Part shown: in pieces, positions 1-64,000 of the stretch
Layout of the letters: each line of letters starts with the position of its first letter
How positions within the stretch are numbered: the stretch's first letter is position 1
Assembly: GCF_003797765.1 (NCBI RefSeq)
Contig: NZ_RKMB01000016.1
Span: 1 to 64,000 of the forward strand
DNA from: Ramlibacter sp. WS9
GTDB taxonomy: Bacteria; Pseudomonadota; Gammaproteobacteria; Burkholderiales; Burkholderiaceae_C
Reading direction: 5' to 3'
Length of the DNA: 64,000 bases
The notes under the pieces: generated by a model
Database searches by the model: none
The model's input: the letters and a program-made list of their open reading frames with translations, nothing else
Told to the model about the DNA's origin: nothing
Made by a program: the position numbers and the translations under genes

Positions 1-58
1 CCGCAGGCCCACCCCGCCCGGCCGGCCCCGTTTCACAACTCACGTTTCGGAGAATCCC

Positions 59-1045
59 ATGAGCAAAAAGCCCGTCCGCGTTGCCGTCACCGGCGCCGCA
101 GGCCAGATCGGTTACGCCCTGCTGTTTCGCATCGCTTCCGGTGAAATGCTGGGCAAGGACCAGCCGGTCATCCTGCAACTGCTCGAAGTGCCGGTCGAAG
201 GCCCGCAGAAGGCGCTCAAGGGCGTGATGATGGAACTGGAAGACTGCGCCTTCCCGCTGCTGGCCGGCATGGAAGCGCACAGCGACCCCATGACCGCCTT
301 CAAGGACACCGACTACGCGCTGCTCGTGGGTTCGATGCCTCGCAAGGCCGGCATGGAGCGGGCCGAACTGCTGTCGATCAACGGCCAGATCTTCATCGGC
401 CAGGGCAAGGCGCTCGACGCCGTGGCCAGCCGCAACGTCAAGGTGCTCGTGGTCGGCAACCCCGCCAACACCAATGCCTATATCGCCATGAAGAGCGCGC
501 CCAGCCTGCCGCGCGAGAACTTCACCGCCATGCTGCGCCTGGACCACAACCGTGCCCTGTCGCAAGTGGCCGCCAAGACCGGCACCGCCGTGGCCGACAT
601 CGAAAAGCTCACCGTGTGGGGCAACCACTCGCCCACCATGTACGCCGACTACCGCTTCGCCACCGTCGGTGGCAAGGCCGTCAAGGACCTGATCAACGAC
701 CAGGTCTGGAACGCCGACACCTTCCTGCCCACCGTGGGCAAGCGCGGCGCCGCCATCATCGAAGCGCGCGGCCTGTCGTCGGCCGCTTCGGCCGCCAATG
801 CCGCCATCGACCACATGCGCGACTGGGCCCTGGGCACCAACGGCAAGTGGGTCACCATGGGCATCCCGTCCAATGGCGACTACGGCATCCCCAAGGACGT
901 GATGTTCGGCTTCCCCGTCACCACCAAGGACGGCAAATACGAAGTGGTCCAGGGCCTGGCCATCGACGAGTTCAGCCAGGAACGCATCAACAAGACCTTG
1001 AAGGAGCTGCAGGACGAGCAAGCGGGCGTCGCCCATCTGCTCTGA
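59..1045 (+). CDS. mdh: Malate dehydrogenase
   Basis: Cytosolic NAD-dependent malate dehydrogenase, interconverting malate and oxaloacetate in the TCA cycle; 328 aa, the normal length for the long proteobacterial form. The N-terminus carries the Rossmann glycine motif [12 protein letters not shown] (from about residue 11) and the active-site segment [11 protein letters not shown] contains the catalytic histidine at residue 190. A purine-rich ribosome site (CGGAGA, 48-53) sits five bases before the ATG. It heads a run of central-carbon genes (CitE-like lyase, acnB) on the same strand. Nothing unusual is seen; identification is firm. Confidence 0.97.
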
Positions 1046-1062
1046 TTGACAGAAGAGCAGTT

Positions 1063-2136
1063 GTGAGCGACGACGGGCCGCCCCTAGGCGCGAAGGCCCC
1101 CTCGGGGGGCAGCGCAGTACACGCAGTGACAAGCGTGGGGGCCAGGCTTCATCCGCGAGAAGTCCTCCTCGGCGCGCAGGCACAAACCGGCTTTCTGCCG
1201 GTTTGCGACCACTACAGCGGCGTGGAGGCGCGGATGCGCAAGAGCCTGCAGCTGCAGGCCGAGATGACCGAGGAGTTCGGCGCTTGCGTTTTCGACGTGA
1301 CGCTGGACTGCGAGGACGGCGCCCCGGTTGGCGGCGAAGCGGAACACGCCGCGCTGGTCGTAGCGCTGGCTTCGCTGGCGAGCGACAAGGCGCGCGTCGC
1401 GGTGCGCATCCATCCGGCGGACCATCCGGCTTTCGAGCAGGACATCGCCACCATCGCGGGCAAGGCCGGCAAGCGGCTGTGCCACGTCATGATTCCGAAG
1501 GTCGAGTCCGTGAAGGACGTGGAGCGTGCCTGCCAGCTGCTCGACGCCGCGGGCGCCGGTCACTTGCCGGTTCAGGTGCTGATCGAATCTCCCGCTGCGG
1601 TACACCGCGCATTCGACATCGCGGCGCACCCTCGCGTGCAGTCGCTCAGCTTCGGCTTGATGGATTTTGTTTCGGCGCACGCCGGTGCCATTCCATCGGA
1701 CGGCATGGGCATCGAAGGCCAGTTCACGCATCCGCTGGTGGTGCGCGCCAAGCTGGAGATCGCGTCGGCCTGCCACGCGCACGGCAAAGTGCCGTCGCAC
1801 TGCGTGGTGACGGAGTTCAAGGACACGAAAGCGCTCGGCCGCGCCGCCCGCCGGGCCGCGCAAGAGCTGGGTTACACACGCATGTGGAGCATCCACCCGG
1901 ACCAGATCCGTCCGATCCTGGAAGCGTTTGCGCCGAGCGTGCATGAGATCGAGACAGCCACAAGAATAATCGCTGCGGCGGCCCAAGCGGATTGGGCGCC
2001 GATCAGCCACGAAGGAAAGCTGGAGGACAGGGCAAGCTACCGTTATTACTGGCAGGTGCTGGAGAGGGCGCACCAGACCGGAAGGAAGCTGCCGCAGGAA
2101 GTGCAGGGGTGGATGGACACCCCGCGTCAACAATGA
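1063..2136 (+). CDS. HpcH/HpaI aldolase / citrate lyase beta (CitE)-like protein
   Basis: Member of the CitE-like TIM-barrel lyase family (Mg-dependent cleavage or formation of acyl-CoA thioesters such as malyl- or citramalyl-CoA). The family core starts at HPREVLLG and continues through CDHYSGVEARMRKSL; the acidic metal-site region is LDCEDGAP, and IPKVES and IESPAA follow. No citrate lyase alpha or gamma subunit is nearby, so true citrate lyase is unlikely; the exact substrate is unknown. No ATG precedes the conserved core. The GTG at 1063 (AGAAG upstream) gives 357 aa and translates an interspersed repeat as the first ~26 residues; GTGs at 1126 or 1135, at the end of that repeat, give about 333-336 aa, closer to the family. 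Start is uncertain. Confidence 0.85.
   Translation: MSDDGPPLGAKAPSGGSAVHAVTSVGARLHPREVLLGAQAQTGFLPVCDHYSGVEARMRKSLQLQAEMTEEFGACVFDVTLDCEDGAPVGGEAEHAALVVALASLASDKARVAVRIHPADHPAFEQDIATIAGKAGKRLCHVMIPKVESVKDVERACQLLDAAGAGHLPVQVLIESPAAVHRAFDIAAHPRVQSLSFGLMDFVSAHAGAIPSDGMGIEGQFTHPLVVRAKLEIASACHAHGKVPSHCVVTEFKDTKALGRAARRAAQELGYTRMWSIHPDQIRPILEAFAPSVHEIETATRIIAAAAQADWAPISHEGKLEDRASYRYYWQVLERAHQTGRKLPQEVQGWMDTPRQQ
1071..1142 (+). repeat. Interspersed GC-rich repeat, family A, copy 1
   Basis: A ~72 bp block that recurs inverted at 53760-53832, about 80 percent identical by eye. Shared landmarks in order are CGACGGGCCGCCCCT, CCCCTCGG, GGGCAGCGCA and AAGTGA/CAGTGA followed by AAGCG and GGGGGC. I recall closely similar blocks between genes in many Comamonadaceae genomes. 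Here it fills the space between mdh and the CitE-like gene and overlaps the only upstream start candidates of that gene. Confidence 0.8.
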
Positions 2137-2156
2137 TCCCAACGGAGACAACCCTC

Positions 2157-2741
2157 ATGAAAACAATCCTCGCTTCGCTGCTCATCGCCACCGCACCCGC
2201 GCTGGTGTTCGCGCAAGCTCCCGCGGCAGCCAAGCCTGCCGCCAAACCCGACGTAAAACCCGCGGCCAAGCCGGCCGCCAAGGGCAAGCTCGCCCCGTCC
2301 GCGCAGAAGGCCGTGGAAGAAGTGACGCCCATCGACGACGATCCGAGCATCAAGCTGTCCGAGGCCGATGTCGAAGTCGCCAAGAAGGTCTATGTGGGCG
2401 ACATCCCGTGCGAGCTGGGCGCCAGCGTCAAGATCACACCGATGCGGCGCGAAGGCATGTTCATGATCACGACCAAGGGCCATCGCTTCCGCATGCACCC
2501 GGTCGAGAGCCGCACCGGCGCCATCCGCCTGGAAGACCCGGCGCGCGGCGCCATGTGGCTCCAGCTGGGCAATAAGTCGATGCTCATGAGCCAGAAGCTG
2601 GGCCAGCGCCTGGCCGACGAATGCCAGAGCCCCGAGCAGCTCACCTATGCCGAAGCCCTGAAGAAGAACCCGTTGCCCAGCATCCTCGATTCGTTGCCGG
2701 GACCGCAGAGCACCGCCACCCAGAAAACCGGCCCGAATTGA
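2157..2741 (+). CDS. Exported hypothetical protein with Ala/Lys/Pro-rich linker
   Basis: A 194-aa protein with a clear Sec signal peptide (MKTILASLLIATAPALVFA, then QA), followed by a low-complexity Ala-Pro-Lys stretch to about residue 45 and a compact domain of about 130 residues (VYVGDIPCELGASVKI ... GAIRLEDPARGAMWLQLGNK) with two cysteines, one in IPCELG and one in ADECQS, which could pair in the periplasm. The ATG at 2157 follows an ACGGAG site; an in-frame ATG at 2133 overlaps the preceding stop and is less likely. I do not recognise a characterised family. It lies between the CitE-like gene and acnB, 55 bp before the latter, and may be co-transcribed. Confidence 0.85.
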   Translation: MKTILASLLIATAPALVFAQAPAAAKPAAKPDVKPAAKPAAKGKLAPSAQKAVEEVTPIDDDPSIKLSEADVEVAKKVYVGDIPCELGASVKITPMRREGMFMITTKGHRFRMHPVESRTGAIRLEDPARGAMWLQLGNKSMLMSQKLGQRLADECQSPEQLTYAEALKKNPLPSILDSLPGPQSTATQKTGPN

Positions 2742-2796
2742 AGCGGAACGATTCCTGCTTGCCGGTAAACGATTTTTGATTTGAACGGAGAAGACC

Positions 2797-5382
2797 ATGT
2801 TGCAAGCCTATGTTGACCACGTTGCCGAGCGCGCCGCGCTCGGCATCCCGCCCCTTCCCCTGTCGGCCAAGCAGACCGGCGAGCTGATCGAGCTGCTGAA
2901 GAACGCGTCGCCGGGCGAGTCCGAGTTCCTGGTGAACCTGATCTCGCATCGCGTGCCGGCCGGCGTGGACGACGCGGCCAAGGTCAAGGCGAGCTACCTG
3001 GCCGCCGTGGCGCACGGCACCGAGAAGTGCCCCGCGATCACCCGCGAAACGGCGACGCAGCTGCTGGGCACCATGCTGGGCGGCTACAACATCAGCCCGC
3101 TGGTCGACCTGCTGGACGACGCGCTGGTCGGCGGCATCGCCGCCGAAGGCCTGAAGAAGACGCTGCTGATGTTCGACCAGTTCCACGACGTCCAGGAAAA
3201 GGCCGACAAGGGCAACGCCAACGCCAAGGCCGTGCTGCAAAGCTGGGCTGACGCCGAGTGGTTCACCAGCCGCCCGGAAGTGCCGCAAAGCATCAAGGTC
3301 AGCATCTTCAAGGTCTCCGGCGAAATCAACACCGACGACCTGTCGCCCGCGCCCGATGCGTGGAGCCGCCCGGACATCCCGCTGCACGCGCTGGCGATGC
3401 ACAAGAACCCGCGCCCGGGCATCACGCCCGAAGAAGAAGGCAAGCGCGGCCCGGTCAAGTTCATCGAAGACCTGCGCGCCAAGGGCAACCTGGTGGCCTA
3501 CGTCGGCGATGTCGTCGGCACGGGCTCTTCGCGCAAATCCGCCACCAACTCGGTGCTGTGGTTCACCGGCGAGGACATCCCGTTCGTTCCCAACAAGCGC
3601 TTCGGCGGCGTCTGCCTGGGCGGCAAGATCGCCCCGATCTTCTACAACACGATGGAAGACTCGGGCGCGCTGCCGATCGAGCTCGACGTCTCCAAGATGG
3701 ACATGGGCGACGAGGTCGAGCTGCGTCCCTACGAAGGCAAGGCGCTGAAGAACGGCGAAGTGATCGCCGAGTTCAAACTCAAGAGCGACGTGCTGTTCGA
3801 TGAAGTGCGCGCCGGCGGCCGCATCCCTCTGATCATCGGCCGGGGCCTCACCACCAAGGCGCGCGAGGCGCTGGGCCTGCCGCCTTCCACGCTGTTCCGC
3901 CTGCCGACGGCGCCGTTCGACACCAAGAAGGGCTACACGCTGGCACAGAAGATGGTGGGCCGCGCGGTGGGCCTGCCGGAAGGCAAGGGCGTGCGCCCCG
4001 GTACCTACTGCGAGCCGAAGATGACGTCCGTGGGTTCGCAGGACACCACCGGCCCGATGACGCGTGACGAACTGAAAGACCTTGCCTGCCTGGGCTTCTC
4101 GTCCGACCTGGTGATGCAGAGCTTCTGCCACACGGCCGCCTACCCGAAGCCGGTCGACGTGAAGATGCACCACGAGCTGCCCGACTTCATCAGCAACCGC
4201 GGCGGCATCTCGCTGCGCCCGGGCGACGGCATCATTCACTCGTGGCTCAATCGCATGCTGCTGCCCGACACCGTGGGCACGGGCGGCGACAGCCACACCC
4301 GCTTCCCCATCGGCATCAGCTTCCCGGCCGGCTCCGGCCTGGTGGCCTTCGGCGCCGCCACCGGCGTGATGCCGCTGGACATGCCTGAATCGGTGCTGGT
4401 GCGCTTCAAGGGCGAAATGCAGCCCGGCGTCACGCTGCGTGACCTGGTCAATGCGATTCCCTTGTACGCCATCAAGGCGGGCCACTTGACCGTCGCCAAG
4501 CAAGGCAAGAAGAACATCTTCTCGGGTCGCATCCTCGAGATCGAGGGCCTGCCTGACCTGAAGGTGGAGCAAGCGTTCGAACTGAGCGATGCTTCCGCCG
4601 AACGCTCGGCCGGTGGCTGCACGGTGCACCTGAACAAGGAGCCGATCATCGAGTACATCACCAGCAACATCACGATGCTGAAGTGGATGATCGCGACCGG
4701 CTACTCGGACGTGCGCACCATCAACCGCCGCATCAAGGCGATGGAAGCATGGCTCGCCAACCCGGTGCTGATGAAGGCCGACGCCGACGCCGAATACGCC
4801 GCCGTGATCGAGATCGACCTGGCCGAGATCCATGAGCCGATCGTGGCCTGCCCGAACGACCCGGACGACGTGAAGACGCTGGCGGAAGTCGCCGGCGCCA
4901 AGATCGACGAAGTGTTCATCGGTTCGTGCATGACCAACATCGGCCACTTCCGCGCGGCTTCCAAGCTGCTGGAAAACAAGCGCGACATCCCGGTGAAGCT
5001 GTGGATGGCGCCGCCGACCAAGATGGACGCCAAGCAGCTAACCGAGGAAGGCCACTACGGCGTGCTGGGCTCGGCCGGCGCTCGCATGGAAATGCCGGGC
5101 TGCAGCTTGTGCATGGGCAACCAGGCGCAGGTGAAGGAAGGCGCGACGGTGTTCTCGACCAGCACGCGCAACTTCCCGAACCGCCTGGGCAAGAACAGCA
5201 ACGTGTACCTGGGCAGCGCCGAGCTCGCCGCGATCTGCTCCAAACTCGGGCGCATCCCGACGAAGGAAGAGTACCTGGCCGACATGGGCGTGCTCACGGC
5301 CGCCAGCGACAAGATCTACCAGTACCTGAACTTCGACAAGGTGAGCGACTACACCGACGCGGCGCAGACCGTGGCGGCCTGA
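2797..5382 (+). CDS. acnB: Aconitate hydratase B / 2-methylisocitrate dehydratase
   Basis: Iron-sulphur aconitase B, isomerising citrate to isocitrate in the TCA cycle and able in the family to dehydrate 2-methylisocitrate. At 861 aa it matches E. coli AcnB (865 aa). The [4Fe-4S] ligands are visible: Cys711 in GSCMTNIG and Cys769/Cys772 in GCSLCMGN. The AcnB-specific N-terminal HEAT-like domain and swivel domain precede the catalytic part. An AACGGAG site lies before the ATG. A second aconitase (acnA) is at 12017, the usual A/B pair. A hairpin terminator follows at 5396. Confidence 0.97.
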
Positions 5383-5395
5383 GGCTTCCCCACCC

Positions 5396-5428
5396 AAGAA
5401 AAAGCGGCCCGCGGGCCGCTTTCTCGTT
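5396..5428. terminator. Terminator after acnB
   Basis: Inverted repeat AAAGCGGCCC / GGGCCGCTTT (5401-5422) with almost no loop sequence between the arms. The T-run is short on the plus side (TTTCTC) and longer on the minus side (TTTTTC), so it may act in both directions. It separates acnB from the small antitoxin-like gene. Confidence 0.75.
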
Positions 5429-5483
5429 TGGGAATAGCCTTGAGCCCCGATGTGTTTCTGAAACGATTGAAGGAGCAGTAATC

Positions 5484-5720
5484 ATGAGCGCACTCAGTGT
5501 CCGTTTGCCCGAATCCCTGCACAAATACGCCAAGGAGTACGCCGCCCAGGAGGGCATCTCCGTGAATCAGCTGATCAGCACCGCGCTGGCAGAGAAGCTG
5601 TCGGCACTGGCGACCGAGGACTATCTGGAGTTGCGCGCGAAGCGCGGAAGCCGGAAAAAGTTTGACGCGGCGCTGGCGCGGGTCCCCGACGTTGCACCCG
5701 ATAAATTGGATCGCAAATAG
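5484..5720 (+). CDS. HicB-family / ribbon-helix-helix antitoxin-like protein
   Basis: A 78-aa protein with an N-terminal ribbon-helix-helix fold typical of HicB/CopG-type antitoxins: beta strand LSVRLPESL followed by two helices including EGISVNQLISTALAEKLSAL. Proteins of this type bind operator DNA as dimers and often neutralise a toxin. The C-terminal part (LATEDYLELRAKRGSRKKFDAALARVPDV) is conserved in the small HicB-like family as I recall it. An AAGGAG site precedes the ATG. No toxin gene adjoins it: acnB ends upstream and a convergent oxidoreductase lies downstream, with a terminator on each side. It is therefore an orphan antitoxin or a stand-alone regulator. Confidence 0.8.
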   Translation: MSALSVRLPESLHKYAKEYAAQEGISVNQLISTALAEKLSALATEDYLELRAKRGSRKKFDAALARVPDVAPDKLDRK

Positions 5721-5741
5721 GCTTGCGCGGAGCGCCAAAAA

Positions 5742-5767
5742 AAAAAGCGGCCTACGGGCCGCTTTTT
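5742..5767. terminator. Bidirectional intrinsic terminator
   Basis: Perfect 11-bp stem AAAAAGCGGCC / GGCCGCTTTTT with a 4-nt loop (TACG). The plus side ends in five Ts; on the minus strand the stem is followed by about ten Ts, making it a strong terminator for the leftward molybdopterin oxidoreductase as well as for the rightward antitoxin-like gene. The following stretch to 5863 holds nothing I can identify. Confidence 0.85.
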
Positions 5768-5863
5768 CATGCTCGCAACACGGCTCAACGAGCTTCTCGA
5801 CGCAACACAGGAAACCCTGTCGGAACACAACGCGCGCGCCTGTCGGCGTTCGCTGGCAGCCAG

Positions 5864-8077
5864 TCAGGCCGGCAGCAGTTCTACCGCGACACCGCCGAGC
5901 ACCGCGTTGCCGGACAGCGGATCGCGCCGGTCCTCGTCGAGCAGGTCGTTGAGGTTGGCGCCTGGGCGTTCTGCTGCGACGGACAGCCGCGCGCCCGGCA
6001 GGTTGTGGCCCCACCCGTGGGGCAGGCTCACCACGCCGGGCATCATGTCGGCGCTCACCTGCACGCGTGCCTCGATGCGGCCGTTCGCATTGCTGATGTG
6101 AGCCATGGCGCCGTCCCGCAGGCCGAGTCGCTTGGCATCGTCGGGATGGACCAGCGCCGTGCAGCGCTCCGGCCCTTTGGCAAGCAGCGGCAAGTTGTGC
6201 ATCCAGCTGTTGTTGGAGCGCACATCGCGGCGGCCGATGATCACCATGGGCGGAGCCGCGTTCGCGAGATCCCGCGCCGGTCGCGAAAGGTCCGCCAGGA
6301 ACGTCGCGGGCGCGAGTTCGATCTTGCCCGACGGTGTGCGCAGCATCTCCGGGACGCGCGGCGTGAGTTCGCCCAGGTCGATGCCGCCTTGCGCAGCCTG
6401 CACCTTGGCCAGGTTCAAACCCTCGGGCTTGCGGCCGAACTGGTCGCCGTGCGGGCCGATGCGTAGTGCCATGTCCAGCATCCGGCGCGGCCCCTTCAAG
6501 TGCGACGTTGCTTCGATGGCCCGGGCCGCATGCTCGCCGAAGTGCTTGCCGGCTTCGCGCGCGAAGTGTTCGTCGTCGATCTGCACGGCATCCGCCTGCG
6601 CACCCTGGCCGCGCACGATGGCCGCCAGCTTCAACAGCGTGACCCACTCGGGCAATTGGCCTTCCGGCAATGCGAAGACCGCGTCGCTGAACCGCGCATG
6701 GTTGCGCCACGACATCTGCGGAAAGGCGATGTCGTAGTGCACGTCTTCCAGCGGCGAGGGCGCGGGCAGGATCACGTTGGCATGGCGGGAGGTCTCGTTG
6801 ACGTAGATGTCCATGCTGACCATGAAGTCCAGCTGGTCGAGCGCGGCGGCCAGGCGAGGCCCGTTGGGCGACGAGAGCACGGGATTGCTCGCGACGGTGA
6901 TGAGCGCGCGCACCTGGCCTGCGCCCGGTGTTTCGATCTCCTCGGCCAGGCACGTCATCGGCAACTCGCCGAACACTTCCGGCGCGCCGCTCACGCGGCT
7001 CTTGTGGCGGCCCGTGGCAACGCCGCGGCCCGAGCCGGGCGTGCCGGCGGTGTTCGCAGCGAATGCGGCCGCCTTCGGGAACATCGCGCCGCCGGGTTCG
7101 TCCAGACGGCCGGTGAGAACGTTGAGCACGTCGACCAGCCAGCTGGCCAGGGTGCCGTATTCCTGCGTGCAGGTGCCGATGCGGCCATAGACGGCGGCGC
7201 GCTGGGCGCCGGCGAGGTCACGCGCCAGCCGGCGGATGTCGGCGGCGGCGATACCGCAGCGCTTCGCCACTGTCTCGGGCGAAAAGGCTTGCACTGCCGA
7301 CTGAACCGCATCGACGCCCGCGACGAACGGGCCGAGCCGGCCCAGGCGCACGAGCCCCTCGTCGAACAACGTGTGCACCATGCCCAGTAGCAGGAAGACA
7401 TCGGCGCCGGGGCGGATGAAGTGGTGCTCGTCGGCCAGCGCCGCCGTTTCCGTGCGGCGCGGATCGATCACCACCAGCTTGCCGCCGCGGGCCCGCAGCG
7501 CCTTGGCCTTGCCGCGGAAATCCGGCACCGTCCACAAGCTGCCGTTGCTCGCCATCGGGTTCGCGCCCAGCATCAACAGGTAGTCGCTGCGCACGATGTC
7601 GGGCACCGGGATGCTCAGCATGTTCCCGAACATGAAGCCGCAGGACACGTGCTTGGGCATCTGGTCCAGCGTGGATGCGGAAAAGATGTTCTTGGTGCCC
7701 AGCGCCTTCATCAGCTGCGGCCCGTACAGCAGCAGGCCGAACTTGTGCGCCGCCGGATTGCCCAGCGTCATCGCGACCGCATCGCGCCCATGCGCCGCGA
7801 TGAGCGGCGGCAGGCGGCGTTCGATCTCGGCGAAGGCTTCGTCCCATGTCGCCTCCACGAACTGGCCATCGCGCTTGACCAGCGGTGTGCGCAGCCGGTC
7901 CGGGTCTTCGTGCAGGTCCTTGAGCGCCACGCCCTTGGGGCAAATGTAGCCCGCGCTGAAGACGTCTTCGTCATGGCCGCGGATGGCAATGACCTTGTTG
8001 TCGGCGACTTTGATTTCCAGGCCGCAGCAGGCTTCGCAAAGGGGGCAGATGCGGTGGTGGACGGTGGCTTCGGTCAT
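5864..8077 (-). CDS. Molybdopterin-dependent oxidoreductase (formate dehydrogenase/nitrate reductase superfamily)
   Basis: A 737-aa member of the Mo-bis-MGD (DMSO reductase) superfamily. The N-terminus has a [4Fe-4S] site: CPLCEACCG (from Cys11) with the fourth Cys in YICPKG (Cys46). The likely molybdenum ligand is a cysteine at about residue 146 (HVSCGFMFG), the position taken by Cys or Sec in formate dehydrogenase H. The C-terminal 120 residues (VIIGRRDVRSNNSWMHNLP ... SLPHGWGHN) form the dinucleotide-binding domain. No signal peptide or Tat motif, so it is cytoplasmic. No electron-transfer subunit, chaperone or cofactor gene adjoins it, so substrate and redox partner cannot be named. Confidence 0.9.
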   Translation of the reverse strand: MTEATVHHRICPLCEACCGLEIKVADNKVIAIRGHDEDVFSAGYICPKGVALKDLHEDPDRLRTPLVKRDGQFVEATWDEAFAEIERRLPPLIAAHGRDAVAMTLGNPAAHKFGLLLYGPQLMKALGTKNIFSASTLDQMPKHVSCGFMFGNMLSIPVPDIVRSDYLLMLGANPMASNGSLWTVPDFRGKAKALRARGGKLVVIDPRRTETAALADEHHFIRPGADVFLLLGMVHTLFDEGLVRLGRLGPFVAGVDAVQSAVQAFSPETVAKRCGIAAADIRRLARDLAGAQRAAVYGRIGTCTQEYGTLASWLVDVLNVLTGRLDEPGGAMFPKAAAFAANTAGTPGSGRGVATGRHKSRVSGAPEVFGELPMTCLAEEIETPGAGQVRALITVASNPVLSSPNGPRLAAALDQLDFMVSMDIYVNETSRHANVILPAPSPLEDVHYDIAFPQMSWRNHARFSDAVFALPEGQLPEWVTLLKLAAIVRGQGAQADAVQIDDEHFAREAGKHFGEHAARAIEATSHLKGPRRMLDMALRIGPHGDQFGRKPEGLNLAKVQAAQGGIDLGELTPRVPEMLRTPSGKIELAPATFLADLSRPARDLANAAPPMVIIGRRDVRSNNSWMHNLPLLAKGPERCTALVHPDDAKRLGLRDGAMAHISNANGRIEARVQVSADMMPGVVSLPHGWGHNLPGARLSVAAERPGANLNDLLDEDRRDPLSGNAVLGGVAVELLPA

Positions 8078-8129
8078 GGCATGGGCTCCTAACGTTGTCG
8101 ATGCTGACGGGTCTGCGCACGCCGCGCGA

Positions 8130-8948
8130 TCACGCGGGCGACAGCTTGCGCAGCACTTCCCCTGTCATGGCGTCGGCCGGAAAGAAGGTCTCCATCGCCA
8201 GTTCCTGCAGCGTGACGTCGACCGGCGTGCCGAAGATCGTGGTGGTGCTGATGAAGCTCAGGACACCATGAGTGCTGCGGAACCGGAACGGCATGACCAC
8301 GCCCAGGTGTTCGCCGTCCATGTGCAGCTCGTCCGCACCTTCGGGTACGGGATAGGCCCGCAACTCTTCCAGGAGCGCGGCCAGCACGCTGTCGCCCGTG
8401 GCGTGGATCTGCTGACGCAGCCGTTCGAAGAGGTGGTTGCGCCATTGGACGAGGTTGACGATCTTCGGCGCCAGGCCCAGCGGATGCAGCGACAGGCGCA
8501 AGACATTGGTCTGGCCTTGCAGCAGCGAAGGATCGACACCTGTGAGCAGGTGCGGCAGCATGCCGTTGGCCGCGACCAGGTTCCAATGCCGGTCGACGGC
8601 CAGCGCCGGATTGGGCTCATGGCTCTTGAGGATCAACTCCACGGCCTGGCGCGCCGCGCTGAGGGCAGGGTCGTCGAGCGGGCGCTCGCGGTACATGGGC
8701 GCGTAGCCCGCCGCCACCAGCAGCGCATTTCGCTCGCGCAGCGGGACGTCCAGGCGCTCGGCCAGGCGCAGCACCATTTCGCGGCTTGGCACCGATCGGC
8801 CGGTCTCGACGAAGCTGAGGTGGCGCGTCGAAATCTCGGCTTCCTGCGCGAGATCCAGCTGCGACAGGCGCCGGTGCTGCCGCCAGTGGCGCAGGTGATC
8901 GCCGAAAGGTTGGGGCGCACGATGGGCGGAGTGGGTGACAGTGTTCAT
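8130..8948 (-). CDS. XRE-family regulator with MmyB-type C-terminal domain
   Basis: A 272-aa transcription factor. A helix-turn-helix of the XRE type lies at about residues 15-70 (HWRQHRRLSQLDLAQEAEISTRHLSFVETGRSVPSRE, read in two pieces), followed by the MmyB-like ligand-binding domain (NLVAANGMLPHLLTGV; FISTTTIFGTPVDVTLQELAMETFFPAD). Members of this group usually sit beside the gene they control and are thought to sense a small hydrophobic ligand. The start at 8948 gives the standard N-terminus; the reading frame runs further but has no family similarity there. It is divergent from a small membrane-protein gene (109 bp between starts) and 52 bp upstream, on the same strand, of the molybdopterin enzyme. 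Confidence 0.9.
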   Translation of the reverse strand: MNTVTHSAHRAPQPFGDHLRHWRQHRRLSQLDLAQEAEISTRHLSFVETGRSVPSREMVLRLAERLDVPLRERNALLVAAGYAPMYRERPLDDPALSAARQAVELILKSHEPNPALAVDRHWNLVAANGMLPHLLTGVDPSLLQGQTNVLRLSLHPLGLAPKIVNLVQWRNHLFERLRQQIHATGDSVLAALLEELRAYPVPEGADELHMDGEHLGVVMPFRFRSTHGVLSFISTTTIFGTPVDVTLQELAMETFFPADAMTGEVLRKLSPA

Positions 8949-9057
8949 GCCCGCATCGTAGTGCGGCCAGAGCGCAAGGCCATTACCGGCCAGGTAATCG
9001 ACTGGCTGCCTGTGCGCGGGAACGATGGAGCCCTTCGCAACGCAAAAGGAGCTTCTC

Positions 9058-9462
9058 ATGTCGATCTTTGCCTCACCCCAATTCCTGCGCAATGTGCTGT
9101 GGGCCGACGCCACGGCCGGCGCTGTCAGCAGCCTGCTGCACCTCCTGGGCGCGGGCCTCTTGGCGCCCCTGCTCGGCCTGCCCCATGCCGTGCTGGTCAT
9201 GAGTGGCGCGGGACTGCTCGTCTACGTGGCGGCGGCCATGTACTTGGCGGCGTATGAGCCGATCTCGCGCAGCGGCGTGAGCATGCTCATCGCGGCCAAT
9301 TGGGCCTGGGTGGGCGGCTGCGCGGTCATCTTCATGATGAACGCCGGCACGGCAACGCCGCTCGGCCAAACCTACATCGTGGTCCACGCCCTGGCTGTGG
9401 CCGCACTCGCGGAACTGGAGTGGTTCGGCCTGCGCCGCGCCCCACGCGTCGGCTGGGCATGA
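9058..9462 (+). CDS. Small integral membrane protein
   Basis: A 134-aa protein with about four hydrophobic helices (for example SSLLHLLGAGLLAPLLGL, VLVMSGAGLLVYVAAAMYL, WAWVGGCAVIFMM) and a short basic C-terminus. A good AAAGGAG site (from 9046) precedes the ATG at 9058. Divergent from the MmyB-type regulator, and therefore the most likely direct target of it. No characterised family recognised; it resembles small membrane proteins often found divergent to XRE regulators in comamonads, which is recollection rather than proof. Confidence 0.8.
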   Translation: MSIFASPQFLRNVLWADATAGAVSSLLHLLGAGLLAPLLGLPHAVLVMSGAGLLVYVAAAMYLAAYEPISRSGVSMLIAANWAWVGGCAVIFMMNAGTATPLGQTYIVVHALAVAALAELEWFGLRRAPRVGWA

Positions 9463-9506
9463 AACGAAGTCCTAGAACACGGCGTCTGGAGCGCGACGGC
9501 CAGATG

Positions 9507-9590
9507 CGGGGGCCACCGCGGAACCGGCTTTGCCGGGCCGCTGGTGGCGCCCCCTTGAGGGGGAGGCGCCGTAGGCGCTTCGGGGGTGGG
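9507..9590 (+). repeat. Interspersed GC-rich repeat, family B
   Basis: An ~84 bp intergenic block with nested hairpins: CCGGCTTTGCCGG, CCCCCTTGAGGGGG (9550-9563) and GCGCCGTAGGCGC (9566-9578). I recall near-identical blocks scattered between genes in Acidovorax, Variovorax and relatives. It lies between the small membrane protein gene and the serC promoter region and may end upstream transcription. Confidence 0.75.
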
Positions 9591-9679
9591 TTTATTCCGT
9601 TTCTTGTATGCTGTGGGAACTTTGGCGCTACCGCTGTGCCAGCCAAGTTCCCATCCCCAGCCAAGAGAGAGAAAGTCCC

Positions 9680-10753
9680 ATGACCCGCGTCTTCAATTTC
9701 AGCCCCGGCCCCGCGACCCTGCCCGAATCCGTGCTGCGCAAGGCAGCCGAAGAAATGCTCGACTGGCACGGCTCCGGCATGTCGGTGATGGAGATGAGCC
9801 ACCGCGGCAAGGAATTCATCTCGATCCACGCCGAAGCCGAAAGCCTGGTGCGCGAGCTGATGGGCGTGCCCGCCAACTACAAGGTGCTGTTCATGCAAGG
9901 CGGCGCCATCGGCGAGAACGCCATCGTGCCGATGAACCTGATCGGCAAGACCGGCAAGGCCGACTACATCGTCACCGGCGATTGGTCCAAGAAATCGCTG
10001 AAGGAAGCCAAGACCTACGGCACCATCAACACGGCGGCCACAGGCCCGAACACTTCCATTCCGAAGCAGTCCGATTGGAAGCTCGACCCGGAAGCTTCAT
10101 ACGTGCACATCTGCTCGAACGAGACCATCGGCGGCGTCGAGTTCCACTGGACGCCCGAGACGGGCAACGTGCCGCTGGTGGCCGACATGTCCTCGAACAT
10201 CATGTCGCGGCCCATCGACGTCAGCAAGTACGGGCTGATCTACGCTGGCGCGCAGAAGAACATGGGCCCGTCGGGCCTGACCATCGTGATCGTCCGCGAC
10301 GACCTGATGGGCCACGCACTGCCCATCACGCCGTCTGCGTTCAACTACCAGCTGCAGGCCGAGAACGACTCGATGTTCAACACGCCGCCCACCTACGCGA
10401 TCTACATCGCCGGGCTGGTGTTCAACCACATCAAGGCGACGGGCGGCCTGGCCGCGATGGAAGCGCACAACAAGGCCAAGGCCGCGGTGCTCTACGACTA
10501 CCTCGATGAAAGCAAGTTCTTCTCGAACCCCGTCGCGAAAGAAGACCGCTCGCTGATGAACGTGCCGTTCAAGCTCAAGGACGACGCACTGGACGACACG
10601 TTCCTGAAGGGCGCGCAGGCCAAGGGCATGATCCAGCTCAAGGGCCACCGCTCGGTGGGCGGCATGCGCGCGTCGATCTACAACGCGATGCCGATCGAGG
10701 GGGTGAAGGCGCTGGTCGCCTACATGAAGGAATTCGAGGCGCAGCATGGCTAA
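9680..10753 (+). CDS. serC: Phosphoserine aminotransferase
   Basis: PLP enzyme converting 3-phosphohydroxypyruvate and glutamate to phosphoserine (serine biosynthesis), and acting on 4-phosphohydroxythreonine in PLP synthesis. 357 aa, the usual size. Family landmarks are the N-terminal [11 protein letters not shown], the mid-protein [13 protein letters not shown] and the PLP lysine in [15 protein letters not shown] at 9680 chosen because the family starts with the FNFSPGP segment; a purine-rich GAGAGAAAG precedes it. Its end overlaps the start of serA by 8 bp, so the two steps of serine synthesis are translationally coupled. Confidence 0.97.
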
Positions 10754-11933
10754 AAGATCGTTCAAGGTCCTGGTCCTGAACCAGATCTCTTCCAATGGGC
10801 TCAAGCGGCTGCCGGAAGAGAACTACACCACAGGCAAAGACCTGAGCGATCCCGATGCGGTGCTGGTCCGCTCCGCCGACATGCACAGCATCGACATCCC
10901 CGCGAGCGTGAAGGCCATCGGCCGCGCCGGCGCGGGCACCAACAACATCCCGGTGAAGGCGATGAGCGCACGAGGCGTGCCGGTCTTCAATGCACCTGGG
11001 GCGAATGCCAACGCAGTGAAGGAACTGGTGCTCGCGGGTATGCTGATGGCGGCGCGCAACCTGGCGCCGGCGCAGCGCTTCGTCGAAAAGCTCGACCCTT
11101 CGTCGGCCGATCTCGACAAGACCGTGGAAGACGGCAAGAAGAATTTCGCGGGTTACGAACTCGCGGGCCAGACCTTGGGCATCGTCGGCCTGGGCAAGAT
11201 CGGTTGCCTGGTCGCCGATGCGGCCATCAAGCTCGGCATGAACGTGCTGGGCTATGACCCGGAGATCACCGTCGATGCGGCCTGGAGCCTGCCCGCGCAG
11301 GTGAAGCGGGCCACCAGCGTGATCGACGTGCTGAAGAATGCGAACTTCATCAGCCTGCACGTGCCCCTGGTCGACGCCACGCGCGATCTGGTCAACGAGA
11401 AGAACGTCGCCCTGACCAAACCCGGCGCCGTCGTCCTGAACTTCTCGCGCGAAGGCGTGGTGAGCGATTCCGCCGTGCTCGCGGCGTTGGACAGCGGCCA
11501 GCTGGGCTGGTACATCTGCGACTTTCCGAGCGGCACGATCCTCAAGCACCCCAAGGTCGTCGCGCTGCCCCACCTGGGTGCGTCTACGCGCGAAGCTGAA
11601 GAGAACTGCGCCATCATGGTGGCCGACCAGTTGCGCGACTATTTGGAACACGGCAACGTGACCAACGCGGTCAATTTCCCGCAGGTGACGATGGGCCGCG
11701 AGTCGCGCTTTCGCGTGGCGATCGCCAATGCCAACGTGCCCAACATGCTGGGGCAAATTTCCACCGCCATGGCGCACGCGGGCTTGAACATCCACAACAT
11801 GGTCAACAAGTCGCGCGGCGACATGGCCTACACGCTGGTGGATGTGGACAGCCCCGTGGGGGACTCGGTCATTGCCGCGCTCAGGGGCATTGAAGGGGTG
11901 CTCGCAGTGCGCTACCTGCCGCAGCCGGAGTAG
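10746..11933 (+). CDS. serA: D-3-phosphoglycerate dehydrogenase
   Basis: First committed enzyme of serine synthesis, oxidising 3-phosphoglycerate with NAD. 395 aa, the short form: substrate domain, NAD-binding domain with [16 protein letters not shown], catalytic histidine in LPHLGAS, then a C-terminal ACT domain (about residues 320-395, [18 protein letters not shown]), which in the family mediates serine feedback. Starts inside serC (8-bp overlap), a serC-serA operon. No intergenic promoter is possible. Assignment is strong; strict substrate choice within 2-hydroxyacid dehydrogenases rests on the serC linkage and the ACT domain. Confidence 0.93.
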
Positions 11934-12016
11934 CCGCAACAGTTGTCACTGTCGGGGCAGGGGTGGTTGTTCTGGCTGCAGAATAGGGGCAAGAGCAACA
12001 ACAACCAAGGTTGAGC

Positions 12017-14881
<2,865 letters not shown>

Positions 14882-14885
14882 GCAC

Positions 14886-15800
14886 TTATTCTGCTGGCGG
14901 CGTCGCCGCCACGAGTTTCTGAAGAAAACCGGCCGCGTGCGAGGCCACTGGCGAGAACGTGCGCCCGCGCAGCGACACGATCGCAAGGTGCGACTGCGAC
15001 TTGGGCTGGTCGGCGATCTGCAGGGCGCATAGCACGCCGGAAGCGACCTCCTGCGCCACCAGCCCGGGCGTGCCGATCATGACAGTGTCCGTCGCCATGG
15101 TGATGGCCTTGAGCGACAGGATGTCGTCGCATTCCACGGCGATGGGCAACTCGTCGGATTCGTCGATTCCCATCAGCCGGCGCAGGTTCGCCTGCACGGG
15201 CATAGGCAGCCGGCCGGTCGCGAGGCCGAAAGGCGCCATGTCGGCCATGCACCGTGTCTTGCGTGCGAGCAGCGGGTGGCCCTTGCGCACGTAGAAGGTG
15301 CCCGCGACCGTGCCGATGGAGCGGACCTCGAACGCCTCGTCGCCCGCCGCGAACCGCGCGTCCCCCACGAAGAAATCCAGTTCCTGCCGCTTGAGCGGCG
15401 CCAGCAGGTAGCTGGGGCTCTGAACCTGCAGCCGCACGGCCACCCGCGGGTAGCGCTGGCGCAGGTGGGCCAACAATGGCGGCAGCAGGCGTGCCGCGGT
15501 GAACTGGCCAAAGCCCAGCGCGAGTTCACCGATTTCATGGTCGCGGTACAGGTCCACGTCGCGCTGGAAGCGGCTGTTTTCCGCCAGGAGCCGCCGCGCC
15601 CGCTCGGCCACGAACGCACCGGCGGGCGTACAGCGGACAGCGGCGCCGCCGCGCTCGAAGAGCGTCAGGCCCAGCTCTGCCTCGGCCGCCTGGATGCTGC
15701 GGCTGAACGCCGGCTGGCTCAGGTGCACCGTCTGGGCCGCGCGGCGGAAATTGCTCTCGTCCGCCAAAGCGACGACGTGGCCGAGTCGTTTGAGGTCCAT
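14886..15800 (-). CDS. LysR-family transcriptional regulator
   Basis: A 304-aa LysR regulator. The N-terminal winged helix-turn-helix is typical (MDLKRLGHVVALADESNFRR, AAQTVHLSQPAFSRSIQAAE), followed by a periplasmic-binding-protein-like effector domain. It is divergent from the BLUF-like gene (118 bp between starts) and convergent with acnA, so the BLUF-like gene is its most probable neighbour target; LysR proteins commonly control the divergent gene. The effector is unknown. Confidence 0.92.
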   Translation of the reverse strand: MDLKRLGHVVALADESNFRRAAQTVHLSQPAFSRSIQAAEAELGLTLFERGGAAVRCTPAGAFVAERARRLLAENSRFQRDVDLYRDHEIGELALGFGQFTAARLLPPLLAHLRQRYPRVAVRLQVQSPSYLLAPLKRQELDFFVGDARFAAGDEAFEVRSIGTVAGTFYVRKGHPLLARKTRCMADMAPFGLATGRLPMPVQANLRRLMGIDESDELPIAVECDDILSLKAITMATDTVMIGTPGLVAQEVASGVLCALQIADQPKSQSHLAIVSLRGRTFSPVASHAAGFLQKLVAATPPAE

Positions 15801-15918
15801 GGTTTCGCCCTGGCCGCTGATGCAGCCGCTGCATCGATTTTATTCATACTATGCATTGGACGGAAATACTTTAAGCATGAACAATCGCAATTGAGATATT
15901 CGCAACAGGAGCAGGGCA

Positions 15919-16905
15919 ATGACAGGCGGTTCGGGCGCGCACAACGTGTCCAGGTTGATGGGCGCGAGCGTTTGCCGCATGCCGGGCTCCGTGGTGGAGC
16001 AGCTGCTGGGAATGCGCGCGGGCATCTGCCGGCTGAACGCCCGCACCGGAGTGCGCACGGCCCTGCTCTACAGCAGCGGCTGGTTCGTGCAGTGGCATGA
16101 GGGCACGCAGGAAGCCGTCGACGATGTCTGGCAGCGGGCCCTGACGCACCCCGGCCATGCCCACGCCCGCGTGATTCATCGCAGCCAGGGGGTGCCCGGC
16201 TTGACCGAACCCCTGCACATTGCGTCGCTCCACAACCGCGACAAACCCACGGACGTTGCGCGCCGCTTGCTGCGCATCGAGCGCGAGCATGAACTGGAGC
16301 TCGACGGCGAGCCCGCGGAAATGTGGAACCTGCTGAGCGCCCCTTGCATGCTGGAGCCTCGCGACACGGCGCTGTCGGTGGCTCGCCGAAACGTGGTGGC
16401 CGTCACCTCCGAGTACACCGAGTCGGTGGATCTGATCAAGGTGATCGCCGATCGAAGCCGCGCCCCGATCAGCTACCAGCGTTTTGCGAGCGGCGACGCG
16501 GGCGAGGCGGGAGCTGCGTATGTCGACGTGGCGGGCAGTGGGTACATGACCCGACTGCAGGCACTGTCGCGGCGCGCCCTCGACAACAGCATGATCAAGC
16601 TGTCGCTGTGCGGCATGCAAAGCCTGGTGCTGCTCACCGGCCACCGCCCGCACCACGCCTCGCGCCTGGCCACGGCCGTCGTCGGTTTGCTCGAAGGCAT
16701 GGCCGTGCGGCCGAATGTGCGGGTCATCGGGTCTTGCGCACAAACCCGTGCCGAAGCAGTCAACGTGCTCCACGGTCTCCCGGGCCTGGACATCGTCGAG
16801 GTTGAGTCGACCCGCTCCTCGGGTGCGCTGGCCGACACGGTTCTCGATGCCATTGGCAGCTGCGCCGATACGGCGCGTGCACGACTGGATTTCCTGAGCG
16901 CGTAG
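15919..16905 (+). CDS. BLUF-domain-like protein, apparently degenerate
   Basis: A 328-aa protein whose residues ~12-100 align by eye with the BLUF blue-light/FAD domain: LNARTGVRTALLY for the NARxGITGxLLY helix-strand, FVQWHEG for the FxQxLEG glutamine strand (Gln kept), then EAVDDVWQRALTHPGH. The tyrosine that hydrogen-bonds to the glutamine, normally in the first strand (RLxYxS), is absent: the matching segment reads RLMGAS. The C-terminal Trp/Met region is also unrecognisable. The remaining ~200 residues (SLCGMQSLVLLTGHRPHHAS ... VRVIGSC) form an alpha/beta domain I cannot name. Probably a light-insensitive or re-purposed signalling protein. AGGAG precedes the ATG; divergent from a LysR gene. 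Confidence 0.7.
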   Translation: MTGGSGAHNVSRLMGASVCRMPGSVVEQLLGMRAGICRLNARTGVRTALLYSSGWFVQWHEGTQEAVDDVWQRALTHPGHAHARVIHRSQGVPGLTEPLHIASLHNRDKPTDVARRLLRIEREHELELDGEPAEMWNLLSAPCMLEPRDTALSVARRNVVAVTSEYTESVDLIKVIADRSRAPISYQRFASGDAGEAGAAYVDVAGSGYMTRLQALSRRALDNSMIKLSLCGMQSLVLLTGHRPHHASRLATAVVGLLEGMAVRPNVRVIGSCAQTRAEAVNVLHGLPGLDIVEVESTRSSGALADTVLDAIGSCADTARARLDFLSA

Positions 16906-16915
16906 AACGCCCGCC

Positions 16916-16937
16916 TGCAGCGCGCATGCAGCGCGCA
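16916..16937 (+). repeat. 11-bp tandem direct repeat
   Basis: Two adjacent perfect copies of TGCAGCGCGCA fill the short gap between the BLUF-like stop and the FAD monooxygenase start. Each copy contains the palindrome TGCGCGCTGCA-like core, so the pair could be an operator or simply a replication slippage product. Confidence 0.6.
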
Positions 16938-16962
16938 CGCCGCGTGTGCACAATGGGCGCCC

Positions 16963-18138
16963 ATGACCCGACAAGTGCTGATCGTTGGGGCCGGCATAGG
17001 CGGCCTGTCTGCTGCTCTCGCGGCGAGCCGGGCCGGCTGGCTGCCGCGCCTGTACGAACAGGCGCCGCACCTGAGCGAGGTGGGCGCCGGAATCCAGCTC
17101 GGCCCCAACACCACACGCATCCTTCACAGCTGGGGCCTGGACCGGGCCCTCGCCCAGGTCGCGGCCTTTCCGCAGCGCCTTCGCGTGCGCAGCGCGCATG
17201 ATGGGGGCGAGCTCGGCACACTGGCCTTGGGCGACACCCTCGCGCAGCGCTACGGCGCCCCCTACGCTTGCGTGCACCGCGCCGACATGCAGGCGCTGCT
17301 GCTGGAAGCGGCGCGGATGGAGGGCGTCGTTCCTGTGCTCGCTTCGCGCGTCAGCGCTGTGGTCGCCTTCGGTGACGCGGTCGCGCTCCGCGTCAAGGGC
17401 GGCGCCGAGGTCGAGGGCGATGCGCTGATCGGCGCGGACGGCTTGTGGAGCCGCGTGCGCGAACTGATCTGGCGCGATGGGCCGCCGCCCGCGACGGGGC
17501 ATGTTGCTTACCGCAGCGTTGCCTCGCAGGAAGGCCTGCCGCCGGCGCTGCGCACGCAGGACGTCAACGTCTGGCTCGGGCCGCGCATGCACCTGGTGGC
17601 GTATCCCGTCCGCGGGGGCGACGCGCTGAATGTCGTGGTGCTGGTCGAAGGGCGGTCCAGCGGCCCGGCCGACGACTGGGACCAACACGCGGTCACGGCC
17701 GAATTGCAGCGCGCGATGGGCGAGTCGTGCGCGCCACTGCGCGATCTGGTGAATGCGATGCCGGGTTGGCGCCTGTGGAGCCTGCACGATCGCGCACCGA
17801 TGCGCAGCGCCGACGCGATGGCGCAGGGTTGCGTCGCGCTCCTGGGCGATGCCGCGCATCCGATGCGCCCGTACTTCGCCCAGGGCGCGGGCATGGCGAT
17901 CGAAGATGCGCGAGAGCTGGGGCGAGCCCTGTCGTCCGTGGGCGGGCCTATCGACGTACCCTTGGCCCTTCGCCGCTATGCGCTCAATCGTTGGCAGCGT
18001 GTGGCGCGCGTCCAGGGCCTGTCGCGGCGCAACGGCCGCATCTTCCACGCGATGGGGCCGGTGCGGTGGGCGCGCGACCTGGCCATGCGCGTGATGGGCG
18101 AACGCCTGCTCGACCAGCCCTGGCTCTACGGCGAATGA
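16963..18138 (+). CDS. FAD-dependent aromatic-ring monooxygenase (salicylate hydroxylase-like)
   Basis: A 391-aa group A flavoprotein monooxygenase. The dinucleotide-binding motif GAGIGGLSAALAASRAG is at the N-terminus, the DG motif is GADGLWSRVR and the FAD ribityl GD motif is LLGDAAHPMRPYFAQG. These enzymes use NAD(P)H and O2 to hydroxylate aromatic acids; the closest general resemblance is to salicylate/6-hydroxynicotinate type enzymes. It is convergent with the kynurenine operon, and could act on a related aromatic acid, but it does not look like kynurenine 3-monooxygenase, which is longer with a membrane-anchoring tail. Substrate unknown. Confidence 0.85.
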   Translation: MTRQVLIVGAGIGGLSAALAASRAGWLPRLYEQAPHLSEVGAGIQLGPNTTRILHSWGLDRALAQVAAFPQRLRVRSAHDGGELGTLALGDTLAQRYGAPYACVHRADMQALLLEAARMEGVVPVLASRVSAVVAFGDAVALRVKGGAEVEGDALIGADGLWSRVRELIWRDGPPPATGHVAYRSVASQEGLPPALRTQDVNVWLGPRMHLVAYPVRGGDALNVVVLVEGRSSGPADDWDQHAVTAELQRAMGESCAPLRDLVNAMPGWRLWSLHDRAPMRSADAMAQGCVALLGDAAHPMRPYFAQGAGMAIEDARELGRALSSVGGPIDVPLALRRYALNRWQRVARVQGLSRRNGRIFHAMGPVRWARDLAMRVMGERLLDQPWLYGE

Positions 18139-18157
18139 TTCGCCGCCCTGCAACGCC

Positions 18158-19018
18158 CTACAAGTCCGTGCGCAGCTTCCAGATTTCGGGGAACAGCACC
18201 ACGTCGAGCATCTTGCGCAGGTAGCTCACGCCGCCGGTGCCGCCCGTGCCGCGCTTGAAGCCGATCACGCGTTCCACCGTGGTGACATGGCGGAAGCGCC
18301 AAAGCCGGAACGCATCTTCAAGGTCGGTGAGTTCTTCGCCCAGCTGATACAGGTCCCAATACTGCTTGGGGTTGCGGTAGCAGGCCAGCCAGGCCTTCTC
18401 GACCTCGTCGCTTTCCACATACGACTGCGTCCAGTCGCGCTGCAGATGGCTTTGCGGCACCGGCAAGCCGCGGCGGGCGAGCAGGCGCAATGCCTCGTCG
18501 TAGAGCGATGGCGATTCGTAGGCTTGCTGTACCTGCGCAAGCAATTCGGGCCGGTGCGCGTGCGGCTTGAGCATCGCCGCGTTCTTGTTGCCCAGGGCGA
18601 ACTCGATGCAGCGGTACTGGGCACTCTGGAAGCCGCTGGAGCTGCCGAGGTAGGGCCGGATCGCACTGTATTCGGGGGGAGTCATCGTGGCCAGCACATC
18701 CCAGGCGTGGACCAGCTGCTCCATGATGCGGCTGACGCGCGCCAGCATCTTGAACGCAGTGCCCAATTCGTCCTTGGCCACATGGGCGATGGCCGCGCGC
18801 AGCTCGTGCAGCATCAGCTTCATCCACAGCTCGCTGGTCTGGTGCTGGATGATGAACAGCATCTCGTTGTGGTCGGGCGAGAGCGGCTTCTGGGCGCTGA
18901 GGATGGCGTCGAGTTGCAGATAGTCCGCATAGCTCATGGACTTGCTGAAGTCCAGCTGCGCGCCTTCACTGTGCACGATGGACTCGGGCGTGGTGGGGGA
19001 TGGGTTGTTGCCGTTCAT
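18158..19018 (-). CDS. kynA: Tryptophan 2,3-dioxygenase
   Basis: Haem dioxygenase opening the indole ring of L-tryptophan to N-formylkynurenine, the first step of the kynurenine pathway. 286 aa, standard bacterial size. Landmarks: [30 protein letters not shown] (haem/substrate pocket), the FQSAQYR segment and the C-terminal [18 protein letters not shown]. It is the last gene of the leftward kynB-kynU-kynA operon, starting one base after the kynU stop, so it is very probably translationally coupled. Confidence 0.97.
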
Positions 19019-19019
19019 G

Positions 19020-20321
19020 TCAAGTTACCGCGTGCTTCTGGTTGAACTCGGGGCGGCGCCATTCCGCGGACTCCAGCACTTGCTTCAAATGTTCCACCGA
19101 ATGCCACACATCCTCGAACCCGATGTACAGCGGGGTGAAGCCGAAGCGCAGGATGTCCGGGTGTTTCGCATCGCCGGCGCGGAAGTCGCCAATCACGCCG
19201 CGCGCGATCAATGCTTGCACGATGGCGTAAGCGCCCGAGGCCGCACCGGCCTCTTTGACATCCCTTCGCGTGAGGCACACCTGCGAGCCGCGGCGCCCGT
19301 GGTCGCGCGGCGTCACAAGTTCCAGACCGTGCCCGGCGCAGCGTTCTTCCACCAGGCGGATGTACAGGTCTGTCAACGCCAGCGACTTCGCGCGCAATGC
19401 CGTCATGCCACCCAGTGGCTGTGCGGCCAGCAGTGTGTCGAGTCCGCACTCCAGGGCCGTCATACCGAGGATCGGTTGCGTGCCGCACAGGTAGCGCGCG
19501 ATGCCTGGGGCGGGCCGATACTCCGGCGTGAACTCGAACGGCGCCGCATGGCCCCACCAACCGGAGAGCGGCTGCTCGAAGCGGTCAGTGTGCTGGGGAT
19601 GGACCCACGCGAAGGCCGGCGCGCCCGGGCCGCCGTTGAGGTATTTGTAGCCGCAGCCGATCGCGAAGTCCGCCTGCGCAGCATGAAGGTCCACAGGCAC
19701 GGCGCCGGCACTGTGCGCGAGGTCCCACACCGTAAGCGCGCCGTGCCGGTGCGCCGCCGCGGTGATGGCTGCCATGTCGTGCATGGCGCCGGTGCGGTAG
19801 TTGACGTGGGTGAGCATGAGCACCGCGACGTCCGCCCCCAGCGCTTCGTCGATGCGCTCGTCGTCGACCAAATCCAGCGTGAAGCCGCGCTCCTTGCACA
19901 GCGATTGCGCGATGTACAGGTCGGTCGGGAAGTTGCTGCGTTCGCTGACCACACGCTTGCGTTTCGGATCGGCCTGCGCAGCCATGTGCAGCGCCGCGCT
20001 CAGCACCTTGTACAGGTTGATCGACGTGCTGTCGGTCGCGACCACTTCGCCGGCCTTCGCGCCGATCAAGGTGGCGATGCGGTCGCCCAGGCGCTGCGGC
20101 AGGCTGAACCAGCCGGCGCTGTTCCACGAGCGGATCAGGCCTTGGCCCCATTCCTCAGTGACCGCTTGCGCGATGCGCGCGGGAGCCGCGCGTGGCAGCA
20201 CGCCCAGCGAGTTGCCGTCGAGGTAGATCACGCCTTCGGGCAGGATGAACAGGTCGCGCAGGTTGCGCAGCGGGTCTTGCGCATCGAGGGCGCGGCAGTC
20301 TTGCAGTGTGGTCATCGTCAT
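19020..20321 (-). CDS. kynU: Kynureninase
   Basis: PLP hydrolase splitting kynurenine into anthranilate and alanine. 433 aa. Landmarks are [11 protein letters not shown] near the N-terminus, the phosphate-binding [20 protein letters not shown] and the PLP lysine in [12 protein letters not shown]. The start at 20321 overlaps the kynB stop (ATGA), consistent with coupling. Together with kynA and kynB it completes tryptophan to anthranilate; no anthranilate-degrading genes are in the window. Confidence 0.97.
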
Positions 20322-20944
20322 AGTTCTCGCAGCACGGCCCTCACGGGGGAGGCGTCGGCTGTTATCAGTTTGAGAGGCAGGGCGATCAGTTCGTAGTCGC
20401 CTTCGGGCACGTCGTCAAGCACCAGGTTTTCCAGCACGCGAAGGCCCAGGCGGCGGATCACCTGGTGGCTGTCCAGGGTCTTGCTTTCGGCGGGGTCGAT
20501 GCTGGCGGTGTCGATGCCCACCAGCTGAACGCCCAGAACGGCGAGCCGCTCGATGGTGACGGGTGCGTAGGCGGCGAGGTCCGCGTCCCAGCGGTCGGCC
20601 GGCATGCGTTCGTACGTGCGCACCAGCACGCGAGGCGGAATGCCATGCACCGCGTGCTCAAGATGTTTCCATTCGACCAGCGGGCCCTTGCCGATCGCAT
20701 GGATCACGCGGCAGACCCCGAGATAGGGTTCGAGCCCGACGGCGCCGATGGCCGCGCCCTCAGGGTCGTAGTGAAGCGGCGCATCGGCGTGCGCACCGAC
20801 GTGCGGCGACAGGGTGATGCGGCTGACGTTCACCGGGCAGCCCGGTGCCAGCGTCGCCGACCACTCCTGGCCGTAAGGCGTATCGCCCGGAAACACGGGC
20901 GAGCCGGGCGCCACCGGTGGCGAGATGTCCCAGATTTTTTTCAT
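20318..20944 (-). CDS. kynB: Kynurenine formamidase (arylformamidase)
   Basis: Zinc cyclase-fold hydrolase removing the formyl group from N-formylkynurenine. 208 aa, exactly the usual length, starting [10 protein letters not shown]. The metal-binding signature HVGAHADAP is present. The ATG at 20944 was chosen by family length; the frame is open upstream but not conserved. First gene of the kyn operon; the upstream 71 bp (20945-21015) should contain its promoter and any KynR (Lrp-type) operator, but I cannot point to a convincing site and no kynR gene is present here. Confidence 0.95.
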
Positions 20945-21015
20945 GAAAGAAAGTGTGCGCCGGTGCGCGGGGGCGCGGTGTCGGTTAATCCCAACAAAAC
21001 GAAAATAGTTGAGGC

Positions 21016-21348
21016 TTAAAGCACTTGGTGCGGCAGCGGCGGCAGGCCGTGGCGCGCCCGGGCGGTGTTGCAAGCCGGGCTGCCGGCCTCGAATTCGCGG
21101 CAAGGGGAAGGGCGCCATTCATAGATGCCGCACGTGACGCGCTGGCCGAGCGTGCCCGTGAGGGCAGCGCAGCGCGGTGGCGAATGGTCGGTGCCGCGCA
21201 TCCGGCAGGTGGCGCCCGTCACCTCCACGGCCAAGCCGTCCGGAACGCAACCGCCCTGGTCTTCCAGCTCATCCACGGCGAAGTCCACGCGGAAGCTCGC
21301 GCAACAGGCGCCACAGGCGAGGCACGGGTGGCCGGCCGGTTCAGCCAT
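21016..21348 (-). CDS. YkgJ-family cysteine-cluster protein
   Basis: A 110-aa protein of the YkgJ/CxxCxxCC family. The N-terminal [15 protein letters not shown] and later cysteines ([37 protein letters not shown]) form the putative zinc or Fe-S cluster pattern. Biochemical role unknown for the family. Start [12 protein letters not shown] at 21348 gives the usual N-terminus. It is divergent from the SOS-box gene, with 84 bp between the starts. Confidence 0.88.
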
Positions 21349-21369
21349 GGCGGTCAACCCGCGCCCACG

Positions 21370-21399
21370 TTGACGCGTTGCGGTAAAACTGTATATAAA
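21370..21399 (+). promoter_or_regulatory. Sigma70-like promoter for the 21433 gene
   Basis: TTGACG at 21370-21375 followed by TATAAA at 21394-21399 (18-bp spacer) or TATATA at 21392-21397 (16-bp spacer). The -10 lies inside the LexA-like palindrome, the classical arrangement for SOS repression. Confidence 0.65.
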
Positions 21400-21406
21400 T
21401 ACAGTC
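21387..21406. promoter_or_regulatory. Putative LexA/SOS box
   Basis: CTGTATATAAATACAG at 21389-21404 fits the gammaproteobacterial/betaproteobacterial LexA consensus CTGT-N8-ACAG, with an all A/T centre and a near-consensus flank (AACTGT ... ACAGTC). It overlaps the -10 element and lies 29 bp upstream of the ATG at 21433. It could in principle also affect the divergent YkgJ-type gene. Confidence 0.75.
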
Positions 21407-21432
21407 ATTCATCTCTTCATCAGGAGGAAAGC

Positions 21433-21804
21433 ATGGAACTTCAGACTGCACGCCAGATTATCGACACCCTGTCCCAGGGCGTGGACCCCGTCACCGGCGA
21501 GACGATGCCCGCCGACAGCCCGTACAACGAGCCGGCCGTCATCCGCGCCTTGTTCACGGTGTCGCACGCGCTTGAAGGCAAGCTGGCTCGCATGCAGCGG
21601 GCGCAACCTCGCAACGCCGGCAAACCCTGGGTGACCGACGAGGACGCGCAACTGGTGGCCGCGCATCGCGAGGGCAAAGACGTGAAGCAGATGGCCGAGC
21701 AAATGGGCCGCACGCCTTTCGCGGTGGAGTCGCGGCTGGTCAAGATGGGCCTGCTGCCGCCGCGTCCCGGCATGCGCATGATGGCGCCGACCGCAGCAGC
21801 CTGA
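21433..21804 (+). CDS. Putative SOS-controlled protein with Myb/HTH-like C-terminus
   Basis: A 123-aa protein of no named family that I can place. The N-terminal ~50 residues (QIIDTLSQGVDPVTGETMP, then YNEPAVIRALFTVSHALE) resemble a short module seen in front of helicase- and DNA-related proteins, from memory only. The C-terminal half (PWVTDEDAQLVAAHREGKD, then MAEQMGRTPFAVESRLVKMG) looks like a SANT/Myb or resolvase-type helix-turn-helix, so DNA binding is likely. A strong AGGAGG site lies at 21422-21427. The promoter carries a LexA-type box, suggesting induction by DNA damage. Start is firm; function is inference. Confidence 0.8.
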   Translation: MELQTARQIIDTLSQGVDPVTGETMPADSPYNEPAVIRALFTVSHALEGKLARMQRAQPRNAGKPWVTDEDAQLVAAHREGKDVKQMAEQMGRTPFAVESRLVKMGLLPPRPGMRMMAPTAAA

Positions 21805-21807
21805 AGG

Positions 21808-22755
21808 TCAGCCGACCTTGCCCAGCAGCAGGTATTCCATCAGCGCCTTCTGCGCGTGCATGCGGTTCTCGGCTTCGTCCCACACCACGGACTGAGGGCC
21901 GTCGATCACGTCGGCTTCGACTTCTTCGCCGCGGTGGGCGGGAAGGCAGTGCATGAAGAGCGCATCGGGCTTGGCCACCCGCATCATGTCGGCGTCGACG
22001 CACCAGTCGGCGAAGGCCTTGCGGCGCGCCTCGTTCTCGGCCTCGTAGCCCATGCTGGTCCACACGTCGGTGGTCACCAGGTCGGCGCCTCGGCAAGCGT
22101 CCATCGGGTCCTTGAAGACCTTGTAGCTCTGGCTGCTGCGAATGCCGGCGATGGCCTGGTCCACCTCATAGCCCGAAGGCGTGCTCAGGTGCACCGTGAA
22201 GCCCAGCAGGTCGGCGGCTTGCAGCCAGGTGTTGGCCATGTTGTTGCCGTCGCCGACCCACGCCACGACCTTGCCCTTCAGGTACGCCGGATCGGGCAAG
22301 CCGTCGGCGTTGGCGCCGCGGTGCTCCAGCAGCGTGAACAGGTCGGCCAGGATCTGGCACGGGTGGAACTCGTTGGTCAGGCCGTTGATCACCGGCACGC
22401 GCGAGTGCTGCGCGAAGCGCTCGATCTTGTCCTGGCCGAAGGTGCGGATCATCACCAGGTCGACCATGCGGCTGATCACCTTGGCGCTGTCCTCGATCGG
22501 CTCGGCGCGGCCCAGCTGGCTGTCGCCGGTGGTGAGGTGCACCACGCTGCCGCCCATCTGGTACATGCCGGCCTCGAAGCTCACGCGAGTGCGCGTCGAG
22601 GCCTTCTCGAAGATCATCGCCAGCGTGCGGTCGGCCAGCGGGTGGTACTTCTCGTAGGCCTTGAACTTCTTCTTGATGATGGCCGCGCGCTGGAACAACC
22701 AGGCATATTCGTCGGCCGAGAGGTCGCTGAACTGGAGGTAGTGTTTGATCGCCAT
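21808..22755 (-). CDS. argF: Ornithine carbamoyltransferase
   Basis: Cytosolic arginine-biosynthesis enzyme joining carbamoyl phosphate to ornithine to give citrulline. 315 aa. Carbamoyl-phosphate loop ASTRTRVSFE, then HPCQILADL and the C-terminal ornithine-binding HCLPAHRGEEV are all intact. It follows argD on the same strand with a 7-bp gap, a two-gene arginine operon. Its 3' end is 3 bp from the end of the convergent SOS-box gene, with no room for a terminator between them. Confidence 0.97.
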   Translation of the reverse strand: MAIKHYLQFSDLSADEYAWLFQRAAIIKKKFKAYEKYHPLADRTLAMIFEKASTRTRVSFEAGMYQMGGSVVHLTTGDSQLGRAEPIEDSAKVISRMVDLVMIRTFGQDKIERFAQHSRVPVINGLTNEFHPCQILADLFTLLEHRGANADGLPDPAYLKGKVVAWVGDGNNMANTWLQAADLLGFTVHLSTPSGYEVDQAIAGIRSSQSYKVFKDPMDACRGADLVTTDVWTSMGYEAENEARRKAFADWCVDADMMRVAKPDALFMHCLPAHRGEEVEADVIDGPQSVVWDEAENRMHAQKALMEYLLLGKVG

Positions 22756-22762
22756 AAGCAGG

Positions 22763-23956
22763 CTATTGTGCGAGGAAGTCTTTGACCAGCGGTACCAGCA
22801 TAGTCACCACCTCGTCGGCCTCGGCCTGCGTCATGATGAGCGGGGGCAGTAGCCGGATCACGTTGTCGGCGGTGACGCTGATCAACAGGCCCGCCTCGGC
22901 GGCGCGGGGGGTGAGCACCGTGCAATTGCGGTCCAGCTCCACGCCGATCATCAAGCCCTGGCCACGGATTTCCTTCACGCCGGGCAGCCCACCGATCTCG
23001 CGCGCCAACGCTCCCTTCAGGTGCTGGCCGACATTGGCGGCGTTTTCCAGCAGGCCGTCCTCTTGCATGATCCGGATGGTTTCCACTCCGGCCCGCATCG
23101 CCAGCGGGTTGCCGCCGAAGGTCGTGCCATGGTTGCCCGGCTTGAAGATGTTGGCGGCTTTGGGGCCCGCGACCACGGCGCCCACGGGCACGCCTGAACC
23201 CAGGCCCTTGGCAAGTGGCATCACGTCGGGCACGATCCCGGCCCACTGGTGGGCGAACCACTTGCCGGTGCGGCCCATGCCGCACTGCACCTCGTCGATC
23301 ATCAGCAGCCATTCGCGGTCGTCGCACAGCTTGCGCACCTGCTGCAGGTAGTCGGCCCGCATCGGGTTGATACCGCCTTCGCCCTGGATGGTTTCGAAGA
23401 ACACCGCAACGACGTTCTTGTTGCCTTCGGTCGCGGCCTTCAGGGCATCGATGTCGTTGAGGGGCACGCGGATGAAGCCCTCGACCAACGGGCCGAAGCC
23501 TTCCTGCACCTTCTCGTTGCCGGTGGCGGACAGCGTGGCGATGCTGCGTCCGTGAAAAGCTTTCTCGTACACGACGATCTCGGGCCGAGCGATGCCGCGG
23601 TCATGCCCGTATTTGCGCGCCAGCTTGATCGCGCCCTCGTTGGCCTCCAGCCCGGTGCAGCAGAAGAACGCGTTGGTCATGCCCGACAGCTCCGCCAGCG
23701 TGGCGGCCAGCCGCTCCTGGTTGGGCACATGGTAGTAGTTGCAGCTGTGGATGATCTTGCTGACCTGATCATGCAGCGCGGGCACCAGCTTGGGGTGGTT
23801 GTGGCCGAGCGTATTGACGGCGATGCCGGCCAGCGCATCGAGGTACTGCTTGCCGTTGATGTCCCAGACTCGAACGCCCTGGCCGTGCGACAGCGCTATC
23901 GGCAGCCGGCCGTACGTGTTCATGGTGTGGGGCGAAGCAGCCTCGATGAATGCCAT
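22763..23956 (-). CDS. argD: Acetylornithine aminotransferase
   Basis: PLP aminotransferase (class III) of arginine synthesis, forming N-acetylornithine; members often also act as succinyldiaminopimelate aminotransferase in lysine synthesis. 397 aa. The cofactor lysine is in LAKGLGSGVPVGA, with MIDEVQCGMGRTG before it and GNHGTTFGGNPLA after it. First gene of the argD-argF pair. The spacer to the divergent DUF3579 gene (23957-24175) contains the promoters for both. Confidence 0.96.
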   Translation of the reverse strand: MAFIEAASPHTMNTYGRLPIALSHGQGVRVWDINGKQYLDALAGIAVNTLGHNHPKLVPALHDQVSKIIHSCNYYHVPNQERLAATLAELSGMTNAFFCCTGLEANEGAIKLARKYGHDRGIARPEIVVYEKAFHGRSIATLSATGNEKVQEGFGPLVEGFIRVPLNDIDALKAATEGNKNVVAVFFETIQGEGGINPMRADYLQQVRKLCDDREWLLMIDEVQCGMGRTGKWFAHQWAGIVPDVMPLAKGLGSGVPVGAVVAGPKAANIFKPGNHGTTFGGNPLAMRAGVETIRIMQEDGLLENAANVGQHLKGALAREIGGLPGVKEIRGQGLMIGVELDRNCTVLTPRAAEAGLLISVTADNVIRLLPPLIMTQAEADEVVTMLVPLVKDFLAQ

Positions 23957-24090
23957 TTGGGACCTTTCAAAATGAAATTCGGCTCAACGAGTGAGCCGCT
24001 GAGGCCCGATTTTAGGCACAGAGGTTGCATGGCTTGGTTGACAATTGCGCATCACAGCGATGCGCCGTGACAGCCGACTGAAAGTTTGGC

Positions 24091-24115
24091 AAGTCTTATA
24101 TAAGATATAATACTT
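24091..24115. promoter_or_regulatory. AT-rich operator-like inverted repeat over a TATAAT
   Basis: Arms AAGTCTTATAT (24091-24101) and ATATAATACTT (24105-24115) are inverted with 10 of 11 positions paired and 3 bases between. The right arm contains a perfect -10, TATAAT (24106-24111), and the left arm a nested palindrome CTTATATAAG. A TTGGCA at 24086-24091 is only 14 bp upstream of the -10, short for an unassisted promoter. Probably a repressor or activator site for the DUF3579 gene. Confidence 0.6.
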
Positions 24116-24175
24116 GTGCACTGCAACAAGGGCTCATCCACCCGGTTCGCGGTGTCCAGAACCAACCTCCAACCG

Positions 24176-24493
24176 ATGGTTTCGAGTACCGCCAAAGAAG
24201 TCTTCATCCTGGGGCAGACCCGCGACGGCAAGACCTTCCGTCCCAGCGATTGGGCGGAGCGGTTGGCCGGGGTGATGAGCTCGTTTCGCCCCGGCGGCGC
24301 GCAGCCCGGCAGCCACCTGAGCTATTCGCCCTGGTGCATTCCCACCCTCATCGGCAACGTGAAAGCCGTCGTGGTCAACCGCGAACTGCGCGACCACGAC
24401 GTCATGGCCTGGGACTTCGTCATCAACTTCGCGCGGGACAACGATTTGCAGGTCACCGAAGCCTGCCTGATGCCGGACGCGGCCCGGAAGTAG
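24176..24493 (+). CDS. DUF3579 family protein
   Basis: A 105-aa betaproteobacterial protein of unknown function: SSTAKEVFILGQTRDGKTF, then RPSDWAERLAGVMSSFRP and AWDFVINFARDNDLQVTEACL. The family is usually found beside argD/argF and rpsT in Burkholderiales, as here. Start at 24176 is chosen because the family begins there and because a -10 at 24106 would place the transcript start near 24118, downstream of the in-frame GTG at 24116. No strong ribosome site is visible before the ATG. Confidence 0.85.
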   Translation: MVSSTAKEVFILGQTRDGKTFRPSDWAERLAGVMSSFRPGGAQPGSHLSYSPWCIPTLIGNVKAVVVNRELRDHDVMAWDFVINFARDNDLQVTEACLMPDAARK

Positions 24494-24506
24494 GGCCTGT
24501 CGCCCC

Positions 24507-25082
24507 TCAGGGCGAGCCGGCGCGCGCCTGGGCTCTCAAGTCATCCAGGGTGCCGGACCACAGTTTGAAGAAACCGGCTTGCGCAGAGGTCTGCAGCCAG
24601 CTTTCCCACACGCTGCCCGCCACGTGCGGGCTCGCGGCCGCGACACCCTCCTGGGCGATTCCCACGCTGACGCTGCCGCCGCTCTTGCCCCGGCGCTCGG
24701 CTTGAAGTTGTTGAAACCTGGCCCGTGTTCGCAACAGCTCGGCCTGCGATTCCGGCCCCAGGCTGTAGACCAGCCAATGCCTGCCGCGTGCGGCAGGTTG
24801 CAGGCCCTTGGGCGCCGCGCCGGCGCTCAGGCGCATGGGCATCTTGCCCTCCCACGGCGCGAAGGCTCCTACCTCGCGCGGGCGGATGTCGATGTGGAGC
24901 ACGGGCACGTCACCCCTCGCCGGCGCGATCCGCTCGTCGACCTGGATCGCCAGCATGATCTCCGCAGGGTTGGCCTCCAGCAAGTCGGCCTTCAGGGCCA
25001 GTATCCGCGGTACCGAGGCGAGGGGGATGCCGGAGCATGCGCCCAGCACCAGGCAGGCGATCAGGGGCAGCAGTTTTTTCAT
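24507..25082 (-). CDS. Predicted lipoprotein, function unknown
   Basis: A 191-aa protein with a signal peptide ending in a lipobox (MKKLLPLIACLVLGAC, Cys16), so it should be anchored in a membrane facing the periplasm. The mature part is hydrophilic with a charged stretch near the middle (RTRARFQQLQAERRGKSGG) that may be helical. No known domain recognised. It is divergent from the DUF2975 gene; the shared intergenic region (25083-25162) is notably AT-rich for this genome. Confidence 0.8.
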   Translation of the reverse strand: MKKLLPLIACLVLGACSGIPLASVPRILALKADLLEANPAEIMLAIQVDERIAPARGDVPVLHIDIRPREVGAFAPWEGKMPMRLSAGAAPKGLQPAARGRHWLVYSLGPESQAELLRTRARFQQLQAERRGKSGGSVSVGIAQEGVAAASPHVAGSVWESWLQTSAQAGFFKLWSGTLDDLRAQARAGSP

Positions 25083-25162
25083 GGTGATAATTGAATTGAG
25101 ATAAATAATTATTGTTTTACAGAAATTAAATGTCAATCTACAATGATTACCAAGGAGGCCAT

Positions 25163-25711
25163 ATGCCGCACTCGACCCCTCATGCCCAACGAATCCAGCG
25201 TCTCAGCGCATTCATGGCTTGGACTTGCCTCATGGCCGCGGTCGCCTTGCCGCTGGCAGTGTCGGCCTACTGGTTGCTCGCGGACACCGCTGAGCTGGCG
25301 GCGCTCGGGCATCTGCGCGCCGACGCGGTGCAAGGCCGGTTGTTGGGATGGCAACGGCTGGCCGGCGCGCTGTGCACGCTGGTGCCGGCGGGGTTGGCCT
25401 GCCTCGGCCTATGGCACGCGCACCGGTGTTTCCGCGGCTTCACGCAGGGCGAGGTGTTCACAGCCGGCGCGGTGCTGCGCCTGCGCCGTTTTGCCGCCTG
25501 CATGGGTGGCAGTGCGCTGACGGCCATCGTCGTGGGACCTGTCCTCTCGGTGCTGCTGACCTGGGGCAACGCGCCGGGCACGCGGCACCTGGCGCTGGGC
25601 GTCGGCTCGGACCATCTGTTCGCACTGCTCTTTGCCGGCATGGTGTGGTTGATGGCGGCCGTCATCGGGCAGGGCCAGGCCTTGGCCGACGAAAACGCTT
25701 CATTCGTCTGA
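25163..25711 (+). CDS. DUF2975 membrane protein
   Basis: A 182-aa protein with four predicted membrane helices (LMAAVALPLAVSAYWLL; LAGALCTLVPAGLACLGLW; ALTAIVVGPVLSVLL; LFALLFAGMVWLMAAVIGQG) ending in the motif typical of the DUF2975 family, where GQALADENASFV closes the chain. A strong AAGGAGG site precedes the ATG at 25163. It is followed 8 bp later by a YozG-like XRE gene, the usual partner in this two-gene module of unknown physiological role. Confidence 0.88.
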   Translation: MPHSTPHAQRIQRLSAFMAWTCLMAAVALPLAVSAYWLLADTAELAALGHLRADAVQGRLLGWQRLAGALCTLVPAGLACLGLWHAHRCFRGFTQGEVFTAGAVLRLRRFAACMGGSALTAIVVGPVLSVLLTWGNAPGTRHLALGVGSDHLFALLFAGMVWLMAAVIGQGQALADENASFV

Positions 25712-25719
25712 GGCCGGGT

Positions 25720-25953
25720 GTGGCTATCGTTGTCCAACTCGATGTGATGCTCGCGCGCCGCAAGGTGCGGTCCAAGGAGCTGGCCGAGCACATCGGCATC
25801 ACCGAGGCCAATTTGTCCCTGCTCAAGCAGGGCAAGGTCAAGGGCGTGCGCTTCGAGACGCTGGAGAAAATCTGCGTCTTCCTGGACTGCCAGCCGGGCG
25901 ACCTGCTGGCGTTCGTGGCCGAGGGCCCTGGGTCACCCCCTTCGCGGACATGA
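25720..25953 (+). CDS. Small YozG-type XRE regulator
   Basis: A 77-aa single-domain Cro/CI helix-turn-helix protein: VAIVVQLDVMLARRKV, then SKELAEHIGITEANLSLLKQ and LEKICVFLDCQPGDLL, the hallmark ending of the YozG/YgzD group. GTG start at 25720 (read as Met) is inferred from the conserved MAIVVxLDVMLA N-terminus. Paired with the DUF2975 gene upstream and presumably autoregulatory. The C-terminal tail after the domain (EGPGSPPSRT) is unconserved. Confidence 0.85.
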   Translation: MAIVVQLDVMLARRKVRSKELAEHIGITEANLSLLKQGKVKGVRFETLEKICVFLDCQPGDLLAFVAEGPGSPPSRT

Positions 25954-25955
25954 AA

Positions 25956-25975
25956 AAACCGCCCGAAGGCGGTTT
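25956..25975. terminator. Bidirectional UUCG-type terminator
   Basis: Stem AAACCGCC / GGCGGTTT with loop CGAA; on the minus strand the loop reads TTCG and the stem is followed by six Ts in all, a strong intrinsic terminator for rpsT. On the plus strand it overlaps the end of the XRE gene, with a weaker T-run. Confidence 0.85.
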
Positions 25976-26045
25976 CTCACTTTGCTGGCAGCGCACCCGT
26001 TTCAAACGGCGCGGGGTTTCCCCCACGGGCTGTTTGCCTGAAGCG

Positions 26046-26348
26046 TCAGGCGGCGGCTTGGGCCAGGGCTTTCACCTTGGCGGCCAGGCGGCTCTTGTCG
26101 CGAGCGGCCTTGTTCTTGTGGAAGATCTGCTTGTCGGCCACGGTGTCGACGATGCTTTGCGCCTTGGCGAAAGCTTCGGCGGCCTTGGTCTTGTCGCCGG
26201 CGGCCACGGCCTTCTCGACGTTCTTGACGGCAGTGCGGTACTTGGAGCGCAGGGACGTGTTGGCTGCGTTCAGCTTGACGTCCTGGCGGGCGCGTTTACG
26301 GCCCGACGCGAGGCGCGGGTTCTTTTTCTTGGGTTTGGCTGAGGCCAT
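26046..26348 (-). CDS. rpsT: 30S ribosomal protein S20
   Basis: Small basic protein of the 30S subunit that binds 16S rRNA. 100 aa with Lys/Ala-rich sequence and the typical opening ([20 protein letters not shown]) and [15 protein letters not shown] core. Monocistronic leftward transcription; a TATAAT on the minus strand at 26394-26399 (46 bp from the ATG) is the probable -10, giving a short leader. Terminated by the UUCG hairpin at 25956. Confidence 0.96.
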
Positions 26349-26393
26349 GAATGTGGTTCCTTGTGTCTGAGGATGATGCCAGCAAAGCCCACC

Positions 26394-26399
26394 ATTATA
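26394..26399 (-). promoter_or_regulatory. -10 element upstream of rpsT
   Basis: Perfect TATAAT on the minus strand, 46 bp upstream of the rpsT start. The -35 region falls in GC-rich sequence and is not convincing. Confidence 0.5.
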
Positions 26400-26430
26400 T
26401 CGCGCGGCCCGGCCGCGCGCGCAGCCGCGC

Positions 26431-27240
26431 CTAAAGGGGCGTGAATGCCCGCTTCAGGTCGGAAAAATTCACGAGCACGCGCACCGCCTTGCCGTAGACC
26501 TCGTGGTGGTCCAGAAAGCCCCAGATCCGCGAGTCGACCGAGTTGTCGCGGTTGTCGCCCATCATCAGGTATTTCCCCTCCGGAACCTGGCACCGCCAGG
26601 CATCGGCCGCCGTCACCTGGCAAGCGCCGGGCCAGGCGCTGACCCAGGCCTGCGGCGGGATCATGGCCCCGGGCCGGTGGGCGTCGACCTTGATCGTCCG
26701 TTCCTGCCCGGCCGCGGTTTCGTGCACCAGGACCTGTCCCTTGTCCTCCGGGTAGGGTGCCGCCAAAGGCTCGCTGGCGGCGTGGAACGGTTCGCCATTG
26801 ATGCTGACGACGCCCCGGCGGTAGCTGACGACATCGCCCGGCAGGCCGATCAGGCGTTTCACATACAGGACGGAGACGTCCAGCGGATAGCGGAACACGA
26901 CCACGTCGCCGCGCTGCGGCTGGCCGAACTCGATCGCGGTGTTGGTGAAAGGCAACCGCGGGCCGTATGCCAACTTGTTCACCAGCAGATAGTCCCCGAT
27001 CCGGATGGTCGGCTCCATCGAACCCGTGGGCACACTGGGCCAATCGGCCAGGGCCACGCGGCAACCCAGCACGAGCGCAACCACGCCGAACAGCTCGGCG
27101 CCCCAGGTGACCCATAGGGGCTTGCGTGCGGCCAGGTGCAGGCGGCGCCGCCGCGCAAGCAGCCAGCAGATGCCGGTCACGGCCGCTGCCATGCTGAGGT
27201 ATTCGAGGATGCTGATGCCGATGTGGTCCATGGGGTCCAT
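26431..27240 (-). CDS. lepB: Signal peptidase I
   Basis: Membrane-bound Ser/Lys leader peptidase that removes signal peptides from exported proteins. 269 aa from the ATG at 27240 (266 aa from 27231). N-terminal hydrophobic helices ([30 protein letters not shown]), catalytic serine in [14 protein letters not shown], catalytic lysine in [12 protein letters not shown] and the box [13 protein letters not shown]. Divergent from murJ across 48 bp. The gene is not next to lepA or rnc, the usual lepB setting, so it may be a second signal peptidase copy. Confidence 0.9.
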
Positions 27241-27288
27241 GCAAGTGGATGCAGCCGCACTATAAACTCCGCAACCACCGAGCCCTCG

Positions 27289-28869
27289 ATGACCCTGCTC
27301 AAAGCCGCTTCCACCGTTTCCCTGCTGACCTTCGCATCGCGCATCACCGGGCTCGTGCGTGACCTGCTGATGGCGTCCGTGTTCGGCGCCACCGCGCTCA
27401 CCGATGCGTTCAACGTCGCGTTCCGAATCCCCAATCTCTTTCGCAGGCTGTTCGGCGAGGGCGCCTTCAGCCAGGCCTTCGTGCCCGCGCTCGCACACTC
27501 GAAGGAGACGGACGGCGAAGAGGCCACCCGCCGGATGATCGACCACGTCGCAACAGCGCTTGCATGGGCGCTGCTGCTGACCTGCGTCATCGGCGTCGCG
27601 GCCGCGCCCATCCTGGTGTGGGCCCTGGCCAGCGGCTTGAAGCAGAGCCCAAACGGCTTCGAGGCCGCGGTGCTGATGACGCGCTGGATGTTCCCCTACA
27701 TCGGCTTCATGTCGCTGGTCGCGCTGTCCGCCGGGGTGCTCAACACCTGGAAGCGATTCGCCATTCCGGCCGCGACACCGGTGCTGCTGAACCTGGCGAT
27801 GATCCTGGCCGCGTGGCTTGGCGCGCCATGGTTCCAGGCTATGGGTATCGAGCCGATCTATGCGATGGCCGGGGGCGTGATGCTGGGCGGGCTGCTCCAG
27901 CTGGCCGTGCAGATCCCTGCGTTGCTCCGACTCGGCCTGCTGCCGCGGATCGGGCTGACGTGGCGCGGCCTCAAGGAGGCATGGTCAGACCCGGGGACGC
28001 GCAGAGTGGCCGGCATGATGGCGCCCGCGCTGCTCGGTGTCGGCGTGGCGCAGATATCGCTCATGATCAACACGCAGATCGCGTCCTGGCTCGGCACCGG
28101 CAACGTCACATGGCTCGACTATGCGGGCCGCCTGATGGAGTTTCCGACGGCCATGCTGGGCGTCGCGCTGGGCGTGGTGCTGATGCCCCAACTCGCGAGC
28201 GCGCGTGCCGCCGGTGAGCCGGAGCGTTACTCCGCGATGATCGACTGGGGTTTGCGCCTGGTGGTGCTGCTCGCGATCCCGAGTTCGGCGGCGCTGCTGG
28301 TCTTCAACGTGCCGCTGGTTGCCACGCTTTTCCACTACGGCGCGTTCAAGGACAGCGACGTGCTGCAGGTCGCGGCCGCGCTGTCGGGGTACGGCGTCGG
28401 CCTGCTCGGGCTGGTCGCGATCAAGATCCTTGCTCCTGGCTTTTACGCCAGCCAGGACATGCGCACGCCGGTGCGCATCGCCATCGTCGTGCTCGTTCTC
28501 ACGCAGTTGCTCAACATCGCGCTGGTGCCGTGGATGCGCGGTTTCAATCTGGGCCACGCGGCCCTGGCGCTCTCGATCGGGCTCGGCGCGCTGATCAACG
28601 CCGCGTGGCTGCTCGTGGGCCTGATCCGGCGCGGCAGCTACACGCCCTCGCCCGGTTGGGGCGTGTTCGCGCTGCAGGTGTTCGCCGCGACGGCGCTGCT
28701 CACGGCCTTTCTGCTGTGGGGTGCAACGGCTTTTCCGTGGCTTGCCATGCGTGCCCATGTACTGCAGCGCGTCGGGCTGATGGCGTTGATGCTGGCTGGT
28801 TCCGCCGCTATCTACTTTGTAGCGCTCTGGGCCGCCGGGGTGAAACTGCGTCAGTTTGTCACGCGTTGA
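27289..28869 (+). CDS. murJ: Lipid II flippase MurJ
   Basis: Polytopic inner-membrane flippase that moves lipid II across the membrane for peptidoglycan synthesis (MviN/MurJ, MOP superfamily). 526 aa with about 14 helices. Opening MTLLKAASTVSLLTFASRI and the conserved AFRIPNLFRRLFGEGAFSQA near residue 45-65 are diagnostic; TWLDYAGRLMEFP and GFYASQDMRTP follow. Start at 27289 is by family N-terminus. A TATAAA at 27261-27266 could be its -10. It is divergent from lepB. Confidence 0.96.
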   Translation: MTLLKAASTVSLLTFASRITGLVRDLLMASVFGATALTDAFNVAFRIPNLFRRLFGEGAFSQAFVPALAHSKETDGEEATRRMIDHVATALAWALLLTCVIGVAAAPILVWALASGLKQSPNGFEAAVLMTRWMFPYIGFMSLVALSAGVLNTWKRFAIPAATPVLLNLAMILAAWLGAPWFQAMGIEPIYAMAGGVMLGGLLQLAVQIPALLRLGLLPRIGLTWRGLKEAWSDPGTRRVAGMMAPALLGVGVAQISLMINTQIASWLGTGNVTWLDYAGRLMEFPTAMLGVALGVVLMPQLASARAAGEPERYSAMIDWGLRLVVLLAIPSSAALLVFNVPLVATLFHYGAFKDSDVLQVAAALSGYGVGLLGLVAIKILAPGFYASQDMRTPVRIAIVVLVLTQLLNIALVPWMRGFNLGHAALALSIGLGALINAAWLLVGLIRRGSYTPSPGWGVFALQVFAATALLTAFLLWGATAFPWLAMRAHVLQRVGLMALMLAGSAAIYFVALWAAGVKLRQFVTR

Positions 28870-28927
28870 GAACGCGTGCTGAGCGGCCAGGCTTGACGCG
28901 CGCGGGCCCGTCCATTACAAAGAACTC

Positions 28928-29779
28928 ATGCTGTTGAATCTCACCGCGCCAACGCCGCTCGAGTACTTCAGCTCGCTGGTGCAGAGCGACGATGATTTCC
29001 CCTTGCTGGAGGCCGCTGCCAGCCTGGCGCAAGACGAATACACCGAACTCGACGTGCAGCAGGTCCTGGGCGATGTCGACCAACTGCTGGCGCGGCTGAA
29101 GCGCCGGCTTCCCGCCGATGCGGCGCCCCTGCAACGGCTGCGCGCGCTCAACCAGTTCTTCTTTCGCGACCTGAGCTTCGGCGGCAACGTCAACGACTAC
29201 TGCGACCCGGACAACAGCTACCTCAACGTCGTCCTGCGCACGCGCCGCGGCATCCAGATCTCGCTCGCCGTACTGTGGATCGAGCTGGCCCAGGGGCTGG
29301 GACTGCATGCACGCGGGGTCTGTTTTCCCGGCCACTTCATGGTGAAGGTCAACCTGCCCAAGGGACAGGTCGTGATCGACCCGTTCACCGGCCAGTCGCT
29401 CTCGCGCGAAGAGCTGGCGGAAAGGCTCGAGCCCTACAAGCGCCGCAGCGGACTGGTCGACGAGTTCGAGGTGCCGCTGGGTCTGTACCTGCAGGCGGCG
29501 CCGGCGCGCGACATCATCGCGCGAATGCTGCGCAACCTGAAGGAGATCCATCAGGCGCAGGAAGACTGGCAGCGCCTGATCGCCGTCCAGGACCGCCTGG
29601 TGATCCTGCTGCCCGACGCTTGGGGCGAGTACCGCGATCGTGGCCTGGCGCATGCCGAGCAGGGCCATACTTCGTTGGCGGTGGTCGACCTGGAAACCTA
29701 TCTGGTGCATGCCCAGGACGCGCTGGACATCGACGCTATCGCGGATCGTGTGGCTGATCTGCGAAGAGCCAAAAACTAG
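28928..29779 (+). CDS. SirB1-family transglutaminase-like/TPR protein
   Basis: A 283-aa SirB1-like protein: N-terminal transglutaminase-like fold with LRALNQFFFRDLSFGGN, DPDNSYLNVVLRTRRGIQIS, then GLGLHARGVCFPGHFMVKV containing the usual Cys/His pair, followed by a TPR-like C-terminus (about 190-283: LKEIHQAQEDWQRLIAV ... AHAEQGHTSLAVVDLETYL). The molecular function of this family is not established. It follows murJ on the same strand at 58 bp, common in betaproteobacteria. The 100 bp after it (29780-29879) shows nothing notable. Confidence 0.88.
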   Translation: MLLNLTAPTPLEYFSSLVQSDDDFPLLEAAASLAQDEYTELDVQQVLGDVDQLLARLKRRLPADAAPLQRLRALNQFFFRDLSFGGNVNDYCDPDNSYLNVVLRTRRGIQISLAVLWIELAQGLGLHARGVCFPGHFMVKVNLPKGQVVIDPFTGQSLSREELAERLEPYKRRSGLVDEFEVPLGLYLQAAPARDIIARMLRNLKEIHQAQEDWQRLIAVQDRLVILLPDAWGEYRDRGLAHAEQGHTSLAVVDLETYLVHAQDALDIDAIADRVADLRRAKN

Positions 29780-29879
29780 GTTCTTCTTCGAGTTTCGCGG
29801 GGTTCGGTGTTTTGCCGCGAGGTCTCAGAGCGCAACTTCCCGGAACCACTGGGAACGTCTTCCGAAAAAAGAAACAGAC

Positions 29880-30644
29880 CTAAAACTGCAACTCAACCCG
29901 CCCGATCCCATCCAACTGCGCCTGAACATGCGCACCCTCGGGCGCAAACAGCATCCCGGTGCAGGAACCAGTAGTGATGACCTGGCCCGCACGCAGCGGC
30001 TGGCCGCGTTGAACGCAATGCCATGCGAGCCATCCCACGAGCCGCCAGATGTCGGCGGCAGGATTCGCGCCGCGCGTGCTGGCGACCGGCTGGCCATCGA
30101 AGGCGAGGTACGCTTGCACGGTGCGCAAGTCCAGCGCATCGATGTCGGTGCCCGATGGGTCGCCGAGAATCAGCGCACCGTGGCTTTGGAGGTCTGCGAG
30201 TTGCGCGAGCGGCGCGCTGTCGCGCCAGTCGGCCAGCCGCGTCTCGACGACTTCGATGGCGGGCAGCACGGCTTCGACGGCGGCGCGCACTGTGGCGGCA
30301 TCGGGTTCGCCCGAGGCGGGGACGAGGTCCTTGCCGAGGCGCAGAGCCACTTCCACTTCGATGCCGCGCATGTTCCACGGCGGTCCCAATAGCGCCGTGC
30401 CTGAGGGCTTGATGCCCAACGCCGGGAGGGGCGCGCAACTCGGTTCCGCTGTGGGGCCCTTCGCGCCGACCTTCCAGCCGCCGACGGCGCCCAGCTCGGC
30501 GAGCGTCGTGTCTTGCACCGCGAACGCGCCCACGCGGTCTGGTGGCAATGCATCGGCGTACGGAACCGCCGCCGACCCCTTGTGGGCGGCGGCCAAGTGC
30601 CTGCCAACAGCCGCTGCGTCGAAGAAAGAAGTGTTCGTGTTCAT
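29880..30644 (-). CDS. 2-keto-4-pentenoate hydratase / FAH-family protein
   Basis: A 254-aa member of the fumarylacetoacetate hydrolase fold, hydratase/decarboxylase branch (MhpD/DmpE-like), which adds water to or decarboxylates 2-oxo-alkenoates using a divalent metal. Signature parts are VGGWKVGA, the metal-site segment RGIEVEVALRLGKDL, AIEVVETRL and TTGSCTGM. Third gene of the leftward Bug-amidase-hydratase operon; its ATG overlaps the amidase stop by 4 bp. Substrate inferred only as an unsaturated 2-oxo acid. Confidence 0.85.
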   Translation of the reverse strand: MNTNTSFFDAAAVGRHLAAAHKGSAAVPYADALPPDRVGAFAVQDTTLAELGAVGGWKVGAKGPTAEPSCAPLPALGIKPSGTALLGPPWNMRGIEVEVALRLGKDLVPASGEPDAATVRAAVEAVLPAIEVVETRLADWRDSAPLAQLADLQSHGALILGDPSGTDIDALDLRTVQAYLAFDGQPVASTRGANPAADIWRLVGWLAWHCVQRGQPLRAGQVITTGSCTGMLFAPEGAHVQAQLDGIGRVELQF

Positions 30645-32059
30645 GACACGGCCATCGTAGCCACAGCCCCTGGCGGCCAGTGGGCGTGCCAGGGAAAAGC
30701 CTGCTCGTACTGAAGGGCAAGCGCCAGCAGCGCGGCGTCGGCGCCGGGACGTGCTACCAGCTGAAAGCCTGTCGGCAACACGTTCGCAAAGCCGCAAGGC
30801 AGGGCGATCGCCGGCAGGCCCGCCGCGTTGGCGAAGGCCGTGAACACGGCGTGGCCGCGCGGCCCGACGGCCGTCCCGCCGATCTCGGACGGATGGCTTT
30901 GTTGCGCGGGCCAGGGCAGGGCGGCCGTGGCGGGCGTGAGGATGAAGTCGCAGTGCGAGAACACTTCGTCCATGCGTTTGCGCAGAACGTGAATGGCGGC
31001 GAAGGCCGCGAACAATGCCGTGGCGTTGGCGGTGCCGCCTTGCGCGGCGTTGGCTTGCGCGGATGGGCCGCACAGCGAAAGGTCAGCAGCTTGCCCCGCC
31101 GGCAAGCGCAGTTCCGGGAAGCGCGCCGCGTCGCGCAGCATCCATGCCAGCCCGGCGCTCGAGAGCACGGGCCACACCTCGTTGATCTCTTCGGCCCACT
31201 CGGCGGGCGGCGCTTCCTCGATCGCGTGGCCCAGCGACGCCAGTTGCCGCGCTGCTTCGGCCACCCGCTGCGCGATGCCAGGCTCCACAGGATTGCTGCC
31301 AAACCGCGGAACGTAGAGAATGCGCGCCGGCCGCGCAGATGCATGGGCCAAAGCGCGTTCGGCCAGCACGCCCGCGAGACTTTGCACGTCGCTCACGTGA
31401 CGGCCGAGCATGCCCGGCACCTCGTACTCCAGAAAGATTTCCGGCAGGCCGCCGCCGCGCGCGATCAGCCCGGCCGAGGGCTTGAACCCCACGAGCCCCG
31501 TGTGCGACGCGGGGCGGCGCGTCGAACCTCCGCCATCGGTGACCAATGCGAGGGGGCCGCAACCGCAGGCGACGGCGGCTGCAGCGCCACCGGACGAACC
31601 ACCGGGCGTCAACGACAGATCCCACGGGTTGCGCGTCGGGCCGTGCAGCAGGTTGTCGGTGATGCCCTGCAGCGCGAACTCGGGGAGGTTCGTCTTGCCG
31701 AAGATCACCGCACCGGCCGCGCGCAACCGTGAGACCGGAAGCTCGTCGCTGCCTGCAATGAAATCGCGCAGGAGCCGGCTGCCCCAGGTCGTCGGCATTC
31801 CGGCAGCGTGCAAGTTGTCCTTCAAGCTGATGGGCACACCGTCGAGCGGGCCGAGCGGTGCGCCGCGTGCCCAGCGTTCACGGCTGGCCAGTGCGGCGAT
31901 CCGCCCGCGTTCCGCATCGAGATGGACGAACGCGTTGACCGCACTCTGGCACGCGGCTGCGCGGGTCAGGCAGGCGTTGAGCACCTCGACGGGATCGAAC
32001 GCGCCGCTGCGATAACCTTCCGCCAGCGCAGTGGCGCCGAGCCGCCAAAGCTCTGTCAT
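30641..32059 (-). CDS. Amidase (amidase-signature family)
   Basis: A 472-aa amidase-signature hydrolase. The Ser-cisSer-Lys triad is present: lysine in PISLKDNLHAAG, cis-Ser in TPGGSSGGAAAAV and nucleophile Ser in TDGGGSTRRPAS (normally GGSIRxPA; here STR). These enzymes hydrolyse carboxamides, and GatA belongs to the same family, but no gatB/gatC adjoins, so a catabolic role is favoured. It begins one base after the Bug gene stop and overlaps the hydratase gene, so the three are one operon. Substrate unknown. Confidence 0.9.
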   Translation of the reverse strand: MTELWRLGATALAEGYRSGAFDPVEVLNACLTRAAACQSAVNAFVHLDAERGRIAALASRERWARGAPLGPLDGVPISLKDNLHAAGMPTTWGSRLLRDFIAGSDELPVSRLRAAGAVIFGKTNLPEFALQGITDNLLHGPTRNPWDLSLTPGGSSGGAAAAVACGCGPLALVTDGGGSTRRPASHTGLVGFKPSAGLIARGGGLPEIFLEYEVPGMLGRHVSDVQSLAGVLAERALAHASARPARILYVPRFGSNPVEPGIAQRVAEAARQLASLGHAIEEAPPAEWAEEINEVWPVLSSAGLAWMLRDAARFPELRLPAGQAADLSLCGPSAQANAAQGGTANATALFAAFAAIHVLRKRMDEVFSHCDFILTPATAALPWPAQQSHPSEIGGTAVGPRGHAVFTAFANAAGLPAIALPCGFANVLPTGFQLVARPGADAALLALALQYEQAFPWHAHWPPGAVATMAVS

Positions 32060-32060
32060 G

Positions 32061-33026
32061 TCAATCCATCTTGGCGCCGGACTTCTTCACCGCGTCGGCC
32101 CAGCGCGGCATCTCCGCGGCCAGGAACTTCGCGAAGTCTTCGCTGCCCAGGAACGCCGGGTCGGCTCCTTGCGCCACCATGCGGCTGCGGATGTCGGGCG
32201 TGGCCATCACCTGCTTGAACGCATCGCTGAGTTTGGCCGTGACGTCTTTCGGCAATCCGGCGGGCGCGAGGAAGCCGTAGAAGCCCACCACCTCGAAGCC
32301 CTTGATGCCGCTTTCGATCACCGTGGGCGTGTCGGGCAACGCGGGGTTGCGCTCCTTGCTGGTCACGGCCAGTGCCTTGACCTTGCCTTGCTTGTGGTAG
32401 TTGGCGGCCTGGGGGATGGACTCGGCCATGAACTGCACCTGCCCGCCCATCAGGTCGGTGAAGGCAGGCGCGCTGCCACGGTACGGGATGTGGACCATGA
32501 AGAGGCCCGTGGACGTCTTGAACATCTCGGGAACCAGGTGGCTGATGCCGCCGTTGCCGGCCGATCCGTAGTTGACCTGGCCCGGCCGCGTACGCGTGTA
32601 GTCGACGAACTCCTTGAGCGTGTTCACGGGCAGCTTGGGGTTGACCAGCAACGCCAGCGGCTGCATCGCGGTGCGCGCGATCGGCGTGAAATCACGCAGG
32701 GTCTGGTAGGGCAGCTTGGTGTAGAGCCCGGGGTTGATGACCATGACGCCGGTGTTCGCCAGCATCAGCGTGTAGCCGTCGGGCGCGGCCTTCATCACAT
32801 CTTGCGCACCCACCGTGCCGCCGGCGCCGGACTTGTAGTCGATGATGACTGGCTGCCCCAGCACGGCCTGCAAGCGGTCGCCGAGCAGGCGGGCGTGCTG
32901 GTCGAGTGGGCCTCCCGCGGGAAAGCCGATCACCAGGCGGATGGGCTTTTCGGGGAAGGCGGCAAACGCCGTGGTGGTGCTGGCGCTGATGAGCAGCGCC
33001 GCCAGGGCGCGGCGGGTCAATTTCAT
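32061..33026 (-). CDS. Bug-family tripartite tricarboxylate transporter binding protein
   Basis: A 321-aa periplasmic solute-binding protein of the Bug/TctC family. The signal peptide (MKLTRRALAALLISASTTTA, cleaved near AFA-AFP) is followed by KPIRLVIGFPAGGPLDQHAR, the conserved ligand-loop region. These proteins are vastly expanded in Comamonadaceae and usually lack adjacent TctA/TctB permease genes, as here. First gene of the operon with amidase and hydratase, so its ligand may be an amide or acid degraded by them. Confidence 0.93.
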   Translation of the reverse strand: MKLTRRALAALLISASTTTAFAAFPEKPIRLVIGFPAGGPLDQHARLLGDRLQAVLGQPVIIDYKSGAGGTVGAQDVMKAAPDGYTLMLANTGVMVINPGLYTKLPYQTLRDFTPIARTAMQPLALLVNPKLPVNTLKEFVDYTRTRPGQVNYGSAGNGGISHLVPEMFKTSTGLFMVHIPYRGSAPAFTDLMGGQVQFMAESIPQAANYHKQGKVKALAVTSKERNPALPDTPTVIESGIKGFEVVGFYGFLAPAGLPKDVTAKLSDAFKQVMATPDIRSRMVAQGADPAFLGSEDFAKFLAAEMPRWADAVKKSGAKMD

Positions 33027-33069
33027 GTGTGTCTCCGGCAGAGGAGCACACATGATATCGGGGCACTGT

Positions 33070-33507
33070 TCAGCCGCGCAGCTTGGCGTCCAGCGTGATT
33101 TCAGGCACCGCCGCCAGCGCCTTCGACACCGGGCAGTTCTTCTTGGAGCTTTCGGCCAGCTCGTCGAATTTCACCTGGTCCAGGCCGGGCACGGTTGCTT
33201 CCATGGTCAGTGCGATGCGGTCGATCTTGAAGCCTTCGCCGTCCTTGGCCAGCCGCACGGTGGCGGTGGTGTCGATGGAGCCGACCGTGATGCCGGCCTT
33301 CTCGCAGGACACGGCGAAGAACATGGTGAAGCAGGCGGCATGCGCCGCGCCGAGGATCTCTTCGGGATTGGTGCCCTTGCGGTCGTCGGCGAAGCGGCTG
33401 GCCACACCGTACGGATAGTCCTTCAGGGCGCCGGTCTCGGTGCTGACCTGGCCCTTGCCGGTCTTGCCCGGGCCTTCCCAATGGATGCTGGCCTTCTTCT
33501 CGATCAT
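33070..33507 (-). CDS. OsmC-family peroxiredoxin
   Basis: A 145-aa OsmC/Ohr-fold thiol peroxidase, detoxifying organic or inorganic hydroperoxides in the cytoplasm. The two redox cysteines are in HAACFTMFF and KKNCPVSKAL. The opening IEKKASIHWEGPGKTGKG fits the OsmC subgroup rather than Ohr. A strong AAAGGAG lies before the ATG. Terminal gene on its strand; the 162-bp gap upstream (33508-33669) is shared with the divergent acyl-CoA ligase and holds no other gene. Confidence 0.93.
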   Translation of the reverse strand: MIEKKASIHWEGPGKTGKGQVSTETGALKDYPYGVASRFADDRKGTNPEEILGAAHAACFTMFFAVSCEKAGITVGSIDTTATVRLAKDGEGFKIDRIALTMEATVPGLDQVKFDELAESSKKNCPVSKALAAVPEITLDAKLRG

Positions 33508-33669
33508 GATGGTCTCCTTTTGACGACGGGGGGGGTGCGCACGAGTCTTGCGCAAGGCGCATTGCCGCGTCTGTAGGACGGCGCCTCGCGTCGCCAAGGT
33601 GACGGCTTTGGGGCCATCCCTGATGCGATGCGCAAGGACGCCCGCTACTCTGGCCACAGAGGAGTCTTC

Positions 33670-35367
33670 ATGCAGCGTCCGCATCACAAGTTCTGGCCCA
33701 AGCGCCTTCCGCACAGCCTTCGACCTCCCGCCACCTCGCTCTGGGACAACCTCGCGATCAGCGCCCAGCGCTATCCGGACAAGGCCGCGCTGGTTTTCTT
33801 CGGCCAGGTCCTCACCTACAAGGATGTGCAGCAGCAGGCCGAGCGGCTGGCCGCGCGCCTGTACACGCTGGGCGTGCGCCAAGGCGACCGCGTCATGCTG
33901 GACATGCAGAACTGCCCGCAGCTGGTCATCGCGCACTTCGCCATCCTGCGCGCCAACGCGGTGGTGGTGCCGGTCAATCCCATGAACCGTGCCGAGGAGC
34001 TCAAGCACTACATCACCGACCCGGACGCGAAGGTCGCGATCACCACGGCGGACCTGGCCGCGGAAATCGCAAGGGCCAACAACGCGCTGCCGGAAGGCCA
34101 GCGGCTGGCGCACATGATCGTCACCCACTTCACGGATGCATTCGACGTGCAGGGGCCGGGCGCGCAGGACATGCCCGCCGCGTGGCGCGATTGGCTGCTC
34201 GCGAAGCATCCGCTTCCCGCGCTCGAGGGCGGCGAGACGATCGGCTGGCAGGCGGCGCTGGACACCATGGCCGCCGCGCCGGAACTGCTGGTAGGCCCCG
34301 GCGACCTGGCCATCCTGCCCTACACCAGCGGTACGACGGGCCTGCCCAAGGGCTGCATGCACCTGCACGCCAGCATCATGCACAACGCCGTGTCCAGCAG
34401 CGTGTGGGGCAACGCGACAGCCGAGAACGTGACGCTGCTGGTCGTGCCGATGTTCCACATCACCGGCATGGTCAGCGTCATGCACGCCAGCATCTACGCC
34501 AGCGCGACGCTGGTCGTGATGCCTCGCTGGGACCGCGACCTGGCGGGGCGACTGATCTCGCAATGGAAGGTCACCGCGTGGACGAACATTCCCACGATGG
34601 TGATCGACTTGCTGGGCAGCCCGAGCTTCGACCAGTTCGACCTGTCGAGCCTGGTGCACATCGGCGGCGGCGGCGCGGCCATGCCGCAGGCCGTCGCGCA
34701 GCGGCTGTTGGAACAGTTCGGTTTGCGCTACGTCGAGGGTTACGGACTGACCGAAACCGCCGCACCCTCGCACAGCAACCCACCGGACGATCCCAAGCAG
34801 CAATGCCTGGGCATTCCCTTCATGAGCTGCGACGCCCGGGTGATCGACCCTGAAACGTTGCACGAGGTGACCACCGGCGAGCAGGGCGAGATCATCGTCC
34901 ACGGCCCCATGGTGTTCGACGGGTACTGGAAGCGGCCCGATGCCACCGCAGGCGTCTTCATCGAGTTTGCCGGCAAGCGCTTCTTTCGCACCGGCGACCT
35001 GGGCTACGTCGACGCCGACGGCTACTTCTTCCTCACCGACCGCTTGAAGCGCATGATCAACGCGTCGGGCTTCAAAGTCTGGCCCGCTGAAGTGGAAGCG
35101 TTGATGTTTCGTCACCCCGCGATTCAGGAGGCCTGCATCATCTCGGCCCGCGACAGCTACCGCGGTGAGACCGTGAAGGCCGTGGTGGTGCTGCGGGCCA
35201 GCCACAAGGGCCAGGTCAGCGAACAGGACATCATCGATTGGTGCCGTGCCAACATGGCGGTGTACAAGGTGCCACGCATCGTCCAGTTCGCCGACGCGCT
35301 GCCCAAGAGCGGCAGCGGCAAGGTGATGTGGCGCACCCTGCAGGAGGCCGAGGCGCGCACCGATTGA
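33670..35367 (+). CDS. Acyl-CoA synthetase (AMP-forming ligase)
   Basis: A 565-aa ANL-superfamily ligase that activates a carboxylic acid to its CoA thioester via an acyl-AMP. The P-loop-like motif is YTSGTTGLPKGCMHLH, with GYGLTETAAPSHSNPP and the hinge-region RTGDLGYVDADGYFFLTDR, and the catalytic lysine region PKSGSGKVMWR at the C-terminus. It resembles medium/long-chain fatty-acid ligases. ATG at 33670 follows GAGGAGT; an upstream in-frame ATG at 33628 is less likely. Divergent from the OsmC gene. Chain-length choice cannot be read off. Confidence 0.92.
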   Translation: MQRPHHKFWPKRLPHSLRPPATSLWDNLAISAQRYPDKAALVFFGQVLTYKDVQQQAERLAARLYTLGVRQGDRVMLDMQNCPQLVIAHFAILRANAVVVPVNPMNRAEELKHYITDPDAKVAITTADLAAEIARANNALPEGQRLAHMIVTHFTDAFDVQGPGAQDMPAAWRDWLLAKHPLPALEGGETIGWQAALDTMAAAPELLVGPGDLAILPYTSGTTGLPKGCMHLHASIMHNAVSSSVWGNATAENVTLLVVPMFHITGMVSVMHASIYASATLVVMPRWDRDLAGRLISQWKVTAWTNIPTMVIDLLGSPSFDQFDLSSLVHIGGGGAAMPQAVAQRLLEQFGLRYVEGYGLTETAAPSHSNPPDDPKQQCLGIPFMSCDARVIDPETLHEVTTGEQGEIIVHGPMVFDGYWKRPDATAGVFIEFAGKRFFRTGDLGYVDADGYFFLTDRLKRMINASGFKVWPAEVEALMFRHPAIQEACIISARDSYRGETVKAVVVLRASHKGQVSEQDIIDWCRANMAVYKVPRIVQFADALPKSGSGKVMWRTLQEAEARTD

Positions 35368-35425
35368 ATCCAATCCGCGGCGGGCGTAGACTGCAAGCCC
35401 AACAAGAACTCGCACGAAAGTCCCC

Positions 35426-36421
35426 ATGAGCAGTGTCCCCCTGGCCAGCACCGATTGGCAAGAGAAGATCGCTCCCGACGAGGACCAGCGCTACGCCGAA
35501 TACGCGAAGCAGTTCGCGCAGATCCAGCAGCGCAAGTCAGCGCGCTGGGGCGCCGGCCGCACCCTGCACCGCAAGCAGCTCACGGCGGCGCACGGCACCC
35601 TGGAAGTACTGGACGGCCTGCCCGTTTTCGCGCGGCACGGGCTCTTCGCAGTACCGCACGACTATGACGTCTGGGTGCGGCTGTCCAACGGCGGGCTGGA
35701 CCGCGCGAACGACCAAACCCCCGACATACGCGGCTTTGCCCTGCGGGTGCTCGGCGTGCAGGGCGAATCTGCGCTTGGCAACGGGCCTGCGCGCAGCCAG
35801 GACTTCACCTTGATCAACCAGGAAGCATTCGCGTTCCGCGGCTCCGACGAGTTCGTCGCTTTCGTTGTCGCCGCGTCGCGTGGCACCGGCGAGCTGTTCA
35901 AGCACGCCTTCAAGCGCTATGGCCTGCTGGGCGGGCCGCGCCTGCTCGGCAAGATGATCAAGCTGGCCGGCAAGCCCTTCAGCGGCTTCGCGACCGAGCC
36001 GTTGTTCAGCGCGGTGCCGATGGCCAATGGCCCCTATGCGGTGCGCGTGCGCCTGTTGCCCGCGGCGTCCAACGGCAAGGCGCAAGCCGGCGCCAGCGTC
36101 GACTGGGATGCCGATTTCTCCAGCCGGCTCGCGCGCGGGCCGCTGCACTGGGACTTGCAGCTCCAATTTTTCGCGACCGAACAAGCCACGCCGATCGAGG
36201 ACGCATCCGTCAACTGGACCACGCCGTACACGACCGTGGCGCGCCTCATGCTGCCCAAGCAGGACACACACAGTGCAGGCGGCAAGGAACTCGCCGACAA
36301 GGTCGAGGCCTGCGTCATCGACCCATGGCAGGCGCTAAGCGAGCATCGCCCCCTGGGCGACGTGCAGCGCGCCCGCAAGGTCGTCTACTTCGAAAGCCAG
36401 AAGGGGCGCGGCGCGGCTTGA
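35426..36421 (+). CDS. Catalase-like haem protein
   Basis: A 331-aa protein of the catalase-like superfamily, the small class lacking the flavodoxin-like domain. Recognisable parts are [21 protein letters not shown] (haem-side region with a His), [21 protein letters not shown], the [19 protein letters not shown] segment and the C-terminal [19 protein letters not shown], where the tyrosine could be the haem ligand. Members have weak or no catalase activity and some act on fatty-acid hydroperoxides. It follows the acyl-CoA ligase at 58 bp, on the same strand, which fits a lipid-related role by inference. Confidence 0.85.
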
Positions 36422-36482
36422 GCCCGCCTGTGGCGCGCGGCCACGGCTGCCTTACGATGGACGACCTTGCGAAGGAGCGTCC

Positions 36483-37595
36483 TTGAAGATCAAGACCGTC
36501 GAGCCATTCGTCCTGCACGTGCCGGTCACCGGCTCGCAGATCGCCGACAGCACGCACACCATCACGCACTGGGGCGTGGTGGGCGCGCGCATCGAAACCG
36601 AAGATGGGCTTGCGGGCTACGGGTTCACCGGCACGCATGCCCACCTTGCGGGCGACCAGCTGATCACCCGTTGCATCGCGACGTGCCACGCGCCCTTGCT
36701 GATCGGTGAAGACGCGGGCGACGTGCAGCGCCTGTGGCTGAAGCTCGCGCGCAACCCTGCTCTGCAGTGGATCGGGCGGGCCGGCATCACGACGCTGTCG
36801 CATGCCGCAATCGACATCGCGCTGTGGGACCTGAAAGCCAAGCAGGCGGGTGTGCCGCTGTGGAAGTTGCTGGGCGGCCAGGTGCGCGAGAAAGTGCGCG
36901 CGTACAACACCGACATCGGCTGGCTCAGCATCGCCGACGACAAGCTGGTGGCCGGTGCGCTGCGCGCCGTGGCCGAAGGTTTCACCGGGATCAAGATCAA
37001 GATCGGCAGCACGGTGGAGCGCGACCTGCGGCGGCTGGAGGCGGTTCGAAACGCCGTCGGTCCCGACATCACGCTGGCCGTCGACGGCAACGGCAAATGG
37101 GACTTGCCCACCTGCCTTCGATTCTGCCGCGCCGCCGAAGCCTTCGACGTCTACTGGTTCGAGGAGCCGCTCTGGTACGACGACGTCAAGGGCCACGCGG
37201 AGCTGGCGCGTGCCACGCGCATCCCCGTGGCGTTGGGCGAGCAGTTGTACACGCACGATGCCTTCGCCGAATTCTTTCACCAGCGTGCCATCCATTGGGT
37301 GCAACCGGACGTCACCCGCATGGCCGGCATCACGGAGGTATGGCGCGTCTGCGAAACGGCTCATGCGTACCGCCTTCCCGTCGCGCCGCACGCGGGCGAC
37401 ATGAGTCAGGTCCACGTGCACCTGAGCTACGCGCATCCTGCCTGTGCAGTTCTTGAATACATCCCGTGGATCAAGGACTGCTTCACCGAACCAGTCGAGG
37501 TGGTGGAAGGCAGCTTCCGCCTGCCGCAGCAACCCGGTGCGGGCACGACACCCACGCCTGAGGCCTGGGAACGCTTCCGCCAGCCGGCGCAGTGA
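36483..37595 (+). CDS. Enolase-superfamily enzyme (mandelate racemase/muconate lactonizing type)
   Basis: A 370-aa enolase-superfamily enzyme. Catalytic KxK is in GIKIKIG; metal ligands are the Asp in VDGNGKW and the Glus in FEEPLW and GEQLY; the Asp-His dyad ([12 protein letters not shown] and APHAGDM) places it in the mandelate-racemase subgroup, which abstracts a proton alpha to a carboxylate, often acid-sugar dehydration. Start is a TTG at 36483, supported by AAGGAG at 36471-36476 with six-base spacing and by the family N-terminus [11 protein letters not shown]. No sugar-acid transporter or aldolase adjoins, so the substrate is open. Confidence 0.9.
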
Positions 37596-37689
37596 CGCGG
37601 CATGGCTCCACGCCGCCGGGGTAAGCGCGCTGGCGCGGCGCCCGCAGTTGCGCTATGTTGGAGCCCCCTTTTCCTGGTCGGAGACAATC

Positions 37690-37938
37690 ATGCGCAAGCT
37701 CGTTTCCCTGCTGGCTTTCGGCATCCTGGCCGCCGTGTGCGGCACCGCCTTGGCCCATAACTGCCCGAATGAAATGAAGGCCATCGACGCCAAGCTCGCT
37801 GCCAAGCCGACGCTCTCCAAGGAGAACGCCGACAAGGTGGCGAAGTTGCGTGCCCAGGGCGAGGCCGAGCACGCGGCCGGCAAGCACACCGAGTCGATGA
37901 AATCGCTGGGCGAAGCGAAGAAGCTACTCGGGATCTGA
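37690..37938 (+). CDS. Small exported helical protein
   Basis: An 82-aa protein with a Sec signal peptide (MRKLVSLLAFGILAAVCGTALA) and a ~60-residue charged, helical mature part (NCPNEMKAIDAKLAAKPTLS, then KVAKLRAQGEAEHAAGKHTE) that resembles a single helical-hairpin repeat. The mature domain keeps one Cys. Related small periplasmic proteins are frequent in comamonads; function unknown. The last 15 bp overlap the end of the convergent DUF488 gene. Confidence 0.82.
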   Translation: MRKLVSLLAFGILAAVCGTALAHNCPNEMKAIDAKLAAKPTLSKENADKVAKLRAQGEAEHAAGKHTESMKSLGEAKKLLGI

Positions 37939-38319
37939 GATCGCCGCGCCGCGCTGCGTGAGCAACTCGCGCAGCACGGAGCGGTGGCAGCGGCTCTCGT
38001 CCTCGCAATAGCAGCCCAGCGAGAACGACGATTGGTGCGACAGGGCCGCCAGCAGGTCCAGCACATGGCTGGCATCGGGCTGCTTCATCTCGGCGTGGAA
38101 TTTGCGCCGGAAGGCGGCCCATTCCTTTTCGTCCTGCGCCGCCTGGCCCTGCGCCATGAGATCGGCGCTGGGCGCCAGGTTGGGAAGCCACGTGTCGTAA
38201 AAGTCGCGCTTGCCGAATTCGGCCTTGGGCACGCCGCGCGGCGGACGCCGAACCGTACCCAGGCGCAAGCCTTCTCCCGCAGTGCGGGGCGTTCCGAGTC
38301 GGACGATGCGGATGGTCAT
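37924..38319 (-). CDS. DUF488 family protein
   Basis: A 131-aa DUF488 protein: opening IRIVRLGTPR, the YDTWLPNLAPS segment and the Cys-rich ending LGCYCEDESRCHRSVLRELL. The family is widespread, has no agreed activity, and sometimes carries a rhodanese-like or DNA-modification association. Start at 38319 has AAGGAG upstream. Convergent and slightly overlapping with the small exported protein gene. Confidence 0.88.
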   Translation of the reverse strand: MTIRIVRLGTPRTAGEGLRLGTVRRPPRGVPKAEFGKRDFYDTWLPNLAPSADLMAQGQAAQDEKEWAAFRRKFHAEMKQPDASHVLDLLAALSHQSSFSLGCYCEDESRCHRSVLRELLTQRGAAISDPE

Positions 38320-38364
38320 GGATCGTTCTCCTTGCAGCCGAGAGCGTAAACCGGATCAGCGCTC

Positions 38365-39699
38365 TTACAAGGGTGCCCGAGCCGAGATGTCGCTCACCAC
38401 GCGGGCGTAGCGCTGCTTGCTCCAATAGGCCGACGCCCAATCGATCAGCACGACGAGGCGGTTGCGAAAGCCGATCAGGAAGTAGATGTGGGCGAACAGC
38501 CAGAACAGCCAGGCGAAATAGCCGCTGAACTTGAAGTGGCCCGCCAGCGCCGCGAGGTCCACGACCGCCGCATTGCGGCCTATGGTGGCCAGGTTGCCGT
38601 AGTCGCGGTAGCGGAAGGCTTCCGATGACTTGCCTGCCAGCCGCCGCAGGATGTTGGCGGCAGCGGTCCGGCCCATCTGCTTGGCCGCGGGCGAAACACC
38701 GGGTACGGCTTGCGGCTCGCGTCCCGGAGCAAAGCTACGCGCCGCCGCCAAGTCTCCGATGACGCTGATCTCGGGATGGCCCGGCAAGGTGAGGTCGGCG
38801 TCCACGGCGATGCGGCCGACGCGGTCGGTGGTGGCGTTGGTGGTCTGGGCCAGCTGCCGGCCCAAAGGCGATGCCGCAACGCCGGCGGCCCAGATCACGC
38901 AGCGGCTGTTGAGCGTCAGCGGTTTCGCCGCGCCGCCCGCGCCCTGCTGGACTTCCACCGTGGCTGCGTCGATGGCCACCACGCGCGAATCCAGGTGCAC
39001 TTCGACGCCGAGTTTTTCCAGCTGCTCCTTGGCGCGCTGGCTCAGGTCTTCGGGCATGGCCTGCAACACGCGTGAGCCGCCTTCGAGCAGCAGGATGCGC
39101 GCGCTCGCCGGGTCGATGCGGCGGAACTCCCCGGGCAGGGTATGGCGCGCGATCTCGGCCAGCGTGCCGGCCATCTCCACGCCGGTGGGACCGCCGCCGA
39201 TGACGACGAACGTCAGCCATGCCGCGCGCAAGGCCGGGTCCGCTTCCTTCTCCGCCGCTTCGAAGGCCACGAGGATGCGCCGGCGGATCTCGAAGGCGTC
39301 CTGCAGCGTCTTCAGGCCCGGCGCGTGGGGCGCCCAGTCGTCGCGGCCGAAGTAACTGTGGGTGGCACCCGCCGCGACGATCAGGTGGTCGTACGGCAGT
39401 GCATGCCCTTCTGCCAGCATCACCTTTCGGCCCTCTGTGTCGATGGAATCGACCTCGCCCAGCAACGTGGTCACGTTGGACTGCTTGCGAAACAGGTGCC
39501 GCACCGGCGCGGCGATGGCGGGGGCCGACAGGCCCGCTGTGGCCACCTGGTAGAGCAGCGGTTGGAACAGGTGGTGGTTGGTCTTGTCGACGAGGGTGAT
39601 GTCGACGTCGGCATTGGATAGCGCCCTGGCGGCCTCCAGCCCTCCGAAGCCGCAGCCGATGATGACGATCCGGGGTTTCTTGTTGTCGGTCGAAGTCAT
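38365..39699 (-). CDS. NAD(P)/FAD-dependent oxidoreductase, type II NADH dehydrogenase-like
   Basis: A 444-aa NDH-2-type flavoprotein: FAD motif IIGCGFGGLEAARAL, NAD motif VIGGGPTGVEMAGTLAE, FAD-ribityl region ISVIGDLAAA, then a hydrophobic C-terminus (GYFAWLFWLFAHIYFLIGF) that anchors these enzymes on the inner face of the membrane. NDH-2 passes electrons from NADH to quinone without pumping protons. Start at 39699 by the motif position. Divergent from the MetE-like gene at 49 bp. Confidence 0.92.
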   Translation of the reverse strand: MTSTDNKKPRIVIIGCGFGGLEAARALSNADVDITLVDKTNHHLFQPLLYQVATAGLSAPAIAAPVRHLFRKQSNVTTLLGEVDSIDTEGRKVMLAEGHALPYDHLIVAAGATHSYFGRDDWAPHAPGLKTLQDAFEIRRRILVAFEAAEKEADPALRAAWLTFVVIGGGPTGVEMAGTLAEIARHTLPGEFRRIDPASARILLLEGGSRVLQAMPEDLSQRAKEQLEKLGVEVHLDSRVVAIDAATVEVQQGAGGAAKPLTLNSRCVIWAAGVAASPLGRQLAQTTNATTDRVGRIAVDADLTLPGHPEISVIGDLAAARSFAPGREPQAVPGVSPAAKQMGRTAAANILRRLAGKSSEAFRYRDYGNLATIGRNAAVVDLAALAGHFKFSGYFAWLFWLFAHIYFLIGFRNRLVVLIDWASAYWSKQRYARVVSDISARAPL

Positions 39700-39748
39700 G
39701 ATCCCGATTATGCGAGGAGGCACAATGACAAATCCAAAAGGAGCCGAT

Positions 39749-40768
39749 ATGTTCCCCACCTCCATCGCAGGCAGCCTGCCCAAGCCCGCCTGGCTGGCCG
39801 AAACGAAGAAGCTCTGGCCGCAGTGGAGGGCGCAAGGCGATGAGCTGCGCCAGGCCAAGGCCGACGCCACGCTGCTGTGGATCAAGGCACAGGAAGACGC
39901 GGGCCTGGACATCGTCACCGACGGCGAACAGTCGCGCCAGCACTTTGTGCACGGCTTCCTCGAGCAGGTCGACGGCATCGACTTCGAGCACAAGGTCAAG
40001 ATGGGCATCCGCGACAACCGCTACGACGCGATGGTGCCGCAGGTGGTCGCGCCGCTGAAGCTCAAGGGCCGCGTCCACGCGTTCGAGGCGCAGCTGGCGC
40101 GTGCGCACACGAAGCGCAAGCTCAAGTTCACGCTGCCGGGGCCGATGACCATCATCGACACCGTGGCCGACCAGTTCTATGGCGACAAGGTCAAGATGGC
40201 CTTCGCTTTCGCCGAGTTGCTGAACCAGGAGGCGCTGGCGCTGCAAGCCGACGGGGTGGACATCATCCAGTTCGATGAGCCGGCGTTCAATGCCTACATG
40301 AAGGACGCGGCCGATTGGGGCGTGAAGGCGCTCGAACGGGCGGCGCAGGGCCTCACCTGCACGACGGCTGTCCACATCTGCTACGGCTACGGCATCCAGG
40401 CCAACGTGGACTGGAAGAAGTCGCTGGGCGAGGAGTGGCGGCAGTACGAGCAGATCTTCCCCGCGCTGGCGGCGAGCTCGATCAAGCAGGTGAGCCTGGA
40501 GTGCTACCACTCGCATGTGCCGCCCGATCTGATGAAGCTGCTGGATGGCAAGGACGTGATGGTGGGCGTGATCGACGTCGCCAGCGACGAGATTGAAACG
40601 CCGGAACAGGTCGCCGAGACCATCGGCCGGGCACTGCAGTTCGTGCCGAAGCAGCGGCTCTTCCCGTGCACCAACTGCGGCCTGGCCCCGATGGACCGCG
40701 ATGTTGCGATGAAGAAGTTGCAGGCGCTGGCGCAGGGCGCCGAGCTGGCTCGCCGGAGGCACGCCTGA
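39749..40768 (+). CDS. MetE-like core methionine synthase (C-terminal domain only)
   Basis: A 339-aa protein matching only the catalytic (C-terminal) barrel of cobalamin-independent methionine synthase. Zinc-site parts are present: His and Cys in VHICYGYG and Cys in PCTNCGLAP, with IIQFDEPAFN and the SLECYHSHVP segment. The N-terminal folate-binding half of MetE is missing, so methyl donor supply must differ. From memory it most resembles the MesD class of folate-independent synthases, whose partner is a DUF1852 protein; no such gene is nearby. ATG at 39749 follows AAAAGGAG; an upstream in-frame ATG at 39725 is less well placed. Stop overlaps the next gene start. Confidence 0.88.
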   Translation: MFPTSIAGSLPKPAWLAETKKLWPQWRAQGDELRQAKADATLLWIKAQEDAGLDIVTDGEQSRQHFVHGFLEQVDGIDFEHKVKMGIRDNRYDAMVPQVVAPLKLKGRVHAFEAQLARAHTKRKLKFTLPGPMTIIDTVADQFYGDKVKMAFAFAELLNQEALALQADGVDIIQFDEPAFNAYMKDAADWGVKALERAAQGLTCTTAVHICYGYGIQANVDWKKSLGEEWRQYEQIFPALAASSIKQVSLECYHSHVPPDLMKLLDGKDVMVGVIDVASDEIETPEQVAETIGRALQFVPKQRLFPCTNCGLAPMDRDVAMKKLQALAQGAELARRRHA

Positions 40769-41916
40769 TGGCCCGATTGAACCGTTCCGCGTTGGCGCGG
40801 TTGCGCGCGACGCTTCAATCGCACATCGACAGGCAGCGCATCCCCGGCGCCATCGCCGTGGTCGCGCTGGGCGGGCACGTGGAGCTGTTCGAGGCGCTCG
40901 GCCGGCAAGACCCGCAGACGGGCGCGCCGATGAAGGACGATGCGATCTTCCGCATCTACTCCATGACGAAGCCGATCGTCTCGCTGGCCACACTCATCTT
41001 GGCGGAAGAGGGCGGCTTGCAGTTGGCCGACCCGGTGTCGAAGTACCTGCCCGAGTTTGCCAACCAGCAGGTGGCGGTGGAAGAGGGTGGCGCCGTCCGC
41101 CTGCAGCCGTCGCGGCGTGACGCCACGGTGCATGACCTGCTGCGGCACACGGCGGGCCTCACGTACGAGTTTCTCGGCAGCAACGCCGTGCAGCGGCAGT
41201 ACGAGGCCGCCGACATCACGAACCGCTCACGCACCAGCGCCGAGTTCTGCAAGGTCCTCGCGGCGATGCCGTTGGCCGACCAGCCAGGCACGTGCTGGCA
41301 GTACAGCCGCGCGACCGACGTGCTCGGCGCCCTGATCGAGGTGGCGGCGGGCCAGCCGTTGGGCGCCTTGTTGCAGCAGCGCGTTCTGGGGCCGCTGGGC
41401 ATGAAGGACACCGCTTTCGCCGTGCCGCAGGACCAATGGCATCGCACTGCGGAACCTTTCGCCAACGACCCGGACTCGGGCGACGCCGTGGTGATGATGG
41501 ACGGCCGCGAAGTGCCGAAGTTCGAATCGGGCGGTGGCGGGCTGCTGTCCACCGCGGCCGACTACACGCGCTTCCTGCAGTTGATGCGCAACGGCGGCTC
41601 GCTCGAAGGCACGCGGATGGTGTCGCGCAAGACCATCGAGTGGATGACCGCCGATCATTTGGGCGCGATCCCCGCCAACGGCGACCTGTTGCTGCCCGGC
41701 TATGGCTTCGGCCTGGGTTTTTCCGTACGCACGCATGCGGGCTTGGCCCCACAGCCCGGGTCGGTCGGCCAGTACTTCTGGAGCGGCATCGGCGGCACCT
41801 CCTTTTTCGTCGATCCGGCGGAAGACCTTTTCGCCATGCTCCTCACGCAGGCGCCGAACCAGCGCATCTTCTTTCGCAACCTGTTCCGCCACCTGGTCTA
41901 CGCGGCGGTGGACTGA
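40768..41916 (+). CDS. Serine hydrolase (beta-lactamase class C / esterase family)
   Basis: A 382-aa member of the serine beta-lactamase-like family. The SxxK motif is SMTK (in FRIYSMTKPIVSLA) and the Tyr motif is YSRATD; a GGTSFF-like segment lies near the C-terminus. No signal peptide, so it is cytoplasmic and more likely an esterase or peptidase than a resistance enzyme. Its ATG shares a base with the stop of the MetE-like gene (TGATG), indicating coupled translation. Substrate unknown. Confidence 0.88.
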   Translation: MARLNRSALARLRATLQSHIDRQRIPGAIAVVALGGHVELFEALGRQDPQTGAPMKDDAIFRIYSMTKPIVSLATLILAEEGGLQLADPVSKYLPEFANQQVAVEEGGAVRLQPSRRDATVHDLLRHTAGLTYEFLGSNAVQRQYEAADITNRSRTSAEFCKVLAAMPLADQPGTCWQYSRATDVLGALIEVAAGQPLGALLQQRVLGPLGMKDTAFAVPQDQWHRTAEPFANDPDSGDAVVMMDGREVPKFESGGGGLLSTAADYTRFLQLMRNGGSLEGTRMVSRKTIEWMTADHLGAIPANGDLLLPGYGFGLGFSVRTHAGLAPQPGSVGQYFWSGIGGTSFFVDPAEDLFAMLLTQAPNQRIFFRNLFRHLVYAAVD

Positions 41917-41958
41917 TGGTCCGTGGCGGATATCGGGCGGTGGTGGTACGCTAACGCC

Positions 41959-42438
41959 ATGGCCAACGACCCCTCCACGGCGCCCTGGAAGCACGATGGT
42001 GTGCGCGTCATCCCGGGCAACCAGCTGGATGCCAACACCGCGCAGACACCCGGCATGGACCGCAAGGCGGCGATCAATTTCGCGCGAGTCGGGGCGCAAA
42101 AACTCTGGGCGGGCACCGTCCACATCCACGCCAATGCCAAGACCGGCGCCCATCATCATGGCCCGCTGGAAAGCGTCATCTACATCGTGAAGGGCCGCGC
42201 GCGCATGCGCTGGGGCGAGCACCTCGAATTCACCGCGGAAGCCGGCCCCGGCGATTTCATCTACGTGCCGCCCTTCGTGCCGCACCAGGAGATCAACGCC
42301 AGCGCCACCGAGACGCTGGAATGCGTGCTTTGCCGCAGCGACGGAGAAGCGGTGGCGGTCAATCTCGACATCGAGCCGGTGGAAAAGCCCGAACAGGTGC
42401 TTTGGGTGGATCCGACGCATCCGCACGGCGGGGTATGA
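41959..42438 (+). CDS. Cupin-domain protein
   Basis: A 159-aa single-domain cupin. Metal-binding motif 1 is GAHHHGPLESVIYIVKGRARM and motif 2 is PGDFIYVPPFVPHQEIN, with His residues in both. Such small cupins may be dioxygenases, isomerases or ligand binders. Start MANDPSTAPWKHDGVRV at 41959; the preceding frame is open for a few codons. Its stop overlaps the start of the following response-regulator gene by 4 bp (ATGA), so the two are expressed together. Confidence 0.88.
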   Translation: MANDPSTAPWKHDGVRVIPGNQLDANTAQTPGMDRKAAINFARVGAQKLWAGTVHIHANAKTGAHHHGPLESVIYIVKGRARMRWGEHLEFTAEAGPGDFIYVPPFVPHQEINASATETLECVLCRSDGEAVAVNLDIEPVEKPEQVLWVDPTHPHGGV

Positions 42439-42887
42439 CGGTGAGCGACGTCGCGATCCTCGTCGTCGAAGACAACCCCGACCACCGGGAACTGACGGTC
42501 ACGGCGCTTCGCGAATGCTGCGACCCGGCGCGCATCGCCACGGCGGAAGACGGCGTCGACGCGCTCGACTACCTTCTCGCGCGCGGCGCGCATGAAGGCC
42601 GCGACGTGCGCAAGCAGCCGCGCCTGGTGATCCTGGACATCCGCATGACGCGCGTCCATGGCGTGGATGTGCTCAGGGCCATGCGCGCGGACCCGCGGAC
42701 CCAGTCGGTGCCGGTGGTCATGCTGTCCGCGTCCACTGAAAAAGCCGAGCTCGACAGTTGCTACGAAGCGGGCGCCAACAGCGTGGTGCGCAAGAGCCTG
42801 GACTACGACGAGCTGCGCTGGAAGATGCGGAAGGTCTACGACTTCTGGATGACGGTGAACGAGGCCAATCGTGCTTCGCGCGTGTAA
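42435..42887 (+). CDS. Single-domain response regulator (Rcp1-like)
   Basis: A 150-aa receiver domain without output domain. The acidic pocket is VEDNPDH, the phospho-acceptor Asp is in VILDIRMTRVHG, the Thr/Ser is in VVMLSAST and the Lys in NSVVRKSLDY. The insert VDALDYLLARGAHEGRD and the tail FWMTVNEANR are typical of Rcp1/phytochrome-associated regulators. No histidine kinase is nearby, so the kinase is elsewhere. The gene starts inside the cupin stop. Phosphotransfer to an unknown target is inferred. Confidence 0.92.
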   Translation: MTVSDVAILVVEDNPDHRELTVTALRECCDPARIATAEDGVDALDYLLARGAHEGRDVRKQPRLVILDIRMTRVHGVDVLRAMRADPRTQSVPVVMLSASTEKAELDSCYEAGANSVVRKSLDYDELRWKMRKVYDFWMTVNEANRASRV

Positions 42888-42986
42888 AGCCGGGCCTGCG
42901 GGCAAAGAGTGCTTACGGATGTCACCTTCTCCTACGCGCCGCGCGCCGCGAGCGGTCTAGAAAACGGGGAAAGGACACTTTCCTCC

Positions 42987-43397
42987 ATGGAACCGGATTT
43001 CGAAGCGACTCAACCCCTTCCCAGGGTGCAGACCCACTGGGCTGCAAAGCACGCGCCAGCGCTTGCGGTGCTCGCAATGGCGGTCGTGGCATTGGCCGCC
43101 GCCGTGATGACGACCCGGCAAGATACGGCCGACCCCGATTCACGGATAGCCGCGGCACCCCCGCAGCAGCAGGTGGTGCACGCGCCGCCGCTGAACAGCA
43201 TGGGCGCCGGCCCGGCATGCCGGGCTTGCGGCATGGTCGAGTCGGTGACTGCTGTGGACGGCGCGAAGGGCTTCCAGATGCGCATTCGCATGGACGACGG
43301 CACACTGCGCACGGTCGAGCAACGCGGCGCCATGCCGGCAGGCACCCGCGTGATGGTCGACGGCGCTTCGGTGAAGCTGATGCCCGGGCCTGGATAG
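42987..43397 (+). CDS. Single-pass membrane protein with a CxxC segment
   Basis: A 136-aa protein: short cytosolic N-terminus, one membrane helix (APALAVLAMAVVALAAAVM), then a periplasmic domain with GPACRACGMVESVTAVDG, a CxxC motif seen at the start of SlyB-like or small periplasmic domains in comamonads, followed by a beta-rich stretch (MRIRMDDGTLRTVEQRG). The CxxC could bind metal or be redox-active; no family is certain. Start MEPDFEATQ at 42987 is favoured over an upstream ATG at 42909 as it follows GGGGAAAGGA. Confidence 0.75.
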   Translation: MEPDFEATQPLPRVQTHWAAKHAPALAVLAMAVVALAAAVMTTRQDTADPDSRIAAAPPQQQVVHAPPLNSMGAGPACRACGMVESVTAVDGAKGFQMRIRMDDGTLRTVEQRGAMPAGTRVMVDGASVKLMPGPG

Positions 43398-43408
43398 GCA
43401 GGGTTTGG

Positions 43409-43428
43409 ATCCCCGCCTGCGCGGGGAT
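43409..43428. repeat. Short palindromic interspersed element, family C
   Basis: Perfect 8-bp stem ATCCCCGC / GCGGGGAT with loop CTGC, sitting between two convergent genes. I recall the same core, often followed by GACG, scattered in many proteobacterial genomes as a REP-like palindrome. Likely a transcript-end hairpin. Confidence 0.7.
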
Positions 43429-43446
43429 GGATCTGCGCGTTGCCGC

Positions 43447-44484
43447 TTACGCGTCAGCTACCTGCAGAACCAGCTTGCCGAAGTTCTCGCCGGTGAAGAG
43501 TTTGATCAGCGCTTCGGGGAACGTCTCGAGGCCGCGCACCACATCTTCCTTGCTTTTCATCCGTCCGTCCTTCAGGTAGCCGGCCATCTCGGCCACCGCT
43601 ACGGGGAAGCGGTCCGCATAGTCGAACACGACCATGCCTTCCATGCGGGCGCGGTTCACCAGCAACGACAGATAGTTCTTCGGGCCTTGCACGGGTGTGG
43701 TGTTGTTGTACTGGCTGATCGCCCCGCAGATGATGATGCGGGCGCCGCGCGCCAGGCGCGTCATCACGTCGTCCAGGATGTCGCCGCCGACGTTGTCGAA
43801 GTACACGTCCACGCCCTTGGGGCAGTGTTCCTTGAGCCCGGCCTTGACGTTGCCGGCCTTGTAGTCGACGCAGGCGTCGAAGCCGAGTTCGTTGACCACC
43901 CAGTCGCATTTGGCGCGGCCGCCGGCAATGCCCACCACGCGGCAGCCCTTGATCTTGGCCAGTTGGCCCACGGTCTGGCCGACAGCACCGGCAGCACCGG
44001 AGACGACGACCGTCTCGCCCGGCTTGGGCAGGCCGATGTCCAGCAGGCCGAAGTAGCCCGTCATGCCGGGCATGCCCAGCACGTTGAGCCACTGGTTGGG
44101 TGTGCCCAGGCGCGGGTCGATCTTGAACATGCCGTTGCGCTTGATCTGGTCTTCGGCAATGAGCATGTACTCCTGCACGCCCACGGTCGCGGACACGAGG
44201 TCGCCGACGGCGAACTTGGAATTCTCCGACGCGATCACCTTGCCGATGCCGCCCGCGCGCATGACTTCGTCGATGCCGACGGGCGGGATGTAGCTCTTGC
44301 CGTCGTTCATCCACCCGCGCATCGCCGGGTCGAGCGACAGCGCCAGGGTCTTGACCAGCACGCCCCCGGCGGACGGTTCCTGCACCGGCTCGCTGGTGAA
44401 GGACCAGTTGTCTCGCGTGGGCGTGCCCACGGGGCGCTTGGCCAGGCGGACCTGGTGGTTGGTAAGGGTGGCGATGGCGCTCAT
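43447..44484 (-). CDS. Zinc-independent NADP-dependent oxidoreductase (CurA/prostaglandin reductase-like MDR)
   Basis: A 345-aa medium-chain dehydrogenase/reductase of the leukotriene B4 dehydrogenase/CurA branch, reducing alpha,beta-unsaturated ketones with NADPH. The nucleotide motif is VSGAAGAVGQTVGQLAKI and the N-terminus carries SLDPAMRGWM. No zinc ligands are seen. Start MSAIATL at 44484 follows a GGAG. Divergent from a short-chain dehydrogenase across 153 bp, which contains no gene. Convergent with the CxxC membrane protein. Confidence 0.92.
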   Translation of the reverse strand: MSAIATLTNHQVRLAKRPVGTPTRDNWSFTSEPVQEPSAGGVLVKTLALSLDPAMRGWMNDGKSYIPPVGIDEVMRAGGIGKVIASENSKFAVGDLVSATVGVQEYMLIAEDQIKRNGMFKIDPRLGTPNQWLNVLGMPGMTGYFGLLDIGLPKPGETVVVSGAAGAVGQTVGQLAKIKGCRVVGIAGGRAKCDWVVNELGFDACVDYKAGNVKAGLKEHCPKGVDVYFDNVGGDILDDVMTRLARGARIIICGAISQYNNTTPVQGPKNYLSLLVNRARMEGMVVFDYADRFPVAVAEMAGYLKDGRMKSKEDVVRGLETFPEALIKLFTGENFGKLVLQVADA

Positions 44485-44637
44485 GGGGGCTCCTGGAGGC
44501 ATGTCTGGGGAAGTGAACGCATGGTAGCGGCGGGCTCATGCGGGGCCGGTAGCGCAAGTGACACGATTCCCGGGAGCCGCATCTAGGCAGCCGAGCCGGG
44601 CAGGGCTAACCTCATGCACTGCCCAAGGAGACCGCCC

Positions 44638-45444
44638 ATGAAACCCGTTCCCACCCGCGCGCCGACAGCGCTCATCACCGGCGCATCGTCGGGCATCGGC
44701 GAGTCGCTCGCCCGCATCTTCGCGCAGGCGGGGCACGACCTGGTACTGGTCGCGCGCAGCGCGGGCAAGCTGGAGGAACTCGCGGAACAACTTGCGGCGG
44801 AACACGGCGTCAAGGCGTGGGCCGAGCCTTGCAACCTGGCCGAACCGGAAGCGCCGGCTCGCCTCGCCGCCGCGCTGCGCCGCAAGCGCCGGCCCATCGA
44901 CGTGCTGGTCAACAACGCGGGCGTGCTGGCTCAAGGGCCATTCGCCGCGATGAAGCCGGCCGCACACCGCCAGATGATCGACCTCAACGTGACCGGCCTC
45001 ACGGCGCTCATCGCGGAGTTCGTCCCAGCCATGGTCGAGCGCGGCAGGGGCCGTGTGCTGAACGTGGCGTCGATCGCTTCATTCCAGCCGGTGCCCACGC
45101 TCGCCACCTATGCGGCCACCAAGGCATATGTGCTGTCGCTCACCGAATCGCTGGCCGAGGAACTCAAGGGCACCGGCGTCACCATCACCGCGTTGTGCCC
45201 GGGCGTTACCGCCACCAACATGCTCGACAGCGCGCGAAGCGCCAACGCCAGGCTGGGCCAATTGCCCGGCTTCCTGATCGGCGACGTCGACGACGTTGCA
45301 CGGCTGGGCTTCGAAGCCTGCATGAAAGGCGACGTGATCTGCGTGCCCGGCGTCGTCAACCGTGCCGCGATGATCGCGTCGCGCAGCACGCCCAAGTGGC
45401 TGGTTCGGCGGATCGGCGGTGTGATCGGGCGCAAGGCGCTGTAA
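44638..45444 (+). CDS. Short-chain dehydrogenase/reductase
   Basis: A 268-aa classical SDR. NAD(P) motif TGASSGIGESLA, NNAGVLAQG, and the catalytic Tyr-Lys pair in TYAATKAYVLSLTESLAEEL with an upstream Ser in LNVASIASF. A KATG-type shift of the substrate loop suggests a hydrophobic substrate, as in ketoacyl/steroid type SDRs, but nothing specific can be said. AAGGAG precedes the ATG at 44638. Divergent from the CurA-like gene. Confidence 0.93.
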   Translation: MKPVPTRAPTALITGASSGIGESLARIFAQAGHDLVLVARSAGKLEELAEQLAAEHGVKAWAEPCNLAEPEAPARLAAALRRKRRPIDVLVNNAGVLAQGPFAAMKPAAHRQMIDLNVTGLTALIAEFVPAMVERGRGRVLNVASIASFQPVPTLATYAATKAYVLSLTESLAEELKGTGVTITALCPGVTATNMLDSARSANARLGQLPGFLIGDVDDVARLGFEACMKGDVICVPGVVNRAAMIASRSTPKWLVRRIGGVIGRKAL

Positions 45445-45461
45445 GCATTCCTGTCAGGAGG

Positions 45462-45480
45462 GTGGGCCGGGGCGGCCCAC
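45462..45480. terminator. GC-rich hairpin between the SDR and egtB
   Basis: Perfect 8-bp stem GTGGGCCG / CGGCCCAC with a 3-nt loop, 17 bp after the SDR stop. There is no T-run, so if it ends transcription it does so weakly or with Rho; it may also protect mRNA ends. The rest of the 169-bp gap up to 45613 holds the egtB leader and nothing else recognisable. Confidence 0.4.
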
Positions 45481-45613
45481 GGCACGCGTACAGGCGATAA
45501 GCTTCTTTCCCTTGTGCTGTAATGATTCGGGAGGGGCCGCGACTGATGTGTCGAGGCCTGTGCCGGATCAGGGCGGCGCGGTGTCAAACACAGAACAACC
45601 GGAGGCCTTGCTT

Positions 45614-46891
45614 ATGTCCGCGAACCCGTCGTCCGCGAAGCCGTCGTCCGCGCAACCCGGCCGCCATGCCGAAATCTGGCGCGAGTCCCTGGCCGCACGC
45701 TTTTCGCAAGTGCGCACCCACAGCGTGGCGCTGGCCGCACCTCTCTCGGCCGAAGACCAGTGCGTGCAATCCATGCCCGATGCCAGCCCGACCAAGTGGC
45801 ACCTGGCGCACACCAGCTGGTTTTTCGAGGCGGTCGTGCTTTCGCCCCATGCAACCGGCTACCGCGCCTTCGACACGTGTTTTTTCCATCTTTTCAATTC
45901 GTACTACGAGTCGCTGGGCCCGCGTCATCCGCGGCCTCAGCGCGGGCTGCTGACACGGCCGTCCCTGGATGAGGTGCATGCCTATCGCACGCACGTCGAC
46001 GCGGCGATGCAGGCGTTCATCGCGGGCGCGGAAGCCAAGGTGTGGGAGGCCGCGGCGCCGCTGGTCGAGCTGGGGCTGAACCACGAACAGCAGCACCAGG
46101 AGTTGATCCTCACCGACATCTTGCACATGCTGTCGTGCAATCCGCTGCTTCCCGCCTATGAGGCGGCCGAAGCGCCGGCCTTGCGGTTGGCCACCGCCAG
46201 CGTGCCATTGCGCTGGATCGGCATGGCGGGCGGCCTTTCGGACATGGGCCACAGCGGCGACGGGTTCGCCTTCGACAACGAAACGCCCCGCCACGCCGTG
46301 CTACTCGCGCCCTACAGCATCGCCGATCGCCTCGTCACCTGCGGCGAGTTCGCGCAGTTCATCGCCGACGGCGGGTACGAAAGGCCGGGCTTGTGGCTGT
46401 CCGACGGATGGGCTGCGGTGCGGGCCGACAACTGGCAGGCGCCCGCGTACTGGATCGCCCCTGGCGATCCGCAGGCCCCGGCCGGCCATTGGCAAGTCTT
46501 CGGGCTGAACGGCGTGCGCCCCTTGGACCCTTCGGCGCCCGTGAGCCAGCTGAGTTTCTACGAAGCGGCTGCCTATGCCGAATGGGCCGGCGCGCGCCTG
46601 CCCACCGAAGCCGAATGGGAAGCTGCTTACGCTGCGCCGGGCATCACGCAGATGACGGGGCACGCCTGGCAGTGGACGCGCTCGTCCTACGACCCGTACC
46701 CGGGCTTTCGCCCGCTGGCCGGCGCCGTGGGCGAGTACAACGGCAAGTTCATGGTCGGCCAGCTGGTGCTGCGCGGCGGCAGCCTCGCGACGCCCGCCGG
46801 CCACACGCGCCCGACGTATCGCAATTTCTTCCCGCCGGGGGCGCGCTGGCAGTTCTCGGGCCTGCGCCTGGCAAAGGATGGTTCATGCTGA
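45614..46891 (+). CDS. egtB: Ergothioneine biosynthesis protein EgtB
   Basis: Iron sulfoxide synthase joining hercynine to a cysteine-type thiol with O2 in ergothioneine synthesis. 425 aa. DinB-like N-terminus with iron-site histidines in WHLAHTSWFFE and LNHEQQHQELILTD, then the formylglycine-generating-type domain (IADRLVTCGEFAQFI ... LSFYEAAAYAEWAGARLPTE ... LRGGSLATP). ATG at 45614 follows GGAGG; the frame is open upstream but unconserved. Seven-base overlap with egtD. No EgtA, EgtC or EgtE is present here, so the thiol may be used directly or later enzymes lie elsewhere. Confidence 0.95.
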   Translation: MSANPSSAKPSSAQPGRHAEIWRESLAARFSQVRTHSVALAAPLSAEDQCVQSMPDASPTKWHLAHTSWFFEAVVLSPHATGYRAFDTCFFHLFNSYYESLGPRHPRPQRGLLTRPSLDEVHAYRTHVDAAMQAFIAGAEAKVWEAAAPLVELGLNHEQQHQELILTDILHMLSCNPLLPAYEAAEAPALRLATASVPLRWIGMAGGLSDMGHSGDGFAFDNETPRHAVLLAPYSIADRLVTCGEFAQFIADGGYERPGLWLSDGWAAVRADNWQAPAYWIAPGDPQAPAGHWQVFGLNGVRPLDPSAPVSQLSFYEAAAYAEWAGARLPTEAEWEAAYAAPGITQMTGHAWQWTRSSYDPYPGFRPLAGAVGEYNGKFMVGQLVLRGGSLATPAGHTRPTYRNFFPPGARWQFSGLRLAKDGSC

Positions 46892-47886
46892 CCCGCTCGC
46901 TGATTAATATCGAAGCCGGCGGGGACGCTGCGGGCAGCCGCCCGGCGGACAGCGACGCGCTCGTCGGGGAGTTCGCGCATGACCTGATGCGCGCGCTGTC
47001 CACAAAGCCTCACGGCATCTCGCCCAAATATTTCTACGACGAGCCGGGCTCGCTGCTTTTCGACCGTATCTGCGATTTGCCCGAGTACTACCCCACGCGA
47101 ACAGAGCTGGGCATTCTTCGCGACGCAGCGGCTGACATCGCGGCGCACATGGGCCCTCGGGCGGAGATCGTCGAATTCGGCGCCGGGTCGCTGCGCAAGG
47201 TCCGCCTGCTGCTGGATGCGATGGACCGTCCCGCGCGCTACCTGCCGATCGACATTTCGGGCGAGCACCTCGCACGGTCCGCGACGTCATTGCAGCGCGA
47301 CTACCCGGGCCTGGACGTGCAACCCGTGGTGGCGGACTACACCCAGCGTTTGCTGCTGCCCGCGGCCTTGCCGGGCGCGGGTCGGCGCGTCGGCTTCTTT
47401 CCGGGCTCGACCATCGGCAACTTCACGCCGGCCGAGGCGCTGCACTTCCTGCAGATCGCGGGGCAGGTGTTGCGTGGCGGCGCGTTGCTGCTGGGCGCCG
47501 ACCTGATCAAGGATCCGGCGGTCCTGCACGCCGCGTACAACGACGCACAAGGCGTCACGGCGGCATTCAACCTGAACCTGCTGGCGCGGGCGAATCGGGA
47601 ACTGGGCACGCGGTTCGTGCTGGAGCAGTTCGCCCACAGCGCGTTCTACAACGCGCCGCAGCAGCGCATCGAAATGCACCTGGTGAGCCGCCGGCGCCAG
47701 AAGGTCGCCCTGGGCGGCGAGTGCTACGAACTGGAAGAGGGCGAGAGCCTGCACACCGAAAACTCCTACAAGTTCACCATCGACAGCCTCCGTGCGCTGG
47801 CGATGCGTGCCGGCTTCCGGCCCGGGCCTGTGTGGACCGACGAGAATCGGCTGTTCAGCGTGCATTGGCTGCACGCGCCCGGCTAA
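46885..47886 (+). CDS. egtD: Histidine N-alpha-methyltransferase EgtD
   Basis: SAM-dependent enzyme trimethylating histidine to hercynine, the first step of ergothioneine synthesis. 333 aa. SAM motif EFGAGSLRKVRLLLDA, with SPKYFYDEPGSLLFDRICDL upstream and FFPGSTIGNF, LLGADLIKDP and the C-terminal TENSYKFTIDSL. Starts 7 bp inside egtB, so both are translationally coupled. Followed after 16 bp by a DUF427 gene. Confidence 0.96.
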   Translation: MLTRSLINIEAGGDAAGSRPADSDALVGEFAHDLMRALSTKPHGISPKYFYDEPGSLLFDRICDLPEYYPTRTELGILRDAAADIAAHMGPRAEIVEFGAGSLRKVRLLLDAMDRPARYLPIDISGEHLARSATSLQRDYPGLDVQPVVADYTQRLLLPAALPGAGRRVGFFPGSTIGNFTPAEALHFLQIAGQVLRGGALLLGADLIKDPAVLHAAYNDAQGVTAAFNLNLLARANRELGTRFVLEQFAHSAFYNAPQQRIEMHLVSRRRQKVALGGECYELEEGESLHTENSYKFTIDSLRALAMRAGFRPGPVWTDENRLFSVHWLHAPG

Positions 47887-47902
47887 TTCTTCAAGGGAGT
47901 TC

Positions 47903-48184
47903 ATGAAAGCGATCTGGAACGGCATGGTCATTGCCGAGAGCGACGACACGGTCGTCGTGGAAGGCAACCACTACTTCCCCGCCTCCGCGCTCAAGCGCGA
48001 GTACGTGACCTTCAGCAACCATCGCACCAGTTGCTACTGGAAGGGCCAGGCGAGCTACTACTCACTGCTGGTCAACGGTGAGATGAACGCCAACGCCGTC
48101 TGGTACTACGCCGAGCCGAAGCCCGAGGCCGAAATGGTCAAGGACCGCGTCGCGTTCTGGCACGGCGTGAAGATCGAACCTTAA
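47903..48184 (+). CDS. DUF427 family protein
   Basis: A 93-aa DUF427 protein: MKAIWNGMVIAESDDTVVVE, YFPASALKREY, TSCYWKGQASYY and the ending VAFWHGVKI. The family is a small all-beta protein of unknown function widespread in soil bacteria. AAGGGAG precedes the ATG. It lies 16 bp after egtD and 10 bp before a MerA-like gene, so it is very likely in the same transcript as the ergothioneine genes; whether it acts on ergothioneine is unproven. Confidence 0.9.
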   Translation: MKAIWNGMVIAESDDTVVVEGNHYFPASALKREYVTFSNHRTSCYWKGQASYYSLLVNGEMNANAVWYYAEPKPEAEMVKDRVAFWHGVKIEP

Positions 48185-48194
48185 GGAGGCCGCG

Positions 48195-49574
48195 ATGGTC
48201 AACACAATCGAAGTCGACGCCGCCATCGTCGGTTCGGGGCAGGCCGCGCCCTCGCTCGCGGTGGCGCTGGCGCAGCGCGGCGAGCGCGTCGCCTACATCG
48301 AGGCGGTGCAGCTGGGCGGCTCCTGCATCAACGCGGGCTGCACGCCGACCAAGACGCTGCGCAAGAGCGCGCGCGTCGCGCACCTGGCACGCCGCGCGGC
48401 CGAATTCGGCGTGCGCGTCGGTCCCGTCGAAGTCGACTTCGCCGCGGCGATGGAGCGCATGCAGCAGCGCGTGGACACGGCGCGCGGCGGCCTGGAAACC
48501 TGGGTCGGCGGCCAGGCCAACATCACGCTGCTGCGCGCCTGGGGTTCTTTCGCGGGCCGCAGCGATGGCTGCTTCGACCTGCTGGCCGGCGAACAGCCGG
48601 TGCGGGCCAAGCGCGTGTACCTCAACTCCGGCACGCGCGCGTTCATCCCGGAAATCCCGGGCATCCGTGACGTGCCGTACCTCGACAACGTCAGCCTGCT
48701 CAAGTTGCGCACGCGGCCGCGCCATTTGCTCATCATCGGCGGCAGCTACATCGGCCTCGAGATGGGGCAGATCTTCCGGCGCCTGGGCTGCGAGGTGACT
48801 GTGATCGAAACCGGGCCGCGCATCACCAGCCGCGAGGATCCGGAGGTGTCCGCCTGCATCGCGTCATTCATGGCCGAAGAGGGCGTGACGGTGCTGGCTG
48901 GGCAGCCGGTGTCGCGCGTGGAGCGCGCGGGCGACGGCATCGCATTGCAGGTGGGTGACCGGCGCGTCGAAGGTTCGCACCTGCTGGTGGCGACGGGGCG
49001 CCTGCCCAACACCGAGCGGCTGAACCTCGCGGCGGTCGGCGTGGAAACGGATGCCAGGGGCTTCATTCCCACCAACGCGCGGCTGGAGACCAATGTGCCC
49101 GGCATCTGGGCGTTGGGCGACATCAACAAACGCGGCGCCTTCACGCACACGAGCTATCACGACCACGAAATCGCCCTGGCCAATCACGACGGCGGCGAAC
49201 GCTCCGCCGACGACCGCATCATGGCCTACGCCATGTTCACCGACCCGCCGCTGGGCCGTGTCGGCATGTCGGAGGCGGAAGCGCGCGCCAGCGGCAAGCG
49301 CATCCTGATGGCGACCTTCGACATGAAGAACGTGAGCCGCGCCAAGGAAGAAAGCGAAACCACCGGCCTCATCAAGCTGCTGGTCGACGCCGACACCGAG
49401 CGCTTCGTCGGCGCCACAGTGCTGGGCATCAACGGCGACGAGATCATCCAGGTGGTCAGCAACTTCATGGCGGCCGGCGCGAGCTGGCGCGTGATGAAGG
49501 ACGCGTTGCCGGTGCACCCGACGGTGACGGAGTTCTTCCCGACCATCCTGGGCAACCTCAAGCCGCTGCAATGA
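48195..49574 (+). CDS. Pyridine nucleotide-disulphide oxidoreductase (mercuric reductase-like)
   Basis: A 459-aa class I flavoprotein disulphide reductase. FAD motif VGSGQAAPSLAVALAQRG, redox-active Cx4C in GGSCINAGCTPTK, NAD motif IIGGSYIGLEMGQIFRRLG, FAD motif 2 in GIWALGDINKRGAFTHTSYHD and the dimer interface with GASWRVMKDALPVHPTVTEFF, where the catalytic His-Pro is HP. No extra C-terminal Cys pair as in MerA, so mercury is not the substrate. Following egtB-egtD-DUF427 in an apparent operon; a role in keeping ergothioneine or another thiol reduced is inference. Confidence 0.92.
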   Translation: MVNTIEVDAAIVGSGQAAPSLAVALAQRGERVAYIEAVQLGGSCINAGCTPTKTLRKSARVAHLARRAAEFGVRVGPVEVDFAAAMERMQQRVDTARGGLETWVGGQANITLLRAWGSFAGRSDGCFDLLAGEQPVRAKRVYLNSGTRAFIPEIPGIRDVPYLDNVSLLKLRTRPRHLLIIGGSYIGLEMGQIFRRLGCEVTVIETGPRITSREDPEVSACIASFMAEEGVTVLAGQPVSRVERAGDGIALQVGDRRVEGSHLLVATGRLPNTERLNLAAVGVETDARGFIPTNARLETNVPGIWALGDINKRGAFTHTSYHDHEIALANHDGGERSADDRIMAYAMFTDPPLGRVGMSEAEARASGKRILMATFDMKNVSRAKEESETTGLIKLLVDADTERFVGATVLGINGDEIIQVVSNFMAAGASWRVMKDALPVHPTVTEFFPTILGNLKPLQ

Positions 49575-49606
49575 CCGGGCCGCGGCGGGCTTGATATGCT
49601 CGCCGG

Positions 49607-50335
49607 ATGATCCTCGCGCCTTCCCTCACCGCACCCGCCGCCGTGCCCGCCGCGCTGCGTGGCCAGGGCTATGCCGTCGTCGCCCCCCAAGCCGTCTGCG
49701 ATCTGGCGGGGTGCCGGCTGGATGGCCTGCTGGCGCTCAACCCCAGCTGGGACGGCCTGCCGCCCGACAACTACCTGAAGGACGGCGGCCACTATCGCAG
49801 GCGCCGCCACTCGTGCTTCGTGGTGACAGGCGATGAGGTGGCGCAGGTGGCGCACCGCGCGCACTGGCAACCGGTCGAATACAACGCATTGCACGGCGGC
49901 ATGCAGCGGTGGTTCGAGCCGGTGGAGCCGGCGGTGGTGGGCGCTCCGGCGTGGCGGCAAATGCTGCACGGCCTGGCGCAGCTGGCGTCGGGTCTCAAGG
50001 GCGCCCAGCCCTGGTATGTGGAAGCGCACCAGTTCCGTATCGACACCGAAGGCGGCATCGGGCGGCCGACACCGGAAGGGGCGCACCGCGACGGCGTGGA
50101 CCTGGTGGCGGTGTTCCTGGTCGGGCGCGAAGGCATCAAGGGGGGCGAGACCCGCGTGTTCGAAGCTGCGGGCCCGGCGGGCCAACGCTTCACGCTGGTC
50201 GAGCCCTGGAGCCTGCTGCTGCTGGACGACGAACGCGTGATCCACGAATCCACGCCGATTCAGCCTGTGGCCGAAGGCGGCCATCGCGACACGCTGGTCG
50301 TGACGTTGCGCGCAGGCGGCTTTCAGGGCGGTTGA
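49607..50335 (+). CDS. 2OG-Fe(II) dioxygenase family protein
   Basis: A 242-aa member of the 2OG-Fe dioxygenase group typified by L-isoleucine hydroxylases. Metal ligands are the His-x-Asp in HRDGVDLVAVFL and a later His in RVIHESTPI; the ArgTHR-like 2OG anchor could be HRDTLVVTLRAGGF. The N-terminal part (LLALNPSWDGLPPDNYLKDG) precedes the core. It follows the MerA-like gene after 32 bp on the same strand. Possibly hydroxylates an amino acid or a betaine; not shown. Confidence 0.85.
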   Translation: MILAPSLTAPAAVPAALRGQGYAVVAPQAVCDLAGCRLDGLLALNPSWDGLPPDNYLKDGGHYRRRRHSCFVVTGDEVAQVAHRAHWQPVEYNALHGGMQRWFEPVEPAVVGAPAWRQMLHGLAQLASGLKGAQPWYVEAHQFRIDTEGGIGRPTPEGAHRDGVDLVAVFLVGREGIKGGETRVFEAAGPAGQRFTLVEPWSLLLLDDERVIHESTPIQPVAEGGHRDTLVVTLRAGGFQGG

Positions 50336-50341
50336 GCGCCG

Positions 50342-50644
50342 TCAGCGGCGTCCGATGTGCGCCAGGAACGGCTGCGCCTTCCGCCAGAGGCGCCATCCCC
50401 ACCACAGCTTGACGCCCCAGGCCGCAGCGCGTCGCGGCCGGAGCACGATGGGCAGGGCCACCGCGGCGGCGATCCACCATGGCCGCGAGATCAGCCAGTG
50501 GGCGCCGCCCCTCAACTGGTCCGCGATGGCCAGCGGGCGTTCAAGCGCCATTGAATCCTGCGCCAGCTGTTCGCGCAGCATTTGGCTGCGCGCGGCCAAT
50601 TCGCCTTGACGGACCAGCATCATCATCCGGCGCTCGCTGAACAT
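50342..50644 (-). CDS. YqjK-like small membrane-associated protein
   Basis: A 100-aa basic protein with an N-terminal helix (MLVRQGELAARSQMLREQL) and a hydrophobic stretch (WWIAAAVALPIVL) followed by basic, Trp-rich residues. Position directly downstream of YqjE-like and YqjD-like genes and its general layout match YqjK of E. coli. Function unknown. Convergent with the 2OG-Fe dioxygenase gene at 7 bp, no room for a terminator. Confidence 0.75.
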   Translation of the reverse strand: MFSERRMMMLVRQGELAARSQMLREQLAQDSMALERPLAIADQLRGGAHWLISRPWWIAAAVALPIVLRPRRAAAWGVKLWWGWRLWRKAQPFLAHIGRR

Positions 50645-50653
50645 GACCGGTGC

Positions 50654-51040
50654 CTATTCGTGAGGCGCGAGGCCCGCGCGGTCGCGCGACAGCTCGGCCA
50701 GTGTGGCCTTGAAGGCTCCGCCCGGGCTTTGCAGGCGATGCCCGCCTGATCGCATCGCGAGCACGCCGCCGGCCAGAAACGCCAAAGTCAAAACCGCCAG
50801 CGCCACGATGCGGTAGCCCTCCGCAAACAGCATCACGACCAGCGCGCAAAGCAGCACGGCGCCGACCGACAGCAGCATGAGGCCGATGCCGGCCAGCAGC
50901 AGGCCGTCGAAGATTCGCAGCTTCTCCTGCTCGAGCTCGTTGCCGAACAGTTGCAGGCGCACCTGCCCGATCTCCAGCACCGTGCCGAGCAGGCGGCGCA
51001 GCGACCCGAAGAGCCCGACAGACGGTTCCGTCTCGCTCAT
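50654..51040 (-). CDS. YqjE-like phage holin family membrane protein
   Basis: A 128-aa protein with two membrane helices in a hairpin (LLLAGIGLMLLSVGAVLLCA and IVALAVLTLAFLAGGVLAM) and an amphipathic N-terminus with VRLQLFGNELEQEKLR, the signature of the YqjE/phage-holin superfamily. Between DUF883 and YqjK-like genes in a conserved YqjDEK block associated with envelope and ribosome hibernation in enterobacteria. Start at 51040 is the family start; 8 bp to the previous gene. Confidence 0.85.
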   Translation of the reverse strand: MSETEPSVGLFGSLRRLLGTVLEIGQVRLQLFGNELEQEKLRIFDGLLLAGIGLMLLSVGAVLLCALVVMLFAEGYRIVALAVLTLAFLAGGVLAMRSGGHRLQSPGGAFKATLAELSRDRAGLAPHE

Positions 51041-51048
51041 CGCCCGCT

Positions 51049-51360
51049 CTAGCGGCGGCTGATCAGCATGCCGACGACCAGCCCGACACCGGCGGCGATG
51101 CCGACGGCGCGCCAGGGGTTGTCGTGGACATAGTTGTCGGCGGCCTTGCCTGCGTCCTTGGCGCGATTGATGGCCATTTCCTGGAGGTTGGAGAGATCCG
51201 CCTTGGCCTGCTCCATTCGCGCCTGCATCCGCAGGCGCATTTCGGCCGCCTTGTCGCCGACATTGCCAGCGGTGAGCTTGAGCAGTTCTTCGGCGTCGGC
51301 GATCACGAGTTTGAGATCGGTCATCAATTTTTCTTTGTGGGCGGTGGTCATCTCGGACAT
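51049..51360 (-). CDS. DUF883 protein, ElaB/YqjD family
   Basis: A 103-aa helical protein with a C-terminal membrane anchor: long amphipathic part (DLKLVIADAEELLKLTAGN, MRLRMQARMEQAKADLSNLQ) then GIAAGVGLVVGMLISRR. In E. coli YqjD/ElaB bind ribosomes at the membrane in stationary phase. GGAGG precedes the ATG at 51360. First of three genes transcribed leftward (YqjD-YqjE-YqjK). Confidence 0.9.
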   Translation of the reverse strand: MSEMTTAHKEKLMTDLKLVIADAEELLKLTAGNVGDKAAEMRLRMQARMEQAKADLSNLQEMAINRAKDAGKAADNYVHDNPWRAVGIAAGVGLVVGMLISRR

Positions 51361-51440
51361 GCGAGCCTCCATTGTTCGGGTTGGAAGCAAATGGTAGCGC
51401 TTGGCGGCGCCGTTGAGGCACAAAAATGGCGCAACTCTCA

Positions 51441-51990
51441 TCAGTCGCGTACGTCGGCGACCGGATTCGCGCCGAAGTCCGCCCGCCCCAGCACGGCCAG
51501 CACTCGCGCCGCGGCTTCCGCCGTCGAGGTGAGCATGCCCTTGTCCTTCAAACCGATGAAGTTGCCGATGTCGGGAAACTGGCTGGCGTCCGCGCTGCGC
51601 AGTTGCACCTGCATGTCGGTGTCGATCACCCCGGGGGCGAGCGAGCACAACTTGGCGCCGTCGGGTTTGCCCGCCTCTTCGAGCGCCACGCAGCGGGTGA
51701 AGTGGTCCATGCCGGCCTTGGCGGCGCAGTACGCGGCCTGAGATGCCATCGGCCGCCGCCCCAGGCCTGACGAGATGTTCAGCACCCTGCGCTGCGCTCG
51801 CCATGCCCCGGTGGCGCGCAGGAAGGCGGACGTGAGCAGCATCGGCGCCTCCAGGTCCACCCGCAGCGCCTCCGCCAGTTCGGCGACCGGAATGGCGTCG
51901 AGCGGAGCCGCGCGCGGCACGAGGCCGGCGTTGTTGATCAGGGTGACCGAAGCGAAGGCGCCGCCGTCTTCAAACGCAAGCGTCGAACAA
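51441..51990 (-). pseudogene. N-terminally truncated short-chain dehydrogenase remnant
   Basis: The minus strand encodes about 180 residues of an SDR: the NNAG strand (VTLINNAGLVPR), the Ser region RVLNISSGLGRRP and the catalytic Tyr-Lys (YCAAKAGMDHFTRCVALEE), then a normal SDR C-terminus. The upstream part, which should contain the TGxxxGxG cofactor motif and about 75 residues, is missing: the similarity stops near 51990 and the intact intradiol dioxygenase stop is at 52009. The frame stays open into the dioxygenase but without SDR sequence. Most likely an N-terminal deletion; the residual product could not bind NAD(P). Confidence 0.75.
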
Positions 51991-52008
51991 ACTTGCGCGC
52001 CCGGGACA

Positions 52009-52635
52009 CTATGCCGCCACGACGATAGGGAAGGTCGCATGCAAACCACCTGTCCCGGCGATGAACGGCACTGTGACAGCGGCGCGCGCCTGTTCGTCGA
52101 GGCGACGCCAGATACCGTCGCGCTCATTGCCCGGATCGCCCGCCACGTACAACTGCGTCGTCAGCAATTCGCGTGAGCCCAGCTTGACCTTGACGTGGAT
52201 GTGCGGCGTGCGGCCGCTGTACGCCACGGGACGGATGGTGCGGAAGCGGTAGCTGCCATCGGCGCCGACCGTCACGCGGCCGAAGCCCTGGAAAGCCGGA
52301 TCGGCCTTGCCGCCACGGTCGCCGGGGTGGTGGTAGTGGCCGGTCTCGTCGCACTGCCAGATTTCGACTTGCGCACCGGCCAGCGGCTTGCCCTGCAGGT
52401 CGGTGACGCTGCCCTCGACCCACGAGGGTTGGCCACCGCGGTATTCCAGCGTGCCGCTGCGCAACAGGTCGGCGTCGGCGTCCTTGGGCAGGCTCACGGG
52501 ATAGAACGGGCCTTCGGTCTGGGAGGGCGTGGCGCGCCGGGGCTGCGCCGGCTGGGCGCGAGCACCTGTCCAGAACACAGGCAGCGCCACCAGTGCGGCG
52601 GCCGCCGCACGCCGGTTGAGCAGGGAAGGGGGCAT
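52009..52635 (-). CDS. Exported intradiol ring-cleavage dioxygenase-like protein
   Basis: A 208-aa protein of the catechol/protocatechuate intradiol dioxygenase fold. It starts with a Tat-type signal (LLNRRAAAAALVALPVFW), unusual for a ring-cleaving enzyme. Candidate Fe(III) ligands are Tyr in GHYHHPGD and Tyr in VAYSGRTPHIHVKV with the two His of that segment. TEGPFYP and VEIWQCDETGHY are conserved family segments. Such exported members may act on lignin-derived or other extracytoplasmic aromatics. GGAG precedes the ATG at 52635. Confidence 0.87.
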   Translation of the reverse strand: MPPSLLNRRAAAAALVALPVFWTGARAQPAQPRRATPSQTEGPFYPVSLPKDADADLLRSGTLEYRGGQPSWVEGSVTDLQGKPLAGAQVEIWQCDETGHYHHPGDRGGKADPAFQGFGRVTVGADGSYRFRTIRPVAYSGRTPHIHVKVKLGSRELLTTQLYVAGDPGNERDGIWRRLDEQARAAVTVPFIAGTGGLHATFPIVVAA

Positions 52636-52691
52636 CGGGCTCTCCTGGGGTTTCACGGTCTGAGAGGAAGCGCGGGCCGGAGTTCCCTCAC

Positions 52692-53384
52692 TCAGAACGG
52701 ACAAGCGCTGGAGAAGGCCAGCGCTTCACCTGTCGCGGGGTGTGTGAACCGCAGTCCCGTCGCGTGCAGCAGCAACCGCGGTGACTGCGCCTGGACTTCG
52801 GCGGGCGCGTAGAGCGTGTCGCCCACGATGGGATGGCCCAGAGCTTGCAGGTGCACCCGCAATTGGTGCGAGCGGCCCGTGAGGGGTTCGAGTTCGAGGC
52901 GCGTGGTGCCCCCACGCCCACCTGCACCCAAAGCAGACTCGAGGACTCGCCATCGTGTCTGGCTCGGCTTGCCATGCTCGTGGTCGACGACTCGCCGCGG
53001 CCGATTGGGCCAGTCCGCCGCCAGCGGCAGGTCGATCAGCGACCAGCCATCGGTGGATGAAGCCGGCGTTTCCAGGCGGCCTGTGACGACGGCGGCATAC
53101 CGCTTGCCCACCTCCCGCTGCGCGAACGCGCTGCTCATGCGCCTTTGCATGTCGGCACCGCGCGCCATGAGCCAGAGCCCCGACGTCGCCATGTCGAGCC
53201 GATGCACCACCAGCGCGTCGGGGTACGCGCGCTGGGCCCGCGCCGCCATGCAGTCCTGCTTGTCGGCTCCCCGGCCGGGGACGCTCAGAAGGCCGGAGGG
53301 TTTGTCGAAGACCAGCAGATGGGTGTCGGCATGCAGCAGCGACAGCCCGTGGCCGCCGGTATCCGCATCCGATAATTTGCGCAT
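52692..53384 (-). CDS. RluA-family pseudouridine synthase
   Basis: A 230-aa RNA pseudouridine synthase of the RluA family without S4 domain, similar in size to RluA/TruC. Catalytic Asp is in VVHRLDMATSGL; FDKPSGLLSVPGRG and the GRSHQLRVHLQALGHPIVGD segment complete the signature. Start at 53384 (or 53390) is the only ATG upstream of the conserved core, and it overlaps the start of the divergent DUF486 gene. Target RNA cannot be read from sequence. Confidence 0.9.
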   Translation of the reverse strand: MRKLSDADTGGHGLSLLHADTHLLVFDKPSGLLSVPGRGADKQDCMAARAQRAYPDALVVHRLDMATSGLWLMARGADMQRRMSSAFAQREVGKRYAAVVTGRLETPASSTDGWSLIDLPLAADWPNRPRRVVDHEHGKPSQTRWRVLESALGAGGRGGTTRLELEPLTGRSHQLRVHLQALGHPIVGDTLYAPAEVQAQSPRLLLHATGLRFTHPATGEALAFSSACPF

Positions 53385-53751
53385 GAGCATGCTTTCCTCG
53401 ATCCCATTTTCGCTGCAGGCCATCGTGCTGCTGATAGCGTCCAACATCTTCATGACCATGGCCTGGTATGGCCACCTGAAAAACCTGGCGACGGCGCCGT
53501 GGTACACCGCGGCGCTCATCAGCTGGGGCATTGCACTGGCGGAATATCTGTTGCAGGTGCCGGCCAACCGCATCGGTTTCCAGCAGGCCGCGTTGTCCGT
53601 GGGCCAGCTGAAGATCATCCAGGAAGTGATCACCCTGGCCGTCTTCGTGCCGTTTGCCGTGCTGTACCTCGACGAGCCGCTCAAGCTGGATTACCTGTGG
53701 GCGGCTCTGTGCATGGTTGGCGCCGTCTATTTCATATTCCGCAGTGCTTGA
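53383..53751 (+). CDS. DMT-like small membrane protein (DUF486)
   Basis: A 122-aa protein with four helices (VLLIASNIFMTMAWYGHLKN; WYTAALISWGIALAEYLL; VITLAVFVPFAVLYL; LWAALCMVGAVYFIF), the size and sequence pattern of DUF486/DMT-type half transporters. Start MSMLSSIP at 53383; an alternative ATG is at 53389. Its start codon overlaps that of the divergent pseudouridine synthase. GATAAT at 53370-53375 is a possible -10, giving a nearly leaderless transcript. No substrate known. Confidence 0.88.
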   Translation: MSMLSSIPFSLQAIVLLIASNIFMTMAWYGHLKNLATAPWYTAALISWGIALAEYLLQVPANRIGFQQAALSVGQLKIIQEVITLAVFVPFAVLYLDEPLKLDYLWAALCMVGAVYFIFRSA

Positions 53752-53759
53752 AGAAAATT

Positions 53760-53832
53760 GCCCCCGCGCTTCTCACTTCGTGCAGTGCGCTGCCCGCCGA
53801 GGGGCCCGGGCCCGCCCAGGGGCGGCCCGTCG
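53760..53832 (-). repeat. Interspersed GC-rich repeat, family A, copy 2 (inverted)
   Basis: Reverse complement of the block at 1071-1142; reading the minus strand gives CGACGGGCCGCCCCTGGGCG, then CCCCTCGG, GGGCAGCGCAC and GAAGTGAGAAGCGCGGGGGC. Differences from copy 1 lie mostly in the middle. It fills most of the gap between the DUF486 gene and the DUF47 gene (53752-53894). Confidence 0.8.
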
Positions 53833-53894
53833 GAGACCCGACCCCAGTTACACTCGCCGCACCCGAATCCCCGATCCCCAACCAGGAGCCAGCA

Positions 53895-54542
53895 ATGCTG
53901 TTTGGCAAGCTGCTGCCGCGCGAAGGCAATTTCTTCGAGATGTTCAACCAGCACGCCGACAAGATCGTCGAGGCGGCGCGTGCTTTCTCCCAGCTGGTGG
54001 CCAACTACAGCGATGTGCACCTGCGCGAGCAGTACAACCGCGACGTGGACAATGCCGAGCGCGCCGCCGACCGGGTCACGCATGACGTGAACCGGATGAT
54101 CCACCGCACGTTCATCACGCCGATCGACCGCGACCAGATCCACAAGCTCATCAACACGATGGACGACGTGGCCGACCTGATCCAGGACTCTGCGGAAACC
54201 ATGGCGCTGTACGACGTCAAGGCCGTGAACGAGGAAATCACCCGCCTCACCGACCTGAGCGTCAAGTGCTGCGACCGCCTGAAGGAAGCCGTCTACATGA
54301 TCGGCAAGCTCGCGGATCCGGCCACCGCCGAAGCGGCCCTGAAGACCTGCGAAGAGATCGACAAGCTCGAGTCCGACGCAGACCGGGTGATGCGCTCGGC
54401 CATGAGCAAGCTGTTCCGCGAGGAGCCGGACGTGCGTGAAGTGCTCAAGCTCAAGGCCATCTACGAGCTCTTGGAAACCATCACGGACAAGTGCGAAGAC
54501 GTGGCCAACGTGATCGAGGGCATCGTCCTCGAGCATTCCTGA
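53895..54542 (+). CDS. DUF47 / PhoU-like phosphate transport accessory protein
   Basis: A 215-aa DUF47 protein, an all-helical PhoU-like chain (opening MLFGKLLPREGNFFEMFNQH; LINTMDDVADLIQDSAET; ITDKCEDVANVIEGIVLEHS with acidic metal-binding clusters). Members partner with Pit-type phosphate transporters; the pit gene follows 15 bp later, as is usual. AGGAG lies upstream of the ATG. Role as regulator of phosphate uptake is from family knowledge. Confidence 0.93.
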   Translation: MLFGKLLPREGNFFEMFNQHADKIVEAARAFSQLVANYSDVHLREQYNRDVDNAERAADRVTHDVNRMIHRTFITPIDRDQIHKLINTMDDVADLIQDSAETMALYDVKAVNEEITRLTDLSVKCCDRLKEAVYMIGKLADPATAEAALKTCEEIDKLESDADRVMRSAMSKLFREEPDVREVLKLKAIYELLETITDKCEDVANVIEGIVLEHS

Positions 54543-54557
54543 CCGGGGATCGAACGC

Positions 54558-55568
54558 ATGGAAAACGTGCCGACCGCCCTGTGGGTGGTGATCCTGCTGG
54601 TAGCGCTGGCGCTTGCCTTCGACTTCATGAACGGGTTCCACGACGCGGCGAATTCGATCGCCACCGTCGTCTCCACGGGGGTGCTCAAGCCGACCACGGC
54701 CGTGGTGTTCGCCGCTTTTTTTAACGTGATCGCTATCCTGATCTTCCACCTGAGCGTCGCCGCGACGGTCGGAAAGGGCATCGTCCAGCCGGGGGTGGTG
54801 GACACCCACGTTGTGTTCGGCGCGCTGGTGGGCGCGATCACGTGGAACGTGGTGACCTGGTACTACGGCATCCCCAGCAGCTCTTCGCACGCGCTGATCG
54901 GCGGCATCGTGGGAGCCGTCATCGCCAAGGCCGGCGCGGGCTCGCTCATCGCGACGGGCATCGGCAAGACGGTGCTTTTCATCTTCGTTTCACCGGTCCT
55001 CGGGTTCACGCTTGGCTCCCTCATCATGGTGGCCGTGTCGCATATTTTCAGGCGGGCCACGCCATCGAAGGTCGACCGGTGGTTCCGCCGCCTCCAGCTG
55101 GTTTCGGCCGGCGCTTACAGCCTGGGCCACGGCGGCAATGATGCGCAAAAGACCATCGGCATCATCTGGATGCTGCTGATCGCTACCGGCTACACCGCGG
55201 CGGGCGACACCTCGCCACCGAACTGGGTCATCCTGTCCTGCTACTTCGCGATCGGCTTCGGCACAATGTTCGGCGGCTGGCGCATCGTCAAGACCATGGG
55301 CCAGAAGATCACGAAGCTCAAGCCGGTGCACGGCTTCTGCGCGGAAACCGGTGGTGCCGTGACGTTGTTCCTGGCCACAGCGCTCGGCATTCCGGTATCC
55401 ACCACGCACACCATCACCGGCGCCATCGTCGGTGTCGGCTCCACACAGCGCGCCAGCGCCGTGCGCTGGGGCGTGGCTGGCAACATCGTATGGGCCTGGA
55501 TCTTCACCATCCCGGCGTCAGCCTTCGTCGCCGCCATCGCTTACTGGGTGAGCCTGCAGATCTTCTGA
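54558..55568 (+). CDS. pit: Inorganic phosphate transporter, Pit family
   Basis: A 336-aa inner-membrane low-affinity phosphate (metal-phosphate) transporter. Diagnostic motifs: DFMNGFHDAANSIATVV near the N-terminus and its duplicate GHGGNDAQKTIGIIW in the second half; about ten helices. AAC-type start at 54558 follows GGGGA. It is in an operon with DUF47. No PhoB box was identified upstream of the pair. Confidence 0.95.
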   Translation: MENVPTALWVVILLVALALAFDFMNGFHDAANSIATVVSTGVLKPTTAVVFAAFFNVIAILIFHLSVAATVGKGIVQPGVVDTHVVFGALVGAITWNVVTWYYGIPSSSSHALIGGIVGAVIAKAGAGSLIATGIGKTVLFIFVSPVLGFTLGSLIMVAVSHIFRRATPSKVDRWFRRLQLVSAGAYSLGHGGNDAQKTIGIIWMLLIATGYTAAGDTSPPNWVILSCYFAIGFGTMFGGWRIVKTMGQKITKLKPVHGFCAETGGAVTLFLATALGIPVSTTHTITGAIVGVGSTQRASAVRWGVAGNIVWAWIFTIPASAFVAAIAYWVSLQIF

Positions 55569-55581
55569 CAGGCACAACAAG

Positions 55582-56118
55582 TCACAATCCCGGCGGGTTC
55601 GGATGCAGCCGCGCCATCGACAAGCAGTCGACGTAGCGCCCGTTCTTCAGCCCGAAGGCCGTGTGCCGGCCTTCCTCGACAAAGCCCATCTTGCGATACA
55701 GCGCGATCGCGCGGTCGTTGTCGGCGTGAACGTACAGTTCCACGCGCAGCACGCCGGCCCAGTTGTCGGCCCAGTCCAGCGCGCGGGCAAGCAACCGCTG
55801 GCCCACGCCGCGCCCTTGCCATTGTGGGCTGACGCTGAGGCCCAGGCCGCGCACATGCATGCGGCGCAAGGTGGCGCTCTGCACGTGCAGGCCGGCGCAG
55901 CCGGCAACCTCGTCGCCGGCCATGGCGACGAGGCGGCAGGCATTCGACTCCATCTTCTGCAGGTATTCCAGACGCGACGCGACGGGCGCATCGGGCATCT
56001 GCAGCAGGCCCTCGAATACGCCGGGCTGCCCCAGATGTGCGGAAATCCGCGCGGCGTCTTCGGGTTCGGCGCTGCGGATGATGATGGCGTCGGCGTCAGC
56101 CTTGTGGGCGGCGTCCAT
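55582..56118 (-). CDS. GNAT N-acetyltransferase (RimI-type fold)
   Basis: A 178-aa GNAT acetyltransferase, acyl group from acetyl-CoA. The CoA motif is LGLSVSPQWQGRGVGQRLL, with the typical VELYVHADNDRAIALYRKMGF following. Start at 56118 follows a GGAG. The first ten residues are variable. Substrate unknown. It is convergent with pit across 13 bp. Confidence 0.9.
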   Translation of the reverse strand: MDAAHKADADAIIIRSAEPEDAARISAHLGQPGVFEGLLQMPDAPVASRLEYLQKMESNACRLVAMAGDEVAGCAGLHVQSATLRRMHVRGLGLSVSPQWQGRGVGQRLLARALDWADNWAGVLRVELYVHADNDRAIALYRKMGFVEEGRHTAFGLKNGRYVDCLSMARLHPNPPGL

Positions 56119-56230
56119 GTCGTTTCTCCTGGTGAGGGTGGATGGACGAACCAATCTACCCAGTGGCTCGCGGCGCGGCAAATGCCGCCTGCGCATGGAA
56201 CGATGCCGTAACCACGCTCGCGCGTGCCGG

Positions 56231-56677
56231 CTACTGCGAAATCTTCCGCCCTTCCTCGACCTGGTATTCGAAATAGCGTTGGAAGCTGAATGCGATGCTG
56301 GCCATGAGCACCGTGGTGCCGACCAGCAGTGACAGCGCCACGGCGGCGATCGTGAACCAGTTGGTGCCGCCCGCGGCTGCGTCTTCGCCGGCTGACCGGT
56401 TGAACCGCGCGTTCCACTTCTCGCGCGAGGTCAAGCCATAGACGATGGCGGTGAGCGCGCAGCCGGCAACCGTGAAACCCAGCAAGGGGATCAGCACCCA
56501 GCTCCACGCATCGTCCAGCCCGTACCGTTGCACGCGCTGGATGCCGTACAGGCCCAGCGCCGCGGGAATGGGCAGCGCCCAGCCCACCATGTCCCCGAAG
56601 CCATGCAAGTAGAAGCGGTGCAGGCCCAGGGGGCCGCCCAGAAAGGCCAGCCAGGCCGCGAGAGTCTTGTTTTTCAT
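56231..56677 (-). CDS. TM2-domain membrane protein
   Basis: A 148-aa protein opening with the TM2 motif (KTLAAWLAFLGGPLGLHRFY) and further hydrophobic stretches (VGWALPIPAALGLYGI; WVLIPLLGFTVAGCALTAIV; WFTIAAVALSLLVGTTVLM), about four helices. Its ATG overlaps the stop of the GNAT gene (56674-56677), so it is translated with it. Function of bacterial TM2 proteins is unknown. The gap 56119-56230 holds nothing identifiable. Confidence 0.85.
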   Translation of the reverse strand: MKNKTLAAWLAFLGGPLGLHRFYLHGFGDMVGWALPIPAALGLYGIQRVQRYGLDDAWSWVLIPLLGFTVAGCALTAIVYGLTSREKWNARFNRSAGEDAAAGGTNWFTIAAVALSLLVGTTVLMASIAFSFQRYFEYQVEEGRKISQ

Positions 56678-57216
56678 CCGGGGCTCGGCTCGGGCGGCGT
56701 GGTGTCGCCTTCACCCAGCGTTTTCTCCATCAGCACGATGTCGAGCCACTTGCCGAACTTCCAGCCGCACGACTTGAACGTGCCCACCGGCGTGAAGCCC
56801 AGCGTGCGGTGCACGCCGATCGAGCCCGCATTGTTGGAATCTCCGATGACCGCGATCAGTTTGCGGATGCCGAACGCTTCGGCCTGCGTCGCAAGCTCTG
56901 CTAGCAGGGCCTTGCCCAGCCCTTTGCCGGCGGCGTCGGGGTGCAGGTAGATCGAGTCTTCGGCTGAAAAACGGTAGGCCGGCCGGGGCTTGAACCACTG
57001 GCAATAGGCGTAGCCCAGGATGTGCCCGCCTTCCTCCGCGACCAGCCAGGGCAAGCCCTTGGCCAGCACGTCGGCGCGACGGGCCGCCAGCTCGGTCTCA
57101 GAGGGTGGCGTGGTCTCGAACGTCCCTGTTCCATGCAGCACGTGATGGGCATATATCGCGGTGATCGCGGGCAAATCGGCGTCGGTGCTGGGGCGTATGG
57201 TGCTCATAAAGGTCAT
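56674..57216 (-). CDS. GNAT acetyltransferase, phosphinothricin acetyltransferase-like
   Basis: A 180-aa GNAT enzyme of the PAT/MddA type: IRPSTDADLPAITAIYAHHV, then the CoA site YLHPDAAGKGLGKALLAEL and IGDSNNAGSIGVHRTLGF, plus the GWKFGKWLDIVLM end typical of the group. Substrates in the group are methionine sulfoximine/sulfone or phosphinothricin-like amino acids. Start 57216 or 57207; no clear ribosome site. Overlaps the TM2 gene; divergent from the rpsP operon. Confidence 0.9.
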   Translation of the reverse strand: MTFMSTIRPSTDADLPAITAIYAHHVLHGTGTFETTPPSETELAARRADVLAKGLPWLVAEEGGHILGYAYCQWFKPRPAYRFSAEDSIYLHPDAAGKGLGKALLAELATQAEAFGIRKLIAVIGDSNNAGSIGVHRTLGFTPVGTFKSCGWKFGKWLDIVLMEKTLGEGDTTPPEPSPG

Positions 57217-57222
57217 TGACGT

Positions 57223-57228
57223 TATAAT
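57223..57228 (+). promoter_or_regulatory. -10 element of the rpsP operon
   Basis: TATAAT at 57223-57228, 100 bp before the rpsP ATG. The matching -35 is not convincing. It implies a leader of roughly 95 nt containing the palindrome at 57296-57309. Confidence 0.5.
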
Positions 57229-57295
57229 CGTGGGCTCTACAGCGTGTCGCTGGCCGGGTGGCCGTAAGCGCGTGTCTCAACGCTGGAAAGATTTT

Positions 57296-57309
57296 GGGGA
57301 AATTTCCCC
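57296..57309. promoter_or_regulatory. Perfect palindrome in the rpsP leader
   Basis: GGGGAAATTTCCCC, 14 bp with no mismatch, 20 bp before the rpsP start codon. As RNA it could form a stem next to the ribosome site (AAGGA at 57318), so it may take part in autogenous control. It may equally be a chance feature or a DNA operator. Confidence 0.4.
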
Positions 57310-57328
57310 TCCCACCCAAGGATAAATC

Positions 57329-57583
57329 ATGGTCGTCATTCGACTCTCCCGTGGCGGCGCGAAAGCCCGTCCGTTCTTCAACATCGTCGTTGCCGACAAG
57401 CGTACCCGCCGCGACGGCCGCTTCATCGAGCGCATCGGTTTCTACAACCCCGGCGCCAAGGACAATGAAGAAGGCATCCGCATCGCCCAGGACCGCCTGA
57501 CGTACTGGCGCGGTGTCGGCGCGACCCCGTCGCCCACCGTCGAACGCCTGATCAAGCAAGCCGCGGCCAAGACGCCGGCTTAA
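57329..57583 (+). CDS. rpsP: 30S ribosomal protein S16
   Basis: Ribosomal protein needed for 30S assembly. 84 aa, opening [20 protein letters not shown] and [14 protein letters not shown]. First gene of the conserved rpsP-rimM-trmD-rplS operon, with a strong ribosome site (AAGGA) and a ~95-nt leader. 7-bp gap to rimM. Confidence 0.98.
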
Positions 57584-57590
57584 GGCAGTT

Positions 57591-58181
57591 ATGGCGGCCC
57601 CGCGTCCGGCAGCCCAGCTGCCTTCCGGCGTGGAGCCGGCCGAACTTCCGGCCGATGCGATCGAAATCGGGCGCATCGCCGATGCCTGGGGCATCAAGGG
57701 CTGGTTCAAGGTCCTGCCCCACAGCGCTTCCCCGGAAGCGCTTTTTTCTTCCAAGCGCTGGTATCTGCAACCGTCCGAAAAAGGCGCCAAGACCTTTTCC
57801 GGCACGGTGCTGCTGCGCGTGAAGGAGGCCAAGGAGCACTCCGACACCGTCGTGGCCACTGCGCATGAGGTGGACGACCGCAACGCGGCCGAGGCGCTTC
57901 GCGGGGCCCGAATTTTTGTTCCCCGTTCCAGCTTCCCCACCGCCAGCACCGACGAGTACTACTGGGTCGACCTGATCGGCCTGGACGTCGTGAATCGCGA
58001 AGGCGTAGCGCTCGGGCAGGTGCGTGAACTGCTGTCGACCGGCCCGCAGACCGTGCTGGTGCTCGAATACTTCGAGGACAGCAAGGTCCAGGAGCGGATG
58101 ATTCCCTTTGTTTCGGCCTACGTCGACACCGTGGACCTGCCTGGCAAGCGCATCACGGTCGACTGGCAGCCGGACTACTAG
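57591..58181 (+). CDS. rimM: Ribosome maturation factor RimM
   Basis: 16S rRNA-processing and 30S assembly factor binding S19. 196 aa: N-terminal domain EIGRIADAWGIKGWFKV and a C-terminal PRC-barrel (DEYYWVDLIGLDVVNREG ... IPFVSAYVDTVDLPGKRI). The N-terminal ~20 residues (AAPRPAAQLPSG) are a comamonad-typical extension. Within the ribosomal operon, 15 bp from trmD. Confidence 0.97.
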   Translation: MAAPRPAAQLPSGVEPAELPADAIEIGRIADAWGIKGWFKVLPHSASPEALFSSKRWYLQPSEKGAKTFSGTVLLRVKEAKEHSDTVVATAHEVDDRNAAEALRGARIFVPRSSFPTASTDEYYWVDLIGLDVVNREGVALGQVRELLSTGPQTVLVLEYFEDSKVQERMIPFVSAYVDTVDLPGKRITVDWQPDY

Positions 58182-58196
58182 CGCGAAAGTCACGCG

Positions 58197-58943
58197 ATGC
58201 GCTTCGACGTCATCACGCTGTTTCCCGAACTGTTCGCGCCTTTCCTGGTGAGCGGCGTCACTCGCCGCGCGTACGAATCCAAGCTGGTGGACGTGCGCCT
58301 GTGGAACCCGCGCGATTTCGCCGAGGGCAACTACAAGCGCGTGGACGATCGTCCCTTCGGCGGTGGGCCGGGTATGGTGATGATGGCCGCGCCCCTGGCG
58401 CAGTGCCTCGCGGCGATCCAGGCCGAGCGCGCCGATACGGCGCCCGTGGTGCTGTTCTCGCCGGTCGGCGAACGGCTGGACCACGCGGGGGTGGAGCGCT
58501 GGTCGGCAAGCCAGGGCGCCGTGCTGATCTGCGGCCGCTACGAAGGGATCGACCAACGATTCATCGACCGGCACGTGACCGTTCAGATCAGTCTGGGCGA
58601 CTTCGTGCTTTCGGGCGGCGAGATCGCGGCCATGGCGCTGCTGGATGCCGTCGCGCGGCTGCAGCCCGGCGTGCTGGGTGACGAGGACAGCTCGCAGTTC
58701 GACAGCTTCAACCCGGCCCTGGACGGGCTGCTGGACTGCCCGCACTACACCCGGCCGGAGGAGTGGGACGGCCTCAAGGCGCCGCCCGAACTGCTGTCGG
58801 GCCACCATGCACAAATCGAGCGTTGGCGCCGCGACCGCCGGCTGGAAATCACCGCGCGCCGCCGACCGGACCTGATCGCCGTAGCCCGGGCTGCCGGTGC
58901 CTTGTCGAAAGCCGACGAGGCCTTGCTGGCAACGCTGCCGTAA
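58197..58943 (+). CDS. trmD: tRNA (guanine-37-N1)-methyltransferase
   Basis: SPOUT-class methyltransferase placing m1G37 in tRNAs, preventing frameshifts. 248 aa. [16 protein letters not shown] opening, [13 protein letters not shown], knot segments [13 protein letters not shown] and [15 protein letters not shown]. Third gene of the operon; the 103-bp gap to rplS contains an internal promoter. Confidence 0.98.
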
Positions 58944-58950
58944 AACTGTT

Positions 58951-58956
58951 TATAAT
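58951..58956 (+). promoter_or_regulatory. -10 element in the trmD-rplS spacer
   Basis: TATAAT at 58951-58956, 91 bp before the rplS start, with a weak TGGCAA (18-bp spacer) upstream inside trmD. The ~85-nt leader contains CAAAGGC and, about 40 nt on, GCCTTTTG, which could pair. Suggests separate expression of L19. Confidence 0.5.
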
Positions 58957-59046
58957 CAAAGGCTTTCCGATCCTCTGCCCGGCCGCCTGACCGCTTTTTA
59001 GCACCCAGGCCTTTTGTGTAGCGCGGGCACGATCACAGAGGTAAAC

Positions 59047-59439
59047 ATGAACCTGATCCAGATCCTCGAGCAAGAGGAAATCGCCCGCCTGGGCAAGAAG
59101 ATCCCCGAGTTCGCCCCCGGCGACACCGTGATCGTCAGCGTCAACGTCGTCGAAGGCACCCGCAAACGCGCCCAGGCTTTCGAAGGCGTCGTCATCGCCA
59201 AGCGCAATCGCGGCCTCAACAGCGGCTTCACGGTGCGCAAGATCTCCAGCGGCGAAGGCGTGGAGCGCACGTTCCAGACCTACAGCCCGCTGATCGCCGG
59301 CATCGAAGTCAAGCGCCGCGGCGACGTCCGCCGTGCCAAGCTGTACTACCTGCGTGACCGCAGCGGCAAGTCGGCTCGCATCAAGGAAAAGCTGGCCCAC
59401 CGCAACAAGCCCGCCGCTACCGCTGCCGCTGCCGAATAA
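59047..59439 (+). CDS. rplS: 50S ribosomal protein L19
   Basis: Ribosomal protein at the 30S-50S interface. 130 aa: [20 protein letters not shown] and the core [20 protein letters not shown], ending in an Ala-rich tail ([10 protein letters not shown]). Last gene of the rpsP operon. AGAGGT precedes the ATG at 59047. Followed by an intrinsic terminator. Confidence 0.98.
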
Positions 59440-59455
59440 GCGAAGGCTTCGCCAA

Positions 59456-59492
59456 AAAAACCGCCGCCGGCTTCGTGCTCGTGGCGGTTTTT
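59456..59492 (+). terminator. Intrinsic terminator after rplS
   Basis: Arms AAAAACCGCC (59456-59465) and GGCGGTTTTT (59483-59492) with a 17-nt loop; the T-run continues the right arm. It ends the ribosomal operon 16 bp after the rplS stop. Confidence 0.8.
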
Positions 59493-59514
59493 GCATTCCG
59501 GCCCACCTCATTCC

Positions 59515-60222
59515 ATGCCCATCGATCCCGTCCCCGCCTACGTGCCGCTGTCCAAGCTGCCGAACTTCGATCCCCGTACCGTGCCGGTGGTCGGCATCGA
59601 CACGCACTTACCTGCCGTGAGTCCGGAGGCACTGCGTCCCGATTCGCTGCGTGAGCGATTCGCTTCGCCGCCCCACTGGGAGCCGGAGGTGTGGGCGGAA
59701 CCGAAATTCACCGATCGCGAGCCGGCCCGCGCCTCCGTGCTGGTGGCCGTGGTGATGCGCGAGCGGCCGACAGTGATCCTCACCGAACGCACGACGCACT
59801 TGTCCACGCACTCCGGGCAGGTGGCGTTTCCCGGGGGCAAGCAGGACGAGACGGACACCGATACCGCCCACACGGCCCTGCGTGAGGCGCAGGAAGAGAT
59901 CGGCCTCGCGCCTGAGTTGGTGGAAGTGGTTGGGCAGATGCCCACTTACACCACGGGCACGCGATTCATCATCACGCCCGTCGTCGCGCTGGTGCAACCC
60001 GATCACCGGCTCAACATCAACGCATTTGAAGTCGCCGACGCCTTCGAAGTGCCGCTGGAATTCCTGATGAACCCGGCGCATCACAGGCGCCACGCGATCG
60101 AATGGGCCGGCGCACGCCGCGAGTGGTTCTCCATGCCCTTCATGGACGGCACCACGGAGCGCTTCATCTGGGGGGCCACCGCGGCCATGCTGCGCAACTT
60201 CTACCGGTTCCTCGCCGCCTGA
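59515..60222 (+). CDS. Nudix hydrolase, CoA pyrophosphatase-like
   Basis: A 235-aa Nudix hydrolase. The Nudix box GGKQDETDTDTAHTALREAQ continues EEIGL, and the preceding RTTHLSTHSGQVAFPGG is the NuCoA signature (LLTxR...GxxxFPGG) of CoA and acyl-CoA pyrophosphatases (NudL). Hydrolyses the diphosphate in CoA derivatives, using Mg. Start at 59515 is by family N-terminus. It follows the rplS terminator and is separately transcribed. Confidence 0.93.
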   Translation: MPIDPVPAYVPLSKLPNFDPRTVPVVGIDTHLPAVSPEALRPDSLRERFASPPHWEPEVWAEPKFTDREPARASVLVAVVMRERPTVILTERTTHLSTHSGQVAFPGGKQDETDTDTAHTALREAQEEIGLAPELVEVVGQMPTYTTGTRFIITPVVALVQPDHRLNINAFEVADAFEVPLEFLMNPAHHRRHAIEWAGARREWFSMPFMDGTTERFIWGATAAMLRNFYRFLAA

Positions 60223-60258
60223 CGAGGGTGGGCTCACGGCGGCCTTTATGATTGCCGC

Positions 60259-61254
60259 ATGAGTTTCTTCGCCATCCTGTTCGCCCTGCTGATCGAGCAG
60301 GTGCGTCCGCTGGCACGGCACAACCCGATCCACGCCGGCCTGCGAGGCTGGGCCCGCTGGGTCAGCCGCAATTTCGACGCGGGCAAGCCGCACCATGGCT
60401 GGGTCGCCTGGACGCTGGCAGTCGTGTTGCCCGCATTGGTGGCCTTGGGCGTGCATTGGGCGCTGGCGCTTCTGGTCGGTTGGCCCGTCGCCGTGCTCTG
60501 GAACGTCGCGGTGCTGTACGTGACGCTGGGTTTCAGGCAGTTCAGCCACCATTTCACCAACATCCGCGACGCGCTGGACACGGCCGACGAGCCACGCGCG
60601 CGCGAGTTGCTGGCGCAATGGCAGCAAGTGGATGCGAGCGAACTGCCGCGCAGCGAGATCGTGCGGCATGTCATCGAATATTCGGTTTTGGCGGCGCACA
60701 GGCACGTGTTCGGTGTGCTGGCCTGGTATTCGGTGCTTGCGGCGTTCGGCTTCGGCCCGGCCGGGGCAGTGCTGTACCGCATGACCGAATTTGTCGCCCG
60801 CTATTGGAAGCACCGCGACCGCACACAGGCCCAACCGGCCAGCCAGGCACTGGAAACTGCGGCCACGAGTGCCTGGAGCGTGATCGACTGGCTGCCCGCG
60901 CGCATTACGGCGCTGGCCTTCGCCGTGGTCGGCAGCTTCGAGGAGGCGATCGACTGCTGGCGCAACCATGCCCAGCGTTTCCCCAATGACAACGATGGAG
61001 TGATCCTGGCGGCGACGTCGGGTGCCGTCAACGTGCGCCTGGGCGGCGAAGCGCTGAAGTCGGCTGCGTTCGCGCCCAATGCCTCCCAGGGCTTTAGCTC
61101 GGCCGGCGCCGAGACGATAGACGACAGCGAAAGCACACCCGGCCGCGAGGCGGAGATCGGCCACCTGCGGAGCATCGTCGGCCTGGTGTGGCGCTCGGTC
61201 GTGCTGTGGATGGTGTTGCTGGCGCTGTTGACGCTGGCGCGGCTGCTGGGCTAA
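60259..61254 (+). CDS. CobD/CbiB-family membrane protein
   Basis: A 331-aa protein with several membrane helices (WTLAVVLPALVALGVHWALA; VFGVLAWYSVLAAFGFGPAG; VVLWMVLLALLTLARLL). It opens like CobD/CbiB or AmpE (FFAILFALLIEQVRPL) and is annotated in comamonads as CobD-like, but no other cobalamin gene is present here, so a true adenosylcobinamide phosphate synthase is doubtful. It lies 4 bp before hisC; the CobD-hisC-type pairing recalls CobC, but the hisC product looks like a normal histidinol-phosphate enzyme. Confidence 0.75.
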   Translation: MSFFAILFALLIEQVRPLARHNPIHAGLRGWARWVSRNFDAGKPHHGWVAWTLAVVLPALVALGVHWALALLVGWPVAVLWNVAVLYVTLGFRQFSHHFTNIRDALDTADEPRARELLAQWQQVDASELPRSEIVRHVIEYSVLAAHRHVFGVLAWYSVLAAFGFGPAGAVLYRMTEFVARYWKHRDRTQAQPASQALETAATSAWSVIDWLPARITALAFAVVGSFEEAIDCWRNHAQRFPNDNDGVILAATSGAVNVRLGGEALKSAAFAPNASQGFSSAGAETIDDSESTPGREAEIGHLRSIVGLVWRSVVLWMVLLALLTLARLLG

Positions 61255-61257
61255 CCG

Positions 61258-62337
61258 ATGGACGGCCAAGCCTTGTGGAGCCCGCGGGTGCGCGAGCTGG
61301 TGCCCTACGTTCCCGGCGAGCAGCCGCGCATCGCCAATCTGGTCAAGCTCAATACCAACGAGAACCCGTATCCCCCGTCACCGCGCGTCGTCGCCGCGAT
61401 CGAGCAGGCGGCGCGGCAGGGCTTGCAGCTTTATCCCGACCCGGAGTCGACCGCCCTGCGCGAAACCATTGCCGCGCATCATGGGATCGATGCGGCGCAG
61501 GTCTTCCCCGGCAATGGATCTGACGAAGTGCTTGCGCACGCGTTCTTCGCGTTCTTCCAGCAGCCGAGGCCGCTGCTGATGCCCGACATCACGTACAGCT
61601 TCTACCGCGTGTATTGCCAGCTGTACGGCATCCGGGCGGAACTGCTGCCGGTAGACGATGCATTGCAGATCGACATGGCCCACTACGCTGGCCGCCCGGC
61701 GGGCGGCGTGGTCATCGCCAACCCGAACGCACCGACCGGCAGCGCGCTGCCTCTGGCTGCGATCGAGACTTTGCTGCAATCGCAGCCCGGCAGCGTGGTG
61801 CTGGTCGATGAGGCCTATGTGGACTTCGGTGCGGACAGCGCGATGCCGCTGGTCGAGAAATACCCCAACCTGCTGGTGGTGCATACGCTGTCGAAGGCGC
61901 GCTCGCTGGCGGGCTTGCGCGTGGGTTTCGCGGCGGGGCAACGTCATTTGATCGAAGCGTTGGAGCGTGTGAAGAACAGCTTCAACTCGTATCCGCTGGG
62001 TCGGCCGGCGCAGGCCGGCGCTGCGGCGGCCTATGAGGACAGTGAGTACTTCGAGCAGACGCGCCAGGCCGTGATAGCGGCTCGCGAAGAGCTCACCGTG
62101 CAGCTTTGGCGGCTGGGATTCGATGTGCTGCCGTCGAAGGCCAACTTCGTGTTTGCGCGGCACCCGCGCCAGGACGCGGCCGCGCTGGCGTCGCGGTTGC
62201 GCGAGCACGGTGTGCTGGTGAGGCACTTCAAGCAACCGCGCATCGATCAGTATCTGCGAATCAGCGTGGGCACGCCGGCGCAGTGCGAAGCGCTGGTGAA
62301 TGCGTTGCGGCTGTTGCTGCCCACGCCCTCACCCTAG
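61258..62337 (+). CDS. hisC: Histidinol-phosphate aminotransferase
   Basis: Class I/II PLP aminotransferase of histidine synthesis. 359 aa. [15 protein letters not shown] opening, [10 protein letters not shown] and the PLP lysine in [17 protein letters not shown]. It is a stand-alone hisC outside a his operon; a second copy in the his locus would be usual, so it could alternatively serve phenylalanine or cobalamin metabolism. The stop codon (62335-62337) and last residues fall inside the repeat at 62326. Confidence 0.9.
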
Positions 62338-62360
62338 CCCTCTCCCAGGGGGAGAGGGGA
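62326..62360. repeat. Interspersed palindromic repeat, family D
   Basis: CCCTCACCCTAGCCCTCTCC followed by a perfect 9-bp stem CCCTCTCCC / GGGAGAGGG (62338-62346 and 62350-62358) with loop AGG. I recall this core across many proteobacterial genomes. It supplies the hisC stop codon and ends 5 bp before the rsgA gene end, so it probably acts as a hairpin for both convergent transcripts. Confidence 0.75.
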
Positions 62361-62364
62361 CAAG

Positions 62365-63288
62365 TCAGTACCGCTCGGGCTGCGAGAGCTCGGCGAACAG
62401 TTCCTTGTAGATGCGGTAGCGCGACGGCGTGATGCCGCCTTCGGCCGGGTCCTTGCCCGTGGCCGCGATCACGTCGCAGCCCGGCTCATGCAGGTGCGTG
62501 CAGTTGTAGAACTTGCAGTTGCCCAGGTGTGCCCTGAAGTCCGGCATGCAGCCGGCCAGCTGCATCGGCTCGATGTGGTTCAGGCCGAACTCCTGGAAGC
62601 CGGGCGAGTCGATCAGGGCCGTCGTGCGCTCCTTGTCGACCCAATACCAGGTGGTGCTGGTCGTGGTGTGCTTGCCGGAATTGAGCGCCTGGGAAATCTC
62701 GCCGGTCAACACGGTGGCGCCTGGCACGAGAAGGTTGATCAGCGTGCTCTTTCCCGCGCCCGATGGCCCGAGCACCAGCGTCGTCTTGCCGCTCAGGTGC
62801 TTGAGCAGGTGGTCGCGATCGACCGCGCCCGAGAGCCGCAGGCACAAGGGCAGTACCCCATACTGCATGCGCTGGTAGGGCAGCAACCGGGCCCACGCGC
62901 GCTCGAAGGGTTCGACCAGGTCGCTCTTGTTCAGCGCGACGATGGGCGTGATCTTTTCAGCTTCCGCGGCGATCAGCGCGCGCGAGAGCTGGCTTTCGGA
63001 GAACTCCGGCTCCGCGGCCACCAGGATCAACACCAGGTCCAGGTTGGCGGCGAAAGACTTGGTGCGGATCTCGTCCTGGCGGTAGAAGAGGTTGCGCCGC
63101 GGCTCGACCTTCTCGATGGTCCCCTCGTCGTGGGAGCCCTGCCAGAGGACGCGGTCGCCGACGACGGCCGTGCTCTTCTTGCCTCGCGGGTGACAGATCA
63201 GCCGCTGGCCTTCAGGTGTTTCGACGAGGAAGTGGCGACCGTGGCTCGCAACCACCAGCCCGCGATCGAGCGCCGCGCGCTCAGCCAA
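62365..63288 (-). CDS. rsgA: Ribosome small subunit-dependent GTPase RsgA
   Basis: Circularly permuted GTPase that checks late 30S assembly. 307 aa. OB-fold N-terminus (VVGDRVLWQGSHDEGTIEKV), then G4 NKSDL, G1 GPSGAGKST and G3 DSPGFQEFG in the permuted order, then the Zn-knuckle CKFYNCTHLHEPGC. Follows the pterin dehydratase gene by 12 bp. Convergent with hisC. Confidence 0.96.
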   Translation of the reverse strand: MAERAALDRGLVVASHGRHFLVETPEGQRLICHPRGKKSTAVVGDRVLWQGSHDEGTIEKVEPRRNLFYRQDEIRTKSFAANLDLVLILVAAEPEFSESQLSRALIAAEAEKITPIVALNKSDLVEPFERAWARLLPYQRMQYGVLPLCLRLSGAVDRDHLLKHLSGKTTLVLGPSGAGKSTLINLLVPGATVLTGEISQALNSGKHTTTSTTWYWVDKERTTALIDSPGFQEFGLNHIEPMQLAGCMPDFRAHLGNCKFYNCTHLHEPGCDVIAATGKDPAEGGITPSRYRIYKELFAELSQPERY

Positions 63289-63300
63289 GACGAATCGCCT

Positions 63301-63636
63301 TCATGCGAGGAGCGCGTTGGCCTGCGCCGCGCATTCGAAATCTGTCTCCGACAGCCCGTTGACGTCGTGGGTGTTGAAGCGAACGACACAACGGCCGTAA
63401 TGAACGGAAAGATCGGGGTGGTGGTCTTGCGCGTTGGCGATGAAGGCCAGCGCGTTCACGAACGAGATAGTCTCGTAGTAGTTGGCGAAGGTATAGGTCT
63501 TTTCGATGGCGACATCGGCGCCGTCTCCGGTGAGCTGCCAGCCGGGCAGGGACGCGAGGCGGCTGACGATTTCCGTGGCGGTGAGCGCGCGGCGCGGCAG
63601 GAGGGACCAGTCTTTTTTCTTCATCATGCTTGTCAT
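63301..63636 (-). CDS. phhB: 4a-hydroxytetrahydrobiopterin dehydratase
   Basis: Pterin-4a-carbinolamine dehydratase (DCoH/PhhB), recycling the pterin cofactor of phenylalanine hydroxylase. 111 aa from 63636 (or ~108 from 63627). Catalytic histidines lie in NAQDHHPDLSVHYGRCVV and the acid-base segment in VRFNTHDVNGL. Its ATG overlaps the stop of the M48 peptidase gene. Phenylalanine hydroxylase is not in the window. Confidence 0.93.
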   Translation of the reverse strand: MTSMMKKKDWSLLPRRALTATEIVSRLASLPGWQLTGDGADVAIEKTYTFANYYETISFVNALAFIANAQDHHPDLSVHYGRCVVRFNTHDVNGLSETDFECAAQANALLA

Positions 63637-64000
63637 GCGGCACTCCCGGCAGTCATGCGTTGCAGCCGCTCGGACGCGGGCGGATGCGAGTAGTAGAACT
63701 TCACGAAGACCGGGTCGGGTGTCAGCGTGGAGGCGTTGTCTTCGTAGAGCTTCAGCAAGGCGGTGGAAAGATCCTGGCCGCTGGTTTGCTGGACGGCGTA
63801 CGCATCGGCTTCGAATTCATGCTTGCGCGACAGGCGCGCCATCAAGGGCGAAACGAAGAAAGAGAACACGGGCACTGCCAACAGGAACAGCAGCAGCGCG
63901 AGCGCGTCGTTGGGACCACTCAGGTTCGGGCGCACGCCCAGGCCCGTATAGAACCACACCTGCGTTGACAGCCAGCCGAGCAGCGCGAACCCTCCGAGGC
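63633..64000 (-). CDS. M48 family metallopeptidase, 3-prime part only (window edge)
   Basis: The C-terminal ~122 residues of a Ste24/HtpX-type membrane zinc protease; the gene starts outside the window. Visible parts are a hydrophobic stretch (ALALLLFLLAVPVFSFFV), LSRKHEFEADAYAVQQ (the third zinc ligand Glu in the FEADAYA helix) and PVFVKFYYSHPPASERLQRM. The catalytic HExxH is not in the window. Reading continues upstream without a break to the window edge. Co-transcribed with phhB and rsgA. Confidence 0.93.
   Translation of the reverse strand, partial: LGGFALLGWLSTQVWFYTGLGVRPNLSGPNDALALLLFLLAVPVFSFFVSPLMARLSRKHEFEADAYAVQQTSGQDLSTALLKLYEDNASTLTPDPVFVKFYYSHPPASERLQRMTAGSAA

Follow-up and report, generated by a model that had tools for sequence, protein, structure and literature searches.

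A lexA-imuA-imuB-dnaE2(imuC) mutagenesis cassette was reportedly described by Erill et al. in 2006. The imuA-imuB-dnaE2 cassette is regarded as a widespread alternative means of damage-induced mutation, with lexA, imuA, imuB and dnaE2/imuC as the cassette genes named in the available parts of PMC3901139. A LexA regulon has also been predicted for the betaproteobacteria, and in the sections of PMC3323433 at hand this has a core of lexA, recA and imuA-imuB-dnaE2, plus a splB-type gene, and includes two unnamed predicted SOS genes, hypA (no homologs outside multi-chromosome beta species) and hypB (found only in Burkholderia). DdiA of Myxococcus xanthus is, in the accessible portion of PMC12288472, a regulator of transcription that, in response to damage, activates dnaE2 and inhibits recX.

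Here we describe a 123-aa gene, belonging to an unnamed protein family that we refer to as FAM, located in a 64-kb window, i.e., the whole stretch of DNA that was analyzed. The best overall explanation of our findings, to which we assign a probability of about 80%, is that this is a LexA-repressed SOS gene of an unrecognized family, and that its product would assist the damage response as a DNA-binding auxiliary protein. The features of the locus are as follows:

21016..21348, minus strand: neighboring divergent ykgJ-type CxxCxxCC gene (Pfam PF03692)
21353..21358, no strand assigned: second conserved element, GTCAAC, 36 bp upstream of the box
21376..21383, plus strand: conserved -35-like element CGTTGCGG, at a near-fixed distance upstream of the box
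21389..21404, no strand assigned: LexA/SOS box CTGT-N8-ACAG, CTGTATATAAATACAG; extended form 21387-21406, AACTGTATATAAATACAGTC
21422..21427, plus strand: Shine-Dalgarno sequence AGGAGG, assigned from sequence
21433..21804, plus strand: 123-aa gene of the FAM family, ATG at 21433 and stop at 21802-21804, putatively under LexA control
21433..21585, plus strand: N-terminal domain, residues 1-51, motif G..P.TGE......S...P...RAL
21604..21753, plus strand: C-terminal GcrA/Myb-like helix-turn-helix, residues 58-107, assigned by a profile match below the cut-off and by predicted fold

On the divergent side of the 123-aa gene, the ykgJ-type gene is nearest and is followed by a group that we read from the frames as kynurenine-pathway genes, and argF-argD adjoin the 123-aa gene on the opposite side. 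The box, CTGTATATAAATACAG, has perfect half-sites, is the only CTGT-N8-ACAG in the window, and is separated by 28 bp from the ATG of the 123-aa gene. This confirmed the SOS-consensus box with perfect half-sites that a sequence-only reading of this DNA had proposed, the start at 21387 given there taking in two flanking bases. The bare CTGT-N8-ACAG pattern is by itself weak evidence and is not significant (0.52 expected by chance in 64 kb; 46 in the whole genome, versus 28 for the reversed pattern). The extended palindrome is strong evidence, in that a search for the 20-mer TACTGTATATATATACAGTA with up to 3 mismatches returned two sites in the 6.98 Mb genome, the window box and a site at a radical-SAM gene; the reversed control returned no site.

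The 123-aa gene is carried by 41 of 60 genomes of the window's genus and, after setting aside one broken gene (G713) and one truncated promoter (L174), 39 promoters were readable. Conservation of the box in orthologous promoters was a test set beforehand, and the box proved to be conserved: 35 of these 39 promoters (the window, L100-L102, 25 of L169-L195, and 6 of L206-L214) contain an exact CTGT-N8-ACAG at the equivalent spot, and two (L177 and L208) contain a box with one mismatch. Two more, L207 and L210, contain CTGGAT-N4-ATCCAG at the box position, a symmetric change that leaves the palindrome intact. The resulting CTGG-N8-CCAG resembles the candidate recA site of the window's genome (L133, upstream of recA), and it is possible that such palindromes represent an alternative form of LexA site in this genus. 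A second sample, of named genomes, overlaps with the genus sample, so that the counts are not additive; in this sample 20 of 21 own-clade loci (L019-L039) have an exact box located 22-37 bp ahead of the ATG, and the remaining one (L022) is cut by a contig end that leaves the second half-site alone visible. The other 154 kb of these same 21 loci contained zero boxes. In a gapless alignment of 23 promoters anchored on the box (the 20 named loci with an exact box plus the window, L100 and L102, with L101 omitted as a duplicate of L037), half-sites are invariant in 23 of 23, although the presence of the box holds by construction, and they reach 2.0 bits, compared with means of 0.87 for the preceding 45 bp and 0.29 for the following 14 bp.

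Examination of the promoter region bore out the layout first proposed only in part. The TTGACG taken as the -35 is present (21370-21375) but is not conserved in the aligned orthologs, where CGTTGCGG is conserved instead; in 20 of 25 promoters of the genus its GTTG begins 12 bp ahead of the box. We infer that CGTTGCGG is the -35 element, which would place the -10 inside the box or at its edge; a strict sigma-70 scan of 21300-21900 returned no site. In 23 of these 25 promoters the GTCAAC element begins 36 bp upstream of the box, and it is kept also where ykgJ is absent.

The window's genome encodes one LexA above the Pfam cut-off, and comparison of its recognition helix, GFKSANAAEEHL, with the GFRSPNAAEEHL of LexA in PDB entry 7b5g, which we take to be the Escherichia coli protein, showed it to match in LexA DNA recognition. 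Its own lexA promoter contains one exact box and one box with a single mismatch, an exact box lies ahead of imuA-imuB-dnaE2, and recA has the candidate CTGG-N8-CCAG site only. Further exact boxes are found at genes encoding a UvrD/PcrA-type helicase, ParE, a PA0069-type radical SAM protein and two integron integrases; the integrases exceed their NCBIfam cut-offs, and the helicase, parE and radical SAM genes score below theirs, with translations that run past the fetched stretch. The exact boxes at lexA, imuA and the PA0069/SplB-like gene are shared with the betaproteobacterial regulon as set out in the available text of PMC3323433. Individual sites in this set are as follows: the radical SAM gene (PA0069/Rv2578c-type; L119:1498-2999, C123:13497) has a LexA box that overlaps the region of its start codon and an intein-containing model as its best NCBIfam match; the two integrases (TIGR02249; L115:364-1401 on C133 and L122:495-1520 on C104) are different, with an exact box before each; and the parE-like gene (topoisomerase IV subunit B; L121, C107:53104) has an exact box 23 bp upstream. 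In the window's own genome, imuA-imuB-dnaE2 (L251, C147, with no FAM there), lexA and FAM (C77) occupy three separate loci, and FAM does not lie inside a lexA-imuA-imuB-dnaE2 cassette.

The intergenic region shared with the divergent gene in the window is short (84 bp), and it had been suggested that the YkgJ-type gene could share the control; a stronger form of this idea is that the box belongs to ykgJ, or to kynB, with the 123-aa gene a bystander. Our comparison of loci contradicts both. The box is retained in five own-clade loci where ykgJ was not found, namely L020, L021, L025, L031 (kynB next) and L023, the last with neither ykgJ nor kynB within 4 kb. Conversely, argF was located in 18 of the 19 own-genus genomes without the 123-aa gene, and none of these 18 loci has a box around argF (1.5 kb read on either side, or up to the contig end), even though ykgJ is kept in nine and kynB alone in four more, with neither seen in five; one of these loci (L259) retains a 25-aa relic of the 123-aa gene. 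Since the box is kept without ykgJ and is absent without the 123-aa gene, its presence tracks that of the 123-aa gene, and we consider ownership by ykgJ or kynB highly improbable. Equally remote is the idea that the palindrome is a chance occurrence or the site of another regulator: the expectation of 0.52 bare patterns in the window would permit it, but the site is conserved across diverged promoters, changes in a paired manner to CTGG...CCAG in two of them, is lost together with the gene, and has the same motif as the sites preceding lexA and imuA. We conclude that the box before the 123-aa gene is real and not a chance palindrome, and that the gene is, with little doubt on these comparative grounds, an SOS gene that LexA would repress.

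Our survey of 399 genomes, sampled evenly across the order Burkholderiales, identified FAM (threshold E <= 1e-10) in 40, the window's genome included. We examined the neighborhood of one FAM copy per genome in these 40, at varying reading depth and leaving out second matches in G410 and G533; a second match in G644, on a 3.3-kb contig, had no SOS neighbor there. FAM is found beside SOS genes in 29 of the 39 other genomes with a relative, 21 of these at lexA and 8 near recA. In the 21 lexA-linked genomes (of 40), FAM lies within 0.9 kb of lexA and on the same strand, with the order FAM-lexA in 14 and lexA-FAM in 7. As in the lexA-imuA-imuB-dnaE2 cassette, imuA follows on the same strand in 16 of these 21 clusters; imuB, which was looked for in all but two of these 16, was present in 14, and dnaE2 in 10. 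Ten of the 16 have both genes, and most clusters have a LexA box at their head (exact in 14, one mismatch in 4, none in 2, unreadable in 1). Compared with the cassette genes in the available parts of PMC3901139, FAM would be an extra gene. No imuA match was found within the stretch examined in the other 5 clusters (L217, L225, L235, L244 and L246). In family f30, 6 of 10 genomes (L149, L163, L168, L196, L197 and L199) have a pair of abutting LexA boxes upstream of FAM-lexA with a spacing of 16 bp; the second box often ends in a GC-rich CCGGACAG.

Near recA, five of the eight FAM genes follow recA on the same strand, and alaS comes next in 3 of 3 loci checked among these five; one begins 52 bp past the recA match, also on the same strand (L203); and two lie in the alaS-recA interval on the opposite strand, at distances from recA of 1.2 and 2.7 kb. 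The SOS link is absent in 10 of 40 genomes: six of the seven in f23 (two of these loci read over 11-14 kb and four over 1.5 kb each side), one with FAM flanked by glgA and glgC (both named by eye), and a further three. NCBIfam models confirmed ImuA, the error-prone polymerase and RecA in one example each, the neighboring lexA is the sole LexA DNA-binding match over the Pfam cut-off in 7 of 9 lexA-linked genomes tested, and ImuA exceeds its cut-off in 21 of 22 genomes tested. FAM homologs are recurrently adjacent to lexA and imu genes, and linkage to umu, imu or lexA operons is the same argument as in the available text of PMC3765255 for SRAP (YedK/YoqW) and ImuB-C, which are families different from FAM.

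Among 12 named beta- or unclassified proteobacterial loci outside the window's clade, an exact box is located within 250 bp in six (L040, L047, L054, L055, L057 and L073), one has a box with one mismatch (L052), and five have none (L046, L053, L064, L070 and L072), with the FAM-lexA arrangement present in L052-L055, L057 and L073. An exact box was found in 0 of 47 other named loci, where, of the SOS neighbors searched for, the sole one found was a dnaE2 lying tail to tail with FAM in Peristeroidobacter (L083). Two distant relatives (L103 and L104), from a different genus in the same family as the window, have no box and no SOS neighbor. On the Paraburkholderia conjugative plasmid pOLGA2 (L137), a FAM relative is located near an SOS-response-associated peptidase, with imuA 3 kb away.

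The FAM protein consists of two parts. Its conserved N-terminal domain (~50 aa) is predicted to form two helices and a structured loop (pLDDT 94), and the C-terminal helix-turn-helix has a predicted fold similar to the DNA-binding domains of GcrA and Myb; the predicted structure superposes on that of GcrA (5yiu) at 1.4 A over 46 residues. The GcrA profile (PF07750) does not match the window protein up to E 1, and is matched by 3 of 110 FAM members at E <= 0.01. The Myb/SANT or resolvase-type helix-turn-helix suggested earlier for the C-terminal half holds as a Myb-like predicted fold, but the Pfam Myb_DNA-binding profile (PF00249) scores 18.1 bits on the window protein, under its gathering cut-off of 24.4. 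The predicted fold supports the view of FAM as a DNA-binding protein, and the protein probably acts by binding DNA.

These observations suggest a mechanism. In the undamaged cell, LexA would sit on the box and cover the promoter spacer and the -10 region downstream of CGTTGCGG; upon damage, RecA filaments on DNA would lead to self-cleavage of LexA, and the 123-aa gene would be expressed. The GcrA/Myb-like helix-turn-helix would be expected to bind DNA, and the N-terminal domain to self-associate or to engage a partner, and FAM, made alongside LexA, RecA or the error-prone polymerase, may then set the duration or strength of the mutagenic phase. A possible model for such action, by analogy, is DdiA, which in the available part of PMC12288472 differs in belonging to the XRE family and in its LexA-independent induction, and for which we claim no sequence relation to FAM.

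What FAM would do once LexA is gone is less certain. We favor, at somewhat short of even odds, a role in tuning transcription of SOS and mutagenesis genes, over one as a DNA-binding accessory of ImuA-ImuB-DnaE2 or RecA, with a helix-turn-helix that anchors the machinery on DNA rather than acting as a transcription factor. The accessory role fits the close spacing at some loci: the FAM match in the lexA-FAM-imuA cluster of L232 ends 13 bp from the imuA match, and FAM lies 52 bp after the recA match in L203 and after recA plus a small recX-like frame (named by eye) in L223; the near-constant presence of ImuA (21 of 22) also agrees with it. We nevertheless think it rather unlikely, given that the own-genus genomes G738 and G740 have ImuA without FAM, so that FAM is dispensable to the cassette, that 5 of 21 lexA clusters lack a following imuA match in the stretch read, and that FAM is found also without SOS neighbors.

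Less probable again is that FAM is a passenger, i.e., a mobile or selfish gene that has inserted itself at loci under LexA control and plays no part in the damage response. Its distribution is indeed patchy (in the family sample it was found in 3 of 141 genera, and in the order sample in 17 of 159), plasmid copies occur in 14 records, and in L234 FAM is near a frame resembling an integron integrase (by eye). However, the own-clade locus is long-standing, with argF adjoining in 19 of 21 named loci and ykgJ or kyn genes on the opposite side in 19 of 21, and 50,697 phage records contained no match, with viral contigs giving matches at the level of the helix-turn-helix only, in 4. In a protein tree of 61 rows with a weakly supported backbone, gene contexts are clustered (9 changes versus 34.9 when shuffled) and the recA context needs four, and SOS linkage recurs in separate parts of this tree and in different arrangements, which also argues against a passenger. 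The best reading is that the family would comprise accessory genes, so far unrecognized, that belong to the lexA/imu mutagenesis cassette and to the recA locus. More tentatively, and with less confidence than in the tuning role itself, FAM may be a second SOS-dedicated DNA-binding regulator of Burkholderiales, co-expressed with LexA or RecA and acting once LexA is destroyed on the level or timing of error-prone repair, in which case the cassette would often be a five-gene unit.

The earlier view that the gene is not among the known SOS genes is borne out by the literature searched. No description of FAM was found in the full texts searched, although Erill et al. 2006 may mention it; nor is it described in the available parts of PMC3765255, PMC3901139, PMC3323433, PMC12926913 and PMC2864759. 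The accessible text of PMC3765255 makes no mention of Myb or HTH, and uses helix-turn-helix once, about LexA. Being widespread, FAM fits neither hypA nor hypB, from which it is set apart by their description alone in the available sections of PMC3323433. LexA control is of a known kind, and what seems to be new is the family as a recurrent extra gene of lexA-imuA-imuB-dnaE2 clusters and recA loci. There is no Pfam or NCBIfam model for the family, which is why an SOS partner can remain hidden. A FAM gene in the cassette operon, near recA, or alone behind a LexA box would represent a missing component or regulator, and a concrete gene and promoter are now available for testing. The SOS neighbors of many FAM relatives in the order suggest that this family is a part of the SOS response of bacteria that has so far been overlooked.
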